Both the position numbers and the translations under genes were made by a program. Under the pieces are notes generated by a model. That model searched no databases, had not been told where the DNA came from, and saw only the letters and a list, made by a program, of their open reading frames with translations. Shown in pieces: positions 1 to 64,000 of a DNA stretch of 64,000 nucleotides (the stretch's first letter is position 1; each line of letters begins with the position of its first letter). Source of the stretch: Candidatus Aenigmatarchaeota archaeon (GTDB lineage: Archaea > Aenigmatarchaeota > Aenigmatarchaeia > Aenigmatarchaeales > JAHLMR01); contig JAHLMR010000001.1 of assembly GCA_018920255.1 (NCBI GenBank), positions 23,583-87,582 on the forward strand, read 5' to 3'.

Positions 1-35
1 GAAATAGATTTAATTTTTTCCTTTTCTTTTCCCAT
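1..35 (-). CDS. Start of a gene cut by the window edge
   Basis: An ATG at 35..33 on the minus strand opens a frame that runs off the window. Only eleven codons are visible, and they are rich in Lys and Glu. A GGTGA motif a few bases upstream (minus strand) fits the ribosome-binding pattern used elsewhere here. The gene would be translated just after the RPA gene on the same strand, so the two are probably co-transcribed. Nothing can be said about function. Confidence 0.4.
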   Translation of the reverse strand, partial: MGKEKEKIKSI

Positions 36-40
36 TTTTC

Positions 41-1021
41 TCACCCTTTAATTATATTATTTAATAATTCCTCTATTTCCTTTTGAACATTAACTTCTTC
101 AACATTTGTTACAATAAATTCCATTCTATCATAAAACTTATTTTTTCTTACCCTACCTTGAATAATAAATTCTTTTCCAAGAATATTTTTCACTATTTTT
201 AAAATACCTTCTGCACCTTTTATATAAGCATCTTCTACGCTATTTAAATTAATAATTTTAAGTGCAGGTTTTGTAAAGAAAATAGCTCTCATATTATCAG
301 TTCCATCATCTATAACTCCAGATATAAAAATTGATTTTTCAGGAATAACTTCTCCATGAATTTTACAAATATATTTTTCATTAGATACCCTAACTCTACT
401 TCTACAGTTTGGACACGCATAATAAAAAGGTTCTATTTCAAACATTTGAACAAGCGCAGCCCTAACTTTTACAAGCTCATTTTCCTTTATTTGACATAAT
501 TTAATTTTTGGTACTTCTAACTTAATTTCAGGAATTTCTTCATCAGTGTGTTCTATTATTGTGTTTTTTGTTATTCTTATTTCAACCCTTCCTTTTCCAT
601 CATCTTTTGTAAATGCTTTTTCTATTTTTATTTTGTCGCCAACTTTAATTCCATTTAAAATCTCTATTTGATCATTCCATGCAACAAGCCTTATTTTTCC
701 AGTTTTATCTCCTAAAATCATATATTGCACTTTACCAACCTTACCATTTTTATTATATTCTTTAGGTTCGCTTATAGATAAAACTCTTGCAACTAAATTT
801 AAGTTATTTATTCCAGAAATAATATTTTTAATTTCTATTTTTGATTTTGGTTGTTCTTTTATATTAAGCCCCAATTCATTTGCAACAATATATGCAGCAC
901 CTTCCCTGGTAACCATAAAAGAAAGTTTCTCTTGTGTTTCAGAAATTTTTTTATCAATTTCTTCTTCAGAAAGTCCAGTTTTTTCTTTAATATTTTGTAT
1001 AATTTCATCTATTTTTGACAT
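41..1021 (-). CDS. rpa: Replication protein A-like single-stranded DNA-binding protein
   Basis: Archaeal RPA-type protein of 326 residues that should coat single-stranded DNA in replication and repair. The N-terminal 50 residues form the helical segment common in archaeal RPAs. An OB-fold follows at about 65-155, with the pattern of residues 97-125 (strand, DKTG turn, strand). A zinc-binding stretch has CPNC at 203-206, Cys219 and His222, inside a C-terminal OB-fold. The overall order OB, zinc finger/OB matches euryarchaeal RPA41-type proteins. The gene lies near a histone and an Orc1/Cdc6-like gene, so this end of the window is rich in chromosome-maintenance functions. The family call is confident; the exact RPA subclass is less so. 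Confidence 0.85.
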   Translation of the reverse strand: MSKIDEIIQNIKEKTGLSEEEIDKKISETQEKLSFMVTREGAAYIVANELGLNIKEQPKSKIEIKNIISGINNLNLVARVLSISEPKEYNKNGKVGKVQYMILGDKTGKIRLVAWNDQIEILNGIKVGDKIKIEKAFTKDDGKGRVEIRITKNTIIEHTDEEIPEIKLEVPKIKLCQIKENELVKVRAALVQMFEIEPFYYACPNCRSRVRVSNEKYICKIHGEVIPEKSIFISGVIDDGTDNMRAIFFTKPALKIINLNSVEDAYIKGAEGILKIVKNILGKEFIIQGRVRKNKFYDRMEFIVTNVEEVNVQKEIEELLNNIIKG

Positions 1022-1075
1022 AAAATTTATTATAATATTAAACTTTATATTATTTGCTTATGACATTAGTTGTAA

Positions 1076-1282
1076 CTATTCTAGAATTTTTTTTCTAACA
1101 TTAATAATATCTTCTTTTTTTACTATTTTTCTATTATTTTTAAGAGCGTTTGCATATGCTTCGCAAGATATATCAAAAATAATCTTTTCAAGCAATTCTG
1201 CAAATTTTAAGGTAGCACTATTACTTACACGCATACCTGTCTTTGAAAGTATTTTTTTTGAAATATTTGTACTAATTATCAT
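1076..1282 (-). CDS. Archaeal histone
   Basis: This 68-residue protein has the size and pattern of a single archaeal histone fold that dimerises and wraps DNA. A short first helix ends near the RVS motif (residues 18-20). A long amphipathic central helix spans about 22-46. Then comes the loop-2 region NNRKIVKKEDI, equivalent to the RKTIKAEDI region of HMf histones, and the last helix. Basic residues sit at the positions expected to touch DNA. No tail extension is present. It is transcribed in the same direction as RPA, 54 bp upstream of it. Confidence 0.85.
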   Translation of the reverse strand: MIISTNISKKILSKTGMRVSNSATLKFAELLEKIIFDISCEAYANALKNNRKIVKKEDIINVRKKILE

Positions 1283-1544
1283 AATTAATTCTTTAAACCT
1301 TATTAAATATAAAACTTTGTGAAAAAATACTTTTGTTATACTTTAAAAAATATATTTTTTAAAAAATATTACAAAAAAAATTTATTTTATAAAAACTATT
1401 ATAAAATATTTTTTTTATTATATATATTATTAAAGATATGTTTTTTTAAGTTATTCGTGAGACATATACTTTAAAATATATTTTATAGAATATATAAATA
1501 TGCTTAAATATAGGTTATTACAAAATTTTTATAGGTGAAATAGC
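1283..1544. other. Very AT-rich intergenic region between histone and regulator
   Basis: These 262 bases between divergent genes consist mostly of A/T runs and short palindromes, with hardly any G or C from about 1340 to 1440. The region must contain the promoters of the histone gene (minus) and the GTG-started regulator (plus). A 21-base sequence at 1473-1493 recurs exactly at 2521-2541. No ORF or RNA gene is visible. It could serve as a DNA-unwinding element, but no origin recognition boxes were identified by eye. Confidence 0.4.
1473..1493 (+). repeat. 21-bp AT-rich direct repeat, copy 1
   Basis: This 21-base sequence, ending in TATAGAATAT, is identical to bases 2521-2541. It lies about 50 bp before the GTG of the winged-helix gene, where a promoter would be expected, so it may include a TATA-like element. 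In such AT-rich DNA a long exact match is less surprising than usual, but the shared TAGAA core is not simple low complexity. Confidence 0.5.
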
Positions 1545-1886
1545 GTGAAAGAAGAAGAAAAAGCAAAAAAAATTTTAGAATCAATTTTTTTACATCCAAA
1601 ACCTGTTAAAATGTTAATTGTAATGAGAAATAATAATTTAAAATATGCAACTCAAATTATGAAGGCCGTGGATTGTACATATTCTCATACTGTTAAAACA
1701 TTAGAACTTTTTAGAAAATTTGGGTTAGTAGAATTTAATAAAAAAGGTAGAATAAAATATCTTAAACTAACTTCAGATGGAGAAGAATTAGCACTAAGTT
1801 TTGAAGGTATTGTTAATAAATTAGGAAAAATTTCAAACAATTTTAAAGAGATTCAAGTAAAAGAACAAAGGGCAGCAAAAAAGTAA
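1545..1886 (+). CDS. Winged-helix DNA-binding protein
   Basis: This 113-residue protein is a compact winged helix-turn-helix. Residues 20-60 give helix, turn and recognition helix (the latter around CTYSHTVKTLELFRKFG). The wing is KKGRIKYLKLTSDGEELA. The pattern resembles small archaeal MarR/ArsR-like regulators, and a basic, Ala-rich tail follows. The start is GTG at 1545, chosen because GGTGA lies at 1534-1538. No ligand-binding domain is present. The target is unknown; an autoregulatory site could lie in the AT-rich upstream region. Confidence 0.7.
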   Translation: MKEEEKAKKILESIFLHPKPVKMLIVMRNNNLKYATQIMKAVDCTYSHTVKTLELFRKFGLVEFNKKGRIKYLKLTSDGEELALSFEGIVNKLGKISNNFKEIQVKEQRAAKK

Positions 1887-1897
1887 GGACACTTAAT
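1887..1897 (+). repeat. GGACACTTAAT repeat, copy 1
   Basis: GGACACTTAAT directly follows the stop codon of the winged-helix gene and recurs at 2010-2020, just before the next gene, with similar downstream bases (AT and ATCTTA/ATCTTT). Spacing is 123 bp. The two copies flank the 154-bp gap between two putative DNA-binding proteins and could be operator sites. Confidence 0.4.
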
Positions 1898-2009
1898 ATT
1901 AATCTTTAACTTCTTAAAAAATTGTTTATCATATAATGAAGATCATTTTCAGAGAGAAGTAAATACTGTACATATCTGTAAAATTAAGTTTTTGCATAAA
2001 TTTAAATAT

Positions 2010-2020
2010 GGACACTTAAT
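2010..2020 (+). repeat. GGACACTTAAT repeat, copy 2
   Basis: This is the second copy of the 11-base motif. It lies 20 bp before the ATG at 2041 and just after a TATA-like stretch (AAATTTAAATAT, about 1997-2009). A protein bound here would block transcription start of the downstream gene, which is what an operator would do. This is inference from position alone. Confidence 0.4.
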
Positions 2021-2040
2021 AATTATCTTATAGGATAAGT

Positions 2041-2379
2041 ATGAAAGAACTTATAACTTGGCTTTATGGAAAAAGTTCAAAGAATGCTCATATTAGACAA
2101 ATGGCAGAAAAATTAATTTTATTACTTCATCAAAATGGTTCCATGGAATATAAAATGCTCTGTTCTGAGTTAGGTATAGGTTTTGATAAATATAAAAAGC
2201 CAAAGAGAACATTTTATTTTGTTGTAAATCCATTAAAAAAAATACAATTAGTAAAAGAAAAAAGAGTTTATACAGAAGCTGACAGAAAAAGTTATCAAAC
2301 AATTTATTTTCTTGATCCAAAAGCATTTCAAGGATACATGACAAGAATAATAGAAGAAATTTTAGAAGAATTATCTTAA
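2041..2379 (+). CDS. Small protein with predicted winged-helix fold
   Basis: I do not recognise a named family. This 112-residue protein reads as helices at about 14-32 and 36-50, then a basic strand-turn-strand segment (KKPKRTFYFVV, residues 56-66), a helix with IQLVKEKRVY, and a C-terminal acidic helix. This order fits a winged helix with an extended wing. No clear Shine-Dalgarno site precedes the ATG, so it may be leaderless. A transcriptional regulator role is possible but only inferred. Confidence 0.5.
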   Translation: MKELITWLYGKSSKNAHIRQMAEKLILLLHQNGSMEYKMLCSELGIGFDKYKKPKRTFYFVVNPLKKIQLVKEKRVYTEADRKSYQTIYFLDPKAFQGYMTRIIEEILEELS

Positions 2380-2596
2380 TATATTTTATTGTAAAAATTA
2401 TATTTTATAAAAAATTTTTTTAAAAATATTTTTAATTTAAAATATTATAATAAATATATTATAGAAAGAATAAAAAATTTTATATATATTAAAATTATTA
2501 TATTTTATTATATTTTCTACAAAATATATTTTATAGAATATTTAAATAAAATTAACTTACAAAAAAATGTGAGAGTTCATAGGGCGCGTGAAGATT
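2380..2596. other. Extreme AT-rich convergent intergenic region
   Basis: The 217 bases between convergent genes are almost pure A/T for about 180 bases, followed by a short mixed stretch (2570-2590, including GGGCGCGTGA). The region includes the second copy of the 21-bp repeat at 2521-2541. There is no gene to promote on either side, since both neighbours end here, which makes the repeat copy harder to explain as a promoter. No hairpin terminator stands out. Confidence 0.4.
2521..2541 (+). repeat. 21-bp AT-rich direct repeat, copy 2
   Basis: Exact copy of bases 1473-1493 in the same orientation. It sits between the 3' ends of two convergent genes, not upstream of one. Confidence 0.5.
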
Positions 2597-4498
2597 TTAA
2601 GACAATTTTTTAATATTAACAGCAACAATCTTTAAATTTGGAGTAAAACTTTCTTCATCAAATTGTAAAGGAAACAACTTATTTATTAATAGTTTTTCAG
2701 AATGAAAATTTGCACCAATAAACCCTTTAGAAATTTTTTTATCAACTTTTATTTTTCCGCTAACAAACCCAACTTTACTAATAACTCTTATTTTATCATT
2801 ATTTTTTAACTTTAATTTTTTAGCATCTTCTGGATTAATATGAAAAAAAGGACCATCATACATTTTATTTAATATTTTTGATTTAGAAGTTGCTTCGCCT
2901 GTTAAAAATTGAAACTTTGATCTAAAACTAAATAAAATGAAAGGATATTTTTTATTCGAAACCTCTTCTATACCTTCAAAATCTTCTGGTATAAGTTTTT
3001 CATATTTTTTCTTTTTATTTGCATAACATTCTTTTCCATTATAAACTTCATTAGCATTTATATTCATATAATCTGGAATAATATTACAAATTTCGCTGAA
3101 TATTTCCTTTTCATTCTTATAATTAAATTTTTCTGAACCAAATAGTTTAGCAAGATTACAATAAATTTTCCATTCTGGCCAAGATTTTCCTAAAGGTTCT
3201 CTAACCTTTCTAACTAATCTTACAAGTCTTTCACCATTTGTTATAGTTCCATTACGTTCTATAAGCAATGGGGTTGGTAAAATTATTTTTGCAAATCTAG
3301 ATGTTAAATTAAAATAACTATCCATTTGAACTAAAAAAATTTTCTTAAGGTTTTTATGTACTTTATTTAAATCAGGTAAAGATTGAGCAGGATTAAAACC
3401 AGAAATTAAAGCAGTTTTTATTTCTCCAAAACATAAAGCTTCAATTAAATTTAATCCTCTTTCATTGCTTATCTTACATTTCCATTTTTTGCATAAATCC
3501 GGAATACTAAAACTTTGGATAGATGGGCTCACTAACATATCTCCTACGCCCTGTACATTAATTTCACCTCTAGAAGTAAAAATTTTTCCATTTTTTATTA
3601 TACAAAGATTATTTATTGTATGTACATTTTCAATTCCATTTACATGTTGTGTAACACCCATACCATGCATTATACCAAAATTTTTAGATTCTCCAATAAT
3701 TTTTGCTGCTTCTTCAATTTTTTCTTTTTTAATTTTGCATATTTCAGAAGTAGTTTTAATATCATATTTTCTTGTAATCTCTTTTAAAGCTTCTATATTT
3801 ATATCCTTTCTTATTTTTCCACTATCAATTAAAATATTCATTAAACAGTTAAGAATTACAATTTCAGTTCCAGGGAATATTGATAAATGTATATCAGAAT
3901 ATTCGGCTGTTTCAGAAAATAATGGTGCTATAGTTATTATTTTTCCTCCTTTTTTTTTCATTTCTAAAATTCTATTAAAAATAACAGGATAATTAGATGC
4001 AGGATTTGAACCAATTATTAATAAAACATCAGAATTTACTATTTCATTTATAAAATTGGGTATAGCAGATATACCAAAATTATCTTTTAATGCCATTGTT
4101 GTTGGTGCATGACAAAGTCTTGTGCAACAAGAATCAATATTATTTGTTTGAAGTACAACTCTTCCAAATTTTTGAATAATATAATTATCTTCATTTGTTA
4201 TTTTTCCAGAACCAGATAAAAATATTTCATTAGATGAAAGATTTTTTATATTGTTATAAATAAGTTTTAATGCATTTTCCCAAGTAACTTTTTTAACTTT
4301 TCCATTTTTGTTTAAAATTGGTTCTTTTATTCTACCCTCGTCGACAACTTCATTTATAGTTAAACCCTTTATACAAGGTTTACCTTTGCTTACAATATCA
4401 TTATTATCTGGAGAAACTTTTATAATCTTATTTTTTTCCACAAAATATTTTAATCTACAACCAACTCCACAATAAATACAAATACTATTAATTTCCAT
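2597..4498 (-). CDS. fdhA: Formate dehydrogenase-like molybdopterin oxidoreductase, catalytic subunit
   Basis: A 633-residue molybdo/tungsto-bis-pterin oxidoreductase of the FdhA/FdhF type, expected to oxidise formate or reduce CO2. An N-terminal [4Fe-4S] site is formed by Cys7, Cys10, Cys14 and Cys42. The Mo/W ligand region reads TRLCHAPT, with Cys129 followed by His130, as in cysteine-type formate dehydrogenases (selenocysteine in E. coli FdhF). A GMGVTQHVNG segment matches the conserved pterin-binding GMG-TQH region. The C-terminal pterin-binding beta barrel occupies roughly 520-633. The length is close to bare catalytic subunits. No beta subunit, hydrogenase, diaphorase or cofactor-synthesis gene is visible nearby. 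It lies 9 bp downstream of the Orc1/Cdc6-like gene. The physiological substrate remains inferred. Confidence 0.85.
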   Translation of the reverse strand: MEINSICIYCGVGCRLKYFVEKNKIIKVSPDNNDIVSKGKPCIKGLTINEVVDEGRIKEPILNKNGKVKKVTWENALKLIYNNIKNLSSNEIFLSGSGKITNEDNYIIQKFGRVVLQTNNIDSCCTRLCHAPTTMALKDNFGISAIPNFINEIVNSDVLLIIGSNPASNYPVIFNRILEMKKKGGKIITIAPLFSETAEYSDIHLSIFPGTEIVILNCLMNILIDSGKIRKDINIEALKEITRKYDIKTTSEICKIKKEKIEEAAKIIGESKNFGIMHGMGVTQHVNGIENVHTINNLCIIKNGKIFTSRGEINVQGVGDMLVSPSIQSFSIPDLCKKWKCKISNERGLNLIEALCFGEIKTALISGFNPAQSLPDLNKVHKNLKKIFLVQMDSYFNLTSRFAKIILPTPLLIERNGTITNGERLVRLVRKVREPLGKSWPEWKIYCNLAKLFGSEKFNYKNEKEIFSEICNIIPDYMNINANEVYNGKECYANKKKKYEKLIPEDFEGIEEVSNKKYPFILFSFRSKFQFLTGEATSKSKILNKMYDGPFFHINPEDAKKLKLKNNDKIRVISKVGFVSGKIKVDKKISKGFIGANFHSEKLLINKLFPLQFDEESFTPNLKIVAVNIKKLS

Positions 4499-4506
4499 AA
4501 ACTCCC

Positions 4507-5298
4507 CTATTTATGATAAATATCTTTTATTCTTTCTATTGCCTTTAATACGTCGCACATTTCAATTTTTTCAGAATTTCTATTTTCTGCATTTTCAGCA
4601 GAATTTTTTAATAAGAAAAGCCCAACTCTTAAATCACCTATTTCATATGTTTTTCTTACAATTTCTTCAAATGCTTCATATTCAAAACTATTTGGTTTAA
4701 ATGCCATAAATTCTCTTTCTCTTAAAATACCTCTAATTTCTTCAAAATTATATTTTTTAAATTCTATTCTTTCTAGAAGTAATCTTGATAAAAGTCTTTC
4801 ATCTAATCTGATAATATTTTCAGATGTATTTGTTATTAAAATTATTGATTTATATTTTATATCTTCAAGTATTCTATAAATAAAATTCCAATCATGAAGT
4901 CTATCAACTTCATCAAAAGCAAAAACAACACCTTCATAAGTATTTAATTTTTTTATGATAATATCTATAAGTTCCTCAGGATATCTTTCATTCGTTCTTA
5001 TACCAATTTGTTCAGCAACATAATAGATTATTTTATTATTTGTATCATGTTTCCAACAATTTATATAAATAGTTAGATAATTCCCAACATTTTCTTCAAT
5101 CATTTTTCTGAAAATAAATTTTACGCATGCAGTTTTTCCTATTCCAGGACTTCCTGTTATAAGTATATTTCTTCCATTTCTTTTCAATAAAAGAGGTTTA
5201 ATACATTCTGCAATATATTTATGTTCTTCTTCTCTGTATGGAAGTAGTCTTGGAAGGAAACTTGATTCCAAAACCCCAGGATTTATTAAAAGGTTCAT
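4507..5298 (-). CDS. Orc1/Cdc6-like AAA+ ATPase lacking a winged-helix domain
   Basis: This 263-residue AAA+ ATPase starts with the Orc1/Cdc6-type lead-in (LPYREEEHKYIAE). Walker A is GSPGIGKTA (about residues 48-57 from the chosen start). Walker B is VVFAFDEVDRL at about 124-134. A sensor-1-like segment ITNTSENI and an arginine-finger region DERLLSRLL follow. Archaeal Orc1/Cdc6 initiators usually have about 380-420 residues, with a C-terminal winged helix; that domain is absent here. The start is ATG at 5298, preceded by GTGAT, rather than the GTG three codons earlier. It may be a minimal initiator or an Orc-like ATPase with another role. Confidence 0.7.
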   Translation of the reverse strand: MNLLINPGVLESSFLPRLLPYREEEHKYIAECIKPLLLKRNGRNILITGSPGIGKTACVKFIFRKMIEENVGNYLTIYINCWKHDTNNKIIYYVAEQIGIRTNERYPEELIDIIIKKLNTYEGVVFAFDEVDRLHDWNFIYRILEDIKYKSIILITNTSENIIRLDERLLSRLLLERIEFKKYNFEEIRGILREREFMAFKPNSFEYEAFEEIVRKTYEIGDLRVGLFLLKNSAENAENRNSEKIEMCDVLKAIERIKDIYHK

Positions 5299-5397
5299 TA
5301 ATATCACATTTTATTCTAAAACAGGAATATTTTTATAGATTGTCTTTAACCTTTATATTTATAATTTAAAAACTAAAAATTAATAAAAGTGATGTAA

Positions 5398-6876
5398 ATG
5401 ACAGTAATAGAAGAAGTTGAATCAATGGCAAAAAGACGAGGGTTTTTTTGGCCAGCAGCACAAATATATAATCCAGTTTCTGGTTTTTGGAATTATGGGC
5501 CGCTAGGAACAAAACTATTTAACTCTTTAATCTCATTATGGAAAAAATATTGGATTAAAGATGAAGATGCATATGAAATAAATACAACAAATGTTTTACC
5601 TGAAATAGTTTGGATAGCTTCTGGCCATACAGAAGGTTTTAATGACAAACAAACTTTATGTGAAAAGTGTAAAATGAGATGGAGAGCAGATCATTTAATA
5701 GAAGAAAAAATAAAAAATCATCAAAAACTTGAAGGTAAATCTACAGATGAGTTAACAAAAATTATAAGGGAAAATAATATTATTTGTCCAAATTGCGGAG
5801 GAAAACTTTCAGATGTTTTTGTTTTTAACTTAATGTATGATATTAAAGTTAGTCCAACAGGAGATATAAAATGTTATTTAAGACCAGAAACAACTCAATC
5901 ATCAGTAATAGATTTTCAGTATGTATATAAATCACAAAGAGCAAAACTTCCGGTTAAAATAGCGCAAATTGGAAAAAGTTTTAGAAATGAGATTTCACCA
6001 AGACAGTGCCTAATTAGATTAAGAGAATTTTGGATGGCAGAATTTCAAATATTTTTTAATCCAGAAAATACAGAAATAGAAAATTATGAAAAAATAAAAA
6101 ATAAAAAAATAAATATTCTTCCAGCAGAGTTTAGAAAAGAAGGTAAAGAAAAAGAAGTTGAAATAGAAATAGATGAAGCATTAAGAAAAGGTTGGATACC
6201 AAACAAACTTATAGCGTATTATCTTGTAAAGGTAAATGATTTCTTTTTAGATTTAGGATTTGATAAAAAAAGAATAAGGTTTAAAGAATTATTAGATGAA
6301 GAAAAAGCCCATTATTCTAAAAAACATTGGGATTTTGAAGTTTATAGCGAAGATTTTGGTTGGATTGAATGTGTAAATAATGCATGGAGAACAGATTATG
6401 ATTTATCAAGGCATGAAAAATTTTCAAAACAAAAGCTTTCAGTTTTTGAAGATAATAAGCACATTCTTCCACATCTCTATGAGCCCTCTTTCGGTATAGA
6501 TAGAATAATTTTAAATCTACTATTAAATAATTGGCATAATGATGGAAAAAGATGCTGGTTATCTCTTAAACCAAAACTAGCTCCATATATAGCAGCAGTT
6601 TTTCCGCTTGTTAAAAAAGATGGATTAGATACATTTGCAAGAAAAATTTATGAAAATCTTAAGAAAAAATATGATGTAATTTATGATGAATCAGATTCAA
6701 TAGGAAGAAGATATGCAAGAGTTGATGAAATAGGTGTTCCAATTGCAATAACTATAGATTATGATTCATTAAAAAATAATACAGTTACTATAAGAGATAG
6801 AGATACTACAAAACAAGAAAGAATAAAAATTTCTGATATAGAAACTTATATTGAAAAAATTTTAGAAAAAAATTAA
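5398..6876 (+). CDS. glyS: Glycyl-tRNA synthetase, archaeal/eukaryotic alpha2 type
   Basis: A 492-residue class II synthetase that charges tRNA-Gly. The N-terminal block GFFWPAAQIYNPVSGFWNYG (residues 15-34) is the GlyRS signature. Zinc-type cysteines lie at 88, 91, 130 and 133 in the insertion domain. Motif 2 is FRNEISPRQ, around residue 200. Motif 3 is YEPSFGIDR. The C-terminal anticodon-binding domain covers about 380-492. It is shorter than many archaeal homologues. The ATG at 5398 follows GTGATG. The gene is monocistronic and ends against the minus-strand zinc-ribbon gene. Confidence 0.93.
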   Translation: MTVIEEVESMAKRRGFFWPAAQIYNPVSGFWNYGPLGTKLFNSLISLWKKYWIKDEDAYEINTTNVLPEIVWIASGHTEGFNDKQTLCEKCKMRWRADHLIEEKIKNHQKLEGKSTDELTKIIRENNIICPNCGGKLSDVFVFNLMYDIKVSPTGDIKCYLRPETTQSSVIDFQYVYKSQRAKLPVKIAQIGKSFRNEISPRQCLIRLREFWMAEFQIFFNPENTEIENYEKIKNKKINILPAEFRKEGKEKEVEIEIDEALRKGWIPNKLIAYYLVKVNDFFLDLGFDKKRIRFKELLDEEKAHYSKKHWDFEVYSEDFGWIECVNNAWRTDYDLSRHEKFSKQKLSVFEDNKHILPHLYEPSFGIDRIILNLLLNNWHNDGKRCWLSLKPKLAPYIAAVFPLVKKDGLDTFARKIYENLKKKYDVIYDESDSIGRRYARVDEIGVPIAITIDYDSLKNNTVTIRDRDTTKQERIKISDIETYIEKILEKN

Positions 6877-6896
6877 AAGGGGATAAACCCCCAAAA
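6877..6896. terminator. Small GGGG/CCCC hairpin between convergent genes
   Basis: Between the stop of GlyRS and the stop of the minus-strand zinc-ribbon gene lies AAAAGGGG-ATAAA-CCCCC-AAAA. It can form a four-base-pair G/C stem with a five-base loop, flanked by A on both strands. A bidirectional terminator is plausible; the stem is short. Confidence 0.35.
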
Positions 6897-7028
6897 TTAT
6901 CTAAATCTCATTCTAATTTTTCTTCTACAACTGCTACAAATATGTTGTGTTGCCCCATCAAATCTAACTTTTACTAATCTCCCAACTGACTTTACAGATT
7001 CACCACATATATCACATACAGTTTGCAT
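6897..7028 (-). CDS. Tiny zinc-ribbon protein
   Basis: A 43-residue protein with two CxxC pairs (CDIC at 5-8 and CSSC at 31-34) around a basic beta hairpin, ending in a strongly basic tail (RRKIRMRFR). This is a classic single zinc ribbon, like those of small ribosomal or RNA-binding proteins. Its ATG overlaps the stop codon of the CBS-HPF gene by one base (TAATG), so the two are translationally coupled. A ribosome- or RNA-linked role is inferred from this coupling and the basic charge. Confidence 0.75.
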   Translation of the reverse strand: MQTVCDICGESVKSVGRLVKVRFDGATQHICSSCRRKIRMRFR

Positions 7029-8185
7029 TATTCTATTCCTCCTCTTTTTATTTTTATCTGATTTTTTCTCTGTTCATCAGATAAAAGTTTTTTATATTCT
7101 ATTATAATTTTTTCTATTTTATCTAATACTGCTCCAACAGCATCCCTAATATCCCATCCAATATCATGAGCAGAAAACATACCAACTTTAGTCTTTACTT
7201 TTAATCTTATAGAATACTTTATTCTCTTTGGTAACGGTTCTATTTCTCCATATTTTTTAACATGCATATGTACGTACTGTATTTCAAATATTTTATTTAA
7301 TTTAGCTACAGTATCCTCAAGCATTCTGTCAATGGTTGACCGTATAAACTCATCTTCTTCTCCAAGACCAGTTATTTGTAAGTATACTCCCTTCTTTTCA
7401 AACTGAGAAATATACAATTCAAAGATATCTTTCATTGTTACAATTCCAGAAATTTTTTTATCCTTTTCTAGAATTACATAACTAACATTTTTATTAAACA
7501 TTTCAGATATAGCTTCAGATACAGAAATATTTTCATCTACTATTAATGGATTAGTATTCATTATAGTTGATACTGGTATAGACATAAGTCTTTCCATTTC
7601 AGCAGCCATTTCCCAAAAACTCATTTTTTCATGCGATTTAAGGGATTTTAAAAAATCAAAGGATGTTACTATGCCAACTATTTTTTCATTAGAATCTAAA
7701 ACAGGTAAATGAGAAACATCATTTTCTTTCATTATCATTCTTGTTTTTCCTATGCTTGTATCAATAGTTATTGTAATAGGTTTAACAGCAATTTCTGATA
7801 TTTTAGTTTGTCTAAATAATTTTGATCCAGAGATATAATTTATTATTTCTTTCATAGAAATCTTTCCTATAATTTTAGAATTATCAATTACTGGAATGCT
7901 TCTTACACCACTTTTAAATAATATTTTTGCCGCATCCTCTATTTTATCATCAGGTTTTGTATACATCGGTTTTGTTAATATAAATTTAGCTACTGTTGCT
8001 TTATTCGGATCACTAACACCCTTTCTTATTATATCTTTATAAGTTATAATTCCAAAAAATTTTTTATTTTTAATAACAAATGCTTCGTGAATATGATATT
8101 TTTCCATTAATGAAAAAAAGTTTGTAAGTTTATCATCAAAGTTTAGAATAGGCAAGTCTTTTGACATAATATCTTTTACAAGCAT
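7028..8185 (-). CDS. Four-CBS-domain protein with C-terminal HPF/RaiA-like domain
   Basis: This 385-residue protein has four CBS modules (about 1-60, 65-122, 125-190 and 205-262) that usually bind adenine nucleotides. The C-terminal domain, about 268-366, begins LQITGLGEEDEFIR and ends GWDIRDAVGAVLDKIEK. That order and those motifs match the ribosome hibernation fold HPF/RaiA (ITG...; AAIDxxLDKLERQL). I infer a nucleotide-sensing ribosome hibernation or silencing factor. The next gene, overlapping by one base, is a basic zinc ribbon. There is no DNA-binding domain. The HPF assignment rests on visual pattern matching. Confidence 0.75.
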   Translation of the reverse strand: MLVKDIMSKDLPILNFDDKLTNFFSLMEKYHIHEAFVIKNKKFFGIITYKDIIRKGVSDPNKATVAKFILTKPMYTKPDDKIEDAAKILFKSGVRSIPVIDNSKIIGKISMKEIINYISGSKLFRQTKISEIAVKPITITIDTSIGKTRMIMKENDVSHLPVLDSNEKIVGIVTSFDFLKSLKSHEKMSFWEMAAEMERLMSIPVSTIMNTNPLIVDENISVSEAISEMFNKNVSYVILEKDKKISGIVTMKDIFELYISQFEKKGVYLQITGLGEEDEFIRSTIDRMLEDTVAKLNKIFEIQYVHMHVKKYGEIEPLPKRIKYSIRLKVKTKVGMFSAHDIGWDIRDAVGAVLDKIEKIIIEYKKLLSDEQRKNQIKIKRGGIE

Positions 8186-8293
8186 TATATCCTCCCCTTT
8201 CAGAAATTTATGTGGTTTCTAAGTATTTAAAATATATATTTCATAATATTTAAAAATAAACTTTTAAATAAAAATAAATTTTAATTATTTTTT

Positions 8294-9097
8294 ATGAAAT
8301 TATTATACGGCTTACTAGTAATAATAACATTGTTTATTTTAATTTTATTAATAAATCAGCAAACTAATTATGAAAAACTATTATCTTATTCTATTTCTGG
8401 ATGTTTTGAAAAAACTGAAAGAGAATATGAAAAAACAAAAAATATAGATAATGTTTTTACTGAAATTAGAAATAACTCAATTTATTTTATACATAAATTA
8501 AATTATGTATGTTGTGCTAAAATAAAAGTTTATTTAGAACCGTTTGAAAAAAATTCAAATTATACTATAATTAAAATTAAAGAAGTAAATGAAGGAGAAA
8601 TGTGTAGATGCGTTTGTGATTATGAAATAAATGGTTCTATAGGCCCGCTGGAAAATGGAAATTATTTACTTCAAATTTATGGAGTAGAATTTCAAAATGT
8701 TCCAGGAGAAATTATTTTTGAAAAAGAAATAAATATTAATAAAATTATTGGAGTTCCAAATCCAGCCTCAAAATATTGTATAGAAAATAATGGAAGTTTA
8801 TTTATAGAAAAAGATAAAAATAATGGCGAATATGGTGTTTGTATATTTCAAAATAATGCAAAATGTGAAGAATGGGCCTTTTTTAAAGGAGAATGTTCTA
8901 AAGAAAAACCAAACTTTTGTATTTCTAAAGAAGATTGTGCATGTGGTACTCATATAAATACAGGAGAATGTTTTGTGGGCTCTAAAGAGTTTGTGAATAT
9001 AGAAAAACAATGTCCAGATTATTGCACAGGAATAGCAGGAAATTTTAAAATTGATTGTATAAATCATCAATGTAAACTTGTAAAAGCATATCATTAA
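8294..9097 (+). CDS. Membrane-anchored Cys-rich secreted protein
   Basis: A 267-residue protein with a signal or anchor helix at residues 4-21 (LLYGLLVIITLFILILLI). The outside portion has two Cys-rich parts. One, near 75-105, includes CCAKI and CRCVC. The C-terminal part (about 195-265) has CISKEDCACGTHINTGEC, then CPDYC and two more Cys. The even, spaced cysteines suggest disulfide-bonded extracellular modules. I do not recognise a functional family. The gene begins without an obvious ribosome-binding site, 27 bp upstream of archaemetzincin. Confidence 0.6.
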   Translation: MKLLYGLLVIITLFILILLINQQTNYEKLLSYSISGCFEKTEREYEKTKNIDNVFTEIRNNSIYFIHKLNYVCCAKIKVYLEPFEKNSNYTIIKIKEVNEGEMCRCVCDYEINGSIGPLENGNYLLQIYGVEFQNVPGEIIFEKEININKIIGVPNPASKYCIENNGSLFIEKDKNNGEYGVCIFQNNAKCEEWAFFKGECSKEKPNFCISKEDCACGTHINTGECFVGSKEFVNIEKQCPDYCTGIAGNFKIDCINHQCKLVKAYH

Positions 9098-9123
9098 AAT
9101 ATTAACAAATTTATATTATTATT

Positions 9124-9675
9124 ATGTATATTCGTATTATACCAATTGGAAACATTCCACGAAAAATATTAGAAGCACTTTCCACAGAACTTTCTGAAAT
9201 TTTAAATTCAAGAGTAAAAATACTAGATTCTGTAAAAGTTCCTCATGATGCTTATAATCATTGGAGAAAACAGTATGATGCAAAGAAAATAATACAAAAT
9301 TTATCAGAACTATCTCAAACAAAATTTATAGATAAATCAATGCCTCTACTATATGTTATAGATGAAGATATATATTTTAGCGGCCTGAATTTTATTTTTG
9401 GTTTAGAAGATCCTATTCAAGGAGCATGTATTATATCAATAACTAGATTAAGAAATGAGTTTTATGACTTAAAACCAAATCTTTCAATTTTAATTGAAAG
9501 GTCTGTTAAAGAGGCAATTCATGAATTAGGACATTTTATGGGTCTTGAACATTGTTCTCATCCTTTTTGTGTAATGTGTTTTTCGCCGTCAGTGGGAGAT
9601 ATAGATAGAAAACAAAAAGACTTTTGTAGAGATTGTAAATATAAACTATCTTTAAAGGGTTATAAAATTGAATAA
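9124..9675 (+). CDS. amzA: Archaemetzincin zinc metalloprotease
   Basis: A 183-residue metzincin-type peptidase. The active site is HELGH at 133-137, extended by GLEHC at 140-144, giving the third zinc-ligand histidine at 143. Then come CVM at 149-151 (Met-turn) and a downstream FCRDC at 167-171. The Cys residues after the Met-turn match the archaemetzincin-specific second zinc site. Length is normal for the family. The natural substrate of archaeal archaemetzincins is unknown. The start has no clear ribosome-binding site, so the transcript may be leaderless or coupled to the upstream gene. Confidence 0.92.
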   Translation: MYIRIIPIGNIPRKILEALSTELSEILNSRVKILDSVKVPHDAYNHWRKQYDAKKIIQNLSELSQTKFIDKSMPLLYVIDEDIYFSGLNFIFGLEDPIQGACIISITRLRNEFYDLKPNLSILIERSVKEAIHELGHFMGLEHCSHPFCVMCFSPSVGDIDRKQKDFCRDCKYKLSLKGYKIE

Positions 9676-9723
9676 AACATAGTTTTTTAAACTTTAAATT
9701 CAATTTTTTGAAAAGGTGATAAT

Positions 9724-10134
9724 ATGCCAATAGTTGGTTTTTTATTAAATGAAGTAAGTGGAAAAAAAATAACAGAAATTCAAGGAGGAGTTTCTGTTGC
9801 AAATAATGCAGACATTAAAAGCGTTAAAAAAGAACAAATTAAAAAATTTAACCAAGATGCTATTTCTATAGGTTTTGAATTTTCTTCTACATATACAAGT
9901 GAAGATGAAGAAATTGCAAAAATTATTATGAAAGGAAATTTAATAGCAATAGATGAGGATACAGATAAAATTTTGGAATTTTGGAAAAAGAATAAAGAAC
10001 TTCCTGAGAATCTTCACATTGAAGCTATAAATATTATTTTAAGAAAATGTTTAACAAAAATAATGTTAATTTCAGATGAACTTCAATTACCGCCACCAAT
10101 TGGATTACCATTTGCAACAAAGAAAGAAAAATAG
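9724..10134 (+). CDS. Conserved archaeal protein of unknown function
   Basis: A 136-residue soluble protein with alternating beta segments, then helices at 78-115. The C-terminal stretch LQLPPPIGLP is proline-rich. The beta-rich half and LPPP tail loosely recall SecB-like chaperone folds, but I would not name it on that basis. GGTGAT precedes the ATG at 9724. The stop lies 12 bp before TrpRS, suggesting an operon. Confidence 0.6.
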   Translation: MPIVGFLLNEVSGKKITEIQGGVSVANNADIKSVKKEQIKKFNQDAISIGFEFSSTYTSEDEEIAKIIMKGNLIAIDEDTDKILEFWKKNKELPENLHIEAINIILRKCLTKIMLISDELQLPPPIGLPFATKKEK

Positions 10135-10146
10135 TTTTAGATTAAT

Positions 10147-11259
10147 ATGAAAGAAATATTTATTCAAGAAAAAGAAAAGAGAATATCTCCATTTGATGTT
10201 GATGGAGAAGAAATAGATTATGAAAAACTTATAAAAGAATTTGGAGTAGAACCAATTGAAAATTTAAAAAATAAAAAAGAAATAGAAAATATTGATTTTT
10301 ATAAAAGAGGAAGAATAATATCCCATAGAGATTTTGATAAATTTTTAGATGCAATTAAATCAGGAAAAAAAGTTAGTATAGTTTCTGGTTTAAATGCATC
10401 AGGAAGTATGCATTTTGGGCATAGGGGAGCATTTGATTTATGCTTGGAACTTCAGAAAAAATATAAAATACCCGTATTTATTCCAATAAGCGATGATGAA
10501 GCATACGTCTGTAAAAAAATAAAAAATCAAGAAGAAGGATTAAAAAATGCAGAACTAATAGCTAAACAAGTTGCCGCATTGGGTTTTGACCCAAAACTAA
10601 CTAAAATATTTATACATCAAAAATATACAAAAATATATAATTTGGCTATTAAATTATCAACAAAATATACGCTTTCTACAATAAAAGCTATTTATGGTTT
10701 TAAAGACGAAACAAACCCAGGATTAATGTTTTATCCTGTAATTCAAGCAGCAGATATCTTACTTCCTCAAGAACTGTATGGTCCACATCTAACATTAGTT
10801 CCAGTTGCAATAGATCAAGATCCTCATATAAGACTTGCAAGAGATATAGCAGAAAAATTTGGATATGTAAAACCAGCAGCATTACATATAAAATTTCTTC
10901 ATGGATTAAGAGGAGGAAAAATGAGTAAAAGTAGAGAAGGTTCTGCATTATTTTTAAATGAAGATTTATTAAAAGTTAAAAAGCTTTGTATGAACACACT
11001 GACAGGCGGGCAAGAAACAATAGAACTTCAAAGAAAATTTGGCGGAAAACCAAATTTATGTATTGTTCATGAATATTTATCATGTTTGTTTGATGATAAT
11101 TTAGAGATAACTAAAGAAAGAGAAAAACTTTGCTTAGAAGGTAAAATTTTATGTGGTGATGATAAAAAAGTTCTTTGTGAAAAATTTCTAAAGTATCTTA
11201 AAGAATTTCAAGAAAAAGTAAAAAATATAAAAATAGAAGAATTCCTACTAAAGGAGTAA
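10147..11259 (+). CDS. trpS: Tryptophanyl-tRNA synthetase
   Basis: A 370-residue class I synthetase of the archaeal/eukaryotic TrpRS type. The HIGH-equivalent motif is HFGH at 89-92 (in NASGSMHFGHRG). KMSKS is at 258-262. The conserved YPVIQAADIL segment at about 196-205 forms part of the tryptophan site, and ALxxQDPHxRLARD-like residues at 221-233 match the family. The N-terminal extension is normal for archaeal enzymes. Confidence 0.93.
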   Translation: MKEIFIQEKEKRISPFDVDGEEIDYEKLIKEFGVEPIENLKNKKEIENIDFYKRGRIISHRDFDKFLDAIKSGKKVSIVSGLNASGSMHFGHRGAFDLCLELQKKYKIPVFIPISDDEAYVCKKIKNQEEGLKNAELIAKQVAALGFDPKLTKIFIHQKYTKIYNLAIKLSTKYTLSTIKAIYGFKDETNPGLMFYPVIQAADILLPQELYGPHLTLVPVAIDQDPHIRLARDIAEKFGYVKPAALHIKFLHGLRGGKMSKSREGSALFLNEDLLKVKKLCMNTLTGGQETIELQRKFGGKPNLCIVHEYLSCLFDDNLEITKEREKLCLEGKILCGDDKKVLCEKFLKYLKEFQEKVKNIKIEEFLLKE

Positions 11260-11304
11260 AATATATTTATAAATTTATATTCTTAACAAATTTAAGGTGA
11301 TAAA

Positions 11305-11538
11305 ATGCAAAATATAAAATTTGAAATTTTAAATTCAGAAATAGTTGAAATAAACGAAAGAAATTTTATAGAAATTGCAAAGAAAAAAGCTATTTCTTCA
11401 GATATTGAAAGAGAGTTTTTTTCAATTTCTAGAGGATATTTAAATCAAAAAGGAGAAAGAAAATTTAAAAATTCTGTTAGTATTCCACCAGAAGCAATAG
11501 AAAAAGTATTATTAGCATTGGATAGAATAAAATCTTAA
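11305..11538 (+). CDS. Small conserved archaeal protein
   Basis: A 77-residue protein of unrecognised function. The central basic segment RGYLNQKGERKFKNSVSIPP followed by an acidic-amphipathic helix gives a strand-turn-strand-helix shape reminiscent of small single-strand DNA-binding or PC4-like folds; this is a weak resemblance. AGGTGATAAA precedes the ATG, and a TATA-like AATATATTTATAAATTT lies at about 11259-11278, so it may have its own promoter. Confidence 0.55.
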   Translation: MQNIKFEILNSEIVEINERNFIEIAKKKAISSDIEREFFSISRGYLNQKGERKFKNSVSIPPEAIEKVLLALDRIKS

Positions 11539-11580
11539 ATTAGATAAACTTAAAAATATCTCTTTCAATAATTCAAGAAT

Positions 11581-12861
11581 ATGTGGAAGCTAACTAAAGA
11601 AGGAGAAGATTATTTAATTAATGGATTTCCAGAAATAAATTTAATAAAACAAATAAAGGAAGAAGAAAAACTGTTGAATGAAATAAAAATAGATAATCTT
11701 GCTATTGCTCTAAATTGGGCAAAAAAGAACGAATGGATTAAAATAGAAAATAAAAAAATAATTCTCACAGAAGCAGGAAAAAAAGCATTAAAAGAAAAAT
11801 ATAAATTAAATGATGCTTTAGAATTAATATCAAAAACAGGAAGATGTCCAGAAGGATATTTAGAAATTCTTTTAAATAGAAATTTAATTTATGAAGTAAA
11901 GGAAATAGAAAAACAAAGAAAATTTAAATTTAATTTTATTGAATTCATAAAAAATATTTTTTATAAAAAGCAAGAAAATGAAATAACCCAACTTCTTCCT
12001 AAACACATTATTCATGGAAACTGGAAAAAAATGAAATTTAAGGCATATGATGTTAATGCTCCAGCACCAAAAATTTGGCCTGGAAAATATCAAGCATATT
12101 TAGATTTTTTAGATGAAATAAAAGAAAGGCTTATTTCAATGGGTTTTGTTGAAGTAGATGGACCTCTCGTAGAATCCACGTTTTGGAATTGTGATGCTTT
12201 ATTTATGCCTCAAGATCATCCAGCAAGAGGATTACATGATATTTTTGAAATAGAAAACAACATATCAGCTAAACTTCCAGATTCTTCTGTTTTAGAAAAG
12301 GTTAAAGAAGAGCATTTGAAAAATTGGGGTGGAACCTGGAATAAAGATGACGCTTCAAAATTAATATTAAGATCTCAAACAACAGCAGTTTCAGCAAGAG
12401 TTTTATATGAACATGGAGATAAACCAGGAAAATATTTTTGCATTGGAAGAAATTTTAGACCTGATGTTATTGATGCAAAACATTTAATAGAGTTTCAGCA
12501 ATGTGAAGGAATTGTAATAGGAGAAAATTTAACATTTAAACATTTACTTGGTTATTTAAAGGATTTTGCTCACGCTATTGGTATGAAAGAAATAAAATTT
12601 ATGCCTTCATATTTTCCGTTTACTGAACCATCTGTTGAAGGTTATGTAAAACATCCAAAATTAGGGTGGATGGAAGTATTACCAGCAGGAATATTAAGAC
12701 CAGAAGTTTTAAAGCCACTAGGAATAGAAAAATGTAGAGTATTGGCATGGGGTATAGGAATAACAAGGCTTGCAATGATAAAACTTGAAATAGATGATAT
12801 AAGACATTTATTTTCAAATGATATAGGATTCCTAAGAGATAAAGAACAAGTAATTATGTGA
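11581..12861 (+). CDS. pheS: Phenylalanyl-tRNA synthetase alpha subunit
   Basis: A 426-residue catalytic alpha subunit of (alpha beta)2 PheRS. The N-terminal part (about 1-120) has winged-helix repeats typical of archaeal/eukaryotic PheS. The class II core begins near HPARGLHDIFE (residues 214-224), followed by motif 2 around YFCIGRNFRPD. FTEPSVEGYV and GWMEVLPAGILRPEV are the conserved active-site segments. There is no clear ribosome-binding site before the ATG at 11581. PheT follows after five bases. Confidence 0.93.
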   Translation: MWKLTKEGEDYLINGFPEINLIKQIKEEEKLLNEIKIDNLAIALNWAKKNEWIKIENKKIILTEAGKKALKEKYKLNDALELISKTGRCPEGYLEILLNRNLIYEVKEIEKQRKFKFNFIEFIKNIFYKKQENEITQLLPKHIIHGNWKKMKFKAYDVNAPAPKIWPGKYQAYLDFLDEIKERLISMGFVEVDGPLVESTFWNCDALFMPQDHPARGLHDIFEIENNISAKLPDSSVLEKVKEEHLKNWGGTWNKDDASKLILRSQTTAVSARVLYEHGDKPGKYFCIGRNFRPDVIDAKHLIEFQQCEGIVIGENLTFKHLLGYLKDFAHAIGMKEIKFMPSYFPFTEPSVEGYVKHPKLGWMEVLPAGILRPEVLKPLGIEKCRVLAWGIGITRLAMIKLEIDDIRHLFSNDIGFLRDKEQVIM

Positions 12862-12866
12862 TAAAT

Positions 12867-14507
12867 ATGGTATCTCTTGAAATAAATAAAACTACTTTAT
12901 TAAAATTAATAGGAAAGGAATTAACCGATGAAGAATTAATTGATATTTTATTTAATTTTAAATGTGAAGCAACAATTGTTGGAGATAGTATTAATTGTGA
13001 AATAACTCCAGATAGGTTAGATTTATTTTCTGTTGAAGGTATTGCAAGAGCAATTAAGCAGTTTTTAGAAATTGAACCAGGATTACAAAAAATACCTATT
13101 ATGCCATCCACAGAAACAATTTATGTTAAAAATGTTAAAGCAAGACCACATATAAGAGCAGCAATTATAAGAAATATGATTTTTGATGAAGCATTTATAT
13201 TAGATTTAATGCAAATTCAAGAAAAATTACATGCAACCATTGGAAGAGATAGAAAAAAAGTTGCTATAGGAATTCACGATATTTCTAAAGTTCAAGGACC
13301 TTTTACATATAAAGAAGTTTTTCCAAATGAAATAAGATTTATGCCTCTTGATATGAAAAAAGAAATGAATTTAAAAGAAATATTAGAAGAACATCCTAAG
13401 GGAAAAAAATATGCAAATTTACTAAAAGATTTTGATATATATCCAATACTTTTAGATGCAAAAGAAAGAGTATTAAGCTTCCCCCCAATAATAAATGGAG
13501 AATTAACAAGAGTTTCTTTAGAAACAAAAGATATTCTTATAGATGTTACTGGAACAGATGAAAAGGCAGTTGAAAACACATTAAATATTATTGTTTCAAT
13601 GCTTTCTTTTAGAGGAGGAATAGTTGAGGCTGTAAAAATTTCAAGTGATGATTTTACTAAAGAGTTTCCAAGCTTTGAACCAAAATTAATAAAAATTAAA
13701 AAAGAACTTCCTGAAATGATTTTAGGAACAAAACTTAATTTAGACGATATTCCAATCTTTTTAGAAAGAATGGGATATGATGCTGCTATTGTTGGAGATT
13801 CGATAGAAATTTTTATTCCAGCATATAGAGTTGACGTTTTTTCTGAAATGGATATTATAGAAGATATAGCAATAGCTTATGGATATAATAATATTATACC
13901 AGAACTTCCAAAATTAGCAACAAAAGGAGAATTTTCTAAAAAAGAAAAAATTTCTAAAAAAATAAGAACAGTTATGATTGGTTTTGGTGCACAAGAAACA
14001 CTTAACTTTATTTTAACAAATGAAAATGATTGTTATACAAAAATGCACGTTGTTCCAGAAAATTATATTAAAATTAAAAATCCAGTTTCTTCAGAATTTA
14101 ATATTTGTAGAACATGGATATTACCTTCTTTAATGAAAATTTTATCATTAAATAAACATAGATCATATCCTCAAAAAATATTTGAGGTTTCAGATTGTAT
14201 CGTTCCAGATAATACACAAGAAACAAAAGCAAGAAATTCCAGAAAATTAGGTTTTGTTGTATGTCATGAAACAGCAAATTTAACAGAAATGAAATCTTAT
14301 GTTGAAGCATTTCTTTCTGCGTTTAAAATAAAATATGAAATAATTAAATTTGAACATCCAAGTTTTATACCCACAAGAGTCGGAGCAATTATTTGTAATG
14401 GAGAAAATGTAGGATTTTTTGGAGAAATTCATCCTAAAGTTTTAGAAAAATGGGAATTAGATAAACCTGTAATAGCAATGGAAATTGATTTAGATAAAAT
14501 TTTTTAA
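12867..14507 (+). CDS. pheT: Phenylalanyl-tRNA synthetase beta subunit
   Basis: A 546-residue archaeal-type PheT with the B3/B4 editing region in its first half, the B5 domain (about 280-360) and a catalytic-like C-terminal domain. It has no bacterial N-terminal EMAP/OB domain. The start is taken at ATG 12867, because GTGAT from the end of pheS forms the ribosome-binding site; the GTG at 12858 is therefore not the start. Translational coupling to pheS is likely. Confidence 0.92.
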   Translation: MVSLEINKTTLLKLIGKELTDEELIDILFNFKCEATIVGDSINCEITPDRLDLFSVEGIARAIKQFLEIEPGLQKIPIMPSTETIYVKNVKARPHIRAAIIRNMIFDEAFILDLMQIQEKLHATIGRDRKKVAIGIHDISKVQGPFTYKEVFPNEIRFMPLDMKKEMNLKEILEEHPKGKKYANLLKDFDIYPILLDAKERVLSFPPIINGELTRVSLETKDILIDVTGTDEKAVENTLNIIVSMLSFRGGIVEAVKISSDDFTKEFPSFEPKLIKIKKELPEMILGTKLNLDDIPIFLERMGYDAAIVGDSIEIFIPAYRVDVFSEMDIIEDIAIAYGYNNIIPELPKLATKGEFSKKEKISKKIRTVMIGFGAQETLNFILTNENDCYTKMHVVPENYIKIKNPVSSEFNICRTWILPSLMKILSLNKHRSYPQKIFEVSDCIVPDNTQETKARNSRKLGFVVCHETANLTEMKSYVEAFLSAFKIKYEIIKFEHPSFIPTRVGAIICNGENVGFFGEIHPKVLEKWELDKPVIAMEIDLDKIF

Positions 14508-14569
14508 TTTTTAAATAGTTTTATATCCATAAATTTATTATTAATAAATGATAAATATTTGTGGTGTTT

Positions 14570-15232
14570 ATGGAAAAGCATATTTTTGAAATTCAAGTGG
14601 ATGATAAAAAATATGAAGTAGTAAATATATTTCTTGAAGGACGCGAATATCTTATAAAAGGTGAAAATAGTTTCTATATTGCATTAAACGAGATGTTAAA
14701 TTATAATACAAAACCTCTTACTATAGATGAAATAATTAAATTAAGATTAAAAACTTATTCAAGAGACTTTGATTTTAATAAACTTACTATTGATACAGGA
14801 ATTTTTTATAAAAAGGAAGAAGAAAATATTGTTTTGTTTAAATCAAAAGATGAAGATTCATATAAAAAGATAATAAATAATAAATTCAATGAAATTCAAG
14901 AAAAGGAAATTAAAAGAATAATGAATATTAAAATTAATGATTTATTAGATATGATTAATAAACAATTTTCAAAAAAGGAAGCTTTAAATAATAAAATATG
15001 GAGAAGTCTAGTTTCAAAAAGGGATTTAAAAAAATATGCTATTTTATTGTTTGATAAGCAAAAAGATAATCGTAAAAAAATGGGTATAGGGCATAGCGAA
15101 CCTCTTGAAAATGAAAATATAAAAGCAGGCTATCTAACACTATTAAGATCTTTTGATGGAACAGGTGATATATCATTTAACGAATTTTCATTTAAAAAAC
15201 CATATTCTATAATGATTGGAGAAATTATCTAA
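14570..15232 (+). CDS. Uncharacterised protein
   Basis: This 220-residue soluble protein is not recognised. An N-terminal beta-rich part (about 1-35) is followed by Lys/Glu-rich helices with low complexity, then a C-terminal segment ending in FSFKKPYSIMIGEII. There is no signal peptide and no membrane helix. The start is ATG 14570 because GTGGTG sits just before it. Its last eight bases overlap the end of the convergent MinD gene. Confidence 0.55.
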   Translation: MEKHIFEIQVDDKKYEVVNIFLEGREYLIKGENSFYIALNEMLNYNTKPLTIDEIIKLRLKTYSRDFDFNKLTIDTGIFYKKEEENIVLFKSKDEDSYKKIINNKFNEIQEKEIKRIMNIKINDLLDMINKQFSKKEALNNKIWRSLVSKRDLKKYAILLFDKQKDNRKKMGIGHSEPLENENIKAGYLTLLRSFDGTGDISFNEFSFKKPYSIMIGEII

Positions 15233-15992
15233 TAATTTCAAGTAATCTTTCTAAAAACCCTTTTTCATAAGCAGGTTTTGAAAATTCACCAGTTATAATT
15301 GATTTAGCAAGCCTTTTAAATTCCTTAGCAGCCTTACTTTTGGGTCTATGAGAAATAATAGATTTTTTCATATAAATTGATTCTGGAATAGCATCATCTT
15401 CAGGAATAATAGAAATAATAGGTAATTCTAAAATCTCTTCAATTTCTTCATCTTTAATTTCATAATGCTTACCCCTTTTTCTATTAACAACAACTCCAAG
15501 AATCTTTTTTCCATATGCTTCAGCAATTTTTATAGCCCTAAGGGCATCTGTAATAGAAGTTAATTCTGGATTTACAACAACAATAATTTCATCTGCAATT
15601 TCAATAGCAGTTCTGGCTTCCCTTCCTAAACCAGCAGCACCATCAACAATAATTATTTCAGCTTTTCCTAAAAGATTAAGCATAGCAGAATTAAGTTTTT
15701 CTAAATTAAGATTTTTTAATTCATGTACAGAAAGAGAAGCAGGAATAACTCTAAAGCCATCTGGATGTTTATATATAACATCAGAAATTTTTGCTTTCTT
15801 TTTTAAGAAATCATTTAAAGTTAATGGATAAAAAGGCATACCTAAATGAAGATTTATATTTGGTGTTGTTACATTTCCATCTAACAAAATAACATCTTTT
15901 TCAAGTTCAGCTAAAGCAGCGGTTAAAGATACTGCTGTTGTAGTTTTTCCAACGCCACCCTTTCCTGAGATAATACTTATTATTCGAGTCAT
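15225..15992 (-). CDS. minD: MinD/ParA-family ATPase
   Basis: A 255-residue deviant Walker ATPase. The Walker A motif KGGVGKTT is at 11-18, and IIVDGAAGLG marks the Walker B/switch II region (about 112-121). NRKRG near 170 lies where the base-contacting Asn is expected. The C-terminus GFLERLLEIIR looks like the short amphipathic helix that tethers MinD to membranes. Archaeal MinD paralogues position surface machines or act in division. FtsZ lies about 5 kb away, but MinC/MinE are not visible, as is normal for archaea. Confidence 0.85.
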   Translation of the reverse strand: MTRIISIISGKGGVGKTTTAVSLTAALAELEKDVILLDGNVTTPNINLHLGMPFYPLTLNDFLKKKAKISDVIYKHPDGFRVIPASLSVHELKNLNLEKLNSAMLNLLGKAEIIIVDGAAGLGREARTAIEIADEIIVVVNPELTSITDALRAIKIAEAYGKKILGVVVNRKRGKHYEIKDEEIEEILELPIISIIPEDDAIPESIYMKKSIISHRPKSKAAKEFKRLAKSIITGEFSKPAYEKGFLERLLEIIR

Positions 15993-16049
15993 TAATATAT
16001 AAATAGAAAATTAAGAATAAAAAGATTTTTATTGGCGCCCCTGACGGGA

Positions 16050-16147
16050 TTTTCTCTGAAACTTCTTTACAACTTCTTTAAAAAAGAAGTTGCATCAAGA
16101 AAATTTATCTTTCTTGCTGAAGCTTCTTTCTTAAAGAAAGAAGCTTC
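16050..16147 (-). repeat. 98-nt three-hairpin T-loop insert in tRNA-Arg(TCT)
   Basis: The insert contains three hairpins in a row. H1 arms are GAAGCTTCTTTC and GAAAGAAGCTTC. H2 arms are CAAGAAA and TTTCTTG. H3 arms are CAACTTCTTT and AAAGAAGTTG. A tail ending GAGAAAA follows. It is homologous to the insert in tRNA-Asn, with paired changes that keep the H1 and H3 stems intact. Confidence 0.85.
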
Positions 16148-16169
16148 TTTGAACCCGTGACCTCTTGCT

Positions 16170-16220
16170 TTCTTCTTTAGAGCGCTTCTCATAGCACAGC
16201 TCAAACCTTCTATATTAAAA
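16170..16220 (-). other. Anticodon-loop intron of tRNA-Arg(TCT)
   Basis: This 51-base interruption after A37 is at the canonical archaeal intron position 37/38. Its first bases can pair with the anticodon region (CCTTCTAT with ATAGAAGG). It also contains AAGCGCTCT, an exact complement of AGAGCGCTT in the D-stem/anticodon-stem exon. The pre-tRNA could therefore adopt a fold that competes with the cloverleaf. Confidence 0.75.
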
Positions 16221-16326
16221 TAGAAGGCAAGCGCTCTGTCCAAACTGAGCTACAGGGGCATTTATATAATTATTGATAGATAAACTTTTATAAAATAAAC
16301 ACATAATTAATTTTTGTGTGATTTTT

Positions 16327-19050
16327 ATGAATTGGTATGAAAAGGGAGTTTTTGAAGCAGAACCATCTAATAATAAAAAATTTTATATGTTATTTGCATA
16401 TCCAACGACATCTGGCATATTACATATTGGTCATGCAAGATCATATACTATTCCAGATGTAATAGCAAGATATAAAAGATTAAGAGGTTTTAATGTTTTA
16501 TTCCCTCTAGGTTTTCATGCTACAGGAATAGATTGTATAAAAATTTTTGATAAAATAAAAGAAAATTTAGAAAATGCTAAAATATATGGTATTCCAATAG
16601 AAGATGCAAAAAAAATATTTTCACCAGAAGAATTAGAAAAATATTTTGAAAAAAGAATGGAAGAATCCATGAAAAAATTAGGAATTTCTTTAGACTTTAG
16701 AGAAAAAGTATCAACAATAGACCCACAATATAAAAAATTTATTCAATGGCAATTTAAAAAACTAAAAGAAAAAGGTTATTTAATTCAAAGAGACTATCGT
16801 CTTGCTTGGTGTCCAAAATGTAATAATCCTGTGAGTTTAGATCCAGCGGAAGCAGATATTTCAGAATGGAAAGGAGCCCAAATAAAAGAATATTTTATAA
16901 TAAAATTTAAAATTGAAAATGAAGATGTCTATCTTCCTGCTGCAACAATGCGTCCAGAAACTATTTTTGGAGTAACTAATATTTGGATAAATCCAAATGG
17001 AAAATATGTTAAAGCAAAAGTTGATAATGAAATATGGGTAGTTTCAAATGATGCAATTAAAAAACTTGAAAATTTAGATAAAAAAATAGAAATAATTAAA
17101 GAAATTTCTAAAAACGATATTTTAGGAAAAAATGTAATAAATTCAATAACAAAAAATAAGGTCCCAATTTTAGAAGGAGAATTTGTTGATATTTCAGAGG
17201 CCACAGGAGTTGTAATGTCAGTTCCAGCACACGATCCGTTTGATTATATTTATCTTAAGAAAAAAGCACCAAATATAAAAACAATTCAAGTAATAGAAGT
17301 TTTAGGTTTTGGAAAAGAACCAGCAGGAGAAATTTTAAGAAAAATGAATATTAAAGATGAAAAAGATCCAAAAATTGAAGAAGCTGTAAAAGAATTATAT
17401 AAATTAGAATTTCAAGGAAAAATGTTAAATTCTATAGAAAAATTTGGAGGTATGTTAGTTTCAGAAGCAAAAGAAAAAATAGTAAAATATATAGATTCTA
17501 TTGGAGCAGGAGATAGAATTTATGAATTTTCTGTAAAACCAATACACTGTAGATGCGGGACAGAAATAATTATTAAAAAAGTATCTAATCAATGGTTTAT
17601 AGATTATGGAAATAAACAATGGAAAGAAATAACTAAAAAAGCAATAGAAAAAATGAATTTTTATCCTGAAGAATATAAAAAAGAATTACCAGGAATTATT
17701 GATTGGTTAGAAGCAAGGCCATGTGTTAGAAAAAGAGGTTTTGGAACAGATTTTCCTTTTGAAAAAGATTGGAAAATAGAAGCTTTAAGCGATAGTACAA
17801 TATACATGGCATTCTTCATTATAAGTAAATATATAAATAATGGAGAAATAAAAATAGATGATTTAACAGATGAATTTTTTGATTATGTTTTTCTTAATAA
17901 AAAAATTAAAATAAAAAATAAAATTTATGAGAAAATAAAAAAAGAATTTGAATATTGGTATCCACTTGATTTAAATGCTGGTGGTAAGGAACATAAGGCA
18001 GTTCATTTTCCATTTTTTATTTTTCATCATACTGCAATATTTCCAGAAAAATATTGGCCAAAAGGAATATTTTTAAATTGGCATTTAATTGTAGAAGGTA
18101 AAAAAATGTCAAAACATTTAGGGAATGTTATATACATAGATGATGCAATTAAAGATTTTGGAGCAGATGCAGTTCGTTTATACGTAATAAATGGTTGTAA
18201 TCAATGGCAAGATTTTGATTGGTCAAATAAAATAGCTGAAAATTATAAAAAAATAATTTCTGAATTTAAAGAAATTTTCTTAGAATTAATAAAATCAGAA
18301 TCAAAAGAAATAAAGAGAATTGATAAATGGTTTGCATCAAGGTTTAATCATAATTTAGAATTAGCAACAGCACTTTTAGAAAAAAATGAAATTAAAAAAG
18401 CATCAGATATTTTATTTTTTAATGTTTTATCTGATATAAAATGGTATAAGAATAGAACTAAAAATTATAATATAAAAAATATACTTCTCAATTGGTTGAA
18501 ATCTATTTCAATTTTTATACCATTTACAGCAGAAGAGTTATGGAATGCTACAGGTAATACTGGTTTTATTTCAAATGAATCATGGCCAAAAATAGATTCA
18601 AATGCAATAAACTTAAAAATAGAAGCAGAAGAAGAAGTAGTAAAAAAAATTATTGAAGATATAAATGAAATTAAAAAAATAACAAATATAGAAAAACCAC
18701 AAAAAATTTCAATTATAGTTTCTGAAAAATGGAAATATGAAGTGTATAATTATGTTGTACAAGGAAAAGACATAAAAGATATTATGAGTGATGAAAAATA
18801 CAAAAAAATAGGAAAAAGAGTTATAGATTATATATTAAAATTAAAGAAAAAATTCATCAAAGATGAATTATTTTTATCAGAAACATCTGAATTTTCTGCA
18901 ATATGTGATGCAAAAGAATTTCTTGAAAATATTTTTAAATGTGATATTGAAATATACAGAGCAAATAAAATTCCAAACGATGCAGCAGAAGAAATTAAGA
19001 AAAAAGCATTGTCTGCTGAACCAGGAAAACCAGGAATAATTTTATATTAA
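16327..19050 (+). CDS. leuS: Leucyl-tRNA synthetase, archaeal type
   Basis: A 907-residue class I enzyme. HIGH is at 33-36 (ILHIGHARSY) with the LeuRS-type PLGFHATG segment after it. The CP1 editing domain includes AATMRPETIFGVTN and VVMSVPAHDPFDY. The signature loop reads KMSKH at 593-597, with His in place of the usual final Ser. The anticodon-binding and C-terminal domains follow. The start is ATG 16327 with GTGTGA just before it, not the in-frame GTG at 16318. It ends four bases into the convergent TrmB-type gene. Confidence 0.93.
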   Translation: MNWYEKGVFEAEPSNNKKFYMLFAYPTTSGILHIGHARSYTIPDVIARYKRLRGFNVLFPLGFHATGIDCIKIFDKIKENLENAKIYGIPIEDAKKIFSPEELEKYFEKRMEESMKKLGISLDFREKVSTIDPQYKKFIQWQFKKLKEKGYLIQRDYRLAWCPKCNNPVSLDPAEADISEWKGAQIKEYFIIKFKIENEDVYLPAATMRPETIFGVTNIWINPNGKYVKAKVDNEIWVVSNDAIKKLENLDKKIEIIKEISKNDILGKNVINSITKNKVPILEGEFVDISEATGVVMSVPAHDPFDYIYLKKKAPNIKTIQVIEVLGFGKEPAGEILRKMNIKDEKDPKIEEAVKELYKLEFQGKMLNSIEKFGGMLVSEAKEKIVKYIDSIGAGDRIYEFSVKPIHCRCGTEIIIKKVSNQWFIDYGNKQWKEITKKAIEKMNFYPEEYKKELPGIIDWLEARPCVRKRGFGTDFPFEKDWKIEALSDSTIYMAFFIISKYINNGEIKIDDLTDEFFDYVFLNKKIKIKNKIYEKIKKEFEYWYPLDLNAGGKEHKAVHFPFFIFHHTAIFPEKYWPKGIFLNWHLIVEGKKMSKHLGNVIYIDDAIKDFGADAVRLYVINGCNQWQDFDWSNKIAENYKKIISEFKEIFLELIKSESKEIKRIDKWFASRFNHNLELATALLEKNEIKKASDILFFNVLSDIKWYKNRTKNYNIKNILLNWLKSISIFIPFTAEELWNATGNTGFISNESWPKIDSNAINLKIEAEEEVVKKIIEDINEIKKITNIEKPQKISIIVSEKWKYEVYNYVVQGKDIKDIMSDEKYKKIGKRVIDYILKLKKKFIKDELFLSETSEFSAICDAKEFLENIFKCDIEIYRANKIPNDAAEEIKKKALSAEPGKPGIILY

Positions 19051-19811
19051 ATTTCTTGTGAGTTTTTCCAAAATTCTTCAAACTTTTCATAAAAATTTAC
19101 AGGATAGTTAAAAAAATAAACTCCAGATTTTGTTACAGGATCATATGTTATTCCATGCATTTTATCTGAAATTATAACATATGGCCAAACTTTTCCAAGT
19201 CTTAATTCTATACCAATTTTTCTTAAAGATTCACTTTGATCTGGATGTATTTGTTCTAAAATTGCTCTTATATGTACATTTCTATTTACTGCTCTTCCTA
19301 ATGCATCTAAAATATTAATATTATCAAAAAATTTATCAAAAGTTATAATTATATCTTTTTTTGCTATATCAATAATTAATGCAGCTTTATCTATAAAACC
19401 ATTTTCATATTTTTCATAAACCTTTTGATCATTCCAAATTTTTTCTTGCGGAACAAACCAATTCCACAATTTTTCACATACTGCACAATTTTTCTTTTTT
19501 TCAATATACTCTGCAGTTATTTTACTTAAAATTCTTGGAATTGGATTGCAAGATTGAGTTATCCAAAATTTTTTATTACTCCCTATATTACCTTTACTAC
19601 TTTCTATTATTCCTTTTTCTTGTAATGAATAAAGATATTTATATGTATTTGTAACAGACATTCCACAAAGTTTTGCAATTTCATTAGCATCAAAAATTTT
19701 CTTTTTCTCTTTATAAAATTTTTCTAACATTATTGAAAGAATCTTAATTTCAAGCTTGTTAAAAAACCTTATTTTTTCAAGATAATTAATAAGCTCTTCA
19801 ATTTTTGGCAT
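19047..19811 (-). CDS. TrmB-family transcriptional regulator
   Basis: A 254-residue protein with an N-terminal winged helix at about 15-85, recognition region LCGMSVTNTYKYLYSLQEKG. The C-terminal domain has IRAILEQ- and YVIISD-type strands, as in the phospholipase-D-like effector domain of short TrmB proteins. CAVCEKLW at about 114-121 gives a CxxC that could bind metal, an unusual touch. Members of this family often sense sugars, but no transporter is nearby, so the ligand is unknown. Confidence 0.75.
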   Translation of the reverse strand: MPKIEELINYLEKIRFFNKLEIKILSIMLEKFYKEKKKIFDANEIAKLCGMSVTNTYKYLYSLQEKGIIESSKGNIGSNKKFWITQSCNPIPRILSKITAEYIEKKKNCAVCEKLWNWFVPQEKIWNDQKVYEKYENGFIDKAALIIDIAKKDIIITFDKFFDNINILDALGRAVNRNVHIRAILEQIHPDQSESLRKIGIELRLGKVWPYVIISDKMHGITYDPVTKSGVYFFNYPVNFYEKFEEFWKNSQEI

Positions 19812-19899
19812 AATAAAATTTTATATAAATAACTTTTTATAATTATATGTTTATTTATAATTTAAAAAAATAAAATAAAAAATTATAAAAGGTGATATA

Positions 19900-20508
19900 A
19901 TGCAAAAGGGAGATTTCATAGAAATTTCATATACAGGAAAAATAAAAGAAAACGGATCTATTTTTGATAAAGGAGATGTAATAATAGCTTTGGGTAGAAA
20001 TATGATTCTTCCTCCTTTAGAAAAATATCTTTTAGAAATGAATGTAGGTGAAAGAAAAAATGTAAATGTTTCTCCTGAAGAAGCCTTTGGAAAAAGAAAC
20101 GAAAATCTTATAAAAACTATACCCTTATCAGAATTTAAAAAACATAATACAAATCCATATCCAGGTATGATAATTTCTGCAGATAATATGCAAGGAAGAG
20201 TTCTTTCTATAAATGGTGGAAGAGTTACTGTAGATTTTAATCATCCTCTTGCAGGAAAATATTTGAATTATGATATAGAAATAAAAAGAAAAATAGAAGA
20301 TAAAGAAGAAAAAATAAGAGCTATTTTAGAATATTTTTCTAAATCAAAATTAGGAAAAATTGAAATAAAAGAAATAGATAAGAAAATTGAAATTATTGTT
20401 CCGCCTATTTTAAATCCGTTAGTTAAGAAACTTGTTTCTAATGAAATATTTGAAATATTTGATTTTGATGAAGTAAAATTTTCTGAAGTTTTTGAACGTA
20501 AAAAATAA
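19900..20508 (+). CDS. FKBP-type peptidyl-prolyl isomerase, SlyD-like
   Basis: A 202-residue archaeal FKBP that should speed proline isomerisation and act as a folding chaperone. The FKBP half starts GDFIEISYTGKI. The insert-in-flap segment covers about 60-125 and contains VSPEEAFGKRN, then VDFNHPLAGKYLNYDIE, the conserved SlyD end. A small C-terminal domain (about 135-200) is the one found in long archaeal FKBPs. GGTGATAT precedes the ATG. It stands alone upstream of ftsZ. Confidence 0.88.
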   Translation: MQKGDFIEISYTGKIKENGSIFDKGDVIIALGRNMILPPLEKYLLEMNVGERKNVNVSPEEAFGKRNENLIKTIPLSEFKKHNTNPYPGMIISADNMQGRVLSINGGRVTVDFNHPLAGKYLNYDIEIKRKIEDKEEKIRAILEYFSKSKLGKIEIKEIDKKIEIIVPPILNPLVKKLVSNEIFEIFDFDEVKFSEVFERKK

Positions 20509-20540
20509 ATTATATTTTAATTTATAATTTTTTAATTATC

Positions 20541-20568
20541 TTTAAATATCTTTCTAACTTTTTAAATA
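20541..20568 (+). promoter_or_regulatory. Probable promoter region of ftsZ
   Basis: Two TATA-like boxes, TTTAAATA at 20541-20548 and TTTAAATA at 20561-20568, lie 32-60 bases before the ftsZ ATG. A strong AAAGGAGG at 20584-20591 provides ribosome binding. Which box is used cannot be decided from sequence. Confidence 0.35.
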
Positions 20569-20599
20569 AATAATTTTATTATAAAAGGAGGTTATTTTT

Positions 20600-21688
20600 A
20601 TGGCAGTAAAAGCTATAGATGCGAAGAAACAAGGTTCTGCAGATAATTCTGTTGATGAAGAATTAAGAAGACTTTTAGAAGCAAAAAAAGCAGTTATAAA
20701 AGTTGTTGGTATTGGTGGTGCAGGAAATAATACTGTGTCAAGAATGATGCAAGTAGGAATAGTTGGAACAGAAATAATTGCAATAAATACTGATGCACAA
20801 GATTTACTTTATACTGATGCAGATACAAAAATTTTAATAGGAAAGGAATTAACAAGAGGACTTGGAGCAGGAGCAGATCCCCATATTGGAATGGAAGCAG
20901 CAAAGGAATCAAAGGATGAAATTAAAGATGCACTTCGTGGAGCAGATATGGTTTTTATAACATGCGGACTTGGTGGAGGAACAGGAACTGGAGGGGCACC
21001 AATAGTTGCTGATGTTGCTAAAAAATTAGGAGCTCTTACAGTAGCTGTTGTAACTCTTCCATTTACAATGGAAGGAAATCAAAGATATGATAATGCTAGA
21101 TACGGATTAGAACAATTAGAGGGAGTTGTAGATACATTAATAGTAATTCCAAATGATAAATTGTTAGAAATTGTACCTGATGTAAGTATAATGACAGCAT
21201 TTAAAGTAGCAGATGAAATTTTAGTAAATTCTGTTAAAGGAATAGCCGAATTGGTAACAAAACCAGGTCTTGTTAACTTAGATTTTGCAGATATAAGAGC
21301 AATTATGGGAAGTGGTGGAATAGCAATGATTGGAATGGGCGAAAGTGACACAGAAAACAGAGCAATAGAAGCAGTAGAAAAAGCTATTAACAACCCATTA
21401 CTTGATGTTGATATTGAAGGAGCAACAGGTGCTTTAATAAATGTAAGTGGTGGTCCAGATATAACTATGAGAGAATGTCAAGAGATTGTTGAGGCAATAA
21501 GAACAAAACTTTCACCAGATGCTAAAATTATTTGGGGTGCACAAATAAATAAAGAAATGGGAGATACAATAAGAGCAATGATGATAGTAACTGGTGTAAA
21601 AAGTAATCAAATTTTTGGACAAACAAAGACTACAACAAAAGAAAGAACAAAGGAAATTGAAAAAGTTCTTGGAATAGAATTTGTATAA
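20600..21688 (+). CDS. ftsZ: Cell division protein FtsZ
   Basis: A 362-residue tubulin-like GTPase that forms the division ring. The N-terminal nucleotide-binding segment is [13 protein letters not shown]. The tubulin signature [10 protein letters not shown] lies at about 127-136. The T7-loop region has [11 protein letters not shown]. There is no C-terminal tail beyond VLGIEFV that resembles a bacterial ZipA/FtsA-binding peptide. An unusually strong Shine-Dalgarno site precedes it. The gene is followed by a hairpin terminator and the sec/ribosomal operon. Confidence 0.95.
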
Positions 21689-21713
21689 AAGCTGTGTTAA
21701 AACACGGCTTTTT
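21688..21713 (+). terminator. Hairpin terminator after ftsZ
   Basis: AAAGCTGTGTT (21688-21698) pairs with AACACGGCTTT (21701-21711), with one G-T pair and a two-base gap, followed by a T run. This separates ftsZ from secE. Confidence 0.65.
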
Positions 21714-21770
21714 AAATATTTATTTTAATATTTAAATATTCTTCTATTTTATTAATTTCAAGGTGAAAAT

Positions 21771-22001
21771 ATGGAGAATATACAAAAAATACAAAATCAA
21801 GAAAAAAGAAAATTTTTACAGGAAATAAAAATAGTTAAAAAAATTAAAGAAAAAATTGAAATGTATAAAAGAACAATAGAAATAGCAAAAAAACCAGATA
21901 AAGAAGAATTTATTTATTCAGCAAAAGTAACTGTTATTGGAATAGGAATAATAGGAATAATAGGTTTTATATTATTTGTATTATATAATTTATTTATGTG
22001 A
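21771..22001 (+). CDS. secE: Preprotein translocase SecE (Sec61 gamma)
   Basis: A 76-residue single-pass protein. The N-terminal half is basic and helical. The conserved amphipathic helix contains KRTIEIAKKPDKEEF, the universal SecE hinge motif. The transmembrane helix covers about 50-73 (VTVIGIGIIGIIGFILFVLY). AGGTGAAAAT precedes the ATG. Spt5/NusG follows five bases after the stop, the usual archaeal order. Confidence 0.92.
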   Translation: MENIQKIQNQEKRKFLQEIKIVKKIKEKIEMYKRTIEIAKKPDKEEFIYSAKVTVIGIGIIGIIGFILFVLYNLFM

Positions 22002-22006
22002 TAAAT

Positions 22007-22462
22007 ATGGCAATATATACTGTAAGAACAACTGCTGGAAGAGAAAATATTGTAATAAATGCAATATTAAATAGAATTAAAACTTCAGGATTAGATATCA
22101 AAGCAATGTTTCATCCATCTGAAATTAAGGGTTACATTTTTATAGAAGGAACTTATGATGTAATAGAAAAAGCAATAACAGGTGTACCACATATTCGAGG
22201 ATTAATAAAAAAAGAAATACCAATTTCTGAGATTAAAAAATTTATGGAAATAAAGAAAACAGAAATAAAATTAAATCGTGGAGATATTATAGAAGTTATA
22301 AGTGGACCATTTAAGGGAGAAAAAGGAAAAGTAACAAGATTTGATGAAGCTAAAAGAGAAGTAACAATAGAACTTCTTGAAGCTGTTGTGCCAATTCCAA
22401 TTACTGTATCTACAGATGTCGTTAAAATTATAGAACATGCTGAAAAGAAAGCAGGTGAATAA
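22007..22462 (+). CDS. spt5: Transcription elongation factor Spt5 (archaeal NusG)
   Basis: A 151-residue protein with an NGN domain (about 1-85) that binds the RNA polymerase clamp, and a KOW domain near the C-terminus (LNRGDIIEVISGPFKGEKG). The start is ATG 22007, with GTGAT formed by the end of secE; the GTG at 21998 is not used. It is probably co-transcribed with secE and L11. Confidence 0.94.
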   Translation: MAIYTVRTTAGRENIVINAILNRIKTSGLDIKAMFHPSEIKGYIFIEGTYDVIEKAITGVPHIRGLIKKEIPISEIKKFMEIKKTEIKLNRGDIIEVISGPFKGEKGKVTRFDEAKREVTIELLEAVVPIPITVSTDVVKIIEHAEKKAGE

Positions 22463-22463
22463 T

Positions 22464-22949
22464 ATGGGAAAGCAAAGTCTAAAATTACTTGTTGAAGGTG
22501 GAAAAGCAACACCAGCACCACCATTAGGTCCAGCATTATCTCAAGCAAAATTAAACGTTGGACAGGTTATAGCTAAAATAAATGAGAAAACAAAATCATT
22601 TGCAGGAATGCAAGTTCCAGTAGAAGTTATATATGACCCTTCAGATAAAACCTTTGATATAAAGGTAGGTACACCACCTGTTAGTGCTTTAATTAAAAAA
22701 GAATTAAAAAAAGAAAAGCTTGCAAAAACACCATGGAAAGAGCCACCTGTAGCTGATTTAACTATTAAACAAGCATTAGAAATAGCAAAAGCAAAGCGCG
22801 ATAAGCTAAATACTGATAATGTTAAGAAAGCAGTAAAACAAATCATAGCATCATGTGTAAGTCTTGGAGTTACAGTTGAAGGAAAAAATCCCAAAGATGT
22901 TTTAAAGGAAATAGATGAAGGAAAATATGATAAAGAATTAAATTGGTAG
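22464..22949 (+). CDS. rpl11: Large ribosomal subunit protein L11 (uL11)
   Basis: A 161-residue uL11 at the base of the ribosomal stalk. The N-terminal block LVEGGKATPAPPLGPALSQ is diagnostic. The rRNA-binding C-terminal domain runs from about 70 to 150. The start is ATG 22464, one base after the spt5 stop and preceded by AGGTGAAT; upstream in-frame starts lie inside spt5. Confidence 0.95.
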   Translation: MGKQSLKLLVEGGKATPAPPLGPALSQAKLNVGQVIAKINEKTKSFAGMQVPVEVIYDPSDKTFDIKVGTPPVSALIKKELKKEKLAKTPWKEPPVADLTIKQALEIAKAKRDKLNTDNVKKAVKQIIASCVSLGVTVEGKNPKDVLKEIDEGKYDKELNW

Positions 22950-22963
22950 TTAACTAAAGAAAT

Positions 22964-22972
22964 CTTTAAATA
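22964..22972 (+). promoter_or_regulatory. Probable TATA box for the L1-L10-L12 operon
   Basis: CTTTAAATA, preceded by an AAAT-rich BRE-like stretch, lies about 25-30 bases before the start of the L1 leader hairpin. A transcript begun there would open almost directly with the hairpin. Confidence 0.45.
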
Positions 22973-22992
22973 TTTTTATAATTATCCTATTT

Positions 22993-23031
22993 ATAACTGC
23001 CTTGAGCAGTAGCATTGTGCGAAGGAGTTAT
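22993..23031 (+). promoter_or_regulatory. Leader hairpin masking the L1 ribosome-binding site
   Basis: ATAACT (22993-22998) pairs with AGTTAT (23026-23031). After a bulged G, CCTT (23000-23003) pairs with AAGG (23022-23025). An inner GCA/TGC stem caps a nine-base loop. The Shine-Dalgarno sequence GAAGGAG is inside the stem, so folding would block translation of L1. This fits autogenous control by ribosomal protein L1, known in Methanococcus and bacteria. The two-helix shape with an asymmetric internal loop is compatible with an L1 target, but this is inference. Confidence 0.5.
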
Positions 23032-23033
23032 TT

Positions 23034-23678
23034 ATGGAAATTAAAAATTTAGAAAAGAGTTTAGAAGAACTTAAAAAAACATCAATTAAAAGAAATTTTG
23101 TTCAATCTATTGATTTAATAATTTCTTTAAAAAATTTAGATTTAAAAAAACCAGAAAACAGAATAAAAGCTGAAATATCTATTCCAGTACAATTTAAACC
23201 AAATAAAATAGGAATTTTTGCTGATACATTAATACCAAAAGTTAAAGAGCTTGGAGATTCTGTGATCTTAATAAGAAAAGAAGAAATAGAAAGTTATGGA
23301 AAAAATAAAAAACTTGCAAAAAAACTTGCAAAGCAGTGTAATTCATTTATCGCTGAGCCAAATCTTATGGCAAGTATAGGAAAAAATTTAGGTCCTATTT
23401 TAGCACCAAGAAATAAAATGCCAAAACCTATCCCCCCAAATATAACTGATTTAAAACCAATTGTAGAAAGAGAGAAATCACTCATTAAAATTTTTGTAAA
23501 AGATTCTCCTGTAATTCAATGTTCAGTTGGAAAAGAAAACATGAAAAATGAAGATATAATTCAAAATATAAAAGCAATAATAGATAATATAGAAGCAATT
23601 CTTCCAAACGGAAAAGAAAATATAAAAAATATTTATTTAAAATTAACAATGGGTGGAAAACCAATAAAGTTGATATAA
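23034..23678 (+). CDS. rpl1: Large ribosomal subunit protein L1 (uL1)
   Basis: A 214-residue uL1 of the ribosomal L1 stalk. KLAKQCNSFIAEPNLM, GKNLGPILAPRNKMPKPIP and LTMGGKPIKL are conserved L1 segments. It starts a three-gene operon with L10 and L12, behind its own promoter and leader hairpin, and ends directly against the L10 ATG. Confidence 0.95.
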   Translation: MEIKNLEKSLEELKKTSIKRNFVQSIDLIISLKNLDLKKPENRIKAEISIPVQFKPNKIGIFADTLIPKVKELGDSVILIRKEEIESYGKNKKLAKKLAKQCNSFIAEPNLMASIGKNLGPILAPRNKMPKPIPPNITDLKPIVEREKSLIKIFVKDSPVIQCSVGKENMKNEDIIQNIKAIIDNIEAILPNGKENIKNIYLKLTMGGKPIKLI

Positions 23679-24530
23679 ATGTTAAAAGAAAATTATAAAC
23701 CAAAAGTAACAGAAGAAAAGAAAAAAATAGTATCTGAATTAGTCGATTTGATAAATAAAAATAAAGTTTTAGGAATTGTTGATCTATATAAACTTCCATC
23801 TGCTCAATATCAAAAAATAAAAAATAGTTTAAAGGGAAAAGCTTCTATTAAAGTAGTAAAAAAATCATTATTAGAACGAGCATTAGAAAACTCAAATAAA
23901 AAAGAATTAATAAAATATATTCCGCTTCACCCAGCATTATTAATTTCAAATGAAAATCCATTCAAATTATATTTATTTATAGAAAAAAATAAATCATCCG
24001 CACCAGCAAGAACTGGAGATATTGCAACAAATGATATTATAGTTCCAGCAGGTCCAACAGATATTCCACCAGGACCAGCTATTTCAACATTACAAAAAGT
24101 AAAAATACCTACAAAAGTAGAAGCAGGAAAAATATCTATAATTAAAGATACTATTGTTTGTAAAGCAGGAGAAAAAATATCACAAGACCTTGTTTCAGCT
24201 TTAAACTTATTAAAACTTGAACCAATGCAAATAGGATTGAATGTAAAAGCAATCTATGAAGACGGGATACTTTATACAAAAGAAATACTTTCAGTTGACG
24301 AGCAAAAAATAATATCAGATTTTAGTAGTGCAGTATTATCAGCAATTAACTTTTCAGTAAATATATCATGGCCCGAAAAACAAACAATAAATATTTTACT
24401 TACAAAAGCTTATTTAAACGCAAAGAATTTAGGAATAGAAGCTTGTATATTAGAAAAAAATATTATTGAAAGCATTTTACAAAAAGCAAATGCAAATGCT
24501 TTTGTTATATCAAAAAAATTAAGTTTATGA
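23679..24530 (+). CDS. rpl10: Large ribosomal subunit protein L10 (uL10/P0)
   Basis: A 283-residue archaeal P0-type stalk protein that anchors L12 dimers. The N-terminal rRNA-binding domain covers about 1-105. [23 protein letters not shown] is the archaeal L10 insertion domain (positions about 120-145). The C-terminal helices for L12 binding lie at about 210-283. The acidic terminal GFGLF-type tail of many P0 proteins is absent. The ATG directly follows the L1 stop codon. Confidence 0.93.
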
Positions 24531-24549
24531 AATAAAAGAAGGTGATAAA

Positions 24550-24849
24550 ATGGAGCTTATATATGCAGCACTTTTGCTTCATAGTGCAAAAAAAACTATA
24601 AATGAAGAAAGTATATCAAAAATACTTTCAGCAGCTGGTATAGAAACAGATGCAGCAAAAATAAAAGCATTAGTAGCAGCATTAGAAGGAGTAAATATTG
24701 ATGAAATTATTTCAAAAGCTGCAATGCCAGTAGTTCCAGCAGCACCAGTTGCAGCAACACAATCTGAAAAGAAAGAAGAAGTAAAAGAAGAATCAAAAGA
24801 AAAGAAAGCAGAAGAAGCTGCAGCAGGTTTAAGCGCACTCTTTGGATGA
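24550..24849 (+). CDS. rpl12: Large ribosomal subunit protein L12 (P1/P2 type)
   Basis: A 99-residue stalk protein. It has an N-terminal dimerisation helix bundle (about 1-55), an Ala/Pro hinge (about 60-72), a charged Lys/Glu linker and the C-terminal SALFG motif that recruits translational GTPases. AAGGTGATAAA precedes the ATG. Confidence 0.95.
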
Positions 24850-24881
24850 AAGCATATTTTATAAAATTTTATTTATTTTTA

Positions 24882-25355
24882 TTAGTAGAAAGAACATTCA
24901 TCTATATCTTCAAAATAAAGACTACAAATCAATTCAAATAATTCATTTTCATTAATTTTTCCTTGAATAAACTTTTCTGTTTTACCTCTTAATAAAATAT
25001 ATGGTAACCCTAAAGATTCATTAAAATCATTTCTATCAGTTATCATTTTTGTTTCATTTAAATACTTATTTATTTCTATTTTTTCTATTATCATTTTTCT
25101 CCCAACATTTTCAAAAACATTTTCTATTTTTTTAAAATCTTCTAAACAACAATTTTCAGAATAATAAAATCTTAAAATAACAAAATTACTTCTAAGATAT
25201 GTTGCTTCTTCTGATTCGGATAATGGTTTATCATAAATTAATTGTAAGCTTTTTTCTTTTGGAAAAATAAAAGAAATAGCATACGCTATTGTACTCCCAA
25301 TAAATGCTAATAATATGAAAACAGCAAAAATTTTATTTCTTGTTTCCTTTCGCAT
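24882..25355 (-). CDS. Membrane-anchored thioredoxin-fold-like protein with vicinal cysteines
   Basis: This 157-residue protein has an N-terminal membrane helix (about 9-30). The outside part starts with FVILRFYYSENCCLEDFKKIE, a thioredoxin-like strand-loop-helix where the active site reads NCC instead of CxxC. A cis-Pro-like LPYILL segment appears near 120. It may be a thiol redox or disulfide protein. The start is ATG 25355, with GGTG six bases before it. It overlaps the end of the thioredoxin reductase gene by 23 bases, so the pair is co-transcribed. Confidence 0.6.
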   Translation of the reverse strand: MRKETRNKIFAVFILLAFIGSTIAYAISFIFPKEKSLQLIYDKPLSESEEATYLRSNFVILRFYYSENCCLEDFKKIENVFENVGRKMIIEKIEINKYLNETKMITDRNDFNESLGLPYILLRGKTEKFIQGKINENELFELICSLYFEDIDECSFY

Positions 25356-26268
25356 TTCTTTCACCTTGTAATTTTAAATATTGAGAAGCAGAGATTGCAG
25401 CAATTGCTCCATCTGCAGCTGCTGTAACTATTTGCTTTAGCGGTGATGATCTAACATCTCCAGCAGCATAAATTCCAGGAATATTTGTTTCACATTTTTC
25501 ATTTACTTTTATATATCCTCTTTCATCTAATTCTAATTTTATTTTTTTAGCCAATGAATTTAAAGGAATTTCGCCAATAGCTATAAATACAGCAGAAGTT
25601 TTAATTTCCTTTCCATCATCTAAAATTACTTTTTCTACAAATTTATTTCCTTTTATTTCTTTAATTGACTTATTAAAAATAAATTTTACATTATTTTTTT
25701 CTGCTGATTCTAAAAGATTTGAAAAAGTTTTCATTTCAGATTTATCCTTATAATATATTAAAGTCGTTTTACATCCTATATTAGATAAATATAATGCATA
25801 TGTTAATGCAGTATTCCCACCACCAAATACAATTACATCTTTTCCTTTAAAAAATGCACCATCACATGTTGCACAATAACTCACACCTTTTCCTAAAAAT
25901 TCTTCTTCGCCAGGAATATTAGCTTTTCTATGTTTTGTGCCTGTTGCAATTATTATTGTTTTTCCTTTATATTTTTTTCCAGAAGAAGTTATAACATCAA
26001 AATTATTTTTATTTATTGAAATATCTATAACTGTTTCTTGAGTTATTTTTCCACCTAAACTTTCTAAATGTTTTTTCATTTTTTCTAATAATTCTTGTCC
26101 TGAAATTAAAGGAAAACCAGGAAAATTATTTATATTATGAGCTAACGTTAGAAGAGAGGGTTGTTCAATACTTTCAAAAATAATTGTTTTTAAACTAGCA
26201 TTAATAGCATAAATTCCTGCAGTTATTCCTGCAGGTCCACTACCAATTATTATTAAATCATAAATCAT
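25333..26268 (-). CDS. trxB: Thioredoxin reductase
   Basis: A 311-residue FAD/NAD(P)H flavoprotein. FAD-binding GSGPAGITAGIYA is at 9-21. The redox-active CATC follows GVSYC. The second nucleotide-binding motif is GGGNTAL. The FAD-binding C-terminal signature is GIYAAGDVR. It should reduce the glutaredoxin/thioredoxin-like proteins encoded nearby. It lies 2 bp downstream of the ATP-cone/Mrr gene on the same strand. Confidence 0.92.
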   Translation of the reverse strand: MIYDLIIIGSGPAGITAGIYAINASLKTIIFESIEQPSLLTLAHNINNFPGFPLISGQELLEKMKKHLESLGGKITQETVIDISINKNNFDVITSSGKKYKGKTIIIATGTKHRKANIPGEEEFLGKGVSYCATCDGAFFKGKDVIVFGGGNTALTYALYLSNIGCKTTLIYYKDKSEMKTFSNLLESAEKNNVKFIFNKSIKEIKGNKFVEKVILDDGKEIKTSAVFIAIGEIPLNSLAKKIKLELDERGYIKVNEKCETNIPGIYAAGDVRSSPLKQIVTAAADGAIAAISASQYLKLQGERNAKGNKK

Positions 26269-26270
26269 AA

Positions 26271-27137
26271 TTACACCATTATTTTTTTAGCTTCTTGTAT
26301 TAACTCAATAATTTTTCTTTTATTAATACCAGTTTTAGATTCTATTTCTTCGGGTTTAAATTTAAATAAATCTTTTAATAACATAAATCTTGCGTTTGAA
26401 AACGCATTTAAAGTTTCTTTATCTAAATTTCTTAACAAGGTTATTGGATATAAGTTTCTTTTTTCTATCATAACTTCAAGCCCATATCCAGCAGGAAATC
26501 TCCAACCAAGAAGTTTCATTGACTTACAATTTGCATATTGAATAGCATCTAAAGAAAATTTAGTATTACATACAAGCCATGGTTTATCAAATTTCTCACA
26601 TTTTCCAGCCTTCCAACCGTCTATTAAATCAAGAAACCTTGCGTATGTATATAACACTTCCTTTAAACCTGTATATATTCCTGAAATATTATGATATTTT
26701 AACTCAATCATATATCTTATAGGAGAAGGCCTTTCAAAAATTCTTGATTTAGGAAATTCTTCAGCTATTATATCTATTTCATGATTTACACATCCACCAG
26801 AAACAATTTGTCTTAGTCTTGTTTTATAATTATATTCATTAAGAATTTCAGCAAAATAATTTTCAAAAGTATAACCAGCAGGTCCTAATGCCATAATAGC
26901 ATATTTTAAGTTATATTTTGCTGCGGCTTCAGGCTTTTTTTCTTCTAATATTTTTGTTGCTATTTCAAGTATTTCCCTTGTGCTTATTCCATCATAAAGT
27001 CTTGATTTAATTTCACGAAGTACTAAATTTGCAAGTTCTTTTGATGCTCCAGAACGTATTATAGTTTTATATATTTTATTTTCGTTAAATAATTCCCTAT
27101 CTCCAGAAGCTTTTGTTACATAAATTTCTTTTTTCAT
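26271..27137 (-). CDS. ATP-cone, Mrr-like nuclease and helix-hairpin-helix protein
   Basis: This 288-residue protein joins three modules. Residues about 3-90 form an ATP-cone, the nucleotide-sensing domain of ribonucleotide reductases and NrdR. Residues about 100-225 resemble a restriction-endonuclease-like (Mrr) fold, with EIDII at about 120-124 and MIELKYH at about 143-149 giving a D...ExK active site. Residues about 250-285 form a helix-hairpin-helix-like tail. The gene is divergent from nrdD. A nuclease gated by ATP or dATP is inferred; proteins of this architecture are known in archaea but their role is not established. Confidence 0.75.
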   Translation of the reverse strand: MKKEIYVTKASGDRELFNENKIYKTIIRSGASKELANLVLREIKSRLYDGISTREILEIATKILEEKKPEAAAKYNLKYAIMALGPAGYTFENYFAEILNEYNYKTRLRQIVSGGCVNHEIDIIAEEFPKSRIFERPSPIRYMIELKYHNISGIYTGLKEVLYTYARFLDLIDGWKAGKCEKFDKPWLVCNTKFSLDAIQYANCKSMKLLGWRFPAGYGLEVMIEKRNLYPITLLRNLDKETLNAFSNARFMLLKDLFKFKPEEIESKTGINKRKIIELIQEAKKIMV

Positions 27138-27176
27138 AAAAAATTTATTGATTATCTATTTAATAAAGTTTTAGCT

Positions 27177-27190
27177 TTGAAATATTTCAA
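27177..27190. promoter_or_regulatory. Perfect 14-bp palindrome between nrdD and the ATP-cone nuclease gene
   Basis: TTGAAATATTTCAA is a perfect inverted repeat in the intergenic region of two divergent genes. Its right part AATATTTCAA recurs at 27252-27261. This is what a shared operator for a dimeric repressor would look like. No regulator can be assigned. Confidence 0.45.
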
Positions 27191-27324
27191 TCTATATTTT
27201 TGAGTATACAAATTTATTTAAATATAAAAAAAAATTAATATTTAATTTTACAATATTTCAAAACTCATTTTATTAGTATCAGAGACTATCAGTGCCGAGA
27301 AAAAATAATAACAGGTGATTGTTT

Positions 27325-29658
27325 ATGAAAAAAGAAATATTAAATCAAAATTTAGTTGAAAATTTTTATTATGAAGATAAAAATAAAATTAATTTCTGGA
27401 TTGCAAGAATGGAAAAATATAGCAAAGATGCTGTTATTCAATCATGTTTAAATTCTGGAGCAACAGAAGAAGTTGCAAAAAAAGTTGCTGAACAAGTAGA
27501 TAAATTTGTTGATAGTAGAATGAAAATGTCTGAAGTTCGCCCACTTATTTTTACATTTTTAGAGAAATATGATCCAATTTCTGCAAAAAAATTTAAAGGC
27601 CATGAATTATATGTTAGGACATCAAAATTTACATATGAAAAATTTGATAGAGAAAAAATTAAGCAATCTTTATTAAGAGAAACAGAAATATCTGAAGACG
27701 CAGCAGAAATTATAACTAATGAAGTTGAAAATTTTATAAGAAATGCAAAATATGAAATAGTTTCATCATCTCTTATTAGAGAATTAGTTAACTCTAGACT
27801 TCTCGTTCATGGGCTTGAAAAAATTAGAGCAGAATATACAAGAATAGGAATGCCTGTTTGGGATGTAACAACTCTTATTAATCAAGGTTCAAATGAAAAC
27901 GCTAACCTTCAATATAACCCAGAAACAATTCATAAACTTATTGCTGATAGCATACTAAAAGAATATACTCTTATAAAATTACTTCCAAAACACATAGCAG
28001 ATTCTCATTTAAGAGGAGAAATTCATATTCATGATTTAGATTATTTTGCATTAAGACCGTTTTGCTTTAGTCATGATATGAGATTTTTCTTAAAAAGAGG
28101 TTATATTTCAGATGGTCAGGGAATTCATACAGCAACAGCAGGACCAGCAAAACATCCAGAAGTAGCAGTTTTACATGCAGCTAAATTTCTTGCAAGTTCT
28201 CAAACTAATTGTGCAGGAGGACAAGGTTATAATTGGTTTAACGTTTTATTATCACCATACCTACAAGGTCTTTCTTATGAAAGAATAAAACAATTAGCAC
28301 AAATGTTTTTATTTGAAATGTCTCAGATGTATGTTGCAAGAGGCGGGCAAACAGTATTTTCAAGTATAGATATAGAACCAGAAGTTCCTAGTGTTTTAAA
28401 AAATGTTCCAGCAGTCCTTCCTGGAGGAATAGTTAAAGAAAATGTTACTTATGAAAATTTTCAAGATGAAACAAATAAATTCTTTAAAGCAATAATTGAA
28501 GTTTATACTCAGGGAGATGCAAAGAAAAAACCATTTAACTTCCCAAAATGTGAAGTAAAGGTTTCTAAAGATATTATAGAAAAATATAAAGAAGAAATGT
28601 TTGCTGTTGCAGAATTAGCAGCAAAGTTCGGAACTCCATATTTTTTTGTACAACAAGATTATATGCCAGAGTATAGTTGTTATCAATGTTGTAGCTATTT
28701 AATGGATTTAAGCAACCAGAATTCTGAATCAGATTTATATAATGGTACAGTTCGTGGCGGAGCACTACAAGTTGCAACTTTAAATCTTCCAAGAATTGCT
28801 TATGAGTCAAGAGGAGATGATACTAAATTATTTGAATTAATTAGAGAAAGATTAGAAATTATAAGAGAACTAATGTTTATAAAATATCATATTATTAAAA
28901 AAAGATTAAAACAAGGAATTTTACCATTTCTTTCTCAACCAGTTAATGAAAAGGGAGATACATATTTAAATCCAGATAAAATGAGTTTTGAAATAGGAAT
29001 GATAGGTTTAAATGAAATGCTTAAAGCACATCTTGGATATGAACTTCATGAGAGTAAAGATGCATGGACATTTGGACTTAGAGTTATAAAAGAAATGTGT
29101 GATATTGCAAAGGAGTTTAATAAAACAAATGAAATAGGAGGACATTTTGCTATATCAAGAACTCCTGCAGAAAGTTGTTCGCACAGATTAGCTAAAATAG
29201 ATTTTAAAGAATTTAATGGAAGAGCAATAGTACAAGGTGATAAAAATTCCGGGGCAATCTATTATACAAATAGTACTCATATAAGACCATCTGCTGAAAT
29301 ATCTATTTGGGATAGGATAAAAATTGAATCATCATTTCATCCACTTTTAGTTGGGGGTGCTATGCTTCATATTTGGTTAGGTGAGGCATTTCCAAATCCA
29401 CAAGCAATTTTTGAATTAAATAAAAAAATTATAAATAATACCCTTACTGCATATTATGCATATACAAAAGATTTAACTGTTTGTAGAAAATGTAATTTTG
29501 TATATGGACAGGCAACAAAATCTTGTATAAATTGCGGTTCTCAAGAAGTTGATATTTATTCAAGAATAACAGGTTATTATCAAAATCTAGGAAGTTGGAA
29601 TGAAGGAAAAAAAGCAGAGTTTTTTGAAAGAAAAAGATATGTAATAAAGGAGGTATAA
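27325..29658 (+). CDS. nrdD: Anaerobic (class III) ribonucleoside-triphosphate reductase
   Basis: A 777-residue NrdD that makes deoxyribonucleotides without oxygen using a glycyl radical. It has an N-terminal ATP-cone region (roughly 20-170), then the catalytic barrel (GEIHIHDLDY, FLASSQTNCAGGQG). A zinc site has CRKC and CINC near 710-740. The radical glycine lies in RITGYYQ, Gly750. The start is ATG 27325 because AGGTGATTG lies just before it. The activase NrdG is encoded about 0.4 kb downstream. Confidence 0.94.
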   Translation: MKKEILNQNLVENFYYEDKNKINFWIARMEKYSKDAVIQSCLNSGATEEVAKKVAEQVDKFVDSRMKMSEVRPLIFTFLEKYDPISAKKFKGHELYVRTSKFTYEKFDREKIKQSLLRETEISEDAAEIITNEVENFIRNAKYEIVSSSLIRELVNSRLLVHGLEKIRAEYTRIGMPVWDVTTLINQGSNENANLQYNPETIHKLIADSILKEYTLIKLLPKHIADSHLRGEIHIHDLDYFALRPFCFSHDMRFFLKRGYISDGQGIHTATAGPAKHPEVAVLHAAKFLASSQTNCAGGQGYNWFNVLLSPYLQGLSYERIKQLAQMFLFEMSQMYVARGGQTVFSSIDIEPEVPSVLKNVPAVLPGGIVKENVTYENFQDETNKFFKAIIEVYTQGDAKKKPFNFPKCEVKVSKDIIEKYKEEMFAVAELAAKFGTPYFFVQQDYMPEYSCYQCCSYLMDLSNQNSESDLYNGTVRGGALQVATLNLPRIAYESRGDDTKLFELIRERLEIIRELMFIKYHIIKKRLKQGILPFLSQPVNEKGDTYLNPDKMSFEIGMIGLNEMLKAHLGYELHESKDAWTFGLRVIKEMCDIAKEFNKTNEIGGHFAISRTPAESCSHRLAKIDFKEFNGRAIVQGDKNSGAIYYTNSTHIRPSAEISIWDRIKIESSFHPLLVGGAMLHIWLGEAFPNPQAIFELNKKIINNTLTAYYAYTKDLTVCRKCNFVYGQATKSCINCGSQEVDIYSRITGYYQNLGSWNEGKKAEFFERKRYVIKEV

Positions 29659-29660
29659 AT

Positions 29661-29837
29661 ATGTCAGATTTAGAATTTTATAAAAACGGTTTTGAAAATA
29701 GAAAAAGAACTTGTATATACTGTGGTGAAAAATTTTGTACAGGAACACGTATAACTGGAACATTAGATGGTTCAGATCCAGAATATCCTTTTGTTGAAAG
29801 AAAAAGTTGTGGATGGTGCAAAGAACTTGAAGATTGA
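29661..29837 (+). CDS. Small Cys-rich protein in the nrdD operon
   Basis: A 58-residue protein with CIYC at 18-21, Cys26, and CGWC at 50-53, which suggests a zinc site or a redox centre. GGAGGT precedes the ATG, two bases after the nrdD stop. It sits between NrdD and a glutaredoxin-like protein, so a role in the reductase system is likely. I know no named family; it may be a separate relative of the NrdD zinc domain. Confidence 0.7.
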   Translation: MSDLEFYKNGFENRKRTCIYCGEKFCTGTRITGTLDGSDPEYPFVERKSCGWCKELED

Positions 29838-30078
29838 AGTTTATTATACGAAAAACTGTCCAAAATGTCCTGCAGCAAAACAAATTTGTAAAGAATTAGC
29901 AAAAGAATTTAATTTAGAGTATTCAGAAATAGATATAGAAGAAAATTTAATAGATGCTCTTCAAAAAGGAATAGCATCAGCACCAACAGTTTTAATTGAT
30001 GGAAAAATTGTATCAAGATCTTCAGTACCAGAAAAAGAAAAATTAATAAAGATTATCAAGGGAACTTCAAATGGATGA
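29827..30078 (+). CDS. Glutaredoxin/thioredoxin-like protein
   Basis: An 83-residue single thioredoxin fold. The first strand IEVYYTKN leads into active site CPKC, and the cis-Pro loop is SAPTVLIDGK. It probably supplies electrons in thiol redox reactions next to NrdD. The start is taken at TTG 29827, overlapping the previous gene by 11 bases, since KIEVYY is where such proteins begin and GGTG lies upstream. The in-frame ATG at 29767 would add unlikely residues. Confidence 0.8.
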   Translation: MKIEVYYTKNCPKCPAAKQICKELAKEFNLEYSEIDIEENLIDALQKGIASAPTVLIDGKIVSRSSVPEKEKLIKIIKGTSNG

Positions 30079-30805
30079 AATAATTAAACTAGGGGGTATT
30101 TTAGATTTTACAACAGTTGATTGGCCAGGAAAAATAGCATCTATTGTTTTTCTTTATGGTTGTAATTTTAAATGTCCATATTGTTTTAATTCTGATTTAG
30201 TTATTGGAAATAATTTTAAGGAAATTGAAATTTCAAAAATAGTTGCTTTATTAAAATCAAATAAAGATTTTGTAGATTCTGTTGTTATTTGTGGAGGTGA
30301 GCCAACAATTCATGGAGAAAAGTTAGTTAAGTTATGCTCTTTATTAAAAGAATCAGGATTTAAAATAAAATTAGATACAAACGGAAGTAATCCAGAATTA
30401 GTTGAAAAATTAATTAAAAACAAACTTATAGATTTTGTCGCATTAGATATAAAATCAGACTTTCAAGAAAAAAATTATGAAAGGGCTTCTGGTGGATTTA
30501 CTGACATGCAAAAAATTAAAAATACACTTAATATTCTTATTAATTCAAATATAGAATATGAATGTAGAATACCAGTAATACCAAATTTAAATCAACATTT
30601 GATTAAAAACATAGCAAAGGAAATAACTCAAGCAAAAACTGTAGTTTTAGAACAATATATTTCTTCTGATAAAACAATAGATAAAAATTTTAAAATTATA
30701 AATTCACCAAGTAGAGAAGAGTTAATAAATTTAGCAAAATTCTTTAAGAATGAAATTGTAAAAATAAGAACTAAAGAAATGGGAGAAGAAATTTTAACAA
30801 GTTAA
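30071..30805 (+). CDS. nrdG: Anaerobic ribonucleotide reductase activating enzyme
   Basis: A 244-residue radical SAM protein. LYGCNFKCPYCFN gives the CxxxCxxC cluster that binds [4Fe-4S] and S-adenosylmethionine. VVICGGEPTIH and VALDIKSDF are standard radical-SAM motifs. It is longer than E. coli NrdG and resembles the archaeal/PflA-like form. It overlaps the glutaredoxin-like gene by eight bases. It should install the glycyl radical on NrdD. Confidence 0.9.
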   Translation: MDEIIKLGGILDFTTVDWPGKIASIVFLYGCNFKCPYCFNSDLVIGNNFKEIEISKIVALLKSNKDFVDSVVICGGEPTIHGEKLVKLCSLLKESGFKIKLDTNGSNPELVEKLIKNKLIDFVALDIKSDFQEKNYERASGGFTDMQKIKNTLNILINSNIEYECRIPVIPNLNQHLIKNIAKEITQAKTVVLEQYISSDKTIDKNFKIINSPSREELINLAKFFKNEIVKIRTKEMGEEILTS

Positions 30806-31126
30806 ATGAAAGATAGCACCAACTTTTTTACCTCTAATTTTATTAAATTCTTGAACCGCTTGAGGTGTTGGCTTAATTATTAATTCAATACCAGAAACTT
30901 GAGCAGCAACATGCACAGATGGATCTATTTTAACAGCACCAGCAGTTCCATTTCCTATTATAATAATTTCAACATTTTCCATTAAAAAATCATCAACATC
31001 AAATTTTGTTATTTCATGAGATTTTTCTTTTTCAACAATTTTCCCATCTGGATAAATTTTTATATCTGTAGTAAATTTTTTACCTCCTATAATTATTGTA
31101 CCAAAATAAAAACTATCTATTTTCAT
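30794..31126 (-). CDS. Mth938/DUF498 family protein
   Basis: A 110-residue protein. GTIIIGGKKFTTDIKIYPDG, then IIIIGNGTAG and TPQAVQEFN, match the Mth938-like family (related to human NDUFAF3). The fold is known but the biochemical role in archaea is not. It overlaps the end of nrdG on the opposite strand by 12 bases. Confidence 0.8.
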   Translation of the reverse strand: MKIDSFYFGTIIIGGKKFTTDIKIYPDGKIVEKEKSHEITKFDVDDFLMENVEIIIIGNGTAGAVKIDPSVHVAAQVSGIELIIKPTPQAVQEFNKIRGKKVGAIFHLTC

Positions 31127-31260
31127 AATTTTTAATGTGTGTTATTAATATTTAAAATTTTAGTAAATCAAGGATCTATCATCTGTAACTATTATTATTT
31201 CCACATAAAATTCAAAGGAAATTCCAAAAATTTAAATATTTTTAAGTACATTTTATAATT

Positions 31261-31428
31261 ATGAAAAAATTTAATTTATTTAGTATCTTGTTCATTCTTC
31301 TTTTTTCTTTAAATACCTTTGCTGCATGTTTTTCACCAAGTAATGGAACATTAACTTATGAAAATGAATCATTTTCTTTTGTTTCGAGAAATGTATCAAT
31401 AAAAAATTCAATAATTCGATTTAGGTAA
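31261..31428 (+). CDS. Small secreted peptide
   Basis: A 55-residue open frame with a clear signal sequence: KK at the N-terminus, a hydrophobic core at 6-17 (LFSILFILLFSL), then NTFAACFSPSNG. The Cys after FAA could be a lipid-modified site or simply part of the secreted peptide. A promoter-like TTTAAATATTTTTAAG lies at about 31230-31245, and no ribosome-binding site is seen, so it is probably leaderless. It could also be a truncated remnant of a longer secreted protein. Confidence 0.5.
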   Translation: MKKFNLFSILFILLFSLNTFAACFSPSNGTLTYENESFSFVSRNVSIKNSIIRFR

Positions 31429-31433
31429 TAAAA

Positions 31434-32216
31434 ATGGGAATTTTTGATTTTCTTTTCAAAAAGAAAAAAATTGACCCAGAATCAATAAATTATTTTAAAT
31501 ACTTCATTTATGATGATTATTTAATTTTTGACTTATCATTTCTTAATGAAAGAATTTTAAAATGCTATACAGATTTAATTAAAAAATATACAAAATTAAG
31601 TATTTCAAAGGAAAAAATTAAAAATCTAATTTTAGAACATTCTCGCGCAATTTTTCTCGAAAAAGGAAAAATATCTTTTATTAAATTTAATTTTAGTTAC
31701 CTTTCTTTTCTTCAATATTTTATAATTCCATTACCAAATGATATAAAATCATTATTTGAATTTATTCAAAATTATAAACTCATTCCAATAAATGTTAATT
31801 TTACAGGTGTTAATTTCATAGATTTTTTTCGTAGACGTTCATTTGAAGAAGGACCAGAAGAGGGTCCTAATAAATTTTTGTTCGTTCCTTTATCTAAAAT
31901 GAATAAAATATGTACTGGAGGTTTAGATATTGCTAACAATGTTAATAAAATTTTTGATTGTTATTCTGAACTTATAATAAATTCAATAAATCTTAAAGAC
32001 AAGAAACAAAAGAATAATATAAGAAATTTAATAAGTCTTGTTTGTGGAATCTCAACAGACTTTTACTCTAGTTCAGGAGAACTACTAGCAAAATGCTATT
32101 ATGATGGTCATGAGAAAGGTCTTGTTTTATATACAAAGTTAAATAAAGAAAAAATCAATGAAATTTTAAGGAAATATAACTTTTCTTTAACAACAAATAA
32201 AATATATTTTAGATGA
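31434..32216 (+). CDS. Uncharacterised protein
   Basis: A 260-residue protein without signal peptide or certain membrane helix. It begins MGIFDFLFKKKK, a short hydrophobic-basic start. The rest is rich in Asn, Lys, Ile and Phe, with a Glu/Gly-Pro segment EEGPEEGPNKF near 140. No known motif was recognised. The frame is intact and follows the small secreted peptide by five bases, so the two may be co-transcribed. Confidence 0.5.
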   Translation: MGIFDFLFKKKKIDPESINYFKYFIYDDYLIFDLSFLNERILKCYTDLIKKYTKLSISKEKIKNLILEHSRAIFLEKGKISFIKFNFSYLSFLQYFIIPLPNDIKSLFEFIQNYKLIPINVNFTGVNFIDFFRRRSFEEGPEEGPNKFLFVPLSKMNKICTGGLDIANNVNKIFDCYSELIINSINLKDKKQKNNIRNLISLVCGISTDFYSSSGELLAKCYYDGHEKGLVLYTKLNKEKINEILRKYNFSLTTNKIYFR

Positions 32217-32279
32217 AGCTTCTATAGATAGATTGCACTTTCAATTGTTACTTTAAAAAATAAGCATTAATTATAAAAA

Positions 32280-32368
32280 TGGTAGCCCCGGTAGGATTCG
32301 AACCTACGTCTCAAGGTTTCTTCCAATTGACCAGAGCCTTGCATGCTTGACCGCTACACCACGGGGCT
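32280..32368 (-). tRNA. tRNA-Gln (CTG) with a 13-nt anticodon-loop intron
   Basis: The minus strand folds as AGCCCCG/CGGGGCT acceptor, anticodon stem CAAGG/CCTTG, and T stem GTAGG/CCTAC with loop TTCGAAT. Discriminator A and CCA are encoded. The anticodon loop is CTCTGG + 13 inserted bases (32318-32330) + A, giving anticodon CTG and intron position 37/38. Without the insert the tRNA is 73 bases. It has no T-loop insert. The AGCCCCG start is typical of archaeal tRNA-Gln. Confidence 0.9.
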
Positions 32369-32468
32369 ATGCTAATTTATTTTTCTTTAAGCTTTTAAAT
32401 TTTTTAAAGCATTAATTTTAAATTTTACTAATTTATAATTCTTTTAATTAAAATTAAAGGGTGATTTT

Positions 32469-32684
32469 ATGATAGAAGAAAAACAATTTATACTTATATT
32501 AAATGGAGAAGAATTTATAAGTCCAGATAAATATGTTGTAGACTTTTATGGGAATAGATATATGATTTTTGAAAGTAAATCTAGAGCATTTAAAATAAAA
32601 GTTTATAGAGATGATCTAGAGATAGATATGGTTACAGGAAAATGCAAACTTAAACCAGGAAAAAGGGTTATTCCTTTAAATTAG
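32469..32684 (+). CDS. Small uncharacterised protein
   Basis: A 71-residue beta-rich protein (FILILNGEEF, YVVDFYGNRYMIFESK, FKIKVYRDDLEID) of unrecognised family. GGGTGAT precedes the ATG. Its end overlaps the end of the convergent winged-helix gene by 17 bases. Confidence 0.5.
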   Translation: MIEEKQFILILNGEEFISPDKYVVDFYGNRYMIFESKSRAFKIKVYRDDLEIDMVTGKCKLKPGKRVIPLN

Positions 32685-32916
32685 AATTTTCTAAAGATTT
32701 TAAATATCTTTCTCCATTTTGTGTTATAGCATACGATACTTCTCCCAATGGATGAACGATAGTTATATATCCTTTTTCAGCAAGAGATTTTACAGCACCA
32801 ATTGTACCGTTAACAGTTCCAATTTTTGAAAGAAGTTCACTTTTAGTTATAAATGAAAATTCTTTTAATATTTTTAATATTTTTATTTCTGTTTCACTTA
32901 ATGTCAAATGAATCAC
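32668..32916 (-). CDS. Small winged-helix DNA-binding protein
   Basis: An 82-residue winged helix: helix ETEIKILKILKEF, HTH TKSELLSKIGTVNGTIGAVKSLAEKG, and wing YITIVHPLGEVSYAITQNGERYL. The pattern fits MarR/PadR-like archaeal minimal regulators. It is three bases downstream of a DJ-1/PfpI gene and may regulate it or share its operon. Confidence 0.7.
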   Translation of the reverse strand: MIHLTLSETEIKILKILKEFSFITKSELLSKIGTVNGTIGAVKSLAEKGYITIVHPLGEVSYAITQNGERYLKSLENSNLKE

Positions 32917-32919
32917 CGA

Positions 32920-33462
32920 TTATGCTAAAATTTCAGATTTAACTTTTATCATTTTTTCTTTACCAAGCATAATTTCTACTATTTTTAATGCAAATTGTAT
33001 TGCTGTTCCCGGACCTCTTGATGTTATAAAGTTTTCATCTACAACCACAGGATCATCTCTCGGTCTATCAAAATTTTTTTCAAAACCAGGATATGCAGTT
33101 GCTTTTTTATCTTTTAATAATCCTAATTTTGCAAGTATTAATGGAGCTCCACAAATTGCAGCAACAATTTTTCCAGATTTTCCATATTTTTCAACTATTT
33201 TTAATACAGAAGGTGTTTTCATAAGATTTTCATAGCCAGGATATCCTCCAGGCAAAATTATAGCATCAAAATTATCTATGTCAGATTCTATATCTACTAA
33301 ACGCTTATCAACTTGAACTTTTAATCCATGAGCACCAGTTATAAAATTTCCAGTTGTGCCAACAACTAGCAAATTTATACCAGCTCTTCTAAGTATATCA
33401 ATTACAGAAATAGCTTCTATTTCCTCAAACCCATCTGCTAAAGTTATAATAGCTTTTGGCAT
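32920..33462 (-). CDS. DJ-1/PfpI superfamily protein
   Basis: A 180-residue protein of the DJ-1/PfpI class. The nucleophile elbow is AAICGAPL, with the reactive Cys followed by Gly. An acidic residue at FEEIE near the start is the usual partner Glu, and ILPGGYPG and TSRGPGTAI complete the family pattern. Roles in this family include intracellular protease, glyoxalase/deglycase and stress chaperone. The start is ATG 33462, because GGAGGAG lies just upstream (overlapping a possible earlier ATG). Confidence 0.88.
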   Translation of the reverse strand: MPKAIITLADGFEEIEAISVIDILRRAGINLLVVGTTGNFITGAHGLKVQVDKRLVDIESDIDNFDAIILPGGYPGYENLMKTPSVLKIVEKYGKSGKIVAAICGAPLILAKLGLLKDKKATAYPGFEKNFDRPRDDPVVVDENFITSRGPGTAIQFALKIVEIMLGKEKMIKVKSEILA

Positions 33463-33571
33463 ATCTATCTCCTCCATTTTTATTATAAATTTTAAGTATT
33501 TAATAATTTTAAAGTTTATTTTTATATTATTAAGTGATATTTTTAAACTTCATAATTTTTAATATTTATTT

Positions 33572-34084
33572 ATGTTAAATGGAACTTTTGAAAAAAATAA
33601 AGTTATTGTTGAAGGAGAAGGAATAAAAAATTTATTTAATAATGGTTGGTATGGAAATATTGAAAATAATAAACTTATTTTAGACTTATTTGAAGCAGCA
33701 TTTCTTTTAGAACGTGGAAAAATAGAAATTTTTAAGGATAATGAAAAAATTAAAATAGATGAATTTTTTGGCATATGTTGTAATCTCGATAAAAGTTTTA
33801 TGTATAAATATTCAGTATATTCTGATTTAAGAAATAGAGGTTTAATAGTAAGAGCTGGATATATTGGTACAGATTTTAAAGTTTATGAAAGAGGAGCAAA
33901 GCCAAATAAAAATGAAAAAATTAAATGGATTGTTTTTGTTTCATCAGAAGAATATCCTTGTATTTTAGAACAACTTGGAAAAGCAATAAAACTTTCTCAA
34001 AATATAAGAGCAACAGCTGTTTGGGCTGTAGTTGATACTGATTTAGATGTTACATATTATATTATAAATTCAATAATTCCGTGA
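33572..34084 (+). CDS. tRNA-splicing endonuclease-like subunit, probably structural
   Basis: A 170-residue protein with the whole length and pattern of a monomeric-type EndA (N-terminal GWYGNIENNKLILDLFEAAFLLERGK; C-terminal YSVYSDLRNRGLIVRAG then DFKVYERG and WAVVD). By alignment with the Methanocaldococcus EndA pattern, Tyr105 is kept. The catalytic His position is occupied by Lys116 (KNEKIKW). The catalytic Lys in SVRKK is replaced by Ala147 (NIRAT). It therefore looks like a structural partner of the next gene. No ribosome-binding site is visible and a TATA-like AATATTTATTT sits close to the ATG, so it is probably leaderless. Confidence 0.8.
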   Translation: MLNGTFEKNKVIVEGEGIKNLFNNGWYGNIENNKLILDLFEAAFLLERGKIEIFKDNEKIKIDEFFGICCNLDKSFMYKYSVYSDLRNRGLIVRAGYIGTDFKVYERGAKPNKNEKIKWIVFVSSEEYPCILEQLGKAIKLSQNIRATAVWAVVDTDLDVTYYIINSIIP

Positions 34085-34089
34085 GAGTT

Positions 34090-34632
34090 ATGAAAATAAA
34101 AGGAATTTTGCTAAATAATAGAGTAAGAATATATGATTTTAATAAAGCAAAAAGTATTTATGAGGAAGGATATTATGGAAAACTTAAGGAAGATTGTTTA
34201 GATTTATCATTAATAGAAGCATGTTATTTATTAGAAAAAGAAAAAATTATTATAGAAGATAGTAATAAAAACCAATTAAATTTTGAAGAATTTTATAAAA
34301 AGTGTCAAGAAATAGATGAAAGATTTCATATAAAATATATTGTATATTCAGATCTAAGGAATAGAGATTTGCCAACTAGAACAGGGTTTAAATTTGGTTG
34401 TGATTTTAGAGTTTATAACAGGGGAGTAAAACCAATAAAAAGAGGTCCAAAAGCTCCACATGAACACACGAAATGGATAGTTTTTGTAATTCCTTATAAT
34501 TATAAATTTACATTTCCAGAATTTTCTAGAGCAGTAAGACTTGCACATAATATTAGAGCACACATGCTTTGGGCTGTTGTTGATGAAAATAAAGAAGTTA
34601 AATATTTTGAAATAACATTCTTCAAACCATAA
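34090..34632 (+). CDS. endA: tRNA-splicing endonuclease EndA-like subunit
   Basis: A 180-residue EndA homologue that should cut pre-tRNA at bulge-helix-bulge sites. YSDLRNRDLPTRTGFKFG and CDFRVYNRG are family signatures. Tyr109 and His126 fit the catalytic Tyr and His. The third catalytic residue, Lys in the SVRKK element, reads NIRAHML with Ala157 in its place. The start is ATG 34090 preceded by GTGAGA, five bases after the first subunit stops, so both subunits are made together, as in heteromeric alpha2beta2 enzymes. The stop codon directly abuts the tRNA-Phe gene on the other strand. Confidence 0.88.
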   Translation: MKIKGILLNNRVRIYDFNKAKSIYEEGYYGKLKEDCLDLSLIEACYLLEKEKIIIEDSNKNQLNFEEFYKKCQEIDERFHIKYIVYSDLRNRDLPTRTGFKFGCDFRVYNRGVKPIKRGPKAPHEHTKWIVFVIPYNYKFTFPEFSRAVRLAHNIRAHMLWAVVDENKEVKYFEITFFKP

Positions 34633-34771
34633 TGGTGGGGTGGGCGCGACTCCCAGCAACTTCTTTTAAGAAAAGAAGTTGCGAACCTTCTTTCTTAAAG
34701 AAAGGAGGTTTTTTGAACGCGCGACACCACGGTCTTCAGCCGTGTGCTCTCCCGGGCTGAGCTACCACCCC
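34633..34771 (-). tRNA. tRNA-Phe (GAA) with a 62-nt T-loop insert
   Basis: Minus-strand cloverleaf: acceptor GGGGTGG/CCACCCC, D arm GCTC/GAGC, anticodon stem CACGG/CCGTG with loop CTGAAGA (anticodon GAA), T stem GCGCG/CGCGC, discriminator A and encoded CCA. The anticodon loop is intact. The T loop begins TTCAAA, is then broken by 62 bases (34650-34711), and resumes with T60. Without the insert, 77 bases remain including CCA. The CCA end lies one base after the stop of the convergent EndA gene. Confidence 0.92.
34650..34711 (-). repeat. 62-nt two-hairpin T-loop insert in tRNA-Phe
   Basis: Two hairpins in a row followed by TGGGAG. H1 arms are AACCTCCTTTC/GAAAGAAGGTT (one mismatch). H2 arms are GCAACTTCTTTT/AAAAGAAGTTGC (perfect). 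It matches the insert of tRNA-Arg(CCT) at 60 of 62 positions. Confidence 0.9.
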
Positions 34772-34808
34772 GGCTTTTAAAATTATAATTTCAAAAGAAT
34801 TTAAAAGT

Positions 34809-35066
34809 TTATTTTTTAATTTTAATAGAATATATCCAAAAATCTTTTGCAAATTTTTCATTTAAAATATTAATCAACTTTCCTTTTTCTTTCAAATGAT
34901 TTTCACAAATTTTAACTTCCGCAAGATCTTTTTTTATTTGTTTTTTTATATTAGTTTTTGTAATAATAAAAGAATCAAAATATTTATTCTTACAATTTTT
35001 AAAACTACATATATTTACATCTTTTCTAAAATCAAAAATTTTTAATAAAAATTCAATGTCTTCCAT
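34809..35066 (-). CDS. Small uncharacterised protein, possible zinc binder
   Basis: An 85-residue protein beginning MEDIEFLLKIFDF. Cysteines at about 17, 23 and 52 with a nearby His (CSFKNC, CENHLKEKG) could bind zinc. The start is ATG 35066 with GGTGAAATA just upstream; longer versions of this frame would run into the tRNA-Asn gene. It lies 13 bases downstream of tRNA-Asn on the same strand and may be transcribed with it. Confidence 0.55.
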   Translation of the reverse strand: MEDIEFLLKIFDFRKDVNICSFKNCKNKYFDSFIITKTNIKKQIKKDLAEVKICENHLKEKGKLINILNEKFAKDFWIYSIKIKK

Positions 35067-35079
35067 TATTTCACCAAAA

Positions 35080-35268
35080 TGGCGCCTGGGACAGGATTTT
35101 CTTCGAAACTTCTTCGAAACTTCTTTTAGAAAAAGAAGTTTCATCAAGAAAATTTGTCTTTCTTGATGAACCTTCTTTCTTAAAGAAAGAAGGTTTTTTG
35201 AACCTGTGACCTAGTGGTTAACAGCCACTCGCTCTTTGTTGTTGAAATTCCAACTGAGCTACCCAGGC
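35080..35268 (-). tRNA. tRNA-Asn (GTT) with a 100-nt T-loop insert and a long D loop
   Basis: Minus-strand cloverleaf: acceptor GCCTGGG/CCCAGGC, D stem GCTC/GAGC, anticodon stem AGTGG/CCACT with loop CTGTTAA (anticodon GTT), T stem ACAGG/CCTGT, discriminator G and encoded CCA. The T loop TTCAAA...T is broken by 100 bases (35097-35196). The D loop is 21 bases (AGTTGG plus 15), about twice normal, and contains GTTG/CAAC arms, so a further short insert there is possible. The gene is about 189 bases. Confidence 0.9.
35097..35196 (-). repeat. 100-nt three-hairpin T-loop insert in tRNA-Asn
   Basis: H1 arms AACCTTCTTTC/GAAAGAAGGTT, H2 arms ATCAAGAAA/TTTCTTGAT, H3 arms GAAACTTCTTTT/AAAAGAAGTTTC, then a 19-base tail that repeats the H3 right arm (GAAGAAGTTTC). 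It aligns along its length with the tRNA-Arg(TCT) insert. H1 is shared with all four inserts. Confidence 0.88.
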
Positions 35269-35325
35269 ATTAAAATATTTTATTAATTACAAATATTTAT
35301 AAATGCTTACTTTTAATTAATTTAT

Positions 35326-36069
35326 ATGGTAGAAATTGAAAAGGTTATTGCTGATAGTTGGAATGCATATAAAAAAGGATGGAAAAAAATAGGAACATAT
35401 ACTTTTTTTATATTTATTATTATTGGAATTTTATATTTATTAACGCTTTTAAGTTTTACAATTTCATTTTATTTAGGTGGAATTATATGTTTAATATATT
35501 TGTTTATTAGTTTAACTTTACCAGCAGGATTATTACATTTATATAATTTATCTTTTACTAAAAAGAAAATTAAATTAAAATTATTATTTGATTTTATTTC
35601 TAAGAACTGGATTAAAATTTTAAAAGTTTCAATATTGCAATTTTTAATAATTGCATGTATTTTTTCACCAATATTTATTTCATTAGCATTTTATTATTCC
35701 ACTGAATCTTTAATATATCTTTTTTTAGTTATTCTTTTCTCTTTTATTTCATTTTTAATTTCTTTATTTTTTGTCTTTCCAATATACTCTTTTGTTATAG
35801 AAAAATTAAGTACTATTAATTGTATAAAGAGAAGTGTTTATATTGTTAAAAACAATTATTTCAGTTTAATTGTATTATATTTTGCTATAACACTATTAGC
35901 CTTATTTTCATCAATAATAGTATTGCCATTATTTTTATTATTTGTTATTTCAATTATTTTAATACCTTTTGCTATAATTTTAATTATTCTTTATTTATTT
36001 TATTTTATTATACCATTGACATATTTTATTTTTATTTCATTTTATAGAAACGCAATTAAACGTCATTAA
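35326..36069 (+). CDS. Polytopic membrane protein
   Basis: A 247-residue integral membrane protein with about six hydrophobic helices (around 25-45, 50-75, 98-125, 128-155, 180-210 and 212-240). It resembles the generic DUF/glycerophosphodiester-phosphodiesterase-like membrane domain of archaeal small membrane proteins, but no function can be assigned. There is no ribosome-binding site before the ATG, so it is probably leaderless. It overlaps the end of RNase HII by four bases. Confidence 0.6.
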   Translation: MVEIEKVIADSWNAYKKGWKKIGTYTFFIFIIIGILYLLTLLSFTISFYLGGIICLIYLFISLTLPAGLLHLYNLSFTKKKIKLKLLFDFISKNWIKILKVSILQFLIIACIFSPIFISLAFYYSTESLIYLFLVILFSFISFLISLFFVFPIYSFVIEKLSTINCIKRSVYIVKNNYFSLIVLYFAITLLALFSSIIVLPLFLLFVISIILIPFAIILIILYLFYFIIPLTYFIFISFYRNAIKRH

Positions 36070-36731
36070 ATTTTAATACAAAAACCTTCAAGTTTTTTCT
36101 GCTTATTTTCTCCAGATAATTCTATAAAAGTAGCCCATGATTTTCTAATAAATTCTAAATGCTTTTTATTTTTTATACATTCTTTAACAAATTTGATTGT
36201 TTTTTCATCATGAGGATAACCAACTCCAAAATTATAATTAACTTTTTCTTTTATTTTTTCTATTTCTTTATCTCTTTCAACTTTAGCAATTATTGATGCC
36301 GCACTAACAATTGGATATTTTCTGTCAGCAAAATTTTCTGATATTATTTCAGTATCAATTTTTACAAGAGCTTTAAGATACATTTTAAATTTTTCAGTTG
36401 TAACTTGTGGAGCATCAACGTAAACTTTATCTGGTTTTAATGCTCTTATTATTTCTGCCATTCTTTCAGCTTCTATTTTGTTTAAATTCTTTCTTTCTCT
36501 TAATTTATCTATTTCAGAAGCAGAAATTTTTATTATAATCCAATCATTTAAAATTTTTTTAATTTCTTCATATAACATTATTCTTTGATTATATGTTAAA
36601 AGTTTACTATCCTTTACACCAATTTCTTTTAATTTTTCCATTTTTTCTTCATCTGCATATGCTCCAACAATTACTAATGGTCCTATCAACGCTCCACGTC
36701 CAGCTTCATCAATACCTAATATTTTTTTCAT
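36066..36731 (-). CDS. rnhB: Ribonuclease HII
   Basis: A 221-residue enzyme that cuts RNA in RNA-DNA hybrids. GIDEAGRGALIGPLV holds the first catalytic Asp7 and Glu8. VYVDAP near 103 supplies the third acidic residue. SAASIIAKVERD is the conserved family segment with the fourth. Length is normal for archaeal RNase HII. It is monocistronic. Confidence 0.94.
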   Translation of the reverse strand: MKKILGIDEAGRGALIGPLVIVGAYADEEKMEKLKEIGVKDSKLLTYNQRIMLYEEIKKILNDWIIIKISASEIDKLRERKNLNKIEAERMAEIIRALKPDKVYVDAPQVTTEKFKMYLKALVKIDTEIISENFADRKYPIVSAASIIAKVERDKEIEKIKEKVNYNFGVGYPHDEKTIKFVKECIKNKKHLEFIRKSWATFIELSGENKQKKLEGFCIKI

Positions 36732-36784
36732 ATTAAGAATTATAATTAAATATTTTAAATACTTTCAATTTTTATATTTTTAAT

Positions 36785-36871
36785 AGCGGGATGGGGCAGC
36801 CAGGAGTGCCCGTCGGGCTCATAATTTTTTAAGAAACCCGAAGGTCGGACGTTCAAATCGTCCTCCCGCTA
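36785..36871 (+). tRNA. Initiator tRNA-Met (CAT) with a 12-nt anticodon-loop intron
   Basis: Acceptor AGCGGGA/TCCCGCT, D arm GGGC/GCCC, anticodon stem TCGGG/CCCGA with the three G-C pairs of initiators, T stem GGACG/CGTCC with loop TTCAAAT. The anticodon loop is CTCATA + 12 bases (36824-36835) + A. Without it the tRNA is 75 bases. Unlike the other five tRNAs here, CCA is not encoded: the discriminator A is followed by CTA. There is no T-loop insert. Confidence 0.92.
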
Positions 36872-36906
36872 CTATTTTTAAAAAAGTATTAATTGATATT
36901 ATTTTT

Positions 36907-37491
36907 ATGAAATCTCAAGTAGAGCCGATTGTTTTTATCCTATTATTATTAATAGTTTTAATTTTAATTTTAACTGCAATGCTTTGGGGAAGAGATATAA
37001 TTCAAAATAATATAGATGCCGGAAGATTATCTAGAGCAGAACAATTTATTGTAAATTTAGATAATTTAATTCAAAATATCGCACAAAATGGCGGTTCAGA
37101 AAAAATTGAATATCCATTAGATGCAGATATATATATTACCGATGAATGTACTGGTATTACTCCTTTAGAATTAGATAAATGCATTCAAATAGAACAAAAA
37201 AATTCATTATCTTTACAAGAAAAATGGACTTATATAAACACAGAAAATCCAAATAAATATGGAAGTTTTAATGATTCAATAAGTATTATAAGAGAAAAAA
37301 AAGAAGGAGATAAAGTAATAATTCAATTATATTATAGAATTCGTGGAGATTATAATTATACAATTGAATTAGAAAAAATGAGTTATTCATTTAAACCTTC
37401 ATATATTTTAATAGAAAGTGGTGGCACAGAAGTACAAAAAATTATTCAAGGAAATTATATTATTTCTAAAATAAAACTATCATTCATATAA
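36907..37491 (+). CDS. Membrane-anchored exported protein
   Basis: A 194-residue protein with an N-terminal hydrophobic helix (about 7-27, IVFILLLLIVLILILTAML) followed by a mostly soluble exterior domain. MKSQVEPI before it resembles a short class III-like leader (E before the helix), so it could be pilin-related. Two Cys appear in the exterior part (CTG, KCIQ). No family was recognised and the start appears leaderless. Confidence 0.5.
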   Translation: MKSQVEPIVFILLLLIVLILILTAMLWGRDIIQNNIDAGRLSRAEQFIVNLDNLIQNIAQNGGSEKIEYPLDADIYITDECTGITPLELDKCIQIEQKNSLSLQEKWTYINTENPNKYGSFNDSISIIREKKEGDKVIIQLYYRIRGDYNYTIELEKMSYSFKPSYILIESGGTEVQKIIQGNYIISKIKLSFI

Positions 37492-37522
37492 ACTTTTTAT
37501 TTTAATTAATATTATTAATTTT

Positions 37523-38095
37523 ATGATATCTGAAGCATCTGGACAGTTTTTGTTAAGATTTTCAAGACAGGCTATTATAGAATATTTAAAAAATAAAAGA
37601 AAAATAGACATTCCAAAAAATTATCCAAAAGAACTTAATGAGAAAAAAGGAATTTTTGTTACACTACATAAAGAAATTAGGAACGGAATTTATGAACTAA
37701 GAGGTTGTATGGGAATACCATATCCAATTATGCCAATAATAGAAGCAGTTATTGAAGCATCTATTTCTGCTGCAAATGATCCAAGATTTATTAAACTAAA
37801 GGAAGACGAATTAAAAAAAATTAAAATTGAAATTTCAATTTTAACAGAACCAGAATTAATTAAAGTAAAAAAACCAGAAGATTATTTGAAAAATATAAGA
37901 TCAAAAATTGATGGTTTAATTATTAAAAAAGGAATAATGTCTGGATTACTCTTACCTCAAGTTTGGAATGAAGTGAAGGATAAAGAGGAGTTTCTTAACA
38001 TTCTTTGTTATAAAGCAGGCTTATTAAGAGATTCATGGAAAGATCCATCAGTAGAAATATATAAATTTCAAGTTCAAATTTTTAAGGAAAAATAA
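37523..38095 (+). CDS. ammA: AMMECR1-domain protein (AmmA)
   Basis: A 190-residue AMMECR1-family protein, one of the three parts of the widespread but unresolved AmmeMemoRadiSam system. ELRGCMGIPYP is the family hallmark with its invariant Cys. NDPRFIKL and SGLLLPQVW are the other conserved segments. The radical-SAM partner AmrS is encoded at 47.0 kb; a Memo protein is not seen in the window. The start has no ribosome-binding site. Confidence 0.92.
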   Translation: MISEASGQFLLRFSRQAIIEYLKNKRKIDIPKNYPKELNEKKGIFVTLHKEIRNGIYELRGCMGIPYPIMPIIEAVIEASISAANDPRFIKLKEDELKKIKIEISILTEPELIKVKKPEDYLKNIRSKIDGLIIKKGIMSGLLLPQVWNEVKDKEEFLNILCYKAGLLRDSWKDPSVEIYKFQVQIFKEK

Positions 38096-38096
38096 T

Positions 38097-38168
38097 CCGT
38101 CCGAGAAGAAAAAAGACTCGGACGGTGAGGAGGCAACGGGATTCTAGGTATTTTTAAACCTAGAATCC
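38097..38168 (+). ncRNA. GC-rich double-hairpin RNA candidate
   Basis: Two perfect hairpins stand out from AT-rich surroundings. CCGTCCGAG (38097-38105) pairs with CTCGGACGG (38117-38125) across an 11-base purine loop. GGATTCTAGG (38139-38148) pairs with CCTAGAATCC (38159-38168) across a 10-base A/T loop. The linker is TGAGGAGGCAACG. It starts two bases after the AmmA stop codon. It could be a small RNA, a processed 3' UTR element or a strong terminator. In AT-rich archaea, GC-rich islands often mark structured RNAs. Confidence 0.55.
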
Positions 38169-38412
38169 ATATTAACTATTTATAAGTAAAGATATTTAAA
38201 GTTTTCTATTATTATGTTAATAGTTAAACTATAAGTTCAGGTTTTAACTATTATTAAACTTTTTTAAATAAATCTTTCAATATCATTTTTATGCATTGGC
38301 CTACAATTAGCGTAATTCTGCTTGATAAAATTAACAAAGAAATTATTTACTTATTCTTTTGTTAAAAATATTTATATTAATAGTTAAAATATAATTTTTA
38401 ACTAAAATTTAT
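38169..38412. other. Non-coding stretch between RNA candidate and tRNA-Arg(CCT)
   Basis: 244 bases without a convincing gene. The motif TTAATAGTTAAA appears at 38217-38228 and again near 38375-38390, and its complement AACTATT at 38174-38180 and 38246-38252. The last 50 bases contain TATA-like boxes (ATTTATATTAA) that probably drive the tRNA. Nothing else was identified. Confidence 0.4.
38217..38253. repeat. Inverted repeat TTAATAGTTAAAC / GTTTTAACTATTA
   Basis: The arms at 38217-38229 and 38241-38253 pair except for one extra base, enclosing TATAAGTTCAG. It may be an operator or an RNA hairpin. Related half-sites occur on both sides in the same gap. Confidence 0.4.
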
Positions 38413-38552
38413 GCCCCTGTAGCTCAGTTTGGACAGAGCGCTTGCCTCCTAAGCAAGATGTCGCGCGTTCAAAGAACCTTCTTTCTTTAAGAAAGAAGGT
38501 TCGCAACTTCTTTTCTTAAAAGAAGTTGCTGGGAGTCGCGCCAGGGGCGCCA
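38413..38552 (+). tRNA. tRNA-Arg (CCT) with a 62-nt T-loop insert
   Basis: Acceptor GCCCCTG/CAGGGGC, D arm GCTC/GAGC, anticodon stem CTTGC/GCAAG with uninterrupted loop CTCCTAA (anticodon CCT), T stem GCGCG/CGCGC, discriminator G, CCA encoded. The T loop TTCAAA...T is broken by 62 bases (38474-38535). Exons total 78 bases with CCA. The 5' half is nearly identical to tRNA-Arg(TCT), but the T arm and insert match tRNA-Phe instead. Confidence 0.92.
38474..38535 (+). repeat. 62-nt two-hairpin T-loop insert in tRNA-Arg(CCT)
   Basis: H1 arms GAACCTTCTTTC/GAAAGAAGGTTC and H2 arms GCAACTTCTTTT/AAAAGAAGTTGC, both perfect, then TGGGAG. It differs from the tRNA-Phe insert only at the first base and one base in the H1 left arm. 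Confidence 0.92.
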
Positions 38553-38587
38553 TAATTTTATAAATTCTGAATTTATTTATTTAGATT

Positions 38588-39091
38588 ATGAAAAGAAAAC
38601 AAAATTATAATTTTCTATATATTCTATTTTTTATTATTTTGTTTTTAGGAGTTTTTTCATTTGCATTATTGATTCAAAATAAACCATCAAATGAATTAAT
38701 AAAGGTTTGGCCCGGCGGAATTTTAGAAGTAGATGGAAATAAAATAATTTTAGGAATTAATTGTACTGCAATAGTAGCTGAAACATCTTCTGAAAGAGCA
38801 GAAAACATACAACTAGGATTAAATAAAATTATATCAAAAAGACCATCAACATATGATACGTTTTATGAAGTTCTTAAAAGTTTTAATATAACATTAGAAA
38901 GAGTAGAGCTTTTGTATTTTGATGGAAAGTATTATTATGCTGATGCTGTTTTTAAAAGTAAAGATAAACAATTAAGAATTGATTTAATGCCTTCTGATGC
39001 AATAGGCCTTGCAGTAAGGGCAGATGCAGAAATTTATGTAAACAAATCTTTATTATATGAAATAGGTAAGGATATCTGTGAAGAAGAATAA
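38588..39091 (+). CDS. Membrane-anchored bifunctional-nuclease-family (DUF151) protein
   Basis: A 167-residue protein. A membrane helix covers about 9-30. The exterior domain starts at WPGGILEVDG. From about 95 on, VLKSFNITLERVELLYFDGKYYYADAVF and IDLMPSDAIGLAVRADAEIYV match the DUF151/bifunctional nuclease fold. Fusion of this domain to a membrane anchor on the outside is unusual, as soluble members are known. It overlaps the start of the nitroreductase gene by 14 bases. Confidence 0.75.
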   Translation: MKRKQNYNFLYILFFIILFLGVFSFALLIQNKPSNELIKVWPGGILEVDGNKIILGINCTAIVAETSSERAENIQLGLNKIISKRPSTYDTFYEVLKSFNITLERVELLYFDGKYYYADAVFKSKDKQLRIDLMPSDAIGLAVRADAEIYVNKSLLYEIGKDICEEE

Positions 39092-39626
39092 TTTTTTATT
39101 ATTTTTTAAAAAAAGAAGAAGTATAAGATGCTTTATAGAAAAGGAGATTGAAAAAGAAAAAATATTAAAAATTATAAAGATTTTTAAATATTTACCTTCT
39201 TCACTAAATTCTCAACCTTGGAAAATATTTATTATAAATAATAAAGAAAAAATAAAAGAAGTAGGTGAAAAATTATCTAAAATACATAAATACTCATATC
39301 CAATTTTAAACGCACCTTTAATTGCTATTGTTACTGTAGATCAAGATTTATCTAAAAAGCATTTTGTTGAAGATGGTTCAATAGCAGCATTTTCATTATG
39401 GCTTGCAGCATCATATTTAGGTCTTGGTTCTGTTTGGATTGCAATATATGATCCTAATTCTGAAGAAAGAGAAAACATTGTAAGAAAAGTTTTTTCAATT
39501 CCAAAAAAATATAGAATAATTTGTATACTTCCTATTGGTTATCCTAAAGAAAAGCCAAAGAAAAAACAAATAAGAAATATAAATGAAATTATAAATTTTT
39601 ATAACAAAAGAAATCTTTTTATATAA
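39078..39626 (+). CDS. Nitroreductase-family flavoprotein
   Basis: A 182-residue FMN-dependent NAD(P)H oxidoreductase. RRSIRCF near the start and LPSSLNSQPWKIFI are the FMN phosphate and active-site segments. AAFSLWLAASYLGLGSVWI is the conserved dimer helix, and ILPIGYPKEKP closes the family pattern. The substrate is unknown. Confidence 0.88.
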   Translation: MKKNNFLLFFKKRRSIRCFIEKEIEKEKILKIIKIFKYLPSSLNSQPWKIFIINNKEKIKEVGEKLSKIHKYSYPILNAPLIAIVTVDQDLSKKHFVEDGSIAAFSLWLAASYLGLGSVWIAIYDPNSEERENIVRKVFSIPKKYRIICILPIGYPKEKPKKKQIRNINEIINFYNKRNLFI

Positions 39627-39657
39627 CACCAAAATAATTTAATAAAGAGGTGAGAAG

Positions 39658-42303
39658 ATGAAAAATAAGATTTTTTTGTTATTAATATTATTAAGTTTAA
39701 CTTTAATTGTTTTTGCAGACACACCAACAGATTTTAGCGTATCTCCAACTTCTATTATAATGAATATAACAAATCCAACAGCAAATATAATAATTTCTAA
39801 TCTTACAACAGAACCATCTAATTTAACAATAGATAACACAACAGTATTATTGGATTCTTTAAATCGTGAAATGAATATTATAGTTTATAATTCTACACAC
39901 AATTCTACATTTCTAAATCTTACACAAGAAACTACTATAACTTTATATTCAAATATGTCAAAACCCGCAGGAAGATATTTAGGAAGTATAGTGATTTATA
40001 ATCAAACAACACCTTCAAATAATATTTCTATACCTATAACAGTAGACGTTCCAATAACTTTTATAAATAATATTGGAAATTTTTCAGGAAACACATCAAA
40101 CACAACTGAAAATATTTTCTATTTTAATGCAAGTAAAAATATTATAGAACTTAATATAACTTTTATAGATTTATCAGATAATGTAAGTATAACTTTAAAG
40201 GATTCTGAAAATTCAATTATAAAAAATATAACAACTCCAGGAGATCTCTATTATTCATTTATAAAAAACGAAACAAATTTCGGTGGAGATAATAAATTTT
40301 GGATAATAGAAATTAAAGGATTAACAGATACATATGCTCAATATAATGGAAGTATAATTATTAGCAATCCTAATTTTATTTTTAATAATATGTTACTTAA
40401 TATAACACAATTTAATTTTATTAAAAATTTAGGACAAGCAAAAAACTTTACTTTTCAAATTAATATATCAAATAATGCAAATTATAATTTAACAATTATA
40501 AATATAACAAATTCTTCTGGAAAAGTTATACTATCTTCAGATTCTTCAAAATATTTTAATTTATATTTTGATTCTTTAACATTTCCATATAACATAACAC
40601 CTAATTCAGAATTAAATTTAAATGTTTCAATAAATACAACAGATACAAGTAATACTAAAGGAGAATATTATGGCTGGATTTTCATAAATACATCAAACGG
40701 CTATCCCTATAATACAGTTAATGCAACATTAAAGGTATTAGTAACAGATGAGTTAAACTTAACAATTTTAAATTTTACAAAAAAAGATACAGATGAAAAT
40801 CCTACACCAAGTGATAATATAACAATAAAAGTAAATGTAACATATAAAGATGGAGAATGGACAGGTTATACAGATAATGGTCAAAGAACATTTATTGCAT
40901 GGCTTGAACATAAAGAAAATTCAAATTATAAAAGAAATTGTACTATTTATTCTCAAGATACTTCAGATCATTATAAATTTTATTGTAATATATCAAATAC
41001 TACAGCTGGAGGAAACTATATACTTTATGTAAGAGTTAATGATACAAATAATAATGTTGGAATAGGAAGTAAAGAAGTTATAATAAATGAAACAGGAATT
41101 TCTATTAATGCAGATCCAATAGAAATAGCAAATAATAAAGATGAAACAGAAAGTATTGATATAATTGTTAAAAATATTGGATATAAAAATGCTACAAAAA
41201 TCGTATTATCATCAAGTATAGGGTCATGTGCACAAATAGTTTCAACAAACTCAACATATATAAATTCAAATGGTTTTAATTTAACTCCAGGAGAAGAAAT
41301 TAGAATAAAAAATGCATATAAAATAAAATTAAAAAATCCAGGAGATTGTGTATTTACAGTTTATGGATATAAATTAAATAATTCTGAATCTAACACATTT
41401 TATTTTGTTAAAAATGCATCTGTTGCAATAATTGTAAATGAAGTTTCTGAAGAAGAACAAGATCAGAGCAGTGGAGGAGGATATTCAGCTAATTTACTTA
41501 TAACAGATTATCCAAGTCAAATATTAATAGAACAAGGACAAACTTACAATGCTATTATTCGTGTAAAAAACACAGGTAATTTGAGTCTTTTAAATGTTAA
41601 AGTATGGGTATTAAATATTTCTAGCAGTTGGTGGGTACAACCAGAACCACAAAATATTCCATATGGACAAGAAATAACATTTAACGTGCAATTTAACATT
41701 CCAAAAACAGCAAATGCAGGAACTTATTATATAAAATTTATTGCAAATACAACAGGAGTTTCTACATCAGCTTCTAGTGTTTTAAAAGTTCTTCCAAAAC
41801 TTGAAGGAAATGAAACAAAAAATATAACAGTAGATGAGCTTAAAGAAAAATTAACAAATTATACAAAACTATACGAGAGTTTAAAATTAACGTTAGATGA
41901 ATTAAAATCAAAAGGAAAAAATATAACATCCTATGAAGAAATTTTAAATGAAATAGAACAAATGTTATCCAAAGCAGATGCATATTTAAAATTAGAAAAT
42001 ATTAGTGAAGCAGAAAAAATATTATCTGAAATTTCAACAAGATTATCTTCAGTGAAAGAGAAAATAGATGAAATTGCAGAAGAAGTAAAACAATCAGAAA
42101 TATCAAATTATATTACAGTAGGTATAATAACATTAGTAATAATTGGAATAATAATTGTGATATATTTATTCATTCCAAGAAAGCCTGGCTATATTCCAGG
42201 AGTAGGCTATAGACATGTCACACATGAAACTAAATTTAAAGAACTTCTGCATAAATTAAAAGAGAAATTTAAAAAGAAACAAAGCTATGCATACAAACCA
42301 TAA
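39658..42303 (+). CDS. Large surface glycoprotein-like protein
   Basis: An 881-residue protein with a signal peptide (about 1-20, ending VFADTP). The exterior region contains very many Asn-X-Ser/Thr sites, so it should be heavily N-glycosylated. Beta-sandwich repeats precede a NEW3/NPCBM-like segment (SQILIEQGQTYNAIIRVKNT, around 620). A coiled-coil stalk (about 725-815) leads to a membrane helix (about 822-842) and a basic cytoplasmic tail. It could be an S-layer or adhesion protein. GAGGTGAGA precedes the ATG. It is followed after six bases by the Fe-S regulator gene. Confidence 0.75.
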   Translation: MKNKIFLLLILLSLTLIVFADTPTDFSVSPTSIIMNITNPTANIIISNLTTEPSNLTIDNTTVLLDSLNREMNIIVYNSTHNSTFLNLTQETTITLYSNMSKPAGRYLGSIVIYNQTTPSNNISIPITVDVPITFINNIGNFSGNTSNTTENIFYFNASKNIIELNITFIDLSDNVSITLKDSENSIIKNITTPGDLYYSFIKNETNFGGDNKFWIIEIKGLTDTYAQYNGSIIISNPNFIFNNMLLNITQFNFIKNLGQAKNFTFQINISNNANYNLTIINITNSSGKVILSSDSSKYFNLYFDSLTFPYNITPNSELNLNVSINTTDTSNTKGEYYGWIFINTSNGYPYNTVNATLKVLVTDELNLTILNFTKKDTDENPTPSDNITIKVNVTYKDGEWTGYTDNGQRTFIAWLEHKENSNYKRNCTIYSQDTSDHYKFYCNISNTTAGGNYILYVRVNDTNNNVGIGSKEVIINETGISINADPIEIANNKDETESIDIIVKNIGYKNATKIVLSSSIGSCAQIVSTNSTYINSNGFNLTPGEEIRIKNAYKIKLKNPGDCVFTVYGYKLNNSESNTFYFVKNASVAIIVNEVSEEEQDQSSGGGYSANLLITDYPSQILIEQGQTYNAIIRVKNTGNLSLLNVKVWVLNISSSWWVQPEPQNIPYGQEITFNVQFNIPKTANAGTYYIKFIANTTGVSTSASSVLKVLPKLEGNETKNITVDELKEKLTNYTKLYESLKLTLDELKSKGKNITSYEEILNEIEQMLSKADAYLKLENISEAEKILSEISTRLSSVKEKIDEIAEEVKQSEISNYITVGIITLVIIGIIIVIYLFIPRKPGYIPGVGYRHVTHETKFKELLHKLKEKFKKKQSYAYKP

Positions 42304-42309
42304 TTTTAG

Positions 42310-42657
42310 GTGAGCAAAATAAAACCAGATTGTGAGAAATTTGTTCGCGATTACCTCTCAAACATACGAGCATATATTACAAAATTATTAATAGAAAAAT
42401 ATAAAATTTCTCAAATAGAAATAGCAAAAAGAATGAAAATAACGCAAGGTGCTGTTTCACAATATTATAATACAATAAGAGGTTCAAAAATAAATGTTCT
42501 GGCACAAAATAAAGATATTTTAAATATTTTAGATGAAGTTGCAAATAAAATAGCAAACAATAATTTTGATGATAATTTTTTAAATACAAAAATATGTGAA
42601 ATTTGTAAAATTTTAATTAGTAATCAGGGTTGTAAAAATGAAAAGAATTTATCTTGA
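42310..42657 (+). CDS. Helix-turn-helix regulator with C-terminal cysteines
   Basis: A 115-residue DNA-binding protein. The HTH is ISQIEIAKRMKITQGAVSQY. Cys8, Cys96, Cys99 and Cys108 (CEIC, NQGC) could hold an Fe-S cluster or zinc. It lies just before iscS and iscU, overlapping iscS by 20 bases, so a role like that of IscR in sensing Fe-S status is plausible. The start is uncertain. GTG 42310 is annotated, but AGGTGA would then be inside the gene; an ATA codon six bases later fits the usual GGTGA spacing. Confidence 0.65.
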   Translation: MSKIKPDCEKFVRDYLSNIRAYITKLLIEKYKISQIEIAKRMKITQGAVSQYYNTIRGSKINVLAQNKDILNILDEVANKIANNNFDDNFLNTKICEICKILISNQGCKNEKNLS

Positions 42658-43798
42658 TAATGCAGCAACAACAAAAGTTGATCCAAGAGTTTTAAATTTA
42701 ATGAAAAAATTTTTCACTGATAAATATGGAAATCCAAACTCTTTGCATTCTTTTGGAATAGAAGCAAGAGAAGCAATAGAAATATCAAGAGAAAAAATAG
42801 CAAATCTTATAAATGCAAATTCAAATGAAATAATTTTTACAAGCGGAGGAACAGAATCAAATAATTTAGCAATAAAGGGTATAGCATTTGCTAATAAATC
42901 AAAGGGAAAACATATAATTGTCTCATCCATAGAACATCATTGTGTTTTAGAAACAGTGCATTGGTTAGAAAAAAATGGTTTTAAAATAAGTTTTTTAGAT
43001 GTAGATAAATATGGAGTTGTTAATATAGAAAAATTAAAATCACTTATAAGAAGAGACACAATTTTAGTTTCTATTATGCATGCAAACAATGAAATTGGTA
43101 CAATAGAACCAATAAAAGAAATAGGTGAAATTTGTAAAGATTATAATATTTTATTTCATACAGATGCTGTACAATCATTTGGAAAAATAGAAATAGATGT
43201 AAAAAAATATAATATTGATTTACTTTCTGCTTCAAGTCATAAAATACATGGGCCAAAAGGAGTAGGCTGTCTATATATAAAAGAAGGAACAAAAATAGAA
43301 CCAATTTTACATGGTGGAGGGCAAGAATTTGGAATTAGATCTGGAACTGAAAATGTTCCAGGAATTGTTGGATTTGGAAAAGCCGCAGAAATATGTAAAA
43401 AGGAAATGAAAAACGAAAAAAGAAGAATAGAAAAAATGAGAGATAAACTTATTAATAATATTTTAAATATAGAAAACACAAGATTAAACGGCCATCCTAA
43501 AATAAGATTGCCAAATAATGTTAATTGCTCATTTGAATTTATTGAAGGAGAAGCTTTAATTGGAATTTTAAATGAATTTGGAATTGCAGCAAGCACAGGA
43601 AGTGCATGTAGTAGTAGAAGTTTAAAACCATCTCATGTACTACTTGCAATAGGTCTTTCCCCAGAAATTGCACATGGAAGCTTAAGATTAACATTAGGAA
43701 GATTTAATACAGAAAAAGAAATAGATTATGTTATTAAAAAAATTCCAGAGGCAGTAGAAAAATTAAGAAATCTTTCTCCTTATAAAAAGAGATGGTAA
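42638..43798 (+). CDS. iscS: Cysteine desulfurase
   Basis: A 386-residue PLP enzyme that takes sulfur from cysteine for Fe-S clusters and tRNA thiolation. YLDNAATTKVDPRVL opens the family pattern. HTDAVQSFGKIEID precedes the PLP lysine in SASSHKIHGPKG. The active-site Cys lies in TGSACSSRS near the C-terminus. It pairs with iscU downstream. Confidence 0.94.
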   Translation: MKRIYLDNAATTKVDPRVLNLMKKFFTDKYGNPNSLHSFGIEAREAIEISREKIANLINANSNEIIFTSGGTESNNLAIKGIAFANKSKGKHIIVSSIEHHCVLETVHWLEKNGFKISFLDVDKYGVVNIEKLKSLIRRDTILVSIMHANNEIGTIEPIKEIGEICKDYNILFHTDAVQSFGKIEIDVKKYNIDLLSASSHKIHGPKGVGCLYIKEGTKIEPILHGGGQEFGIRSGTENVPGIVGFGKAAEICKKEMKNEKRRIEKMRDKLINNILNIENTRLNGHPKIRLPNNVNCSFEFIEGEALIGILNEFGIAASTGSACSSRSLKPSHVLLAIGLSPEIAHGSLRLTLGRFNTEKEIDYVIKKIPEAVEKLRNLSPYKKRW

Positions 43799-43800
43799 AA

Positions 43801-44265
43801 ATGAATATAGCAGAACAATATTCAAAATTAGTAATGAAACATTTTAAAAAACCTCATAACTACGGTGAAATAAAAAATGCTGATGGAATAGGAACTGTAG
43901 GAAATCCTGTTTGTGGAGATGTTTTAAAACTTTATATTAAAATATCAAAAAATAAAAAAGGAAAAGAAATTATAAAGGATATAAAATTTCAAACATTTGG
44001 TTGTATTGCAGCAATTGCAACAAGTAGCGTAATAACAGATATTGTAAAGGGAAAGACAATAGAAGATGCACTAAAAATAAAAAAAGAAGAAATAATAAAA
44101 AAGCTAGGTGGGCTCCCACCCATAAAAGTACATTGTAGTGTTCTCGCTGTCGATGGACTATATGAAGCTATATATGACTATTATAAAAAATCAAAAAAAG
44201 AAATTCCATTTTTTTTAGAAAAGGCTCATAAAGAGATTTTAGAAAGAAATAAAAAAGAAAGATGA
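43801..44265 (+). CDS. iscU: Fe-S cluster scaffold protein IscU
   Basis: A 154-residue scaffold. The three cluster-binding Cys lie in NPVCGD, TFGCIA and VHCSVLA. The start is ATG 43801, with GAGATGG upstream in the end of iscS; an overlapping ATG at 43792 is possible. A C-terminal extension after the last Cys (about 30 residues) is longer than E. coli IscU. It is co-transcribed with iscS and followed four bases later by nrdJ. Confidence 0.93.
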   Translation: MNIAEQYSKLVMKHFKKPHNYGEIKNADGIGTVGNPVCGDVLKLYIKISKNKKGKEIIKDIKFQTFGCIAAIATSSVITDIVKGKTIEDALKIKKEEIIKKLGGLPPIKVHCSVLAVDGLYEAIYDYYKKSKKEIPFFLEKAHKEILERNKKER

Positions 44266-44269
44266 TAAA

Positions 44270-46360
44270 ATGAAGTATGTTAAAAAAAGAGATGGAAATT
44301 TAGAAAAATTTGATAAAAACAGAATTCTTTTTGCTTTAGAGCGTGCATTTTTTGAAGTAAATCCAGAAAAAATAAAAGATACTAAAAAAATTTTAAATAA
44401 AGTATTATTTGAAATAGAAAAGAAAAAACAAGAAATTATATCTGTAGAAGAAATACAAGATATTATAGAAAATGTTTTAGAAAAATCTGGATATAAAGAA
44501 ATAAAAAATTCTTATCATATTTATCGTTTGAAGAAAGAAAGATTAAGAAAATTTATGGATGAGTTAGGAGTTAAAACAAAATTAACTATAAATGCTATTA
44601 CTGTTTTAGAGGAAAGATATCTTTTAAGAGATTCTTCTGGAAAAATAATAGAAACTCCAGCACAACTTTTTAGAAGAGTTGCAAATACTGTTGCAGAAGC
44701 AGAGAAAAATTATAATGGAAATTATGAAGAAATTTCAGAAAAATTTTATAAAATGATGGCAAAATTAGAATTTCTTCCAAACAGCCCTACATTATTTAAT
44801 GCTAATACTGAATTAGGACAACTAAGTGCTTGTTTTGTACTTCCAATAGAAGATTCACTTCAAAGTATTTTTGAGACAGTAAAAAGAACAGCAATAATTG
44901 AACAAACAGGTGGTGGTGTTGGTTTTTCATTTAGTAAATTAAGACCAAAAGGAGATATTGTAAAAAGCACGCATGGTGTTGCAAGCGGTCCGGTCTCATT
45001 TATGAGAGTGTTTGATGTTGTAACAGATGTTATAAAGGCAGGAGGAAAAAGAAGAGGTGCAATGATGGGAGTTTTACATGTAAGTCACCCAGATATTTTG
45101 GAGTTTATAAACTCTAAACTAGATGGAAAGACTCTCCAAAACTTTAACATTTCTGTTGCTATTGATGATAAATTCATGGATGCAGTAAAACACAATAAAA
45201 TTTATGATCTTATTAATCCTAGAAATGGAGAAATACAAAATTCTATTCCTGCAAGAGAAATATGGAATAAAATAATAGAAGTTGCATGGAAAACAGGAGA
45301 TCCAGGAGTTATTTTTATAGATGAAATTAATAGAAGAAATCCAACATCTCATATAGGAAAAATAGAAAGTACAAATCCATGCGGAGAAGTTTTATTACAC
45401 CCATATGAAAGCTGTAATTTAGGAAGTATAAATTTAGTAAAAATGCTTAAAAAAGAAAATGATAAATATATTTTTGATTGGGATAAATTTAAAGAAACAA
45501 TAGAATTTGGAGTAAGATTTTTAGATAATGTCATAGATGTTAATAAATATCCATATCCAGAAATAGAAAAAGTTACAAAGGATAATAGAAGAATTGGTCT
45601 TGGGATAATGGGATTTGCTGACATGCTTATACTTCTAGGAATTCCATATAATTCTAAAAAAGCTTTAAAATTAGCAGAAGATATAGCAAAATTTATTAGC
45701 AATATATCCCATAGAGCATCTGAAAAATTAGCATATGAAAGAGGAAGTTTTCCTAACTTTAATGGAAGTAAATGGCAAAAATTAGGTTATTCTGCAATGA
45801 GAAACGCAACAACAACAGCAATAGCTCCAACAGGATCTATTTCAATAATAGCTGGTGTTTCTTCAGGAATAGAACCAATATTTGCAGTAGCATTTATAAG
45901 AAATATTTTAGGAGGAAAGAGAATTTTAGAAATAAATCCTATTTTTGAAATGTTTGCAAAAAAATATAATTTTTATTCAACAACATTAATGTTAAAAATA
46001 GCAAAAACAGGAAGTATACAAAATATTAAAGAAATACCAAATGATATTAAAGATTTATTTTTAACAGCTCATGAAATAAGCCCAGAACAACATATTAAAA
46101 TGCAAGCAACTTTTCAAAAATATATTGATAATAGTGTATCAAAAACTATTAATTTTAAAGAAAATGCTAAAATATCAGATGTTAAAAAAGCTTATGAATT
46201 AGCATATAAATTAAAATGCAAAGGAATAACAATTTATAGATATGGAAGTAAAGAAGAACAAGTTTTATATTTTGTTTCAGCAAAAAAAGGAAAGCTTATA
46301 ACAGCTGAAGCAGAATATTCTGGAGGTTGTCCGACAAGGCATTGTCCCATGCCTAATTAA
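44270..46360 (+). CDS. nrdJ: Class II (adenosylcobalamin) ribonucleotide reductase
   Basis: A 696-residue reductase. The N-terminal ATP-cone covers about 1-90. The barrel carries TPAQLFRRVA, LPNSPTLFNA, TGGGVGFSFSKLRPKGD and ESTNPCGEVLLHPYESCNLGS, all typical of the B12-dependent class. The C-terminal CPTRHC holds the redox cysteines. The cobalamin adenosyltransferase gene follows after nine bases, which supports class II. GATGATAAA precedes the ATG. Confidence 0.94.
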   Translation: MKYVKKRDGNLEKFDKNRILFALERAFFEVNPEKIKDTKKILNKVLFEIEKKKQEIISVEEIQDIIENVLEKSGYKEIKNSYHIYRLKKERLRKFMDELGVKTKLTINAITVLEERYLLRDSSGKIIETPAQLFRRVANTVAEAEKNYNGNYEEISEKFYKMMAKLEFLPNSPTLFNANTELGQLSACFVLPIEDSLQSIFETVKRTAIIEQTGGGVGFSFSKLRPKGDIVKSTHGVASGPVSFMRVFDVVTDVIKAGGKRRGAMMGVLHVSHPDILEFINSKLDGKTLQNFNISVAIDDKFMDAVKHNKIYDLINPRNGEIQNSIPAREIWNKIIEVAWKTGDPGVIFIDEINRRNPTSHIGKIESTNPCGEVLLHPYESCNLGSINLVKMLKKENDKYIFDWDKFKETIEFGVRFLDNVIDVNKYPYPEIEKVTKDNRRIGLGIMGFADMLILLGIPYNSKKALKLAEDIAKFISNISHRASEKLAYERGSFPNFNGSKWQKLGYSAMRNATTTAIAPTGSISIIAGVSSGIEPIFAVAFIRNILGGKRILEINPIFEMFAKKYNFYSTTLMLKIAKTGSIQNIKEIPNDIKDLFLTAHEISPEQHIKMQATFQKYIDNSVSKTINFKENAKISDVKKAYELAYKLKCKGITIYRYGSKEEQVLYFVSAKKGKLITAEAEYSGGCPTRHCPMPN

Positions 46361-46369
46361 GATGGTATT

Positions 46370-46882
46370 ATGTCAAGAATTTATTTATGGACCGGTGAAG
46401 GTGCAGGAAAAACAACTTCTGCTTTAGGGGTTGCATTACGTGCTTTAGGTCATGGAAAAAAAGTAATTGTTATTCAATGGCTTAAAGGAAGAAAAAATAT
46501 TGGTGAATATAAAATTTCAAAAAAACTTAAAAATTTTAAAATTTATCAATTTGGACAAAAAAAATTTATAGATCTTAAAAATCCTTCTGAAAAAGATTTT
46601 AAACTTGCAAAGGATGCAATAAATTTTACAATTAAAATTTCAAAAAAAGAAAAACCATTTCTTTTAATATTAGATGAACTTGCTTTAGCACATGCAATAG
46701 GGCTTGTAAATTTGCAGGATATAAAAAATATTATTTCAAATACTTCTAAAAATACAATAATTTATATAACTGGAAGATATGCTAAAAAATCTCTTATACA
46801 ACTTGCAGATTTTGTTAATGAAATAAAAATTATAAAAATACCAAAAAAATTACCTAAAGCAATAAAGGGGATAGAATATTAA
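46370..46882 (+). CDS. cobA: Cob(I)alamin adenosyltransferase (CobA/BtuR type)
   Basis: A 170-residue P-loop enzyme making adenosylcobalamin. The nucleotide-binding loop is TGEGAGKTTSALG at 8-20. VIQWLKGRKNIGEY and LILDELALAHAIGL are family segments. It supplies the cofactor of NrdJ encoded just upstream. No other cobalamin genes are seen, so corrinoid salvage is likely. Confidence 0.93.
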   Translation: MSRIYLWTGEGAGKTTSALGVALRALGHGKKVIVIQWLKGRKNIGEYKISKKLKNFKIYQFGQKKFIDLKNPSEKDFKLAKDAINFTIKISKKEKPFLLILDELALAHAIGLVNLQDIKNIISNTSKNTIIYITGRYAKKSLIQLADFVNEIKIIKIPKKLPKAIKGIEY

Positions 46883-47018
46883 AAATAAAAAGAAAAAACA
46901 AGAATCAAACATTTGGTATTGTTTAAATTGTTTAGAAGTTATAGAAGCAGAAGAACAACCATATTCTTGTCCAAAATGTGGAAATGAAAATATTTCAAAA
47001 TATAAAAAGAAGAGGTGA
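46878..47018 (+). CDS. Small rubredoxin-like zinc ribbon with ATT start
   Basis: A 46-residue protein. WYCLNCLEVIEAEEQPYSCP carries the first CxxC; CPKCGNENI the second. This is a rubredoxin/rubrerythrin-type knuckle pair. No ATG, GTG or TTG exists between the upstream in-frame TAG and the first Cys. ATT at 46878, seven bases after GGGG, is therefore the best start, which is rare. Otherwise the frame is not translated separately. It overlaps cobA by five bases and precedes amrS. Confidence 0.6.
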   Translation: MKNKKKKQESNIWYCLNCLEVIEAEEQPYSCPKCGNENISKYKKKR

Positions 47019-47022
47019 AATC

Positions 47023-48069
47023 TTGAAAGCAGAATATGGTTCAACTTCTTTTGTAACTGCTAAATTTTGGAAAAAAATAAAAAATAAAAATGTAAAATGT
47101 GAACTTTGTCCAAGATTTTGTATAATAAAAGAAAATGAAACAGGATTTTGTAAAGTTAGAAAAAATATAAATGGAAAATTATATTCCCTTGTTTATGGTA
47201 AACCAACTTCAGTTGCTATTGATCCTATAGAAAAAAAACCACTTTTTCATTTTTTCCCAGGAACATATGCTTTTTCAATAGGTACTGCTGGTTGTAACAT
47301 GTCATGTAAACAATGTCAAAATTGGGAAATAAGTCAGAGTGCACCTGAAAAAACATTTAATTATGATCTTCCTCCTAAAGAAATTATTGAAAAAATAAAT
47401 TTATTTAAAAATAAACAAAATATATCAAGTATTGCATATACATATAATGAGCCATCTATTTTTATAGAATATTTATTAGATACAGCAAAACTTGCAAAAA
47501 AAGCAAAAATAAAAAATACATATCATTCCTGCGGTTTTATAAATTTAAAACCATTAAAAGAAATTTGTAAATATTTAGATGCAGCAAATATAGATTTGAA
47601 ATATTTTTCAAATAAAATTTATAAAGAAATTTCTCTTGGTGCATTAGATCCTGTTTTAGAAACAATAAAATATATTCATTCAAAAAAAATTTGGTTAGAA
47701 ATAACAAATCTTATTATTCCAACAATAAATGACTCTGAAAAAATGATTAAAGATATGTGTAAGTGGATATTTGATAATATTGGAGAAAATGTTCCGTTGC
47801 ATTTTTCTAGGTTTTATCCGTCCTATAAATTAGAATATTTACCACCGACTCCAATTCAATTATTAGAAAGAGCAGCAAAAATTGCAAAAAGCACTGGAAT
47901 AAAATTTGTATATATAGGAAATGTTTTTGGTAATCCATTAGAAAATACATATTGTCCAAGTTGTAATAAAATTATAATTGAAAGATTTGGTTATGAGATT
48001 AAACAAATAAATTTGAAAAATGGAAAATGTAAATTTTGTGGAGAAAAAATACCTGGTGTTTTTAAATAA
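47023..48069 (+). CDS. amrS: AmmeMemoRadiSam radical SAM protein AmrS
   Basis: A 348-residue radical SAM protein. KCELCPRFCIIKENETGFC is the N-terminal AmrS cysteine block. GTAGCNMSCKQCQNWEIS gives CxxxCxxC. The C-terminus has CPSCNKIIIERFGY and CKFCGEKIPG. The start is TTG 47023, six bases after GAGGTGA; the frame before it overlaps the zinc ribbon. AmmA is encoded at 37.5 kb. The system's substrate is unknown. Confidence 0.92.
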   Translation: MKAEYGSTSFVTAKFWKKIKNKNVKCELCPRFCIIKENETGFCKVRKNINGKLYSLVYGKPTSVAIDPIEKKPLFHFFPGTYAFSIGTAGCNMSCKQCQNWEISQSAPEKTFNYDLPPKEIIEKINLFKNKQNISSIAYTYNEPSIFIEYLLDTAKLAKKAKIKNTYHSCGFINLKPLKEICKYLDAANIDLKYFSNKIYKEISLGALDPVLETIKYIHSKKIWLEITNLIIPTINDSEKMIKDMCKWIFDNIGENVPLHFSRFYPSYKLEYLPPTPIQLLERAAKIAKSTGIKFVYIGNVFGNPLENTYCPSCNKIIIERFGYEIKQINLKNGKCKFCGEKIPGVFK

Positions 48070-48118
48070 AAATGTATATAATTTATAAATTAAGAATCTA
48101 ATATTTAATTGTGATTTA

Positions 48119-48286
48119 ATGGATATTACAAATAAAGCAAAAGTACTTGTAATAAAATCAAATCGTGCTATTGTTGAAATTAATGGTAAGAAAAAGTATG
48201 TGGGTATAAGACCAGATTTAAAGATAAAACAAGGAGATATTGTCATAGTAGCTTTTAACAATATTATTGATAAAATAAGCAGATAA
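48119..48286 (+). CDS. HypC-like small beta-barrel protein
   Basis: A 55-residue protein. AKVLVIKSNRAIVEINGKKK and IKQGDIVIVAFNNIIDKI follow the HypC/HupF beta-barrel pattern (AxVxxI...AxVxxNG...VxxGDxVxV...I). The N-terminal Met-Cys that binds iron in true HypC is missing (MDITNK). No hydrogenase or Hyp genes are visible. GTGAT precedes the ATG. Confidence 0.6.
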   Translation: MDITNKAKVLVIKSNRAIVEINGKKKYVGIRPDLKIKQGDIVIVAFNNIIDKISR

Positions 48287-48328
48287 TAATGTTTAAATAT
48301 CAATTTTAACATATTTAAGATGATATAA

Positions 48329-48847
48329 ATGGTTGACGAAAGCTACGAAATAAGAGAAACAGAAAATGAATATGAAGTTATTCCAGTAAAACCAATAAGA
48401 TCATTAGAAAAAAGAATTTCTGATTTAGAAAGAGCAACAATTTCTGCAGGAATACCACAAATTCAAAGTCTTATAGGACAAATTATAGAATTAATAAAAA
48501 CAAATCAAAGATTAATAGATGAAATAGTAAGAGCAGATAATGAACTAAGAAATGAACTTTCAAAGATTCCATCAAAAATAGACGACTTAATTTTTAATAT
48601 GAAAAGCTTAATAGAGATGATAAAAGCAGCAGGAGAAGTAGAAACAACCCCAGGTATCAGTCAAGAAGCAATAAAACCACTTTCAGATTTAATGCAAAAA
48701 TTAGTTGAACAAAATCAAAAATTAGTTGATGCAAATCAAGCTGTTTTAGAATCTTTAGATAGTATTAATAGAAAATTAAAAGCTGGGACACCAATATCAA
48801 CTCTTATGTCTCAATATCCAGGATTAAAAATAAGAAGGGAGGAATAA
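48329..48847 (+). CDS. Coiled-coil protein opening the pilus cluster
   Basis: A 172-residue soluble protein. Residues 25-165 are mainly helical with heptad-like repeats (LEKRISDLERA; LMQKLVEQNQKLVDANQAVLESL). A Pro/Gly spot near 105 divides two coiled coils. It recalls the FlaC/D/E-type coiled-coil subunits of archaellum clusters, but no direct match is claimed. GATGATATA precedes the ATG; a membrane gene follows three bases later. Confidence 0.6.
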   Translation: MVDESYEIRETENEYEVIPVKPIRSLEKRISDLERATISAGIPQIQSLIGQIIELIKTNQRLIDEIVRADNELRNELSKIPSKIDDLIFNMKSLIEMIKAAGEVETTPGISQEAIKPLSDLMQKLVEQNQKLVDANQAVLESLDSINRKLKAGTPISTLMSQYPGLKIRREE

Positions 48848-48850
48848 AAT

Positions 48851-49060
48851 ATGGAGTTTAAACTAGCTGTAAAAATTATATTACTTGTAACGCTAGCAAT
48901 AATTATACTTTCTTCATTTGTTGTAATAGGTGTATTTCTAATATCACCTACTTCACAAAATTTTACTAACGTTTTATTATCAGTATTATTAATAATTCAA
49001 CTATTTATGTGTGTCATAATTATGCATCTTCATGACGTATTAACTATAAAAAAGAGGTGA
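48851..49060 (+). CDS. Small membrane protein of the pilus cluster
   Basis: A 69-residue protein with two transmembrane helices (about 7-30 and 38-61) and short exposed loops. It lies four bases after the coiled-coil gene and four bases before the first pilin, so it is likely part of the same operon. No family was recognised. Confidence 0.6.
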   Translation: MEFKLAVKIILLVTLAIIILSSFVVIGVFLISPTSQNFTNVLLSVLLIIQLFMCVIIMHLHDVLTIKKR

Positions 49061-49064
49061 AAAC

Positions 49065-49490
49065 ATGAAAGGAATATCTGCAATAATAGCAGTAGTATTA
49101 ATATTATTAATTACAGTAGCACTAGCAGCATCAGCATACCTATTCTTTAGTACAACATTTTCATCAATAACTCAAACAGCAGGTACTACAATCTCTGGAA
49201 CAGTAAGTCAATTCCAAGCAAGTTTTCAAATAGAATCAGTTTATAATACAACAACAACAGTAAATTTTACTATTAGAAACACAGGTCAAACAACATTAAA
49301 TACAGCAGGAGCATCTATGGGAGTTTATTTAAATGACCAACAAAAATCAGTTACATATGCATCTACAAACTCTTTATCACCTGGAGCAATAGGAAGTTTT
49401 GGAATAACTACAACACCTATTTGTAATGCTGTATTGAAAGTTACATTACCTGGTGTTGCAAGTCCACAAACAGCAATATTAAAATGTTAG
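49065..49490 (+). CDS. Type IV pilin / archaellin-like, copy 1
   Basis: A 141-residue pilin with a very short class III signal: MKG, cut before ISAIIAVVLIL. The hydrophobic helix (ISAIIAVVLILLITVALAA) is the assembly scaffold. The rest is a Ser/Thr-rich beta domain ending in two Cys (CNAV, LKC). Its first 62 bases match copy 2 exactly, and the first 40 or so residues are nearly identical. AGAGGTGAAA precedes the ATG. Confidence 0.88.
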   Translation: MKGISAIIAVVLILLITVALAASAYLFFSTTFSSITQTAGTTISGTVSQFQASFQIESVYNTTTTVNFTIRNTGQTTLNTAGASMGVYLNDQQKSVTYASTNSLSPGAIGSFGITTTPICNAVLKVTLPGVASPQTAILKC

Positions 49491-49502
49491 AGGTGTGAAA
49501 CT

Positions 49503-49934
49503 ATGAAAGGAATATCTGCAATAATAGCAGTAGTATTAATATTATTAATTACAGTAGCACTAGCTGCAGCAGCATATTTATTCTTTAGTACAACATTTTC
49601 ATCAATAACTCAAACAGCAGGTAGTACAATAAGCGGAACAACTGAACAATTTAGAATTTTATATTCAATAGAATCAGCAAAAAATACATCATTAACAGGT
49701 TTTACATTTTCTGTAAGAAATGTTGGTCAAGTTCCAATAACAATTGATAATATTGGGGTTTATGTTGACGATATACCAGCAACTAATATAAATCCATCAA
49801 CAGGAACAATAAGTCCAAACAGTTTACAAACATTTACTGCAACTTCTGTAGCTAATATAAACTGTGGAAAATCAATTCTTAAAGTAACTTTCCAAAATGC
49901 AGCTTCATCACAAACAGCAATAATAGCTTGTTAA
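49503..49934 (+). CDS. Type IV pilin / archaellin-like, copy 2
   Basis: A 143-residue paralogue of the preceding pilin. The class III signal and helix are the same. The C-terminal domain differs, but keeps the Gly-Thr-Ile-Ser-Pro-Asn motif before the final part and the terminal Cys pair (NCGK, IAC). AGAGGTGTGAAAC precedes the ATG. Together these could be major and minor subunits. Confidence 0.88.
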   Translation: MKGISAIIAVVLILLITVALAAAAYLFFSTTFSSITQTAGSTISGTTEQFRILYSIESAKNTSLTGFTFSVRNVGQVPITIDNIGVYVDDIPATNINPSTGTISPNSLQTFTATSVANINCGKSILKVTFQNAASSQTAIIAC

Positions 49935-49970
49935 ACATTTTTTTAAATCCTTTTTCTTATTTTTATTATT

Positions 49971-50387
49971 ATGAATAAAGGTCAAATAATTACAGTAGAG
50001 TATGTTTTATTTTTTTCAATTGGAATTATAATTGTTATATCAGTATATTTTCTGTTAAATCAAATAAATAATAATATTTATCTAGAAATTATAAATTTAC
50101 AGCTTGAAAAGATAGGTGAAACAATAAAGCTTTTAATAATACAAGTTTATGAAACTGCAAATAATACAAATACTAATATTTCATATACATTAAAAATACC
50201 GCCAACAATTTCTGGTTCATATTATAGAATAGAAACAAGTACAAATATGTTAAATCTTATATTAATAAATAATAATATTAATAAGCAATTTATACTTTAT
50301 AATATATCATTTGACCCTACAATAATATATAGTACAGCAGGAGAAATAAAAATATTTTCAGATGGAACAAAAATTAAGTTGAGTTGA
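49971..50387 (+). CDS. Pilin-like class III signal protein
   Basis: A 138-residue protein starting MNKGQIITVEYVLFFSIG, where cleavage after NKG leaves Q-I-I-T-V-E, with Glu near +6 as in pilins. One long N-terminal helix is followed by a beta-rich exterior part with several Asn-X-Thr sites. It ends one base before the ATPase gene. It is probably a minor pilin or assembly protein. Confidence 0.75.
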   Translation: MNKGQIITVEYVLFFSIGIIIVISVYFLLNQINNNIYLEIINLQLEKIGETIKLLIIQVYETANNTNTNISYTLKIPPTISGSYYRIETSTNMLNLILINNNINKQFILYNISFDPTIIYSTAGEIKIFSDGTKIKLS

Positions 50388-50388
50388 T

Positions 50389-52122
50389 ATGAAAAAAATA
50401 TCTTTAAGAAAAGTAGTTAAAAAATCAATACAAGGTTATAAAAAATTACAAGAAGAAAAGAAAAAGAAAGAATATGCAAAATTTGAGTTTCTTGGTTTTC
50501 CTCAAGTTGGTAAAGAATTTGGAGGAGAAGTTTCCGGAAAATTAGAAGTTGAAATAAAAAAACCAGAAGGAGTAAAAATTATAACAGGCAAAATACCAGT
50601 TATTCCAATAAAACCTCCTGAATATGATATAAAAACAATTAATATTATTTATCCGCTTATTCCAAGAAGACCCGTCGGAAAACCGTTTGCACAAGCAAAT
50701 ATAAAATGGAATCCATCAGAATCTGCACTAATTTATTATCTTATTGAACCAGAATTAACAGAAAATGAAAAAAAATTTCTTGAGGTTTTAAAAACAACAA
50801 TAATAGAAAGGTTAGATATACCATTTGAGGCATTAAAAAAAGAATCAGCAAAAGAATATCTAACAAAAAAATTTGAAGAAGCAGTTAAAGCTTTAACACC
50901 ATCTTTAACAGAAGAAAAAAGAAAAGTATTTTTATATTATCTTGAAAGAGACTTCATAGGAATGGGAAAAATTGAACCTCTTTTACAAGATCCTGAAATA
51001 GAAGATATTTCTTGTGATGGTGTTGGAATTCCAATATTTGTTTATCATAGAAATCCTTTAATAGGAAATATAAAAACAAATGTTGTTTTTGAATCAGTAG
51101 AAGAATTAGATAAATTTATAATAAAGCTTTCTCAAAGATGTGGAAAAAATATTTCAATTGCACAGCCATTACTCGATGCAGCACTTCCAGATGGAAGTCG
51201 TGTACAAGCAACATTAGGTACTGACATAGCAAGAAGAGGAAGCAATTTTACAATAAGAAAATTTACTGAAACGCCATTAACACCAGTTCATTTATTAAGA
51301 TATAAAACATTAGATTCTCAACTATTAGCATTTCTATGGCTTGTAATAGAATACGGAAGATCAATATTAATTTGTGGCGGTACAGCTTCAGGAAAAACAT
51401 CGCTTCTCAATGCAATTTCTTTATTCATAAAACCAGAAATGAAAATAGTATCTATAGAAGATACTGCAGAATTAAGATTGCCTCATCCTCACTGGGTTCC
51501 TCAAGTCGCAAGACTTCCAATTTCAGAAATAGGTGGAAAAAAAATCGGTGAAGTTGATTTATTTGATTTACTTAAAAGTTCTTTAAGACAAAGACCAGAT
51601 TATCTAATTGTGGGAGAAGTAAGAGGAGCAGAGGCATATGTACTTTTTCAACAAATTGCAACAGGGCACCCAAGTTTATCTACAATCCATGCAGATACCA
51701 TAGAACGTCTTATTGATAGATTAATTTCTCCACCAATTTCACTTCCACCATCTTTAATAGAAACTCTTGATTTAATAATTTTTATTTCAAGAATAAAATA
51801 CGGAAACATATACGTAAGAAAAATAACAAATATTTATGAAATAATCGGTTATGATAGAGAAAAAAACGTTCCAATATTTAATGAAATTTATAGATGGAAT
51901 CCTGTTAATGATAAATTTGAAACAATAAATCCTTCAACTGTACTTAAAAAAATTATAAGCCAGTATGGAGTTTCAGAAGCATTTTTATTAAATGAAATTG
52001 CAAGAAGAAAAAAAGTTATAGATTGGCTTTTTGAAAACAACATAGAAGATTATAGAGATATCGCAAAAGTTATGAAGTTATATTATACAGATCCAGAAGC
52101 ATTGTTTTCTGCAATAGAATAA
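50389..52122 (+). CDS. Type IV pilus assembly ATPase (TadA/FlaI family)
   Basis: A 577-residue secretion ATPase that powers pilus assembly. The N-terminal domain has an unusual basic start (about 1-60). Walker A is GGTASGKTS with Lys336. The Asp box is VSIEDTAELRL; the His box includes ATGHPSLSTIHADT; Walker B is YLIVGEVRG. Glu/Lys positions fit the archaeal FlaI/TadA group. It is encoded one base after a minor pilin, and the membrane partners follow. Confidence 0.93.
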   Translation: MKKISLRKVVKKSIQGYKKLQEEKKKKEYAKFEFLGFPQVGKEFGGEVSGKLEVEIKKPEGVKIITGKIPVIPIKPPEYDIKTINIIYPLIPRRPVGKPFAQANIKWNPSESALIYYLIEPELTENEKKFLEVLKTTIIERLDIPFEALKKESAKEYLTKKFEEAVKALTPSLTEEKRKVFLYYLERDFIGMGKIEPLLQDPEIEDISCDGVGIPIFVYHRNPLIGNIKTNVVFESVEELDKFIIKLSQRCGKNISIAQPLLDAALPDGSRVQATLGTDIARRGSNFTIRKFTETPLTPVHLLRYKTLDSQLLAFLWLVIEYGRSILICGGTASGKTSLLNAISLFIKPEMKIVSIEDTAELRLPHPHWVPQVARLPISEIGGKKIGEVDLFDLLKSSLRQRPDYLIVGEVRGAEAYVLFQQIATGHPSLSTIHADTIERLIDRLISPPISLPPSLIETLDLIIFISRIKYGNIYVRKITNIYEIIGYDREKNVPIFNEIYRWNPVNDKFETINPSTVLKKIISQYGVSEAFLLNEIARRKKVIDWLFENNIEDYRDIAKVMKLYYTDPEALFSAIE

Positions 52123-52132
52123 GGGGAAAATA

Positions 52133-53017
52133 ATGAAAGAACAGAAAAAATCATTATGGATTGTTTTAAAAAACATTTCTTTTTTATTTTTTAAAAGATC
52201 GCTTGAACCTTATACTCATTATTTTGAAAGTATTAGACCAGATCTTTTAAAATCTGGAATAGAAATAGGTTTTATAGAATATGTTTATGTAACAATATTT
52301 GTAACATTTTTAGTATTTTTATCTGAATTTATATTATTTTCTATAATTTTTACTATTTTGTTCGCAAATATGATTTTAGGAATTTTATTCTCTTTCACTA
52401 CTTCATTATTTACTTCTCTTATAATATTTTTCTTTTTTTACATATATCCATCAATTGAAGCAGGAAAAAGGAAAAAGAAAATAGAAGATGCACTCCCATT
52501 TGCAACTACATATATGGCTACTATTGCAGGAAGTGGTGCGCCAAATATTTCAGTTTTTAAACTTCTTGCTGATTTCAAAGAATATGGAGAAATCTCAAAG
52601 GAAGGAGAAAAAATATATAGAGATGTTAGTGCTTTTGGCATGGATTTATCTGGTGCTATAAGAAAAACAGCGACAAGAACACCATCTACTCTTTTTAAAG
52701 AACTTCTTTGGGGTATGGATACTGTTATATCAACCGGTGCTAATTTAAGTGATTATTTACACGACAAGTCGAGATCATATCTTCAAGAATATAAAAGAAG
52801 ATTACAAAATTATTCTTCAACAGTCTCTCTTTTAATGGAAGTATATCTTACTGTTATACTTGTTGGTTCTATATTTTTTGTAATAATGACTTCACTTATG
52901 TCTATGTTTGGCGGTGGAACTGGAACAATACTCTTAATGCAGTTTTTTGTTGTATTTTTTGGCTTACCGTTTGTTTCAATAGGTTTTATATTCCTGCTAA
53001 AAGGATTAGCTCCATAG
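52133..53017 (+). CDS. Pilus platform protein, first half (TadB/FlaJ-like)
   Basis: A 294-residue membrane protein. Hydrophobic helices lie at about 50-75, 78-105, 235-260 and 268-290, around a cytoplasmic type II secretion F domain (about 112-215) containing ALPFATTYMATIAGSGAP and the typical amphipathic segments. With the next gene it makes up the two F domains that single archaeal FlaJ proteins combine. Confidence 0.88.
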   Translation: MKEQKKSLWIVLKNISFLFFKRSLEPYTHYFESIRPDLLKSGIEIGFIEYVYVTIFVTFLVFLSEFILFSIIFTILFANMILGILFSFTTSLFTSLIIFFFFYIYPSIEAGKRKKKIEDALPFATTYMATIAGSGAPNISVFKLLADFKEYGEISKEGEKIYRDVSAFGMDLSGAIRKTATRTPSTLFKELLWGMDTVISTGANLSDYLHDKSRSYLQEYKRRLQNYSSTVSLLMEVYLTVILVGSIFFVIMTSLMSMFGGGTGTILLMQFFVVFFGLPFVSIGFIFLLKGLAP

Positions 53018-53027
53018 GAGATTAAAA

Positions 53028-53966
53028 ATGAATATAAAAAATATAAATATAAAAACTATACCACCAATTTTAGCAGTTTTAATAATATTATTTGGAATTT
53101 TAATTTTTGGTTTTAATCCAACTTATCTTGGAAATTTTATTCTTTTAGGCTTTCTTATTGGAATAATACCATATTTATTATTTTCATATTTTGAGTATCA
53201 TGCTTTAAAAGTAATTGAAGACCAATTACCAATTTTTTTATTAGATTTAGCTGAAACTCAAAAGACAGGAGTAACAGTCGCAGAAGCCTTTAAAGAATTA
53301 TCAAACGCAGATTATTCATCTTTAACACCACATATTAAAGCAGTTGCAAACCAACTTTCTTGGGGTATTACTTTAGAAGAGGCTCTTATAAATATCTCCA
53401 AAAGACTAAAAAAATCATCTCTTGTTAAAGAAGTTGTAAGAATAATAATAGAAGCAAACAGAGCGGGTGGAGATTTAATAAGAACTTTAGAAACAACAGC
53501 AAATGATTTATTAGTATTAAGAGAAATTGAAAAGGATAAAAAAAGCATGCTTTTTCAACAAGTTATGGTTATGTATTCTATATATTTTATATTTATTGCA
53601 ATTATAATAGCACTTTCAAAAACACTTGTACCAATGCTTCAAATAAACACACAGACCGCGGGAGCATTAAGTTTATTTGCATTTCAAGATCCATGCGGTT
53701 TATGTTTAACACAACCTCAAGCATATTGTATTGCATGCTCAATATATAGTGCAACTTGTACAATATTTCCACAGCTTGGTACAGGATCCGCCTGTTATTA
53801 TAGAGCTTTGTTTATTCTTATGGCTATTATTCAAGGAATATTTTCAGGATTAGTTGCAGGTCAAATAGGAGAAAATTCAGTTGTTGCAGGAATTAAACAT
53901 AGTTTAATTATGACACTTTCTGGTTTTGCTATTATTTTAATTTTATTATTTATGGGGCAGATGTAA
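53028..53966 (+). CDS. Pilus platform protein, second half (TadC/FlaJ-like), with Cys-rich loop
   Basis: A 312-residue membrane protein. A type II secretion F domain at about 60-170 has DQLPIFLLDLAETQKTGV and EEALINISKRLKKSSLV. Helices occur at about 15-60, 180-205, 262-285 and 290-310. Between the last two groups lies an outside loop (about 220-262) with six Cys: DPCGLC, YCIAC, TCTIF, ACYY. Such a Cys-rich loop is unusual for this family and suggests disulfides or a bound metal. Confidence 0.88.
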   Translation: MNIKNINIKTIPPILAVLIILFGILIFGFNPTYLGNFILLGFLIGIIPYLLFSYFEYHALKVIEDQLPIFLLDLAETQKTGVTVAEAFKELSNADYSSLTPHIKAVANQLSWGITLEEALINISKRLKKSSLVKEVVRIIIEANRAGGDLIRTLETTANDLLVLREIEKDKKSMLFQQVMVMYSIYFIFIAIIIALSKTLVPMLQINTQTAGALSLFAFQDPCGLCLTQPQAYCIACSIYSATCTIFPQLGTGSACYYRALFILMAIIQGIFSGLVAGQIGENSVVAGIKHSLIMTLSGFAIILILLFMGQM

Positions 53967-54391
53967 TGAGTTATAGAAAAGGGCAGCTAAGAGTAGAATT
54001 TGTTTTTTCTATTGTTATTTTTGCAGCATTTTTATTAATAATTTTAAATTTTACTAATACAACTCTTTCAGATGTAATAAATAGTGTTAAACCAGATATT
54101 GTAAAAATTAAAGCAGAAACAACATTAATTTTTTTAACAGAAGATAAAAACAGTTTTGCATTACAACCCTTTATTCTTAATAAAACAAAAATAATAAAAT
54201 ATAGCGAAAATTGTACTAATGTCACAAACTTAATTAAAATTAATACATATAAATTAATTATTTCAAATACAACATCAATATTATTAGAATGTGGAGCATA
54301 TGGCACACCAATAGTTTCATTAAAAAGAAATATTTCATTAATTTATGATAATAATATAGAAAAAGGAAATTTAATTTTAGAAATATGGTAG
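53966..54391 (+). CDS. Pilin-like class III signal protein
   Basis: A 141-residue protein. MSYRKGQLRVEFVFSIVIF has a class III leader with Glu five residues after the likely cleavage at RKG. A single hydrophobic helix is followed by a beta-rich exterior with several Asn-X-Thr/Ser sites and two Cys. Its ATG overlaps the last base of the previous gene. It is probably a minor pilin. Confidence 0.75.
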   Translation: MSYRKGQLRVEFVFSIVIFAAFLLIILNFTNTTLSDVINSVKPDIVKIKAETTLIFLTEDKNSFALQPFILNKTKIIKYSENCTNVTNLIKINTYKLIISNTTSILLECGAYGTPIVSLKRNISLIYDNNIEKGNLILEIW

Positions 54392-54397
54392 GTAAAA

Positions 54398-55672
54398 ATG
54401 AAAGGCTTTTTTTATTTAATAGAAATATCAATTACAGCAGTACTCGTACTCTTTTCATTTATTACAATGTTTTCAATGACAAATATTAAAGAAAACTGGG
54501 AAAGATATGATATGTTGTCATATTCTAATATGATTTCAAGTTTATCATCTTATGAAATATTAAATTATTCAGTAATAAAATCTATTTTTCCAGAAATTTA
54601 TGATTTTGATATTAGTGTTTATGGTATTCCACCAAATGAAATTGAAGTTGGTTGTATAAATTGTAATGATAATGATTATGAAAATATTAAATCTTGGCTA
54701 TCATCAATTTTCATAAATGGAAGATTAATAAATTTTACAATTTTTCAAGCTACAAGTGAGCAAATAAATAATTTTGATGTTGTTGTTTTTATAAATAAAA
54801 ATAATTTTGATTATGAGACAAATCCTGATATTGTTGATTATCTTATAAAAGATAAGCCTCTTATAGCTATAACAAAACCATCAATAAATATGCTAAACAA
54901 TTTTAGTTTGGAGCAACAAACAACAAGTCCTTCTGGAAGGCCTCATTTAGTATATAATCTTTCTAATGGAAAAACACCAAAATATTTTTTAGGTTTAGGA
55001 ATAAATGTAAGTACTTTAAATTCAGTTACATGTCCAAAAGAATTAACTGGAATATGTAAAAATGGAATTTGGAATTATGAATTTATTAGTTCTGATAGGA
55101 GAAATTATTATTTAAATAATTTTAGTATTTATACAAACTCAAGCCACATAGTTATACAAAAAATTAATACTACTATACCTCTTGGAATTCCTGATGGAGA
55201 TGAACCCTTTTTTTATATTTCCAACCTGTTAAAAGAAAATGATACATTTATAATAAAATTTAAATTAAATGATTTTACATTTAAAATTAAAAAAATAGAT
55301 AAAAATTTTGTAATTATCCAACCTCTTAATAATACATTTAAGTTTCCAAAAATTTTCAATTCAACAGATGAAAATGGAAATTGTTTTTTTGGTAATAAAA
55401 ATAATAATTTATTAGTTTATGATAATGATTGCTCAGCAGCAGTAAGAAATGGAAATAAAATATGGATAGCAGCACCATTAATAGGAAAAGAAAATTATCC
55501 AGAATTTTCAAGCTTTTTAAAAGCAGCAGTTTTATCATTAGTTCAAAATTATGAAATAAAACATTCAACCTCACAAATGAAAAAATATACAACTCTTACT
55601 TTTTTTAAAAGTCTTTGCTGTGATATACCAGAAACATTTAAAGTAGTTTTAAAAATATGGTATAAATTTTAA
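54398..55672 (+). CDS. Large pilin-like surface protein
   Basis: A 424-residue protein. MKGFFYLIEISITAVLVLFSF looks like a class III leader and helix. The large exterior region contains several Asn-X-Ser/Thr sites and Cys pairs (CINC, CCDIP). The large size suggests a tip adhesin or a minor pilin with a binding domain. It ends the pilus cluster. Confidence 0.65.
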   Translation: MKGFFYLIEISITAVLVLFSFITMFSMTNIKENWERYDMLSYSNMISSLSSYEILNYSVIKSIFPEIYDFDISVYGIPPNEIEVGCINCNDNDYENIKSWLSSIFINGRLINFTIFQATSEQINNFDVVVFINKNNFDYETNPDIVDYLIKDKPLIAITKPSINMLNNFSLEQQTTSPSGRPHLVYNLSNGKTPKYFLGLGINVSTLNSVTCPKELTGICKNGIWNYEFISSDRRNYYLNNFSIYTNSSHIVIQKINTTIPLGIPDGDEPFFYISNLLKENDTFIIKFKLNDFTFKIKKIDKNFVIIQPLNNTFKFPKIFNSTDENGNCFFGNKNNNLLVYDNDCSAAVRNGNKIWIAAPLIGKENYPEFSSFLKAAVLSLVQNYEIKHSTSQMKKYTTLTFFKSLCCDIPETFKVVLKIWYKF

Positions 55673-55682
55673 TGGTGAATTA

Positions 55683-56282
55683 ATGAAAATTTGTTATAAA
55701 TGTGGAAAAGAAGCATTTAAAGAAAATCTTTGTAAGGATCATTATATTGAAAACATTTTACCATCTTCTTTAGATATACAAATAATAATATGCAAAAAAT
55801 GTAATAAAATTTTTTATCATAATAGATGGAGTAATATTTCAATTGAAAAAATAATAAAAAATAGTTTAAGACTTAAAAATAAAATTAAAATTAATAAAAT
55901 AAATATTAAAATACCTGAAATAGAAATAATCTTTTTTCTGCCAGAGTTAAATCAATATATAAAGAAAAATTTTAAATTAAAAATTATTAAAAAATTGTGT
56001 AAAGATTGTTTAAAAATTTTAGGAGGATATTATGAAGCAGTATTTCAGTTTCGTGGAAAAATTCCAGAATGGGCTATAAACTATATTAAAAGTAATGAAG
56101 ATTTTATTAAACTTGAAAGAAAAAAAGAAGGATTAGATTTTTATATTCTTAAAAGAAGTAGTGCAGAAAAAATTTCAAAATATTTTATGAATAAAAATTG
56201 TGAAATAAAAAAAAGTTTTAAATTAATTACAAGAAAAGATGGAAGAGATGTTTATAGATTTTTTTATTGTATAAAATTTTAA
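55683..56282 (+). CDS. nmd3: NMD3-family ribosome biogenesis protein
   Basis: A 199-residue archaeal NMD3-like protein. It has three Cys clusters: CYKCGK...LCKDH, CKKCNKIFYHNRW and CKDCLKILGGYYEAVFQFRG. The end (ITRKDGRDVYRFFY) also matches. In eukaryotes NMD3 exports the 60S subunit; archaeal versions presumably bind the large subunit. AATGGTGAAT precedes the ATG. Confidence 0.9.
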   Translation: MKICYKCGKEAFKENLCKDHYIENILPSSLDIQIIICKKCNKIFYHNRWSNISIEKIIKNSLRLKNKIKINKINIKIPEIEIIFFLPELNQYIKKNFKLKIIKKLCKDCLKILGGYYEAVFQFRGKIPEWAINYIKSNEDFIKLERKKEGLDFYILKRSSAEKISKYFMNKNCEIKKSFKLITRKDGRDVYRFFYCIKF

Positions 56283-57032
56283 CTATTCTAAAAATAAAAG
56301 TAAATACATAATAATAATACCAAAAATAATAGAAATAAATTGAAGTATAGAATTAGAAAGTTTAATATTATGATGAAGCTCTGGGATTAAATCTGAACCT
56401 GCTATATAAATAAAACCACCAGCAGTTATTGGAATTAAATATTTAATATAACCTTCTGCATAAGACCAAAAAAATAAAGATGTAAGTACACCGAATATAG
56501 CTGTTAATGCTGTAATAAAATTTATAAGCAATGCTTTTTTTATTTTCATACCAGAGTAAATTAATATTCCAAAATCTCCTATTTCTTGAGGTATTTCATG
56601 AAAAATAACTGCTAAAGTTGTTGCAATTCCAATATTTATATCTATAATATAACTAGCTCCAATAACTATTCCATCAAAAAAATTATGAAGAGCATCACCA
56701 GCAATATTCATAAACGCAAGATAATGCGGGTGTTCTTTAGACGTTTGTATATGACAATGCCTCCATCTTAAAAATTTTTCTAAAATAAAAAAGATTAAGA
56801 TTCCAATTAAAATAAACATTGATATTAAATAAAATTCTGTTATTTCTTGAAATGCGCTTGGTATTAAATGTATAAATGCATCGCCAAATAAGCCCCCTGT
56901 TGCTAATCCTATAAGAACAATTAAAATTTTGTCTAATTTTTCTTTTTTCATAGAAATAAAAAATATTCCTATTAAAGATACCAAACTTACTATTATAGCA
57001 CTAAAAATAGATGCTATCCAAATATTTATCAT
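56283..57032 (-). CDS. ZIP-family metal transporter
   Basis: A 249-residue integral membrane protein with eight helices. GDALHNFFDGIVIGAS and VIFHEIPQEIGDFGIL are the ZIP metal-binding helices. GDAFIHLIP and GSDLIPELHH are also characteristic. It should import zinc or iron. The stop directly follows the end of nmd3 on the opposite strand. It is monocistronic. Confidence 0.92.
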   Translation of the reverse strand: MINIWIASIFSAIIVSLVSLIGIFFISMKKEKLDKILIVLIGLATGGLFGDAFIHLIPSAFQEITEFYLISMFILIGILIFFILEKFLRWRHCHIQTSKEHPHYLAFMNIAGDALHNFFDGIVIGASYIIDINIGIATTLAVIFHEIPQEIGDFGILIYSGMKIKKALLINFITALTAIFGVLTSLFFWSYAEGYIKYLIPITAGGFIYIAGSDLIPELHHNIKLSNSILQFISIIFGIIIMYLLLFLE

Positions 57033-57079
57033 AATTAAAAATAAGTTTATTTAAATATTTAAAATTTATAATTATTTTT

Positions 57080-57391
57080 ATGTCAGATGAACAACAAACA
57101 AATGAAGAAATTTTAAGAACAAGAATTCCCTTAGAAGGAGAAATATTTGCAATTGTAACTGAAATGTTAGGAGCAAATAAAATGCGTGTTGAATGCGATG
57201 ATGGAAACATTAGAATAGGAAGAATACCAGGAAAATTAAGAAAAAGAGTTTGGATAAGAGTTGGTGATCTTGTTTTAGTTCAACCTTGGAAGGTACAATC
57301 GAATGAGCGTTGCGATATTATATGGAGATACACATCAACTCAAGCAAACTGGCTTAAGAAAAAAGGTTATATAAAAAATCTTAATATTTAA
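57080..57391 (+). CDS. eif1A: Translation initiation factor 1A
   Basis: A 103-residue aIF1A. The OB-fold contains EGEIFAIVTEMLGANKMRV and then RIPGKLRKRVWIRVGDLVLV. It helps initiator tRNA find the start codon. No ribosome-binding site precedes the ATG, suggesting leaderless translation. Rio1 and Dim2 follow. Confidence 0.94.
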   Translation: MSDEQQTNEEILRTRIPLEGEIFAIVTEMLGANKMRVECDDGNIRIGRIPGKLRKRVWIRVGDLVLVQPWKVQSNERCDIIWRYTSTQANWLKKKGYIKNLNI

Positions 57392-57427
57392 AATTAAAAA
57401 TTAAGAATTTTAGTTTTCGTGATTTTT

Positions 57428-58174
57428 ATGGGAAGACAGAAATGGAAAGAAGCTTTAATAGATAAATCAGAATTAAGGAAAATTTGGAAGGGTGTTTTAG
57501 ATAATTTAACAATTTTAACAATTCATAAACTTATTGAAAAAGGTTATATTAAAGAAATATTATCAATTGTAAAAGAAGGAAAAGAAAGTAAAATTTTTTC
57601 AGGGATAAATAAAAATTCTGAACCAATTGCAATTAAAGTTTATGCAACAAATGCAGGTAATTTTAAAAGAATGTATCAATACATTATTGGAGATAAAAGA
57701 TTTCAAAATATTAAACAAAATAGAAAGTCAATTATATACGCGTGGTGTAGAAAAGAATTTGTAAACACTTCTTTAGCAAATCAAGCAGGAATATTATGTC
57801 CAAAACCATATGTTTTTATGAATAATGTTTATGTAATGAGTTTTATTGGAGAATATATAAATGGAACTTTAGTTCCAGCTCCAAGATTAAGTGATGTTGA
57901 AATAGAAAATTTAGAAGAAATTTTTAATCAAATAATTTCAGATATCAAAAAAGCATATAGCATAAATTTAATTCACGGAGATTTATCTGAATTTAATATA
58001 TTAATACAAAATAATAAGCCATATATTATTGATTGGTCACAATCAGTGTTGTCATCACATCCGAATGCAAAAGAATTATTAGAAAGAGATATAAAAAATA
58101 TATGTTTATTTTTTAAAAGGAAGGGTTTAAAATGTCAGGAAGAGGAGATAATAAAAATAATAACTCAGAAATAG
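57428..58174 (+). CDS. rio1: Rio1-type atypical protein kinase
   Basis: A 248-residue Rio1 kinase acting in small-subunit maturation. KEGKESKIFSGINKNSEPIAIKVY is the P-loop and lysine region. HGDLSEFNIL is the catalytic loop and IDWSQSV the metal-binding loop. The start is ATG 57428 with GTGATTTTT before it. It overlaps dim2 by 43 bases. Confidence 0.93.
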   Translation: MGRQKWKEALIDKSELRKIWKGVLDNLTILTIHKLIEKGYIKEILSIVKEGKESKIFSGINKNSEPIAIKVYATNAGNFKRMYQYIIGDKRFQNIKQNRKSIIYAWCRKEFVNTSLANQAGILCPKPYVFMNNVYVMSFIGEYINGTLVPAPRLSDVEIENLEEIFNQIISDIKKAYSINLIHGDLSEFNILIQNNKPYIIDWSQSVLSSHPNAKELLERDIKNICLFFKRKGLKCQEEEIIKIITQK

Positions 58175-58665
58175 TTTCAAATCTATCAGTAACGATACCA
58201 GAAGAAAGAGTTAAAATAATAAATAAAGAAGTTATTGAAAATTTAAAAAATATGTTTAATATAAATATTAATAAACAAAATAACATAATAGAAATTTCTG
58301 GCAATTCTTTAGAAATTTTAAAAGTTAAAAATATTATATTAGCAATTGGAAGAGGATTTTCTCCAGAAAAAGCTTATTATCTTGCAAATGAAGAATATAT
58401 TTTAGAAATGGTATCAATTTCTAACTTTAGTGCTGCTAGACAAAAAATTATTAGATCAAGAATAATAGGGACACATGGAAAAATAAGAGAAAAAATAGAA
58501 GAAGCAACAAATTGTTTTATTTCAGTTTATGGAAAAACAATATCTATAATAGGAAAATGGAATGAGATTCAAAATGCAAAAAGAATAATAGAAATGATTA
58601 TAAATGGTGCAAAACATACAACAATATTAAAAATACTAAATACTATGAAAAAAGAGAGGTTATAA
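58132..58665 (+). CDS. KH-domain RNA-binding protein, Dim2/Pno1-like
   Basis: A 177-residue protein with two KH units. GTHGKIRE is the GxxG loop of the second. AIGRGFSPEKAYYL is the Dim2-family signature. It should bind the 3' end of pre-16S RNA during small-subunit maturation. It starts within rio1, so the two are coupled; aIF1A upstream and TopoVI-B downstream keep a common archaeal order. Confidence 0.88.
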   Translation: MSGRGDNKNNNSEIVSNLSVTIPEERVKIINKEVIENLKNMFNININKQNNIIEISGNSLEILKVKNIILAIGRGFSPEKAYYLANEEYILEMVSISNFSAARQKIIRSRIIGTHGKIREKIEEATNCFISVYGKTISIIGKWNEIQNAKRIIEMIINGAKHTTILKILNTMKKERL

Positions 58666-58667
58666 AT

Positions 58668-60485
58668 ATGCCTACAGATGCTTCAGAAGAATTATCAAAA
58701 AAGCTTCGTGAAATAAGTGTAGCAGAGTTTTTTGAAAAAAACCGTCATCTTTTAGGTTTTGATAATCCAGCAAAAGCAATTCTTACTGTAGTTAAAGAAG
58801 CAGTTGATAATTCTCTAGATGCTTGCGAACAAGCAAGAATTTTACCAGAAATAAGAATTGTAATAAAAGAAGCAAGAAAAAATTTTAGAATACTTGATAC
58901 AAGTGGTGCAGAAATTGCACAACTCGTTTTAGAAGATGGGAATGCAGAATTAAGGTTAGGAGATAATATTATTAAACCAATAGAAAAGAAAGAAGGAAAG
59001 AATGAAATTATATATTTATTTTCATATGAAAACTTAAACTATAAATTTAAAATTATTAAAAAAGAAAATGAAGAATTATATGAATTTGTAAGAGGAAAAA
59101 CAGAACTAAAAATTTTAAAACTTCCTCAAGATAGATACAAAATAATAGTTGAAGATAATGGTCCTGGAATAGTTAAAGAACATGTACCAAGAGTTTTTGG
59201 AAAACTATTATATGGAAGCAAGTTTGCGGGTGGAATGCAGTCAAGAGGCCAACAAGGAATAGGGATTTCTGCAAGTCTTCTTTATGCTCAATTAACAACA
59301 GGGAAGCCAGCAAAAATTTATTCTAGGACATCTCCTTCAAAACCAACATATTATTGTGAAATAAGAATTGATACAACAAAAAATGAACCTATAATTTTAG
59401 ATGAAAAATTTATTAAAGATGGATTTAGAGATCACGGAGTTACTATAGAATTAGAAATAGAAGGAAAAATGATTAGTGGTTCTCATTCTGTAGATGAATA
59501 TATTTATCAAACAACAATCTCAAATCCATATGCAACAATTATTTATGAAAAACCAGATTCAACAAAACTTATTTTTAAACGTACAGTTGAAGAACTACCC
59601 CCATTACCAAAACCAATAAAGCCGCATCCTCATGGAGTTGAATTAGGTGTTTTTGAAAGAATGTTAAAACTCACCGATTCTAGAACCATATCTGGATTTC
59701 TTACTAATGAATTTTCAAGAATTGGATCTGGAACTGCAGATCAACTTTGTAAACTTGCAAACATAAAACCAAATACAAAACCAAAGGAATTAAATCATAT
59801 ACAAATAGAACGTCTTTGGAAAATTATGCAAACATTTAATTTTATGAAACCACCAACAGATTGCTTAAGTCCTATTGGTGAAGAAAATTTTATTTCTGGT
59901 TTAAAAAGAAAATACAAAGCAGATTTTTATGCTGCAACTACAAGAGAACCGTTTGTTTATAGAGGAAATCCGTTTCAAATAGAAGTTTGTATGGCATATG
60001 GAGGATCTTTACCACAAAATGAATCAGCAAAAATTTTAAGATTTGCAAATAGAGTTCCACTAATTTATCAAGCAAGCTCATGTGCAATAACAAAAGCAAT
60101 TCAAAAAATAGATTGGAAACACTATGGCATAGATATGCAAAACAACCTTCCATTTGGTCCAATAGTTATTGCTGTGCACATGGCTTCGGTTTGGATTCCA
60201 TATACATCTGAAAGTAAAGAAGCAATAGATCCATATCCTGTTATTTTAAAAGAAATAAAGCTTGCTCTTCAAGATTGTGCAAGGAAAATACAAAGATATA
60301 TAGCAGGAAAAAGAAGAAGAGAAGAAGCTTCACAAAGAATTGGTTTGTTTGAAAAATATATTCCAGAAGTAGCTCATTCAATTGCATATTTATCAGAAGA
60401 AGATGAGAAAAAGATTAAAGAAAGCTTAGAGAAAATGCTTAAAAAATCAGATATATTAAAAAATATTCAAGAAGAGAGTGATTAA
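58668..60485 (+). CDS. top6B: DNA topoisomerase VI subunit B, with insertion in the ATPase domain
   Basis: A 605-residue GHKL ATPase subunit. KEAVDNSLDACEQA is the N box. VEDNGPGIVKEHVPRVFGKL is the G1 box. SRGQQGIGIS is the G2 motif. Between EIRIVIKE (about residue 68) and DRYKIIVEDN (about 155) lies some 80 extra beta-rich residues, while usual archaeal proteins have a short turn here. This explains its greater length than the usual 530 or so. GAGAGGTTATAA precedes the ATG. Confidence 0.93.
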   Translation: MPTDASEELSKKLREISVAEFFEKNRHLLGFDNPAKAILTVVKEAVDNSLDACEQARILPEIRIVIKEARKNFRILDTSGAEIAQLVLEDGNAELRLGDNIIKPIEKKEGKNEIIYLFSYENLNYKFKIIKKENEELYEFVRGKTELKILKLPQDRYKIIVEDNGPGIVKEHVPRVFGKLLYGSKFAGGMQSRGQQGIGISASLLYAQLTTGKPAKIYSRTSPSKPTYYCEIRIDTTKNEPIILDEKFIKDGFRDHGVTIELEIEGKMISGSHSVDEYIYQTTISNPYATIIYEKPDSTKLIFKRTVEELPPLPKPIKPHPHGVELGVFERMLKLTDSRTISGFLTNEFSRIGSGTADQLCKLANIKPNTKPKELNHIQIERLWKIMQTFNFMKPPTDCLSPIGEENFISGLKRKYKADFYAATTREPFVYRGNPFQIEVCMAYGGSLPQNESAKILRFANRVPLIYQASSCAITKAIQKIDWKHYGIDMQNNLPFGPIVIAVHMASVWIPYTSESKEAIDPYPVILKEIKLALQDCARKIQRYIAGKRRREEASQRIGLFEKYIPEVAHSIAYLSEEDEKKIKESLEKMLKKSDILKNIQEESD

Positions 60486-60488
60486 TAA

Positions 60489-61559
60489 ATGTCAATTGAA
60501 GTACTTAAAAAATTAGGAAAAAAACTTATTAATGATATACAAAAAAATGAAAATCCTAGCTTAGATGTTCCAATAAGAACATTATCAAATATCACATATG
60601 ATCCAAAAACAAAACTTATTAAATTAGGCAATAAAACTGCAAAAAGATATTTATTTAATGTTGCTCATATAAAAAAATTTGTTCAGACTATAGAAACAGC
60701 AGCAATTTCTAAAGAACTTATTGAAGTAAATAAACATCTTAATTTAAGAGAAGTTTATTATAAAATGAGACGTACAATACCAGATACAAATATAAATATT
60801 GTCGATGAACAAGAAGAAACAAACAAAGCAATAGAAGATTTAGAACTTATAACAGGATTATCAAGAGAACAACTTCATTTTAATGCTGATAGAAATGGAT
60901 TTGCTGCTGGAAATATTATAATAAAAGATAGAGGTCATATAATAGATTGGTCAAAAATGGGTTCTGGTGGTTGGGCAATACCAAGTAATGTTGAAGAAAT
61001 AGAATTTAAAAAAGTAGATGCAAAATTTATTATTTATATAGAAAAAGCAGCAACATGGGAAAGATTAAATGAAGATAGAGTTTGGGAAAAATTAAATTGT
61101 GTAATAATTTGTTCAAAAGGACAAGCAACAAGAGGAATAAGAAGACTTTTACAGAGATTAAATTTAGAACACAATCTTCCAGTTTATGTTTTAGTAGACT
61201 TAGATCCATGGGGAATATATATTTATTCAGTTTTAAAATTTGGAAGTATTTCTCTTGCTCATATAAGTGAATCTTTAACAATACCAGGCGCAAAATATTT
61301 AGGTCTTACACCAGATGACGTCGAAAAATACGGATTAAAAAGACACATTGAAAAATATAAAGATGTTGATTTAAAAAGATTAGAAGAAGTTTCAAATTAT
61401 GAATGGTTTAAACATGATAAAAGATGGCAATTATTTTTTTCAAAAATGCGAGAACTTAAAGGTAAAGTGGAAATAGCAGCATTAACTGAAAGAGGAATAA
61501 GTTTTATATCAGATAGTTATCTAGTTGAAAAAATTAAAAATAAAGATTGGATTGAATGA
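60489..61559 (+). CDS. top6A: DNA topoisomerase VI subunit A
   Basis: A 356-residue Spo11-like DNA-cutting subunit. LREVYYKMRR holds the catalytic Tyr (Tyr90 or Tyr91). IEKAATWERLNE and DLDPWGIYIYSV are the Toprim motifs. It lies three bases after top6B. The pair relaxes supercoils by double-strand passage. Confidence 0.95.
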   Translation: MSIEVLKKLGKKLINDIQKNENPSLDVPIRTLSNITYDPKTKLIKLGNKTAKRYLFNVAHIKKFVQTIETAAISKELIEVNKHLNLREVYYKMRRTIPDTNINIVDEQEETNKAIEDLELITGLSREQLHFNADRNGFAAGNIIIKDRGHIIDWSKMGSGGWAIPSNVEEIEFKKVDAKFIIYIEKAATWERLNEDRVWEKLNCVIICSKGQATRGIRRLLQRLNLEHNLPVYVLVDLDPWGIYIYSVLKFGSISLAHISESLTIPGAKYLGLTPDDVEKYGLKRHIEKYKDVDLKRLEEVSNYEWFKHDKRWQLFFSKMRELKGKVEIAALTERGISFISDSYLVEKIKNKDWIE

Positions 61560-61560
61560 A

Positions 61561-62250
61561 ATGTTAACATATATACCATACTTCTATAAATTTGAAAAAG
61601 ATTTCAAAAAAAATAAAAAAATTATAATAGCTATATCAGGACTTTCTGGTTCTGGAAAAGGAACACAAGCAAAGCTTCTTCAAAAAAATTTAAAAGAAAC
61701 TTATGGTTTAAATTTAAAGATATTTGAATCTGGATACTTCTTTAGAAAAATTTCAAAAAAATATGGATATTCTGAGTCAAATTTAGATAAATTTTCTAAA
61801 TATCTTTTACAAAACAAAGAATTAGGAGAAAAAATAGACAAAGAAATAGATGAAAAAACATTTAAATTAATGATTTGTAAAGATGGAATTTATGTAGGAA
61901 GACTTACGTTTGCTCTTGCTGGAAATATTGGATATAAAATTTTTCTTAAAGCAAAACCAGAAGTAATAGCAAAAAGAATTATTTCTGATAAATCAAGAAA
62001 AGAATTTGGAATGAAATTAAAAGATGCAAAAAATATAATTATTTCAAGAGATAAATATGACAAAGAAAGATATAAAAAACTTTATTCAATTGATTATGAT
62101 AAACTAATCAAAAATTGTGATTTAATAATAGACAACTCAAATAAAACAAAGGAAGAGGTTTCTAAAATAATTTTTAAAAATGTTTCAAAATGGATTGAAA
62201 AAAGATTTAAAATAAAGAAGAAAGAGCAAAATATCCAATTCCAGCAATAA
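61561..62250 (+). CDS. Cytidylate kinase-like P-loop kinase
   Basis: A 229-residue nucleotide kinase. The P-loop is SGLSGSGKGTQA (about 24-35). YVGRLTFALA and RIISDKSRKEF resemble archaeal CMP kinase. RDKYDKERYKKLYSIDY is the CMK lid-end segment. The start is ATG 61561, one base after the top6A stop. The C-terminus is Lys-rich and overlaps the M50-like gene by 44 bases. Confidence 0.85.
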   Translation: MLTYIPYFYKFEKDFKKNKKIIIAISGLSGSGKGTQAKLLQKNLKETYGLNLKIFESGYFFRKISKKYGYSESNLDKFSKYLLQNKELGEKIDKEIDEKTFKLMICKDGIYVGRLTFALAGNIGYKIFLKAKPEVIAKRIISDKSRKEFGMKLKDAKNIIISRDKYDKERYKKLYSIDYDKLIKNCDLIIDNSNKTKEEVSKIIFKNVSKWIEKRFKIKKKEQNIQFQQ

Positions 62251-62800
62251 TAATACTTATTAACCAAATAATTTTACTCCATCTTAAAACCGTATATCCA
62301 TCTAACGGTGGTATAGGAAGAAGATTAAAAAATGCAAGAAACAAAGATATTTTTGCTGTAAATAAAATAATAAAAATTAAAATATTTGATAAATTATTAA
62401 AAAGCAATACTGAAAAAATTATTAATATAAAACTTAATATAATATTCATTCCAGGACCAGCTAAACTTATTTTTCCATTTTCGTCTAACGATAAAGGACG
62501 TATATAATTTTTTCTTTTTACAAAACTTGATATATATACAGCTCCTGGCGCTGCAAAGATTATTCCAATATTAAGTAAAGATGTTATTAATGCTAATAAT
62601 AAACCATATGTCCAAGCACGAAACTCTGCATAACATCCATAATATTGTGCAATTGCCTTATGACCCAAAATTTCATGAACTATAAAAGATATTCCAATTG
62701 CAAATAAAGCAAATAAAAAATTTTCAATTCCACCAAACGCAAAACTTAGGATTAATATTGTTATTATTAAATCACGTATTTCTATTTTACTAAATTTCAT
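62207..62800 (-). CDS. M50-family membrane protein with altered zinc motif
   Basis: A 197-residue polytopic protein of the site-2 protease type. The family segment reads VHEILGHKAIAQYYGCYAEF, where HEILGH has three residues between His-Glu and His instead of two. The second motif NLLPIPPLDG with its Asp is intact, as is AGPGMNI. The altered spacing suggests a changed or inactive zinc site. It would act on membrane proteins if active. Confidence 0.82.
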   Translation of the reverse strand: MKFSKIEIRDLIITILILSFAFGGIENFLFALFAIGISFIVHEILGHKAIAQYYGCYAEFRAWTYGLLLALITSLLNIGIIFAAPGAVYISSFVKRKNYIRPLSLDENGKISLAGPGMNIILSFILIIFSVLLFNNLSNILIFIILFTAKISLFLAFFNLLPIPPLDGYTVLRWSKIIWLISIIIAGIGYFALSSLF

Positions 62801-63091
62801 TTATAAACCACCAATTATATTAAATGCTATAGTCCATACTATAAAACTTAATAATAAAAACATTCCTATTCCAACCTTTTCAAACCAATAATTCCAGTTT
62901 TCTTTTATATTATAAAAATAAGAAAAGGCAATTTTTAATATTAAGCATATAAAGAGCATTAAAAAAAATCCAGCTAAAGAATTTTTAAAAAATATGTGCG
63001 CATAAAAACTTAAAATTCCCGTGGGTAATGAAGCTACATATAACATGTATTTAATTTTCTTTTCCTTTTCCAGTTTTATCACCTTAAACAT
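62801..63091 (-). CDS. Small three-helix membrane protein
   Basis: A 96-residue protein with three hydrophobic helices (about 15-32, 36-58 and 70-92) and a Lys/Glu-rich start. It overlaps the SpoIIM-like gene by eight bases and precedes the M50-like gene directly, so the three form an operon. The function is not recognised. Confidence 0.6.
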   Translation of the reverse strand: MFKVIKLEKEKKIKYMLYVASLPTGILSFYAHIFFKNSLAGFFLMLFICLILKIAFSYFYNIKENWNYWFEKVGIGMFLLLSFIVWTIAFNIIGGL

Positions 63092-63884
63092 AAACTTCTA
63101 TAAAAGCTCCTAAAATAATAATTATTACAGATATTGAAAGCATAAAAATTGAATCTCTTAAAATAATTCTAAATTCCTTTGATTTTATATTTTCTCGTAA
63201 TAATCCCATAGATAACATACCACCAGCAATTCCTGAAACAAAATATGCTCCTATTTCAAATGGTGCATGTGGTATTATTCCAAGACTAGATATGAAAAAT
63301 TTTTCTATCATTCCTTGTCTTATAAAACTTACTAAATATATTGCTAATATAGATGCGTTCCAACTTAGTATAAATAATGCTCCTGTACCGAATATAAGAG
63401 AAAGCATAAAACACGTTAACATTACACGAAGATTATTTGATGTTATTAAAAATAATGTATTACTTTCATTATAAACACTTCCGGTTGTCAATGATTTAAT
63501 TGTTGAAATTTCATTTATTTGTGGTAGAAAAATTGTATAAACATCTTTATCTGGTATAATTAATGAAATAGTAAAATATGCAATAAAACTACCTATGAAA
63601 AAAAATGCAAATAAAATAATAACATATTCATATCTTTCTAAAAAATTTTCTGAAAGTTTATTTTCTGCATAAAGTCTTTCTATTTTTTCTTCAACAGCAA
63701 AAATCTTTAATAAAAGAGGTGCAGTACCTATAGTTACAAATAGTGGTGATATTATTCCTGCATAAATAGGAAAAATAAAATATGAGATATAAACACTCAT
63801 AACTGTTATTATGAATGAAAAAAATAACATATTAATTGGTCTTTCTAACATTTTTCTAGCTGAAAATAAAGATTCTAAAACCAT
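63084..63884 (-). CDS. SpoIIM-like (stage II sporulation protein M family) membrane protein
   Basis: A 266-residue membrane protein with about six helices. Segments NNLRVMLTCFMLSLIFGTGALFIL and SSLGIIPHAPFEIGAYFVSGIAGG follow the SpoIIM/DUF95 pattern (N..V....G.G..., P...E....). Sporulation is not implied; archaeal members have unknown roles. It is the first gene of a membrane-protein operon with the small three-helix protein and the M50-like protein. Confidence 0.85.
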   Translation of the reverse strand: MVLESLFSARKMLERPINMLFFSFIITVMSVYISYFIFPIYAGIISPLFVTIGTAPLLLKIFAVEEKIERLYAENKLSENFLERYEYVIILFAFFFIGSFIAYFTISLIIPDKDVYTIFLPQINEISTIKSLTTGSVYNESNTLFLITSNNLRVMLTCFMLSLIFGTGALFILSWNASILAIYLVSFIRQGMIEKFFISSLGIIPHAPFEIGAYFVSGIAGGMLSMGLLRENIKSKEFRIILRDSIFMLSISVIIIILGAFIEVYV

Positions 63885-63943
63885 AAGATAAAATAATTTT
63901 TCTAAATATTTAAAATTTTAAATATAAAAAACAATTATATATT

Positions 63944-64000
63944 ATGGGGAAAGTGAATAAACTCCTTAAATGCCAATTTCTTTTCATTTTCTTATTTATA
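63944..64000 (+). CDS. Start of a gene cut by the window edge
   Basis: ATG 63944 opens a frame that runs to the window end (MGKVNKLLK then a hydrophobic stretch LFIFLFI), which looks like a signal or anchor sequence. A TATA-like TTTTAAATATAAA lies about 25 bases before it, and there is no ribosome-binding site. The gene is partial. Confidence 0.4.
   Translation, partial: MGKVNKLLKCQFLFIFLFI

Follow-up and report, generated by a model that had tools for sequence, protein, structure and literature searches.

The tRNA-Phe/endA locus

The window, i.e. the whole stretch of 64,000 nucleotides that was analysed, contains a tandem pair of genes for tRNA splicing endonuclease paralogues and several tRNA genes interrupted in the T loop between positions 59 and 60. 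The relevant features are the following:

16033..16259, minus strand: tRNA-Arg(UCU) with a 98-nt predicted T-loop intron of the family described below (16050-16147) and an anticodon-loop insert
33572..34084, plus strand: EndA1, tRNA splicing endonuclease paralogue, 170 aa, beta-like; catalytic Tyr kept, His and Lys absent
34081..34632, plus strand: EndA2, tRNA splicing endonuclease paralogue, 183 aa, alpha-like; catalytic Tyr and His kept, Lys replaced by Ala
34633..34771, minus strand: tRNA-Phe(GAA) gene, interrupted at 59/60; the CCA end is encoded and directly adjoins the endA stop codon
34650..34711, minus strand: predicted tRNA-Phe T-loop intron, 62 nt (hairpin A 34711-34683, hairpin B 34682-34656, 3' tail TGGGAG 34655-34650)
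35080..35268, minus strand: tRNA-Asn(GUU) with a 100-nt predicted T-loop intron of the same family (35097-35196)
38413..38552, plus strand: tRNA-Arg(CCU) gene, interrupted at 59/60
38474..38535, plus strand: predicted tRNA-Arg(CCU) T-loop intron, 62 nt (hairpin A 38474-38502, hairpin B 38503-38529, tail TGGGAG 38530-38535)
38468-38471 (TTCA) with 38530-38533 (TGGG), plus strand: predicted splice-site helix of tRNA-Arg(CCU)

EndA1 and EndA2 are PF01974/TIGR00324 genes (33572-34632) that adjoin tRNA-Phe, the stop codon of EndA2 abutting the tRNA. The catalytic Lys of the M. jannaschii EndA aligns with Ala in EndA2, likewise in all sampled relatives. Two endA genes occur in most families of the order and a single one in several genera of family f3 and in most of the class; as in the host, the two are in tandem in most relatives belonging to the order. 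In the relatives in which both were located, tRNA-Phe and endA lie on the same contig, at most about 2 kb apart. ARAGORN recovered only one tRNA in the window because most tRNA genes there are interrupted. Such genes are missed by standard tRNA finders, so that genomes of this kind look tRNA-poor. Four of the interrupted genes in the window (Arg-UCU, Phe, Asn, Arg-CCU) belong to one insert family, which the initial annotation had overlooked beyond the Phe and Arg(CCU) pair.

The inserts of tRNA-Phe, AAACCTCCTTTCTTTAAGAAAGAAGGTTCGCAACTTCTTTTCTTAAAAGAAGTTGCTGGGAG (read from 34711 down to 34650), and of tRNA-Arg(CCU), GAACCTTCTTTCTTTAAGAAAGAAGGTTCGCAACTTCTTTTCTTAAAAGAAGTTGCTGGGAG (38474-38535), are identical at 60 of 62 bases, the mismatches falling at intron positions 1 and 7. 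The initial annotation had placed them at 34650-34711 (minus) and 38474-38535 (plus) with the same identity, correctly to the base, and the predicted splice sites give exactly these boundaries in both genes. Both inserts are flanked by GCGCG-TTCAAA and T-CGCGC, and insert plus T arm match between the two genes with an E-value of 2e-33 (BLAST). It had further been stated that the pair shares the T arm (GCGCG, TTCAAA) while the remaining tRNA differs and that tRNA-Arg(CCU) shares its 5' half with tRNA-Arg(UCU). Both observations hold: the two T stems agree in 10 of 10 positions whereas the acceptor stems match at just 4 of 14, and the two Arg tRNAs do have their 5' half in common.

A family of T-loop inserts confined to tRNA genes

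In the host genome (G000; 552 kb, 25 contigs, 94.6% complete), tRNA loci were gathered by searches with the insert, Rfam tRNA, the T-loop/intron motif and the hairpin core, followed by a T-arm scan of the fetched stretches. An insert at 59/60 was found in at least 19 of the roughly 40 tRNA genes seen. Upon its removal the 19 genes regain a 7-nt T loop with paired T and acceptor stems, pairing of both stems having been part of the search criteria for interrupted tRNAs. The search of the host genome that had been proposed as a check thus returned at least 16 related T-loop inserts, including the four of the window. These inserts (53-129 nt) are made of common hairpin modules and reside in Thr-GGU, Arg-UCU, Phe, Asn, Arg-CCU, three Ser, Trp, Met, two Gly, Lys and three Leu genes (isotypes of the latter three provisional). 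The Phe and Arg(CCU) inserts are a shortened, two-hairpin version of the array. Three further 59/60 inserts, in Gly-GCC, Thr-CGU and Cys, are short (15-24 nt) and unrelated.

The hairpin core, CTTCTTT..AAAGAAG, occurs at 32 sites per strand of the genome, all of them at T-loop intron loci, against 1 for the reversed-pattern control; this genome-wide search found no core copy away from tRNA T-loop introns. Four outer sets surround the core (GAAC/GTTC, GCAA/TTGC, GAAG/CTTC and GAAA/TTTC) and their four positions form on average 3.93 of 4 Watson-Crick pairs (30 hairpins). Pairing this complete could result from selection on the structure of the RNA or from the correction of palindromes by template switching. 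The arrays gave Rfam matches to PyrR and StyR that were rejected as below threshold. A group I or group II intron was likewise rejected, the introns of the host genome measuring only 15-129 nt and the window containing no Rfam intron match.

Outside the host genome, BLAST of the insert against 58 relatives gave no match. A 19-mer covering the T-loop/intron start had eight bacterial matches in 84,980 genomes, and the four inspected are coding-like and outside tRNAs. Among IMG/VR sequences, one of two family patterns gave three unrelated, coding-like chance matches and the other none. tRNA genes are common integration sites. The inserts could accordingly be compared with virus or plasmid integration scars in the T loop, for which a model has been published in the case of intron gain in Caldiarchaeum (PMC3293823). 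This origin is however highly improbable here, given sixteen copies, no flanking element seen and the absence of any viral match to the family patterns beyond those three stretches.

Splice-site motif

The register considered places the cut after TTCRAA (position 59) and before N60, with a helix between T-loop positions 54-57 and intron bases -6 to -3. Across 83 introns at 59/60 from eight genomes, on average 3.45 of the 4 pairs form at this predicted register (39 helices being complete), as compared with 2.52 or fewer at other offsets. Position 57 covaries with intron base -6 (A57/G57 versus U/C, 20:8 versus 0:23, p = 4e-8), A57 being matched by U and G57 by C. The covariation of the splice-site helix holds also for unrelated, hairpin-less introns of about 10 nt. 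All four helix pairs are present in only 7 of the 19 introns of the host genome. Folding gives the T stem, the 54-57 helix and a 3-nt 3' bulge at a cost of 0-2.2 kcal/mol, and the long introns fold with their hairpins replacing the second outer helix, which corresponds to a relaxed bulge-helix-bulge motif. The 59/60 introns thus combine a normal tRNA after removal, a central 4-bp helix and an encoded splicing endonuclease, all of which are expected of bulge-helix-bulge introns, and as far as can be judged from the sequences their junctions fit the relaxed form of the motif.

It is very probable, from the genes and motifs predicted, that EndA and a ligase remove the inserts. Against this count the relaxed junctions of the long introns, the small number of host introns with a complete helix and the Ala that EndA2 has in place of the Lys known to be catalytic in characterised EndA. 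The two-gene EndA encoded beside tRNA-Phe would cut in a bulge on each strand, recognising the short helix between T-loop positions 54-57 and intron bases -6 to -3, and the ligase would join the exons. As splicing would bring back a regular UUCRAAU T loop, nearly every tRNA could accommodate such an insert.

The perfect hairpins, in which one core is combined with four different outer 4-bp sets, are also reminiscent of a dispersed palindromic mobile element, MITE- or REP-like, that would prefer T loops without being an intron. Such an element would not explain why no copy lies outside tRNA T loops, and its confinement to the splice site contradicts it, as does the splice-site covariation in unrelated and hairpin-less introns; neither a target duplication nor a transposase was seen. 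An element of this kind can hardly be credited as the source of the family.

Gain and loss of T-loop introns among relatives

Relatives of the same order, belonging to other families than the host, were compared. T-loop introns of 9-79 nt were found in G001 (at least 18), G006 (at least 15), G007 (at least 12), G009 (at least 10) and G005 (at least 7). Two endA genes are present in G001, G006, G009 and G005; one was found in the fragmented G007. G003 has two endA genes and a single T-loop intron. In G011 and G012, which have one endA gene, nearly all tRNA matches are full-length, 43 of 45 and 43 of 43, respectively, were above cut-off, and the loci read, a part of all loci, contained no T-loop insert. 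In this sample of genomes, abundant 59/60 introns go together with a pair of endA genes.

The T-loop introns of each genome form a sequence family of its own, common to different tRNAs within that genome. G005 has a 54-nt intron family in four different tRNAs and G009 an identical intron 10-mer in Lys and Arg(CCU). In G006, three tRNAs have one intron 10-mer in common, and two Thr tRNAs of G007 share an identical 39-mer. Presence or absence at orthologous tRNA genes, which had been suggested for comparison, was found to change quickly, even within one genus. The T-loop intron of tRNA-Phe measures 62 nt in the host genome, 11 nt in G007 and 10 nt in G006, and none is present in G001, G009, G011, G012 and G003. 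tRNA-Arg(CCU) has an intron of 37 nt in G001 and lacks one in the congeneric G007. Finally, a single core of about 35 nt occurs in G003 in the D loop (Ile, Pro), the anticodon loop (a Gly) and the variable arm (two Leu). This is transposition to non-homologous sites: the sequences really move. The hairpin family of the host genome was found at 59/60 only, several positions for one family being seen in G003.

Spread of introns between tRNA genes

The initial annotation had proposed the recent copying of an intron plus T arm between different tRNAs. As regards the intron, this is supported by a genome-specific family of 16 members in which intron similarity is unrelated to acceptor-stem similarity (Mantel p = 0.78). 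The T arm need not have been copied along. Archaeal T loops have TTCAAA as their standard sequence. The G003 orthologue of tRNA-Phe has a GCGCG/CGCGC T stem without a T-loop intron, and the intron-less tRNA-Arg(CCU) of G011 and G012 has the GCGCG 5' half of the T stem; common descent can therefore explain the shared stem. A transfer of the T arm along with the intron, in either direction between Arg(CCU) and Phe, would agree with the identical T stems of the pair and with a weak association, pooled over genomes, between T-stem similarity and similarity of the intron, especially of its 3' tail (r = 0.12-0.19, p = 0.0005-0.016). It is nonetheless unlikely in view of these GCGCG stems in intron-less orthologues of both tRNAs from other families. 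For the host genome by itself, the whole-intron Mantel tests against T stem and acceptor stem were both negative. The pooled association may mean that similar T arms favour exchange or that short conversion tracts include them.

The closest pair of introns in the host genome is Met/Lys, identical over 110 aligned bases, followed by Phe/Arg(CCU), and each of these two pairs lies on a single contig. Among the introns with a full-length hairpin A, the centre is CTTTAAG in all four on contig C11 and CTTAAAG in the four elsewhere, which suggests local exchange. Such observations are those expected of gene conversion acting at the DNA level among pre-existing 59/60 introns, i.e. concerted evolution with no new insertion. 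The targets would have pre-existed, since 59/60 introns are widespread in the order, and pairs alike in T stem tend to be alike in intron. Over all pairs, however, the effect of contig sharing or proximity on intron similarity is not significant (p = 0.145). Conversion could moreover not produce the flips in presence at the same tRNA (Phe, Arg(CCU)) within the genus of G001 and G007, nor the G003 family at non-homologous sites. As a complete account, conversion without insertion is plausible at somewhat less than even chances.

A spread at the RNA level is given the same tentative standing. The excised intron, probably circular, would enter a second tRNA, or the precursor of one, by reverse splicing; a reverse transcript would then recombine with the gene. 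This accounts for the insertion exactly at a splice-competent site with retention of the T stem of the target: Met and Lys carry an identical intron, yet each retains the 3' T-stem half seen for that tRNA in relatives (CCCGC and CCCGT). It also accounts for the intron core that G003 has at three positions and for the limitation of the family to tRNA genes. The weak T-stem association, on the other hand, is not predicted by it, and reverse splicing by EndA and ligase is not known as an established reaction.

Taken together, we consider it highly likely that the 59/60 inserts are protein-spliced archaeal tRNA introns and that one family has been copied into at least 16 genes and is still being homogenised. 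The case shows that archaeal tRNA introns spread between tRNAs within a genome. By the most likely route, intron sequence would be copied into other splice-competent tRNA sites, and existing introns would exchange by recombination within shared T-arm and hairpin sequence. Fast gain and loss together with the multi-site family of G003 favour real insertion; the variants shared by contig together with T-stem matching favour recombination between copies. The RNA and DNA routes deserve roughly equal weight and perhaps both operate. A more far-reaching and rather doubtful proposal is that the tRNA introns of this order are minimal RNA parasites that the splicing machinery re-inserts, after excision, at splice-competent sites of other tRNAs and that reverse transcription fixes, each lineage being swept by an intron family of its own.

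Comparison with known systems

In this order, gain, loss and copying of tRNA introns are quick enough to be seen within a genus. Families marked by their sequence make donor and recipient traceable, and introns abound where endA is present in two copies, none having turned up in the two single-endA relatives. Fast turnover, marked families and the endA pattern make both the mechanism (RNA reinsertion versus DNA conversion) and the co-evolution of enzyme and substrate directly testable. From its genome size and EndA similarity, the host order probably belongs to the DPANN archaea. The literature consulted contained nothing specific on tRNA introns in DPANN archaea and no report of a genome or order with up to half of its tRNA genes carrying a 59/60 intron.

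The two tandem subunits, known here from their genes, may be compared with the (alpha-beta)2 EndA of broad specificity, which has one catalytic and one structural subunit and a specificity loop; EndA1 lacks His and Lys, and EndA2 is without the Lys as well. Reduced genomes, multiple noncanonical introns or split tRNAs and an EndA with different units are likewise found in ARMAN and Nanoarchaeum equitans, whose EndA is of the epsilon-2 or (alpha-beta)2 type; unlike in the present host, families of T-loop introns copied within the genome are absent from the review accounts of them. The tRNA-Thr of Caldiarchaeum offers another recent intron gain at a tRNA locus (PMC3293823), in which a 1.8-kb recombinase-encoding element is implicated; none was seen here.

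The closest precedent is found in the Thermoproteales. As related in PMC4033280 and PMC4090602, very similar introns occupy noncanonical positions in different tRNAs of one genome, by a mechanism that these accounts call unknown (Fujishima et al. 2010, doi 10.1093/molbev/msq111). In these accounts the likeness lies in near-identical introns of unrelated tRNAs, independent of tRNA kinship. The present case differs from them, as far as they describe those introns, by the dominance of 59/60, the arrays of perfect hairpins, the families proper to each genome and the host itself, an archaeon of another lineage with a genome of 0.55 Mb. Sites 59/60 and 53/54 are known noncanonical positions of tRNA introns and relaxed motifs are allowed (PMC4090602). 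Intron copying between tRNAs, both sites and the relaxed motifs were accordingly already known; what is new is how the introns concentrate at one site, their hairpin arrays, the sweeps peculiar to each genome and their setting in an order of reduced archaea.

Inserts at other tRNA positions

In G000, the Aenigmatarchaeota genome that holds the window, tRNAs for Thr, Asn, Met, Pro and Glu/Asp contain D-loop inserts, for example at contig positions C1:6175, C25:26140 and C17:2937. Some of these inserts are similar in sequence, with GGTACAAATGCA.AAAGAGCG found in two Thr genes, and some of the tRNAs concerned additionally hold T-loop or anticodon introns. A Leu tRNA (L040, G000:C18:42429-42544) carries a 30-nt hairpin insert at 53/54, i.e. 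the boundary of the T stem and T loop, and not at 59/60. A single intron core of ~35 nt was observed in five tRNAs of G003, a relative of the same order (L208, L209, L212, L213, L214). Depending on the tRNA, it sits in the D loop, in the anticodon loop or in the variable arm. The duplicate tRNA-Ile and similar tRNA-Val genes found at G000 contig ends (C13:1-206, C25:1-109, C20:23760-23860) are probably assembly overlaps or repeats.

The endA2 locus

34081-34632 (+), endA2, alpha-like tRNA splicing endonuclease
34633-34771 (-), tRNA-Phe(GAA)

The tRNA-Phe gene converges on endA2, and its encoded CCA end comes directly after the endA2 stop codon (34630-34633). In relatives, tRNA-Phe and endA are likewise near each other. 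The characterised M. jannaschii and ARMAN-2 EndA enzymes have a catalytic Lys. The residue aligned with it is Ala (NIRA.M) in the G000 alpha-like EndA and likewise in nearly all sampled relatives of the order and class (alignment of loci L218-L230), whereas the catalytic Lys of EndA is reported to be essential.
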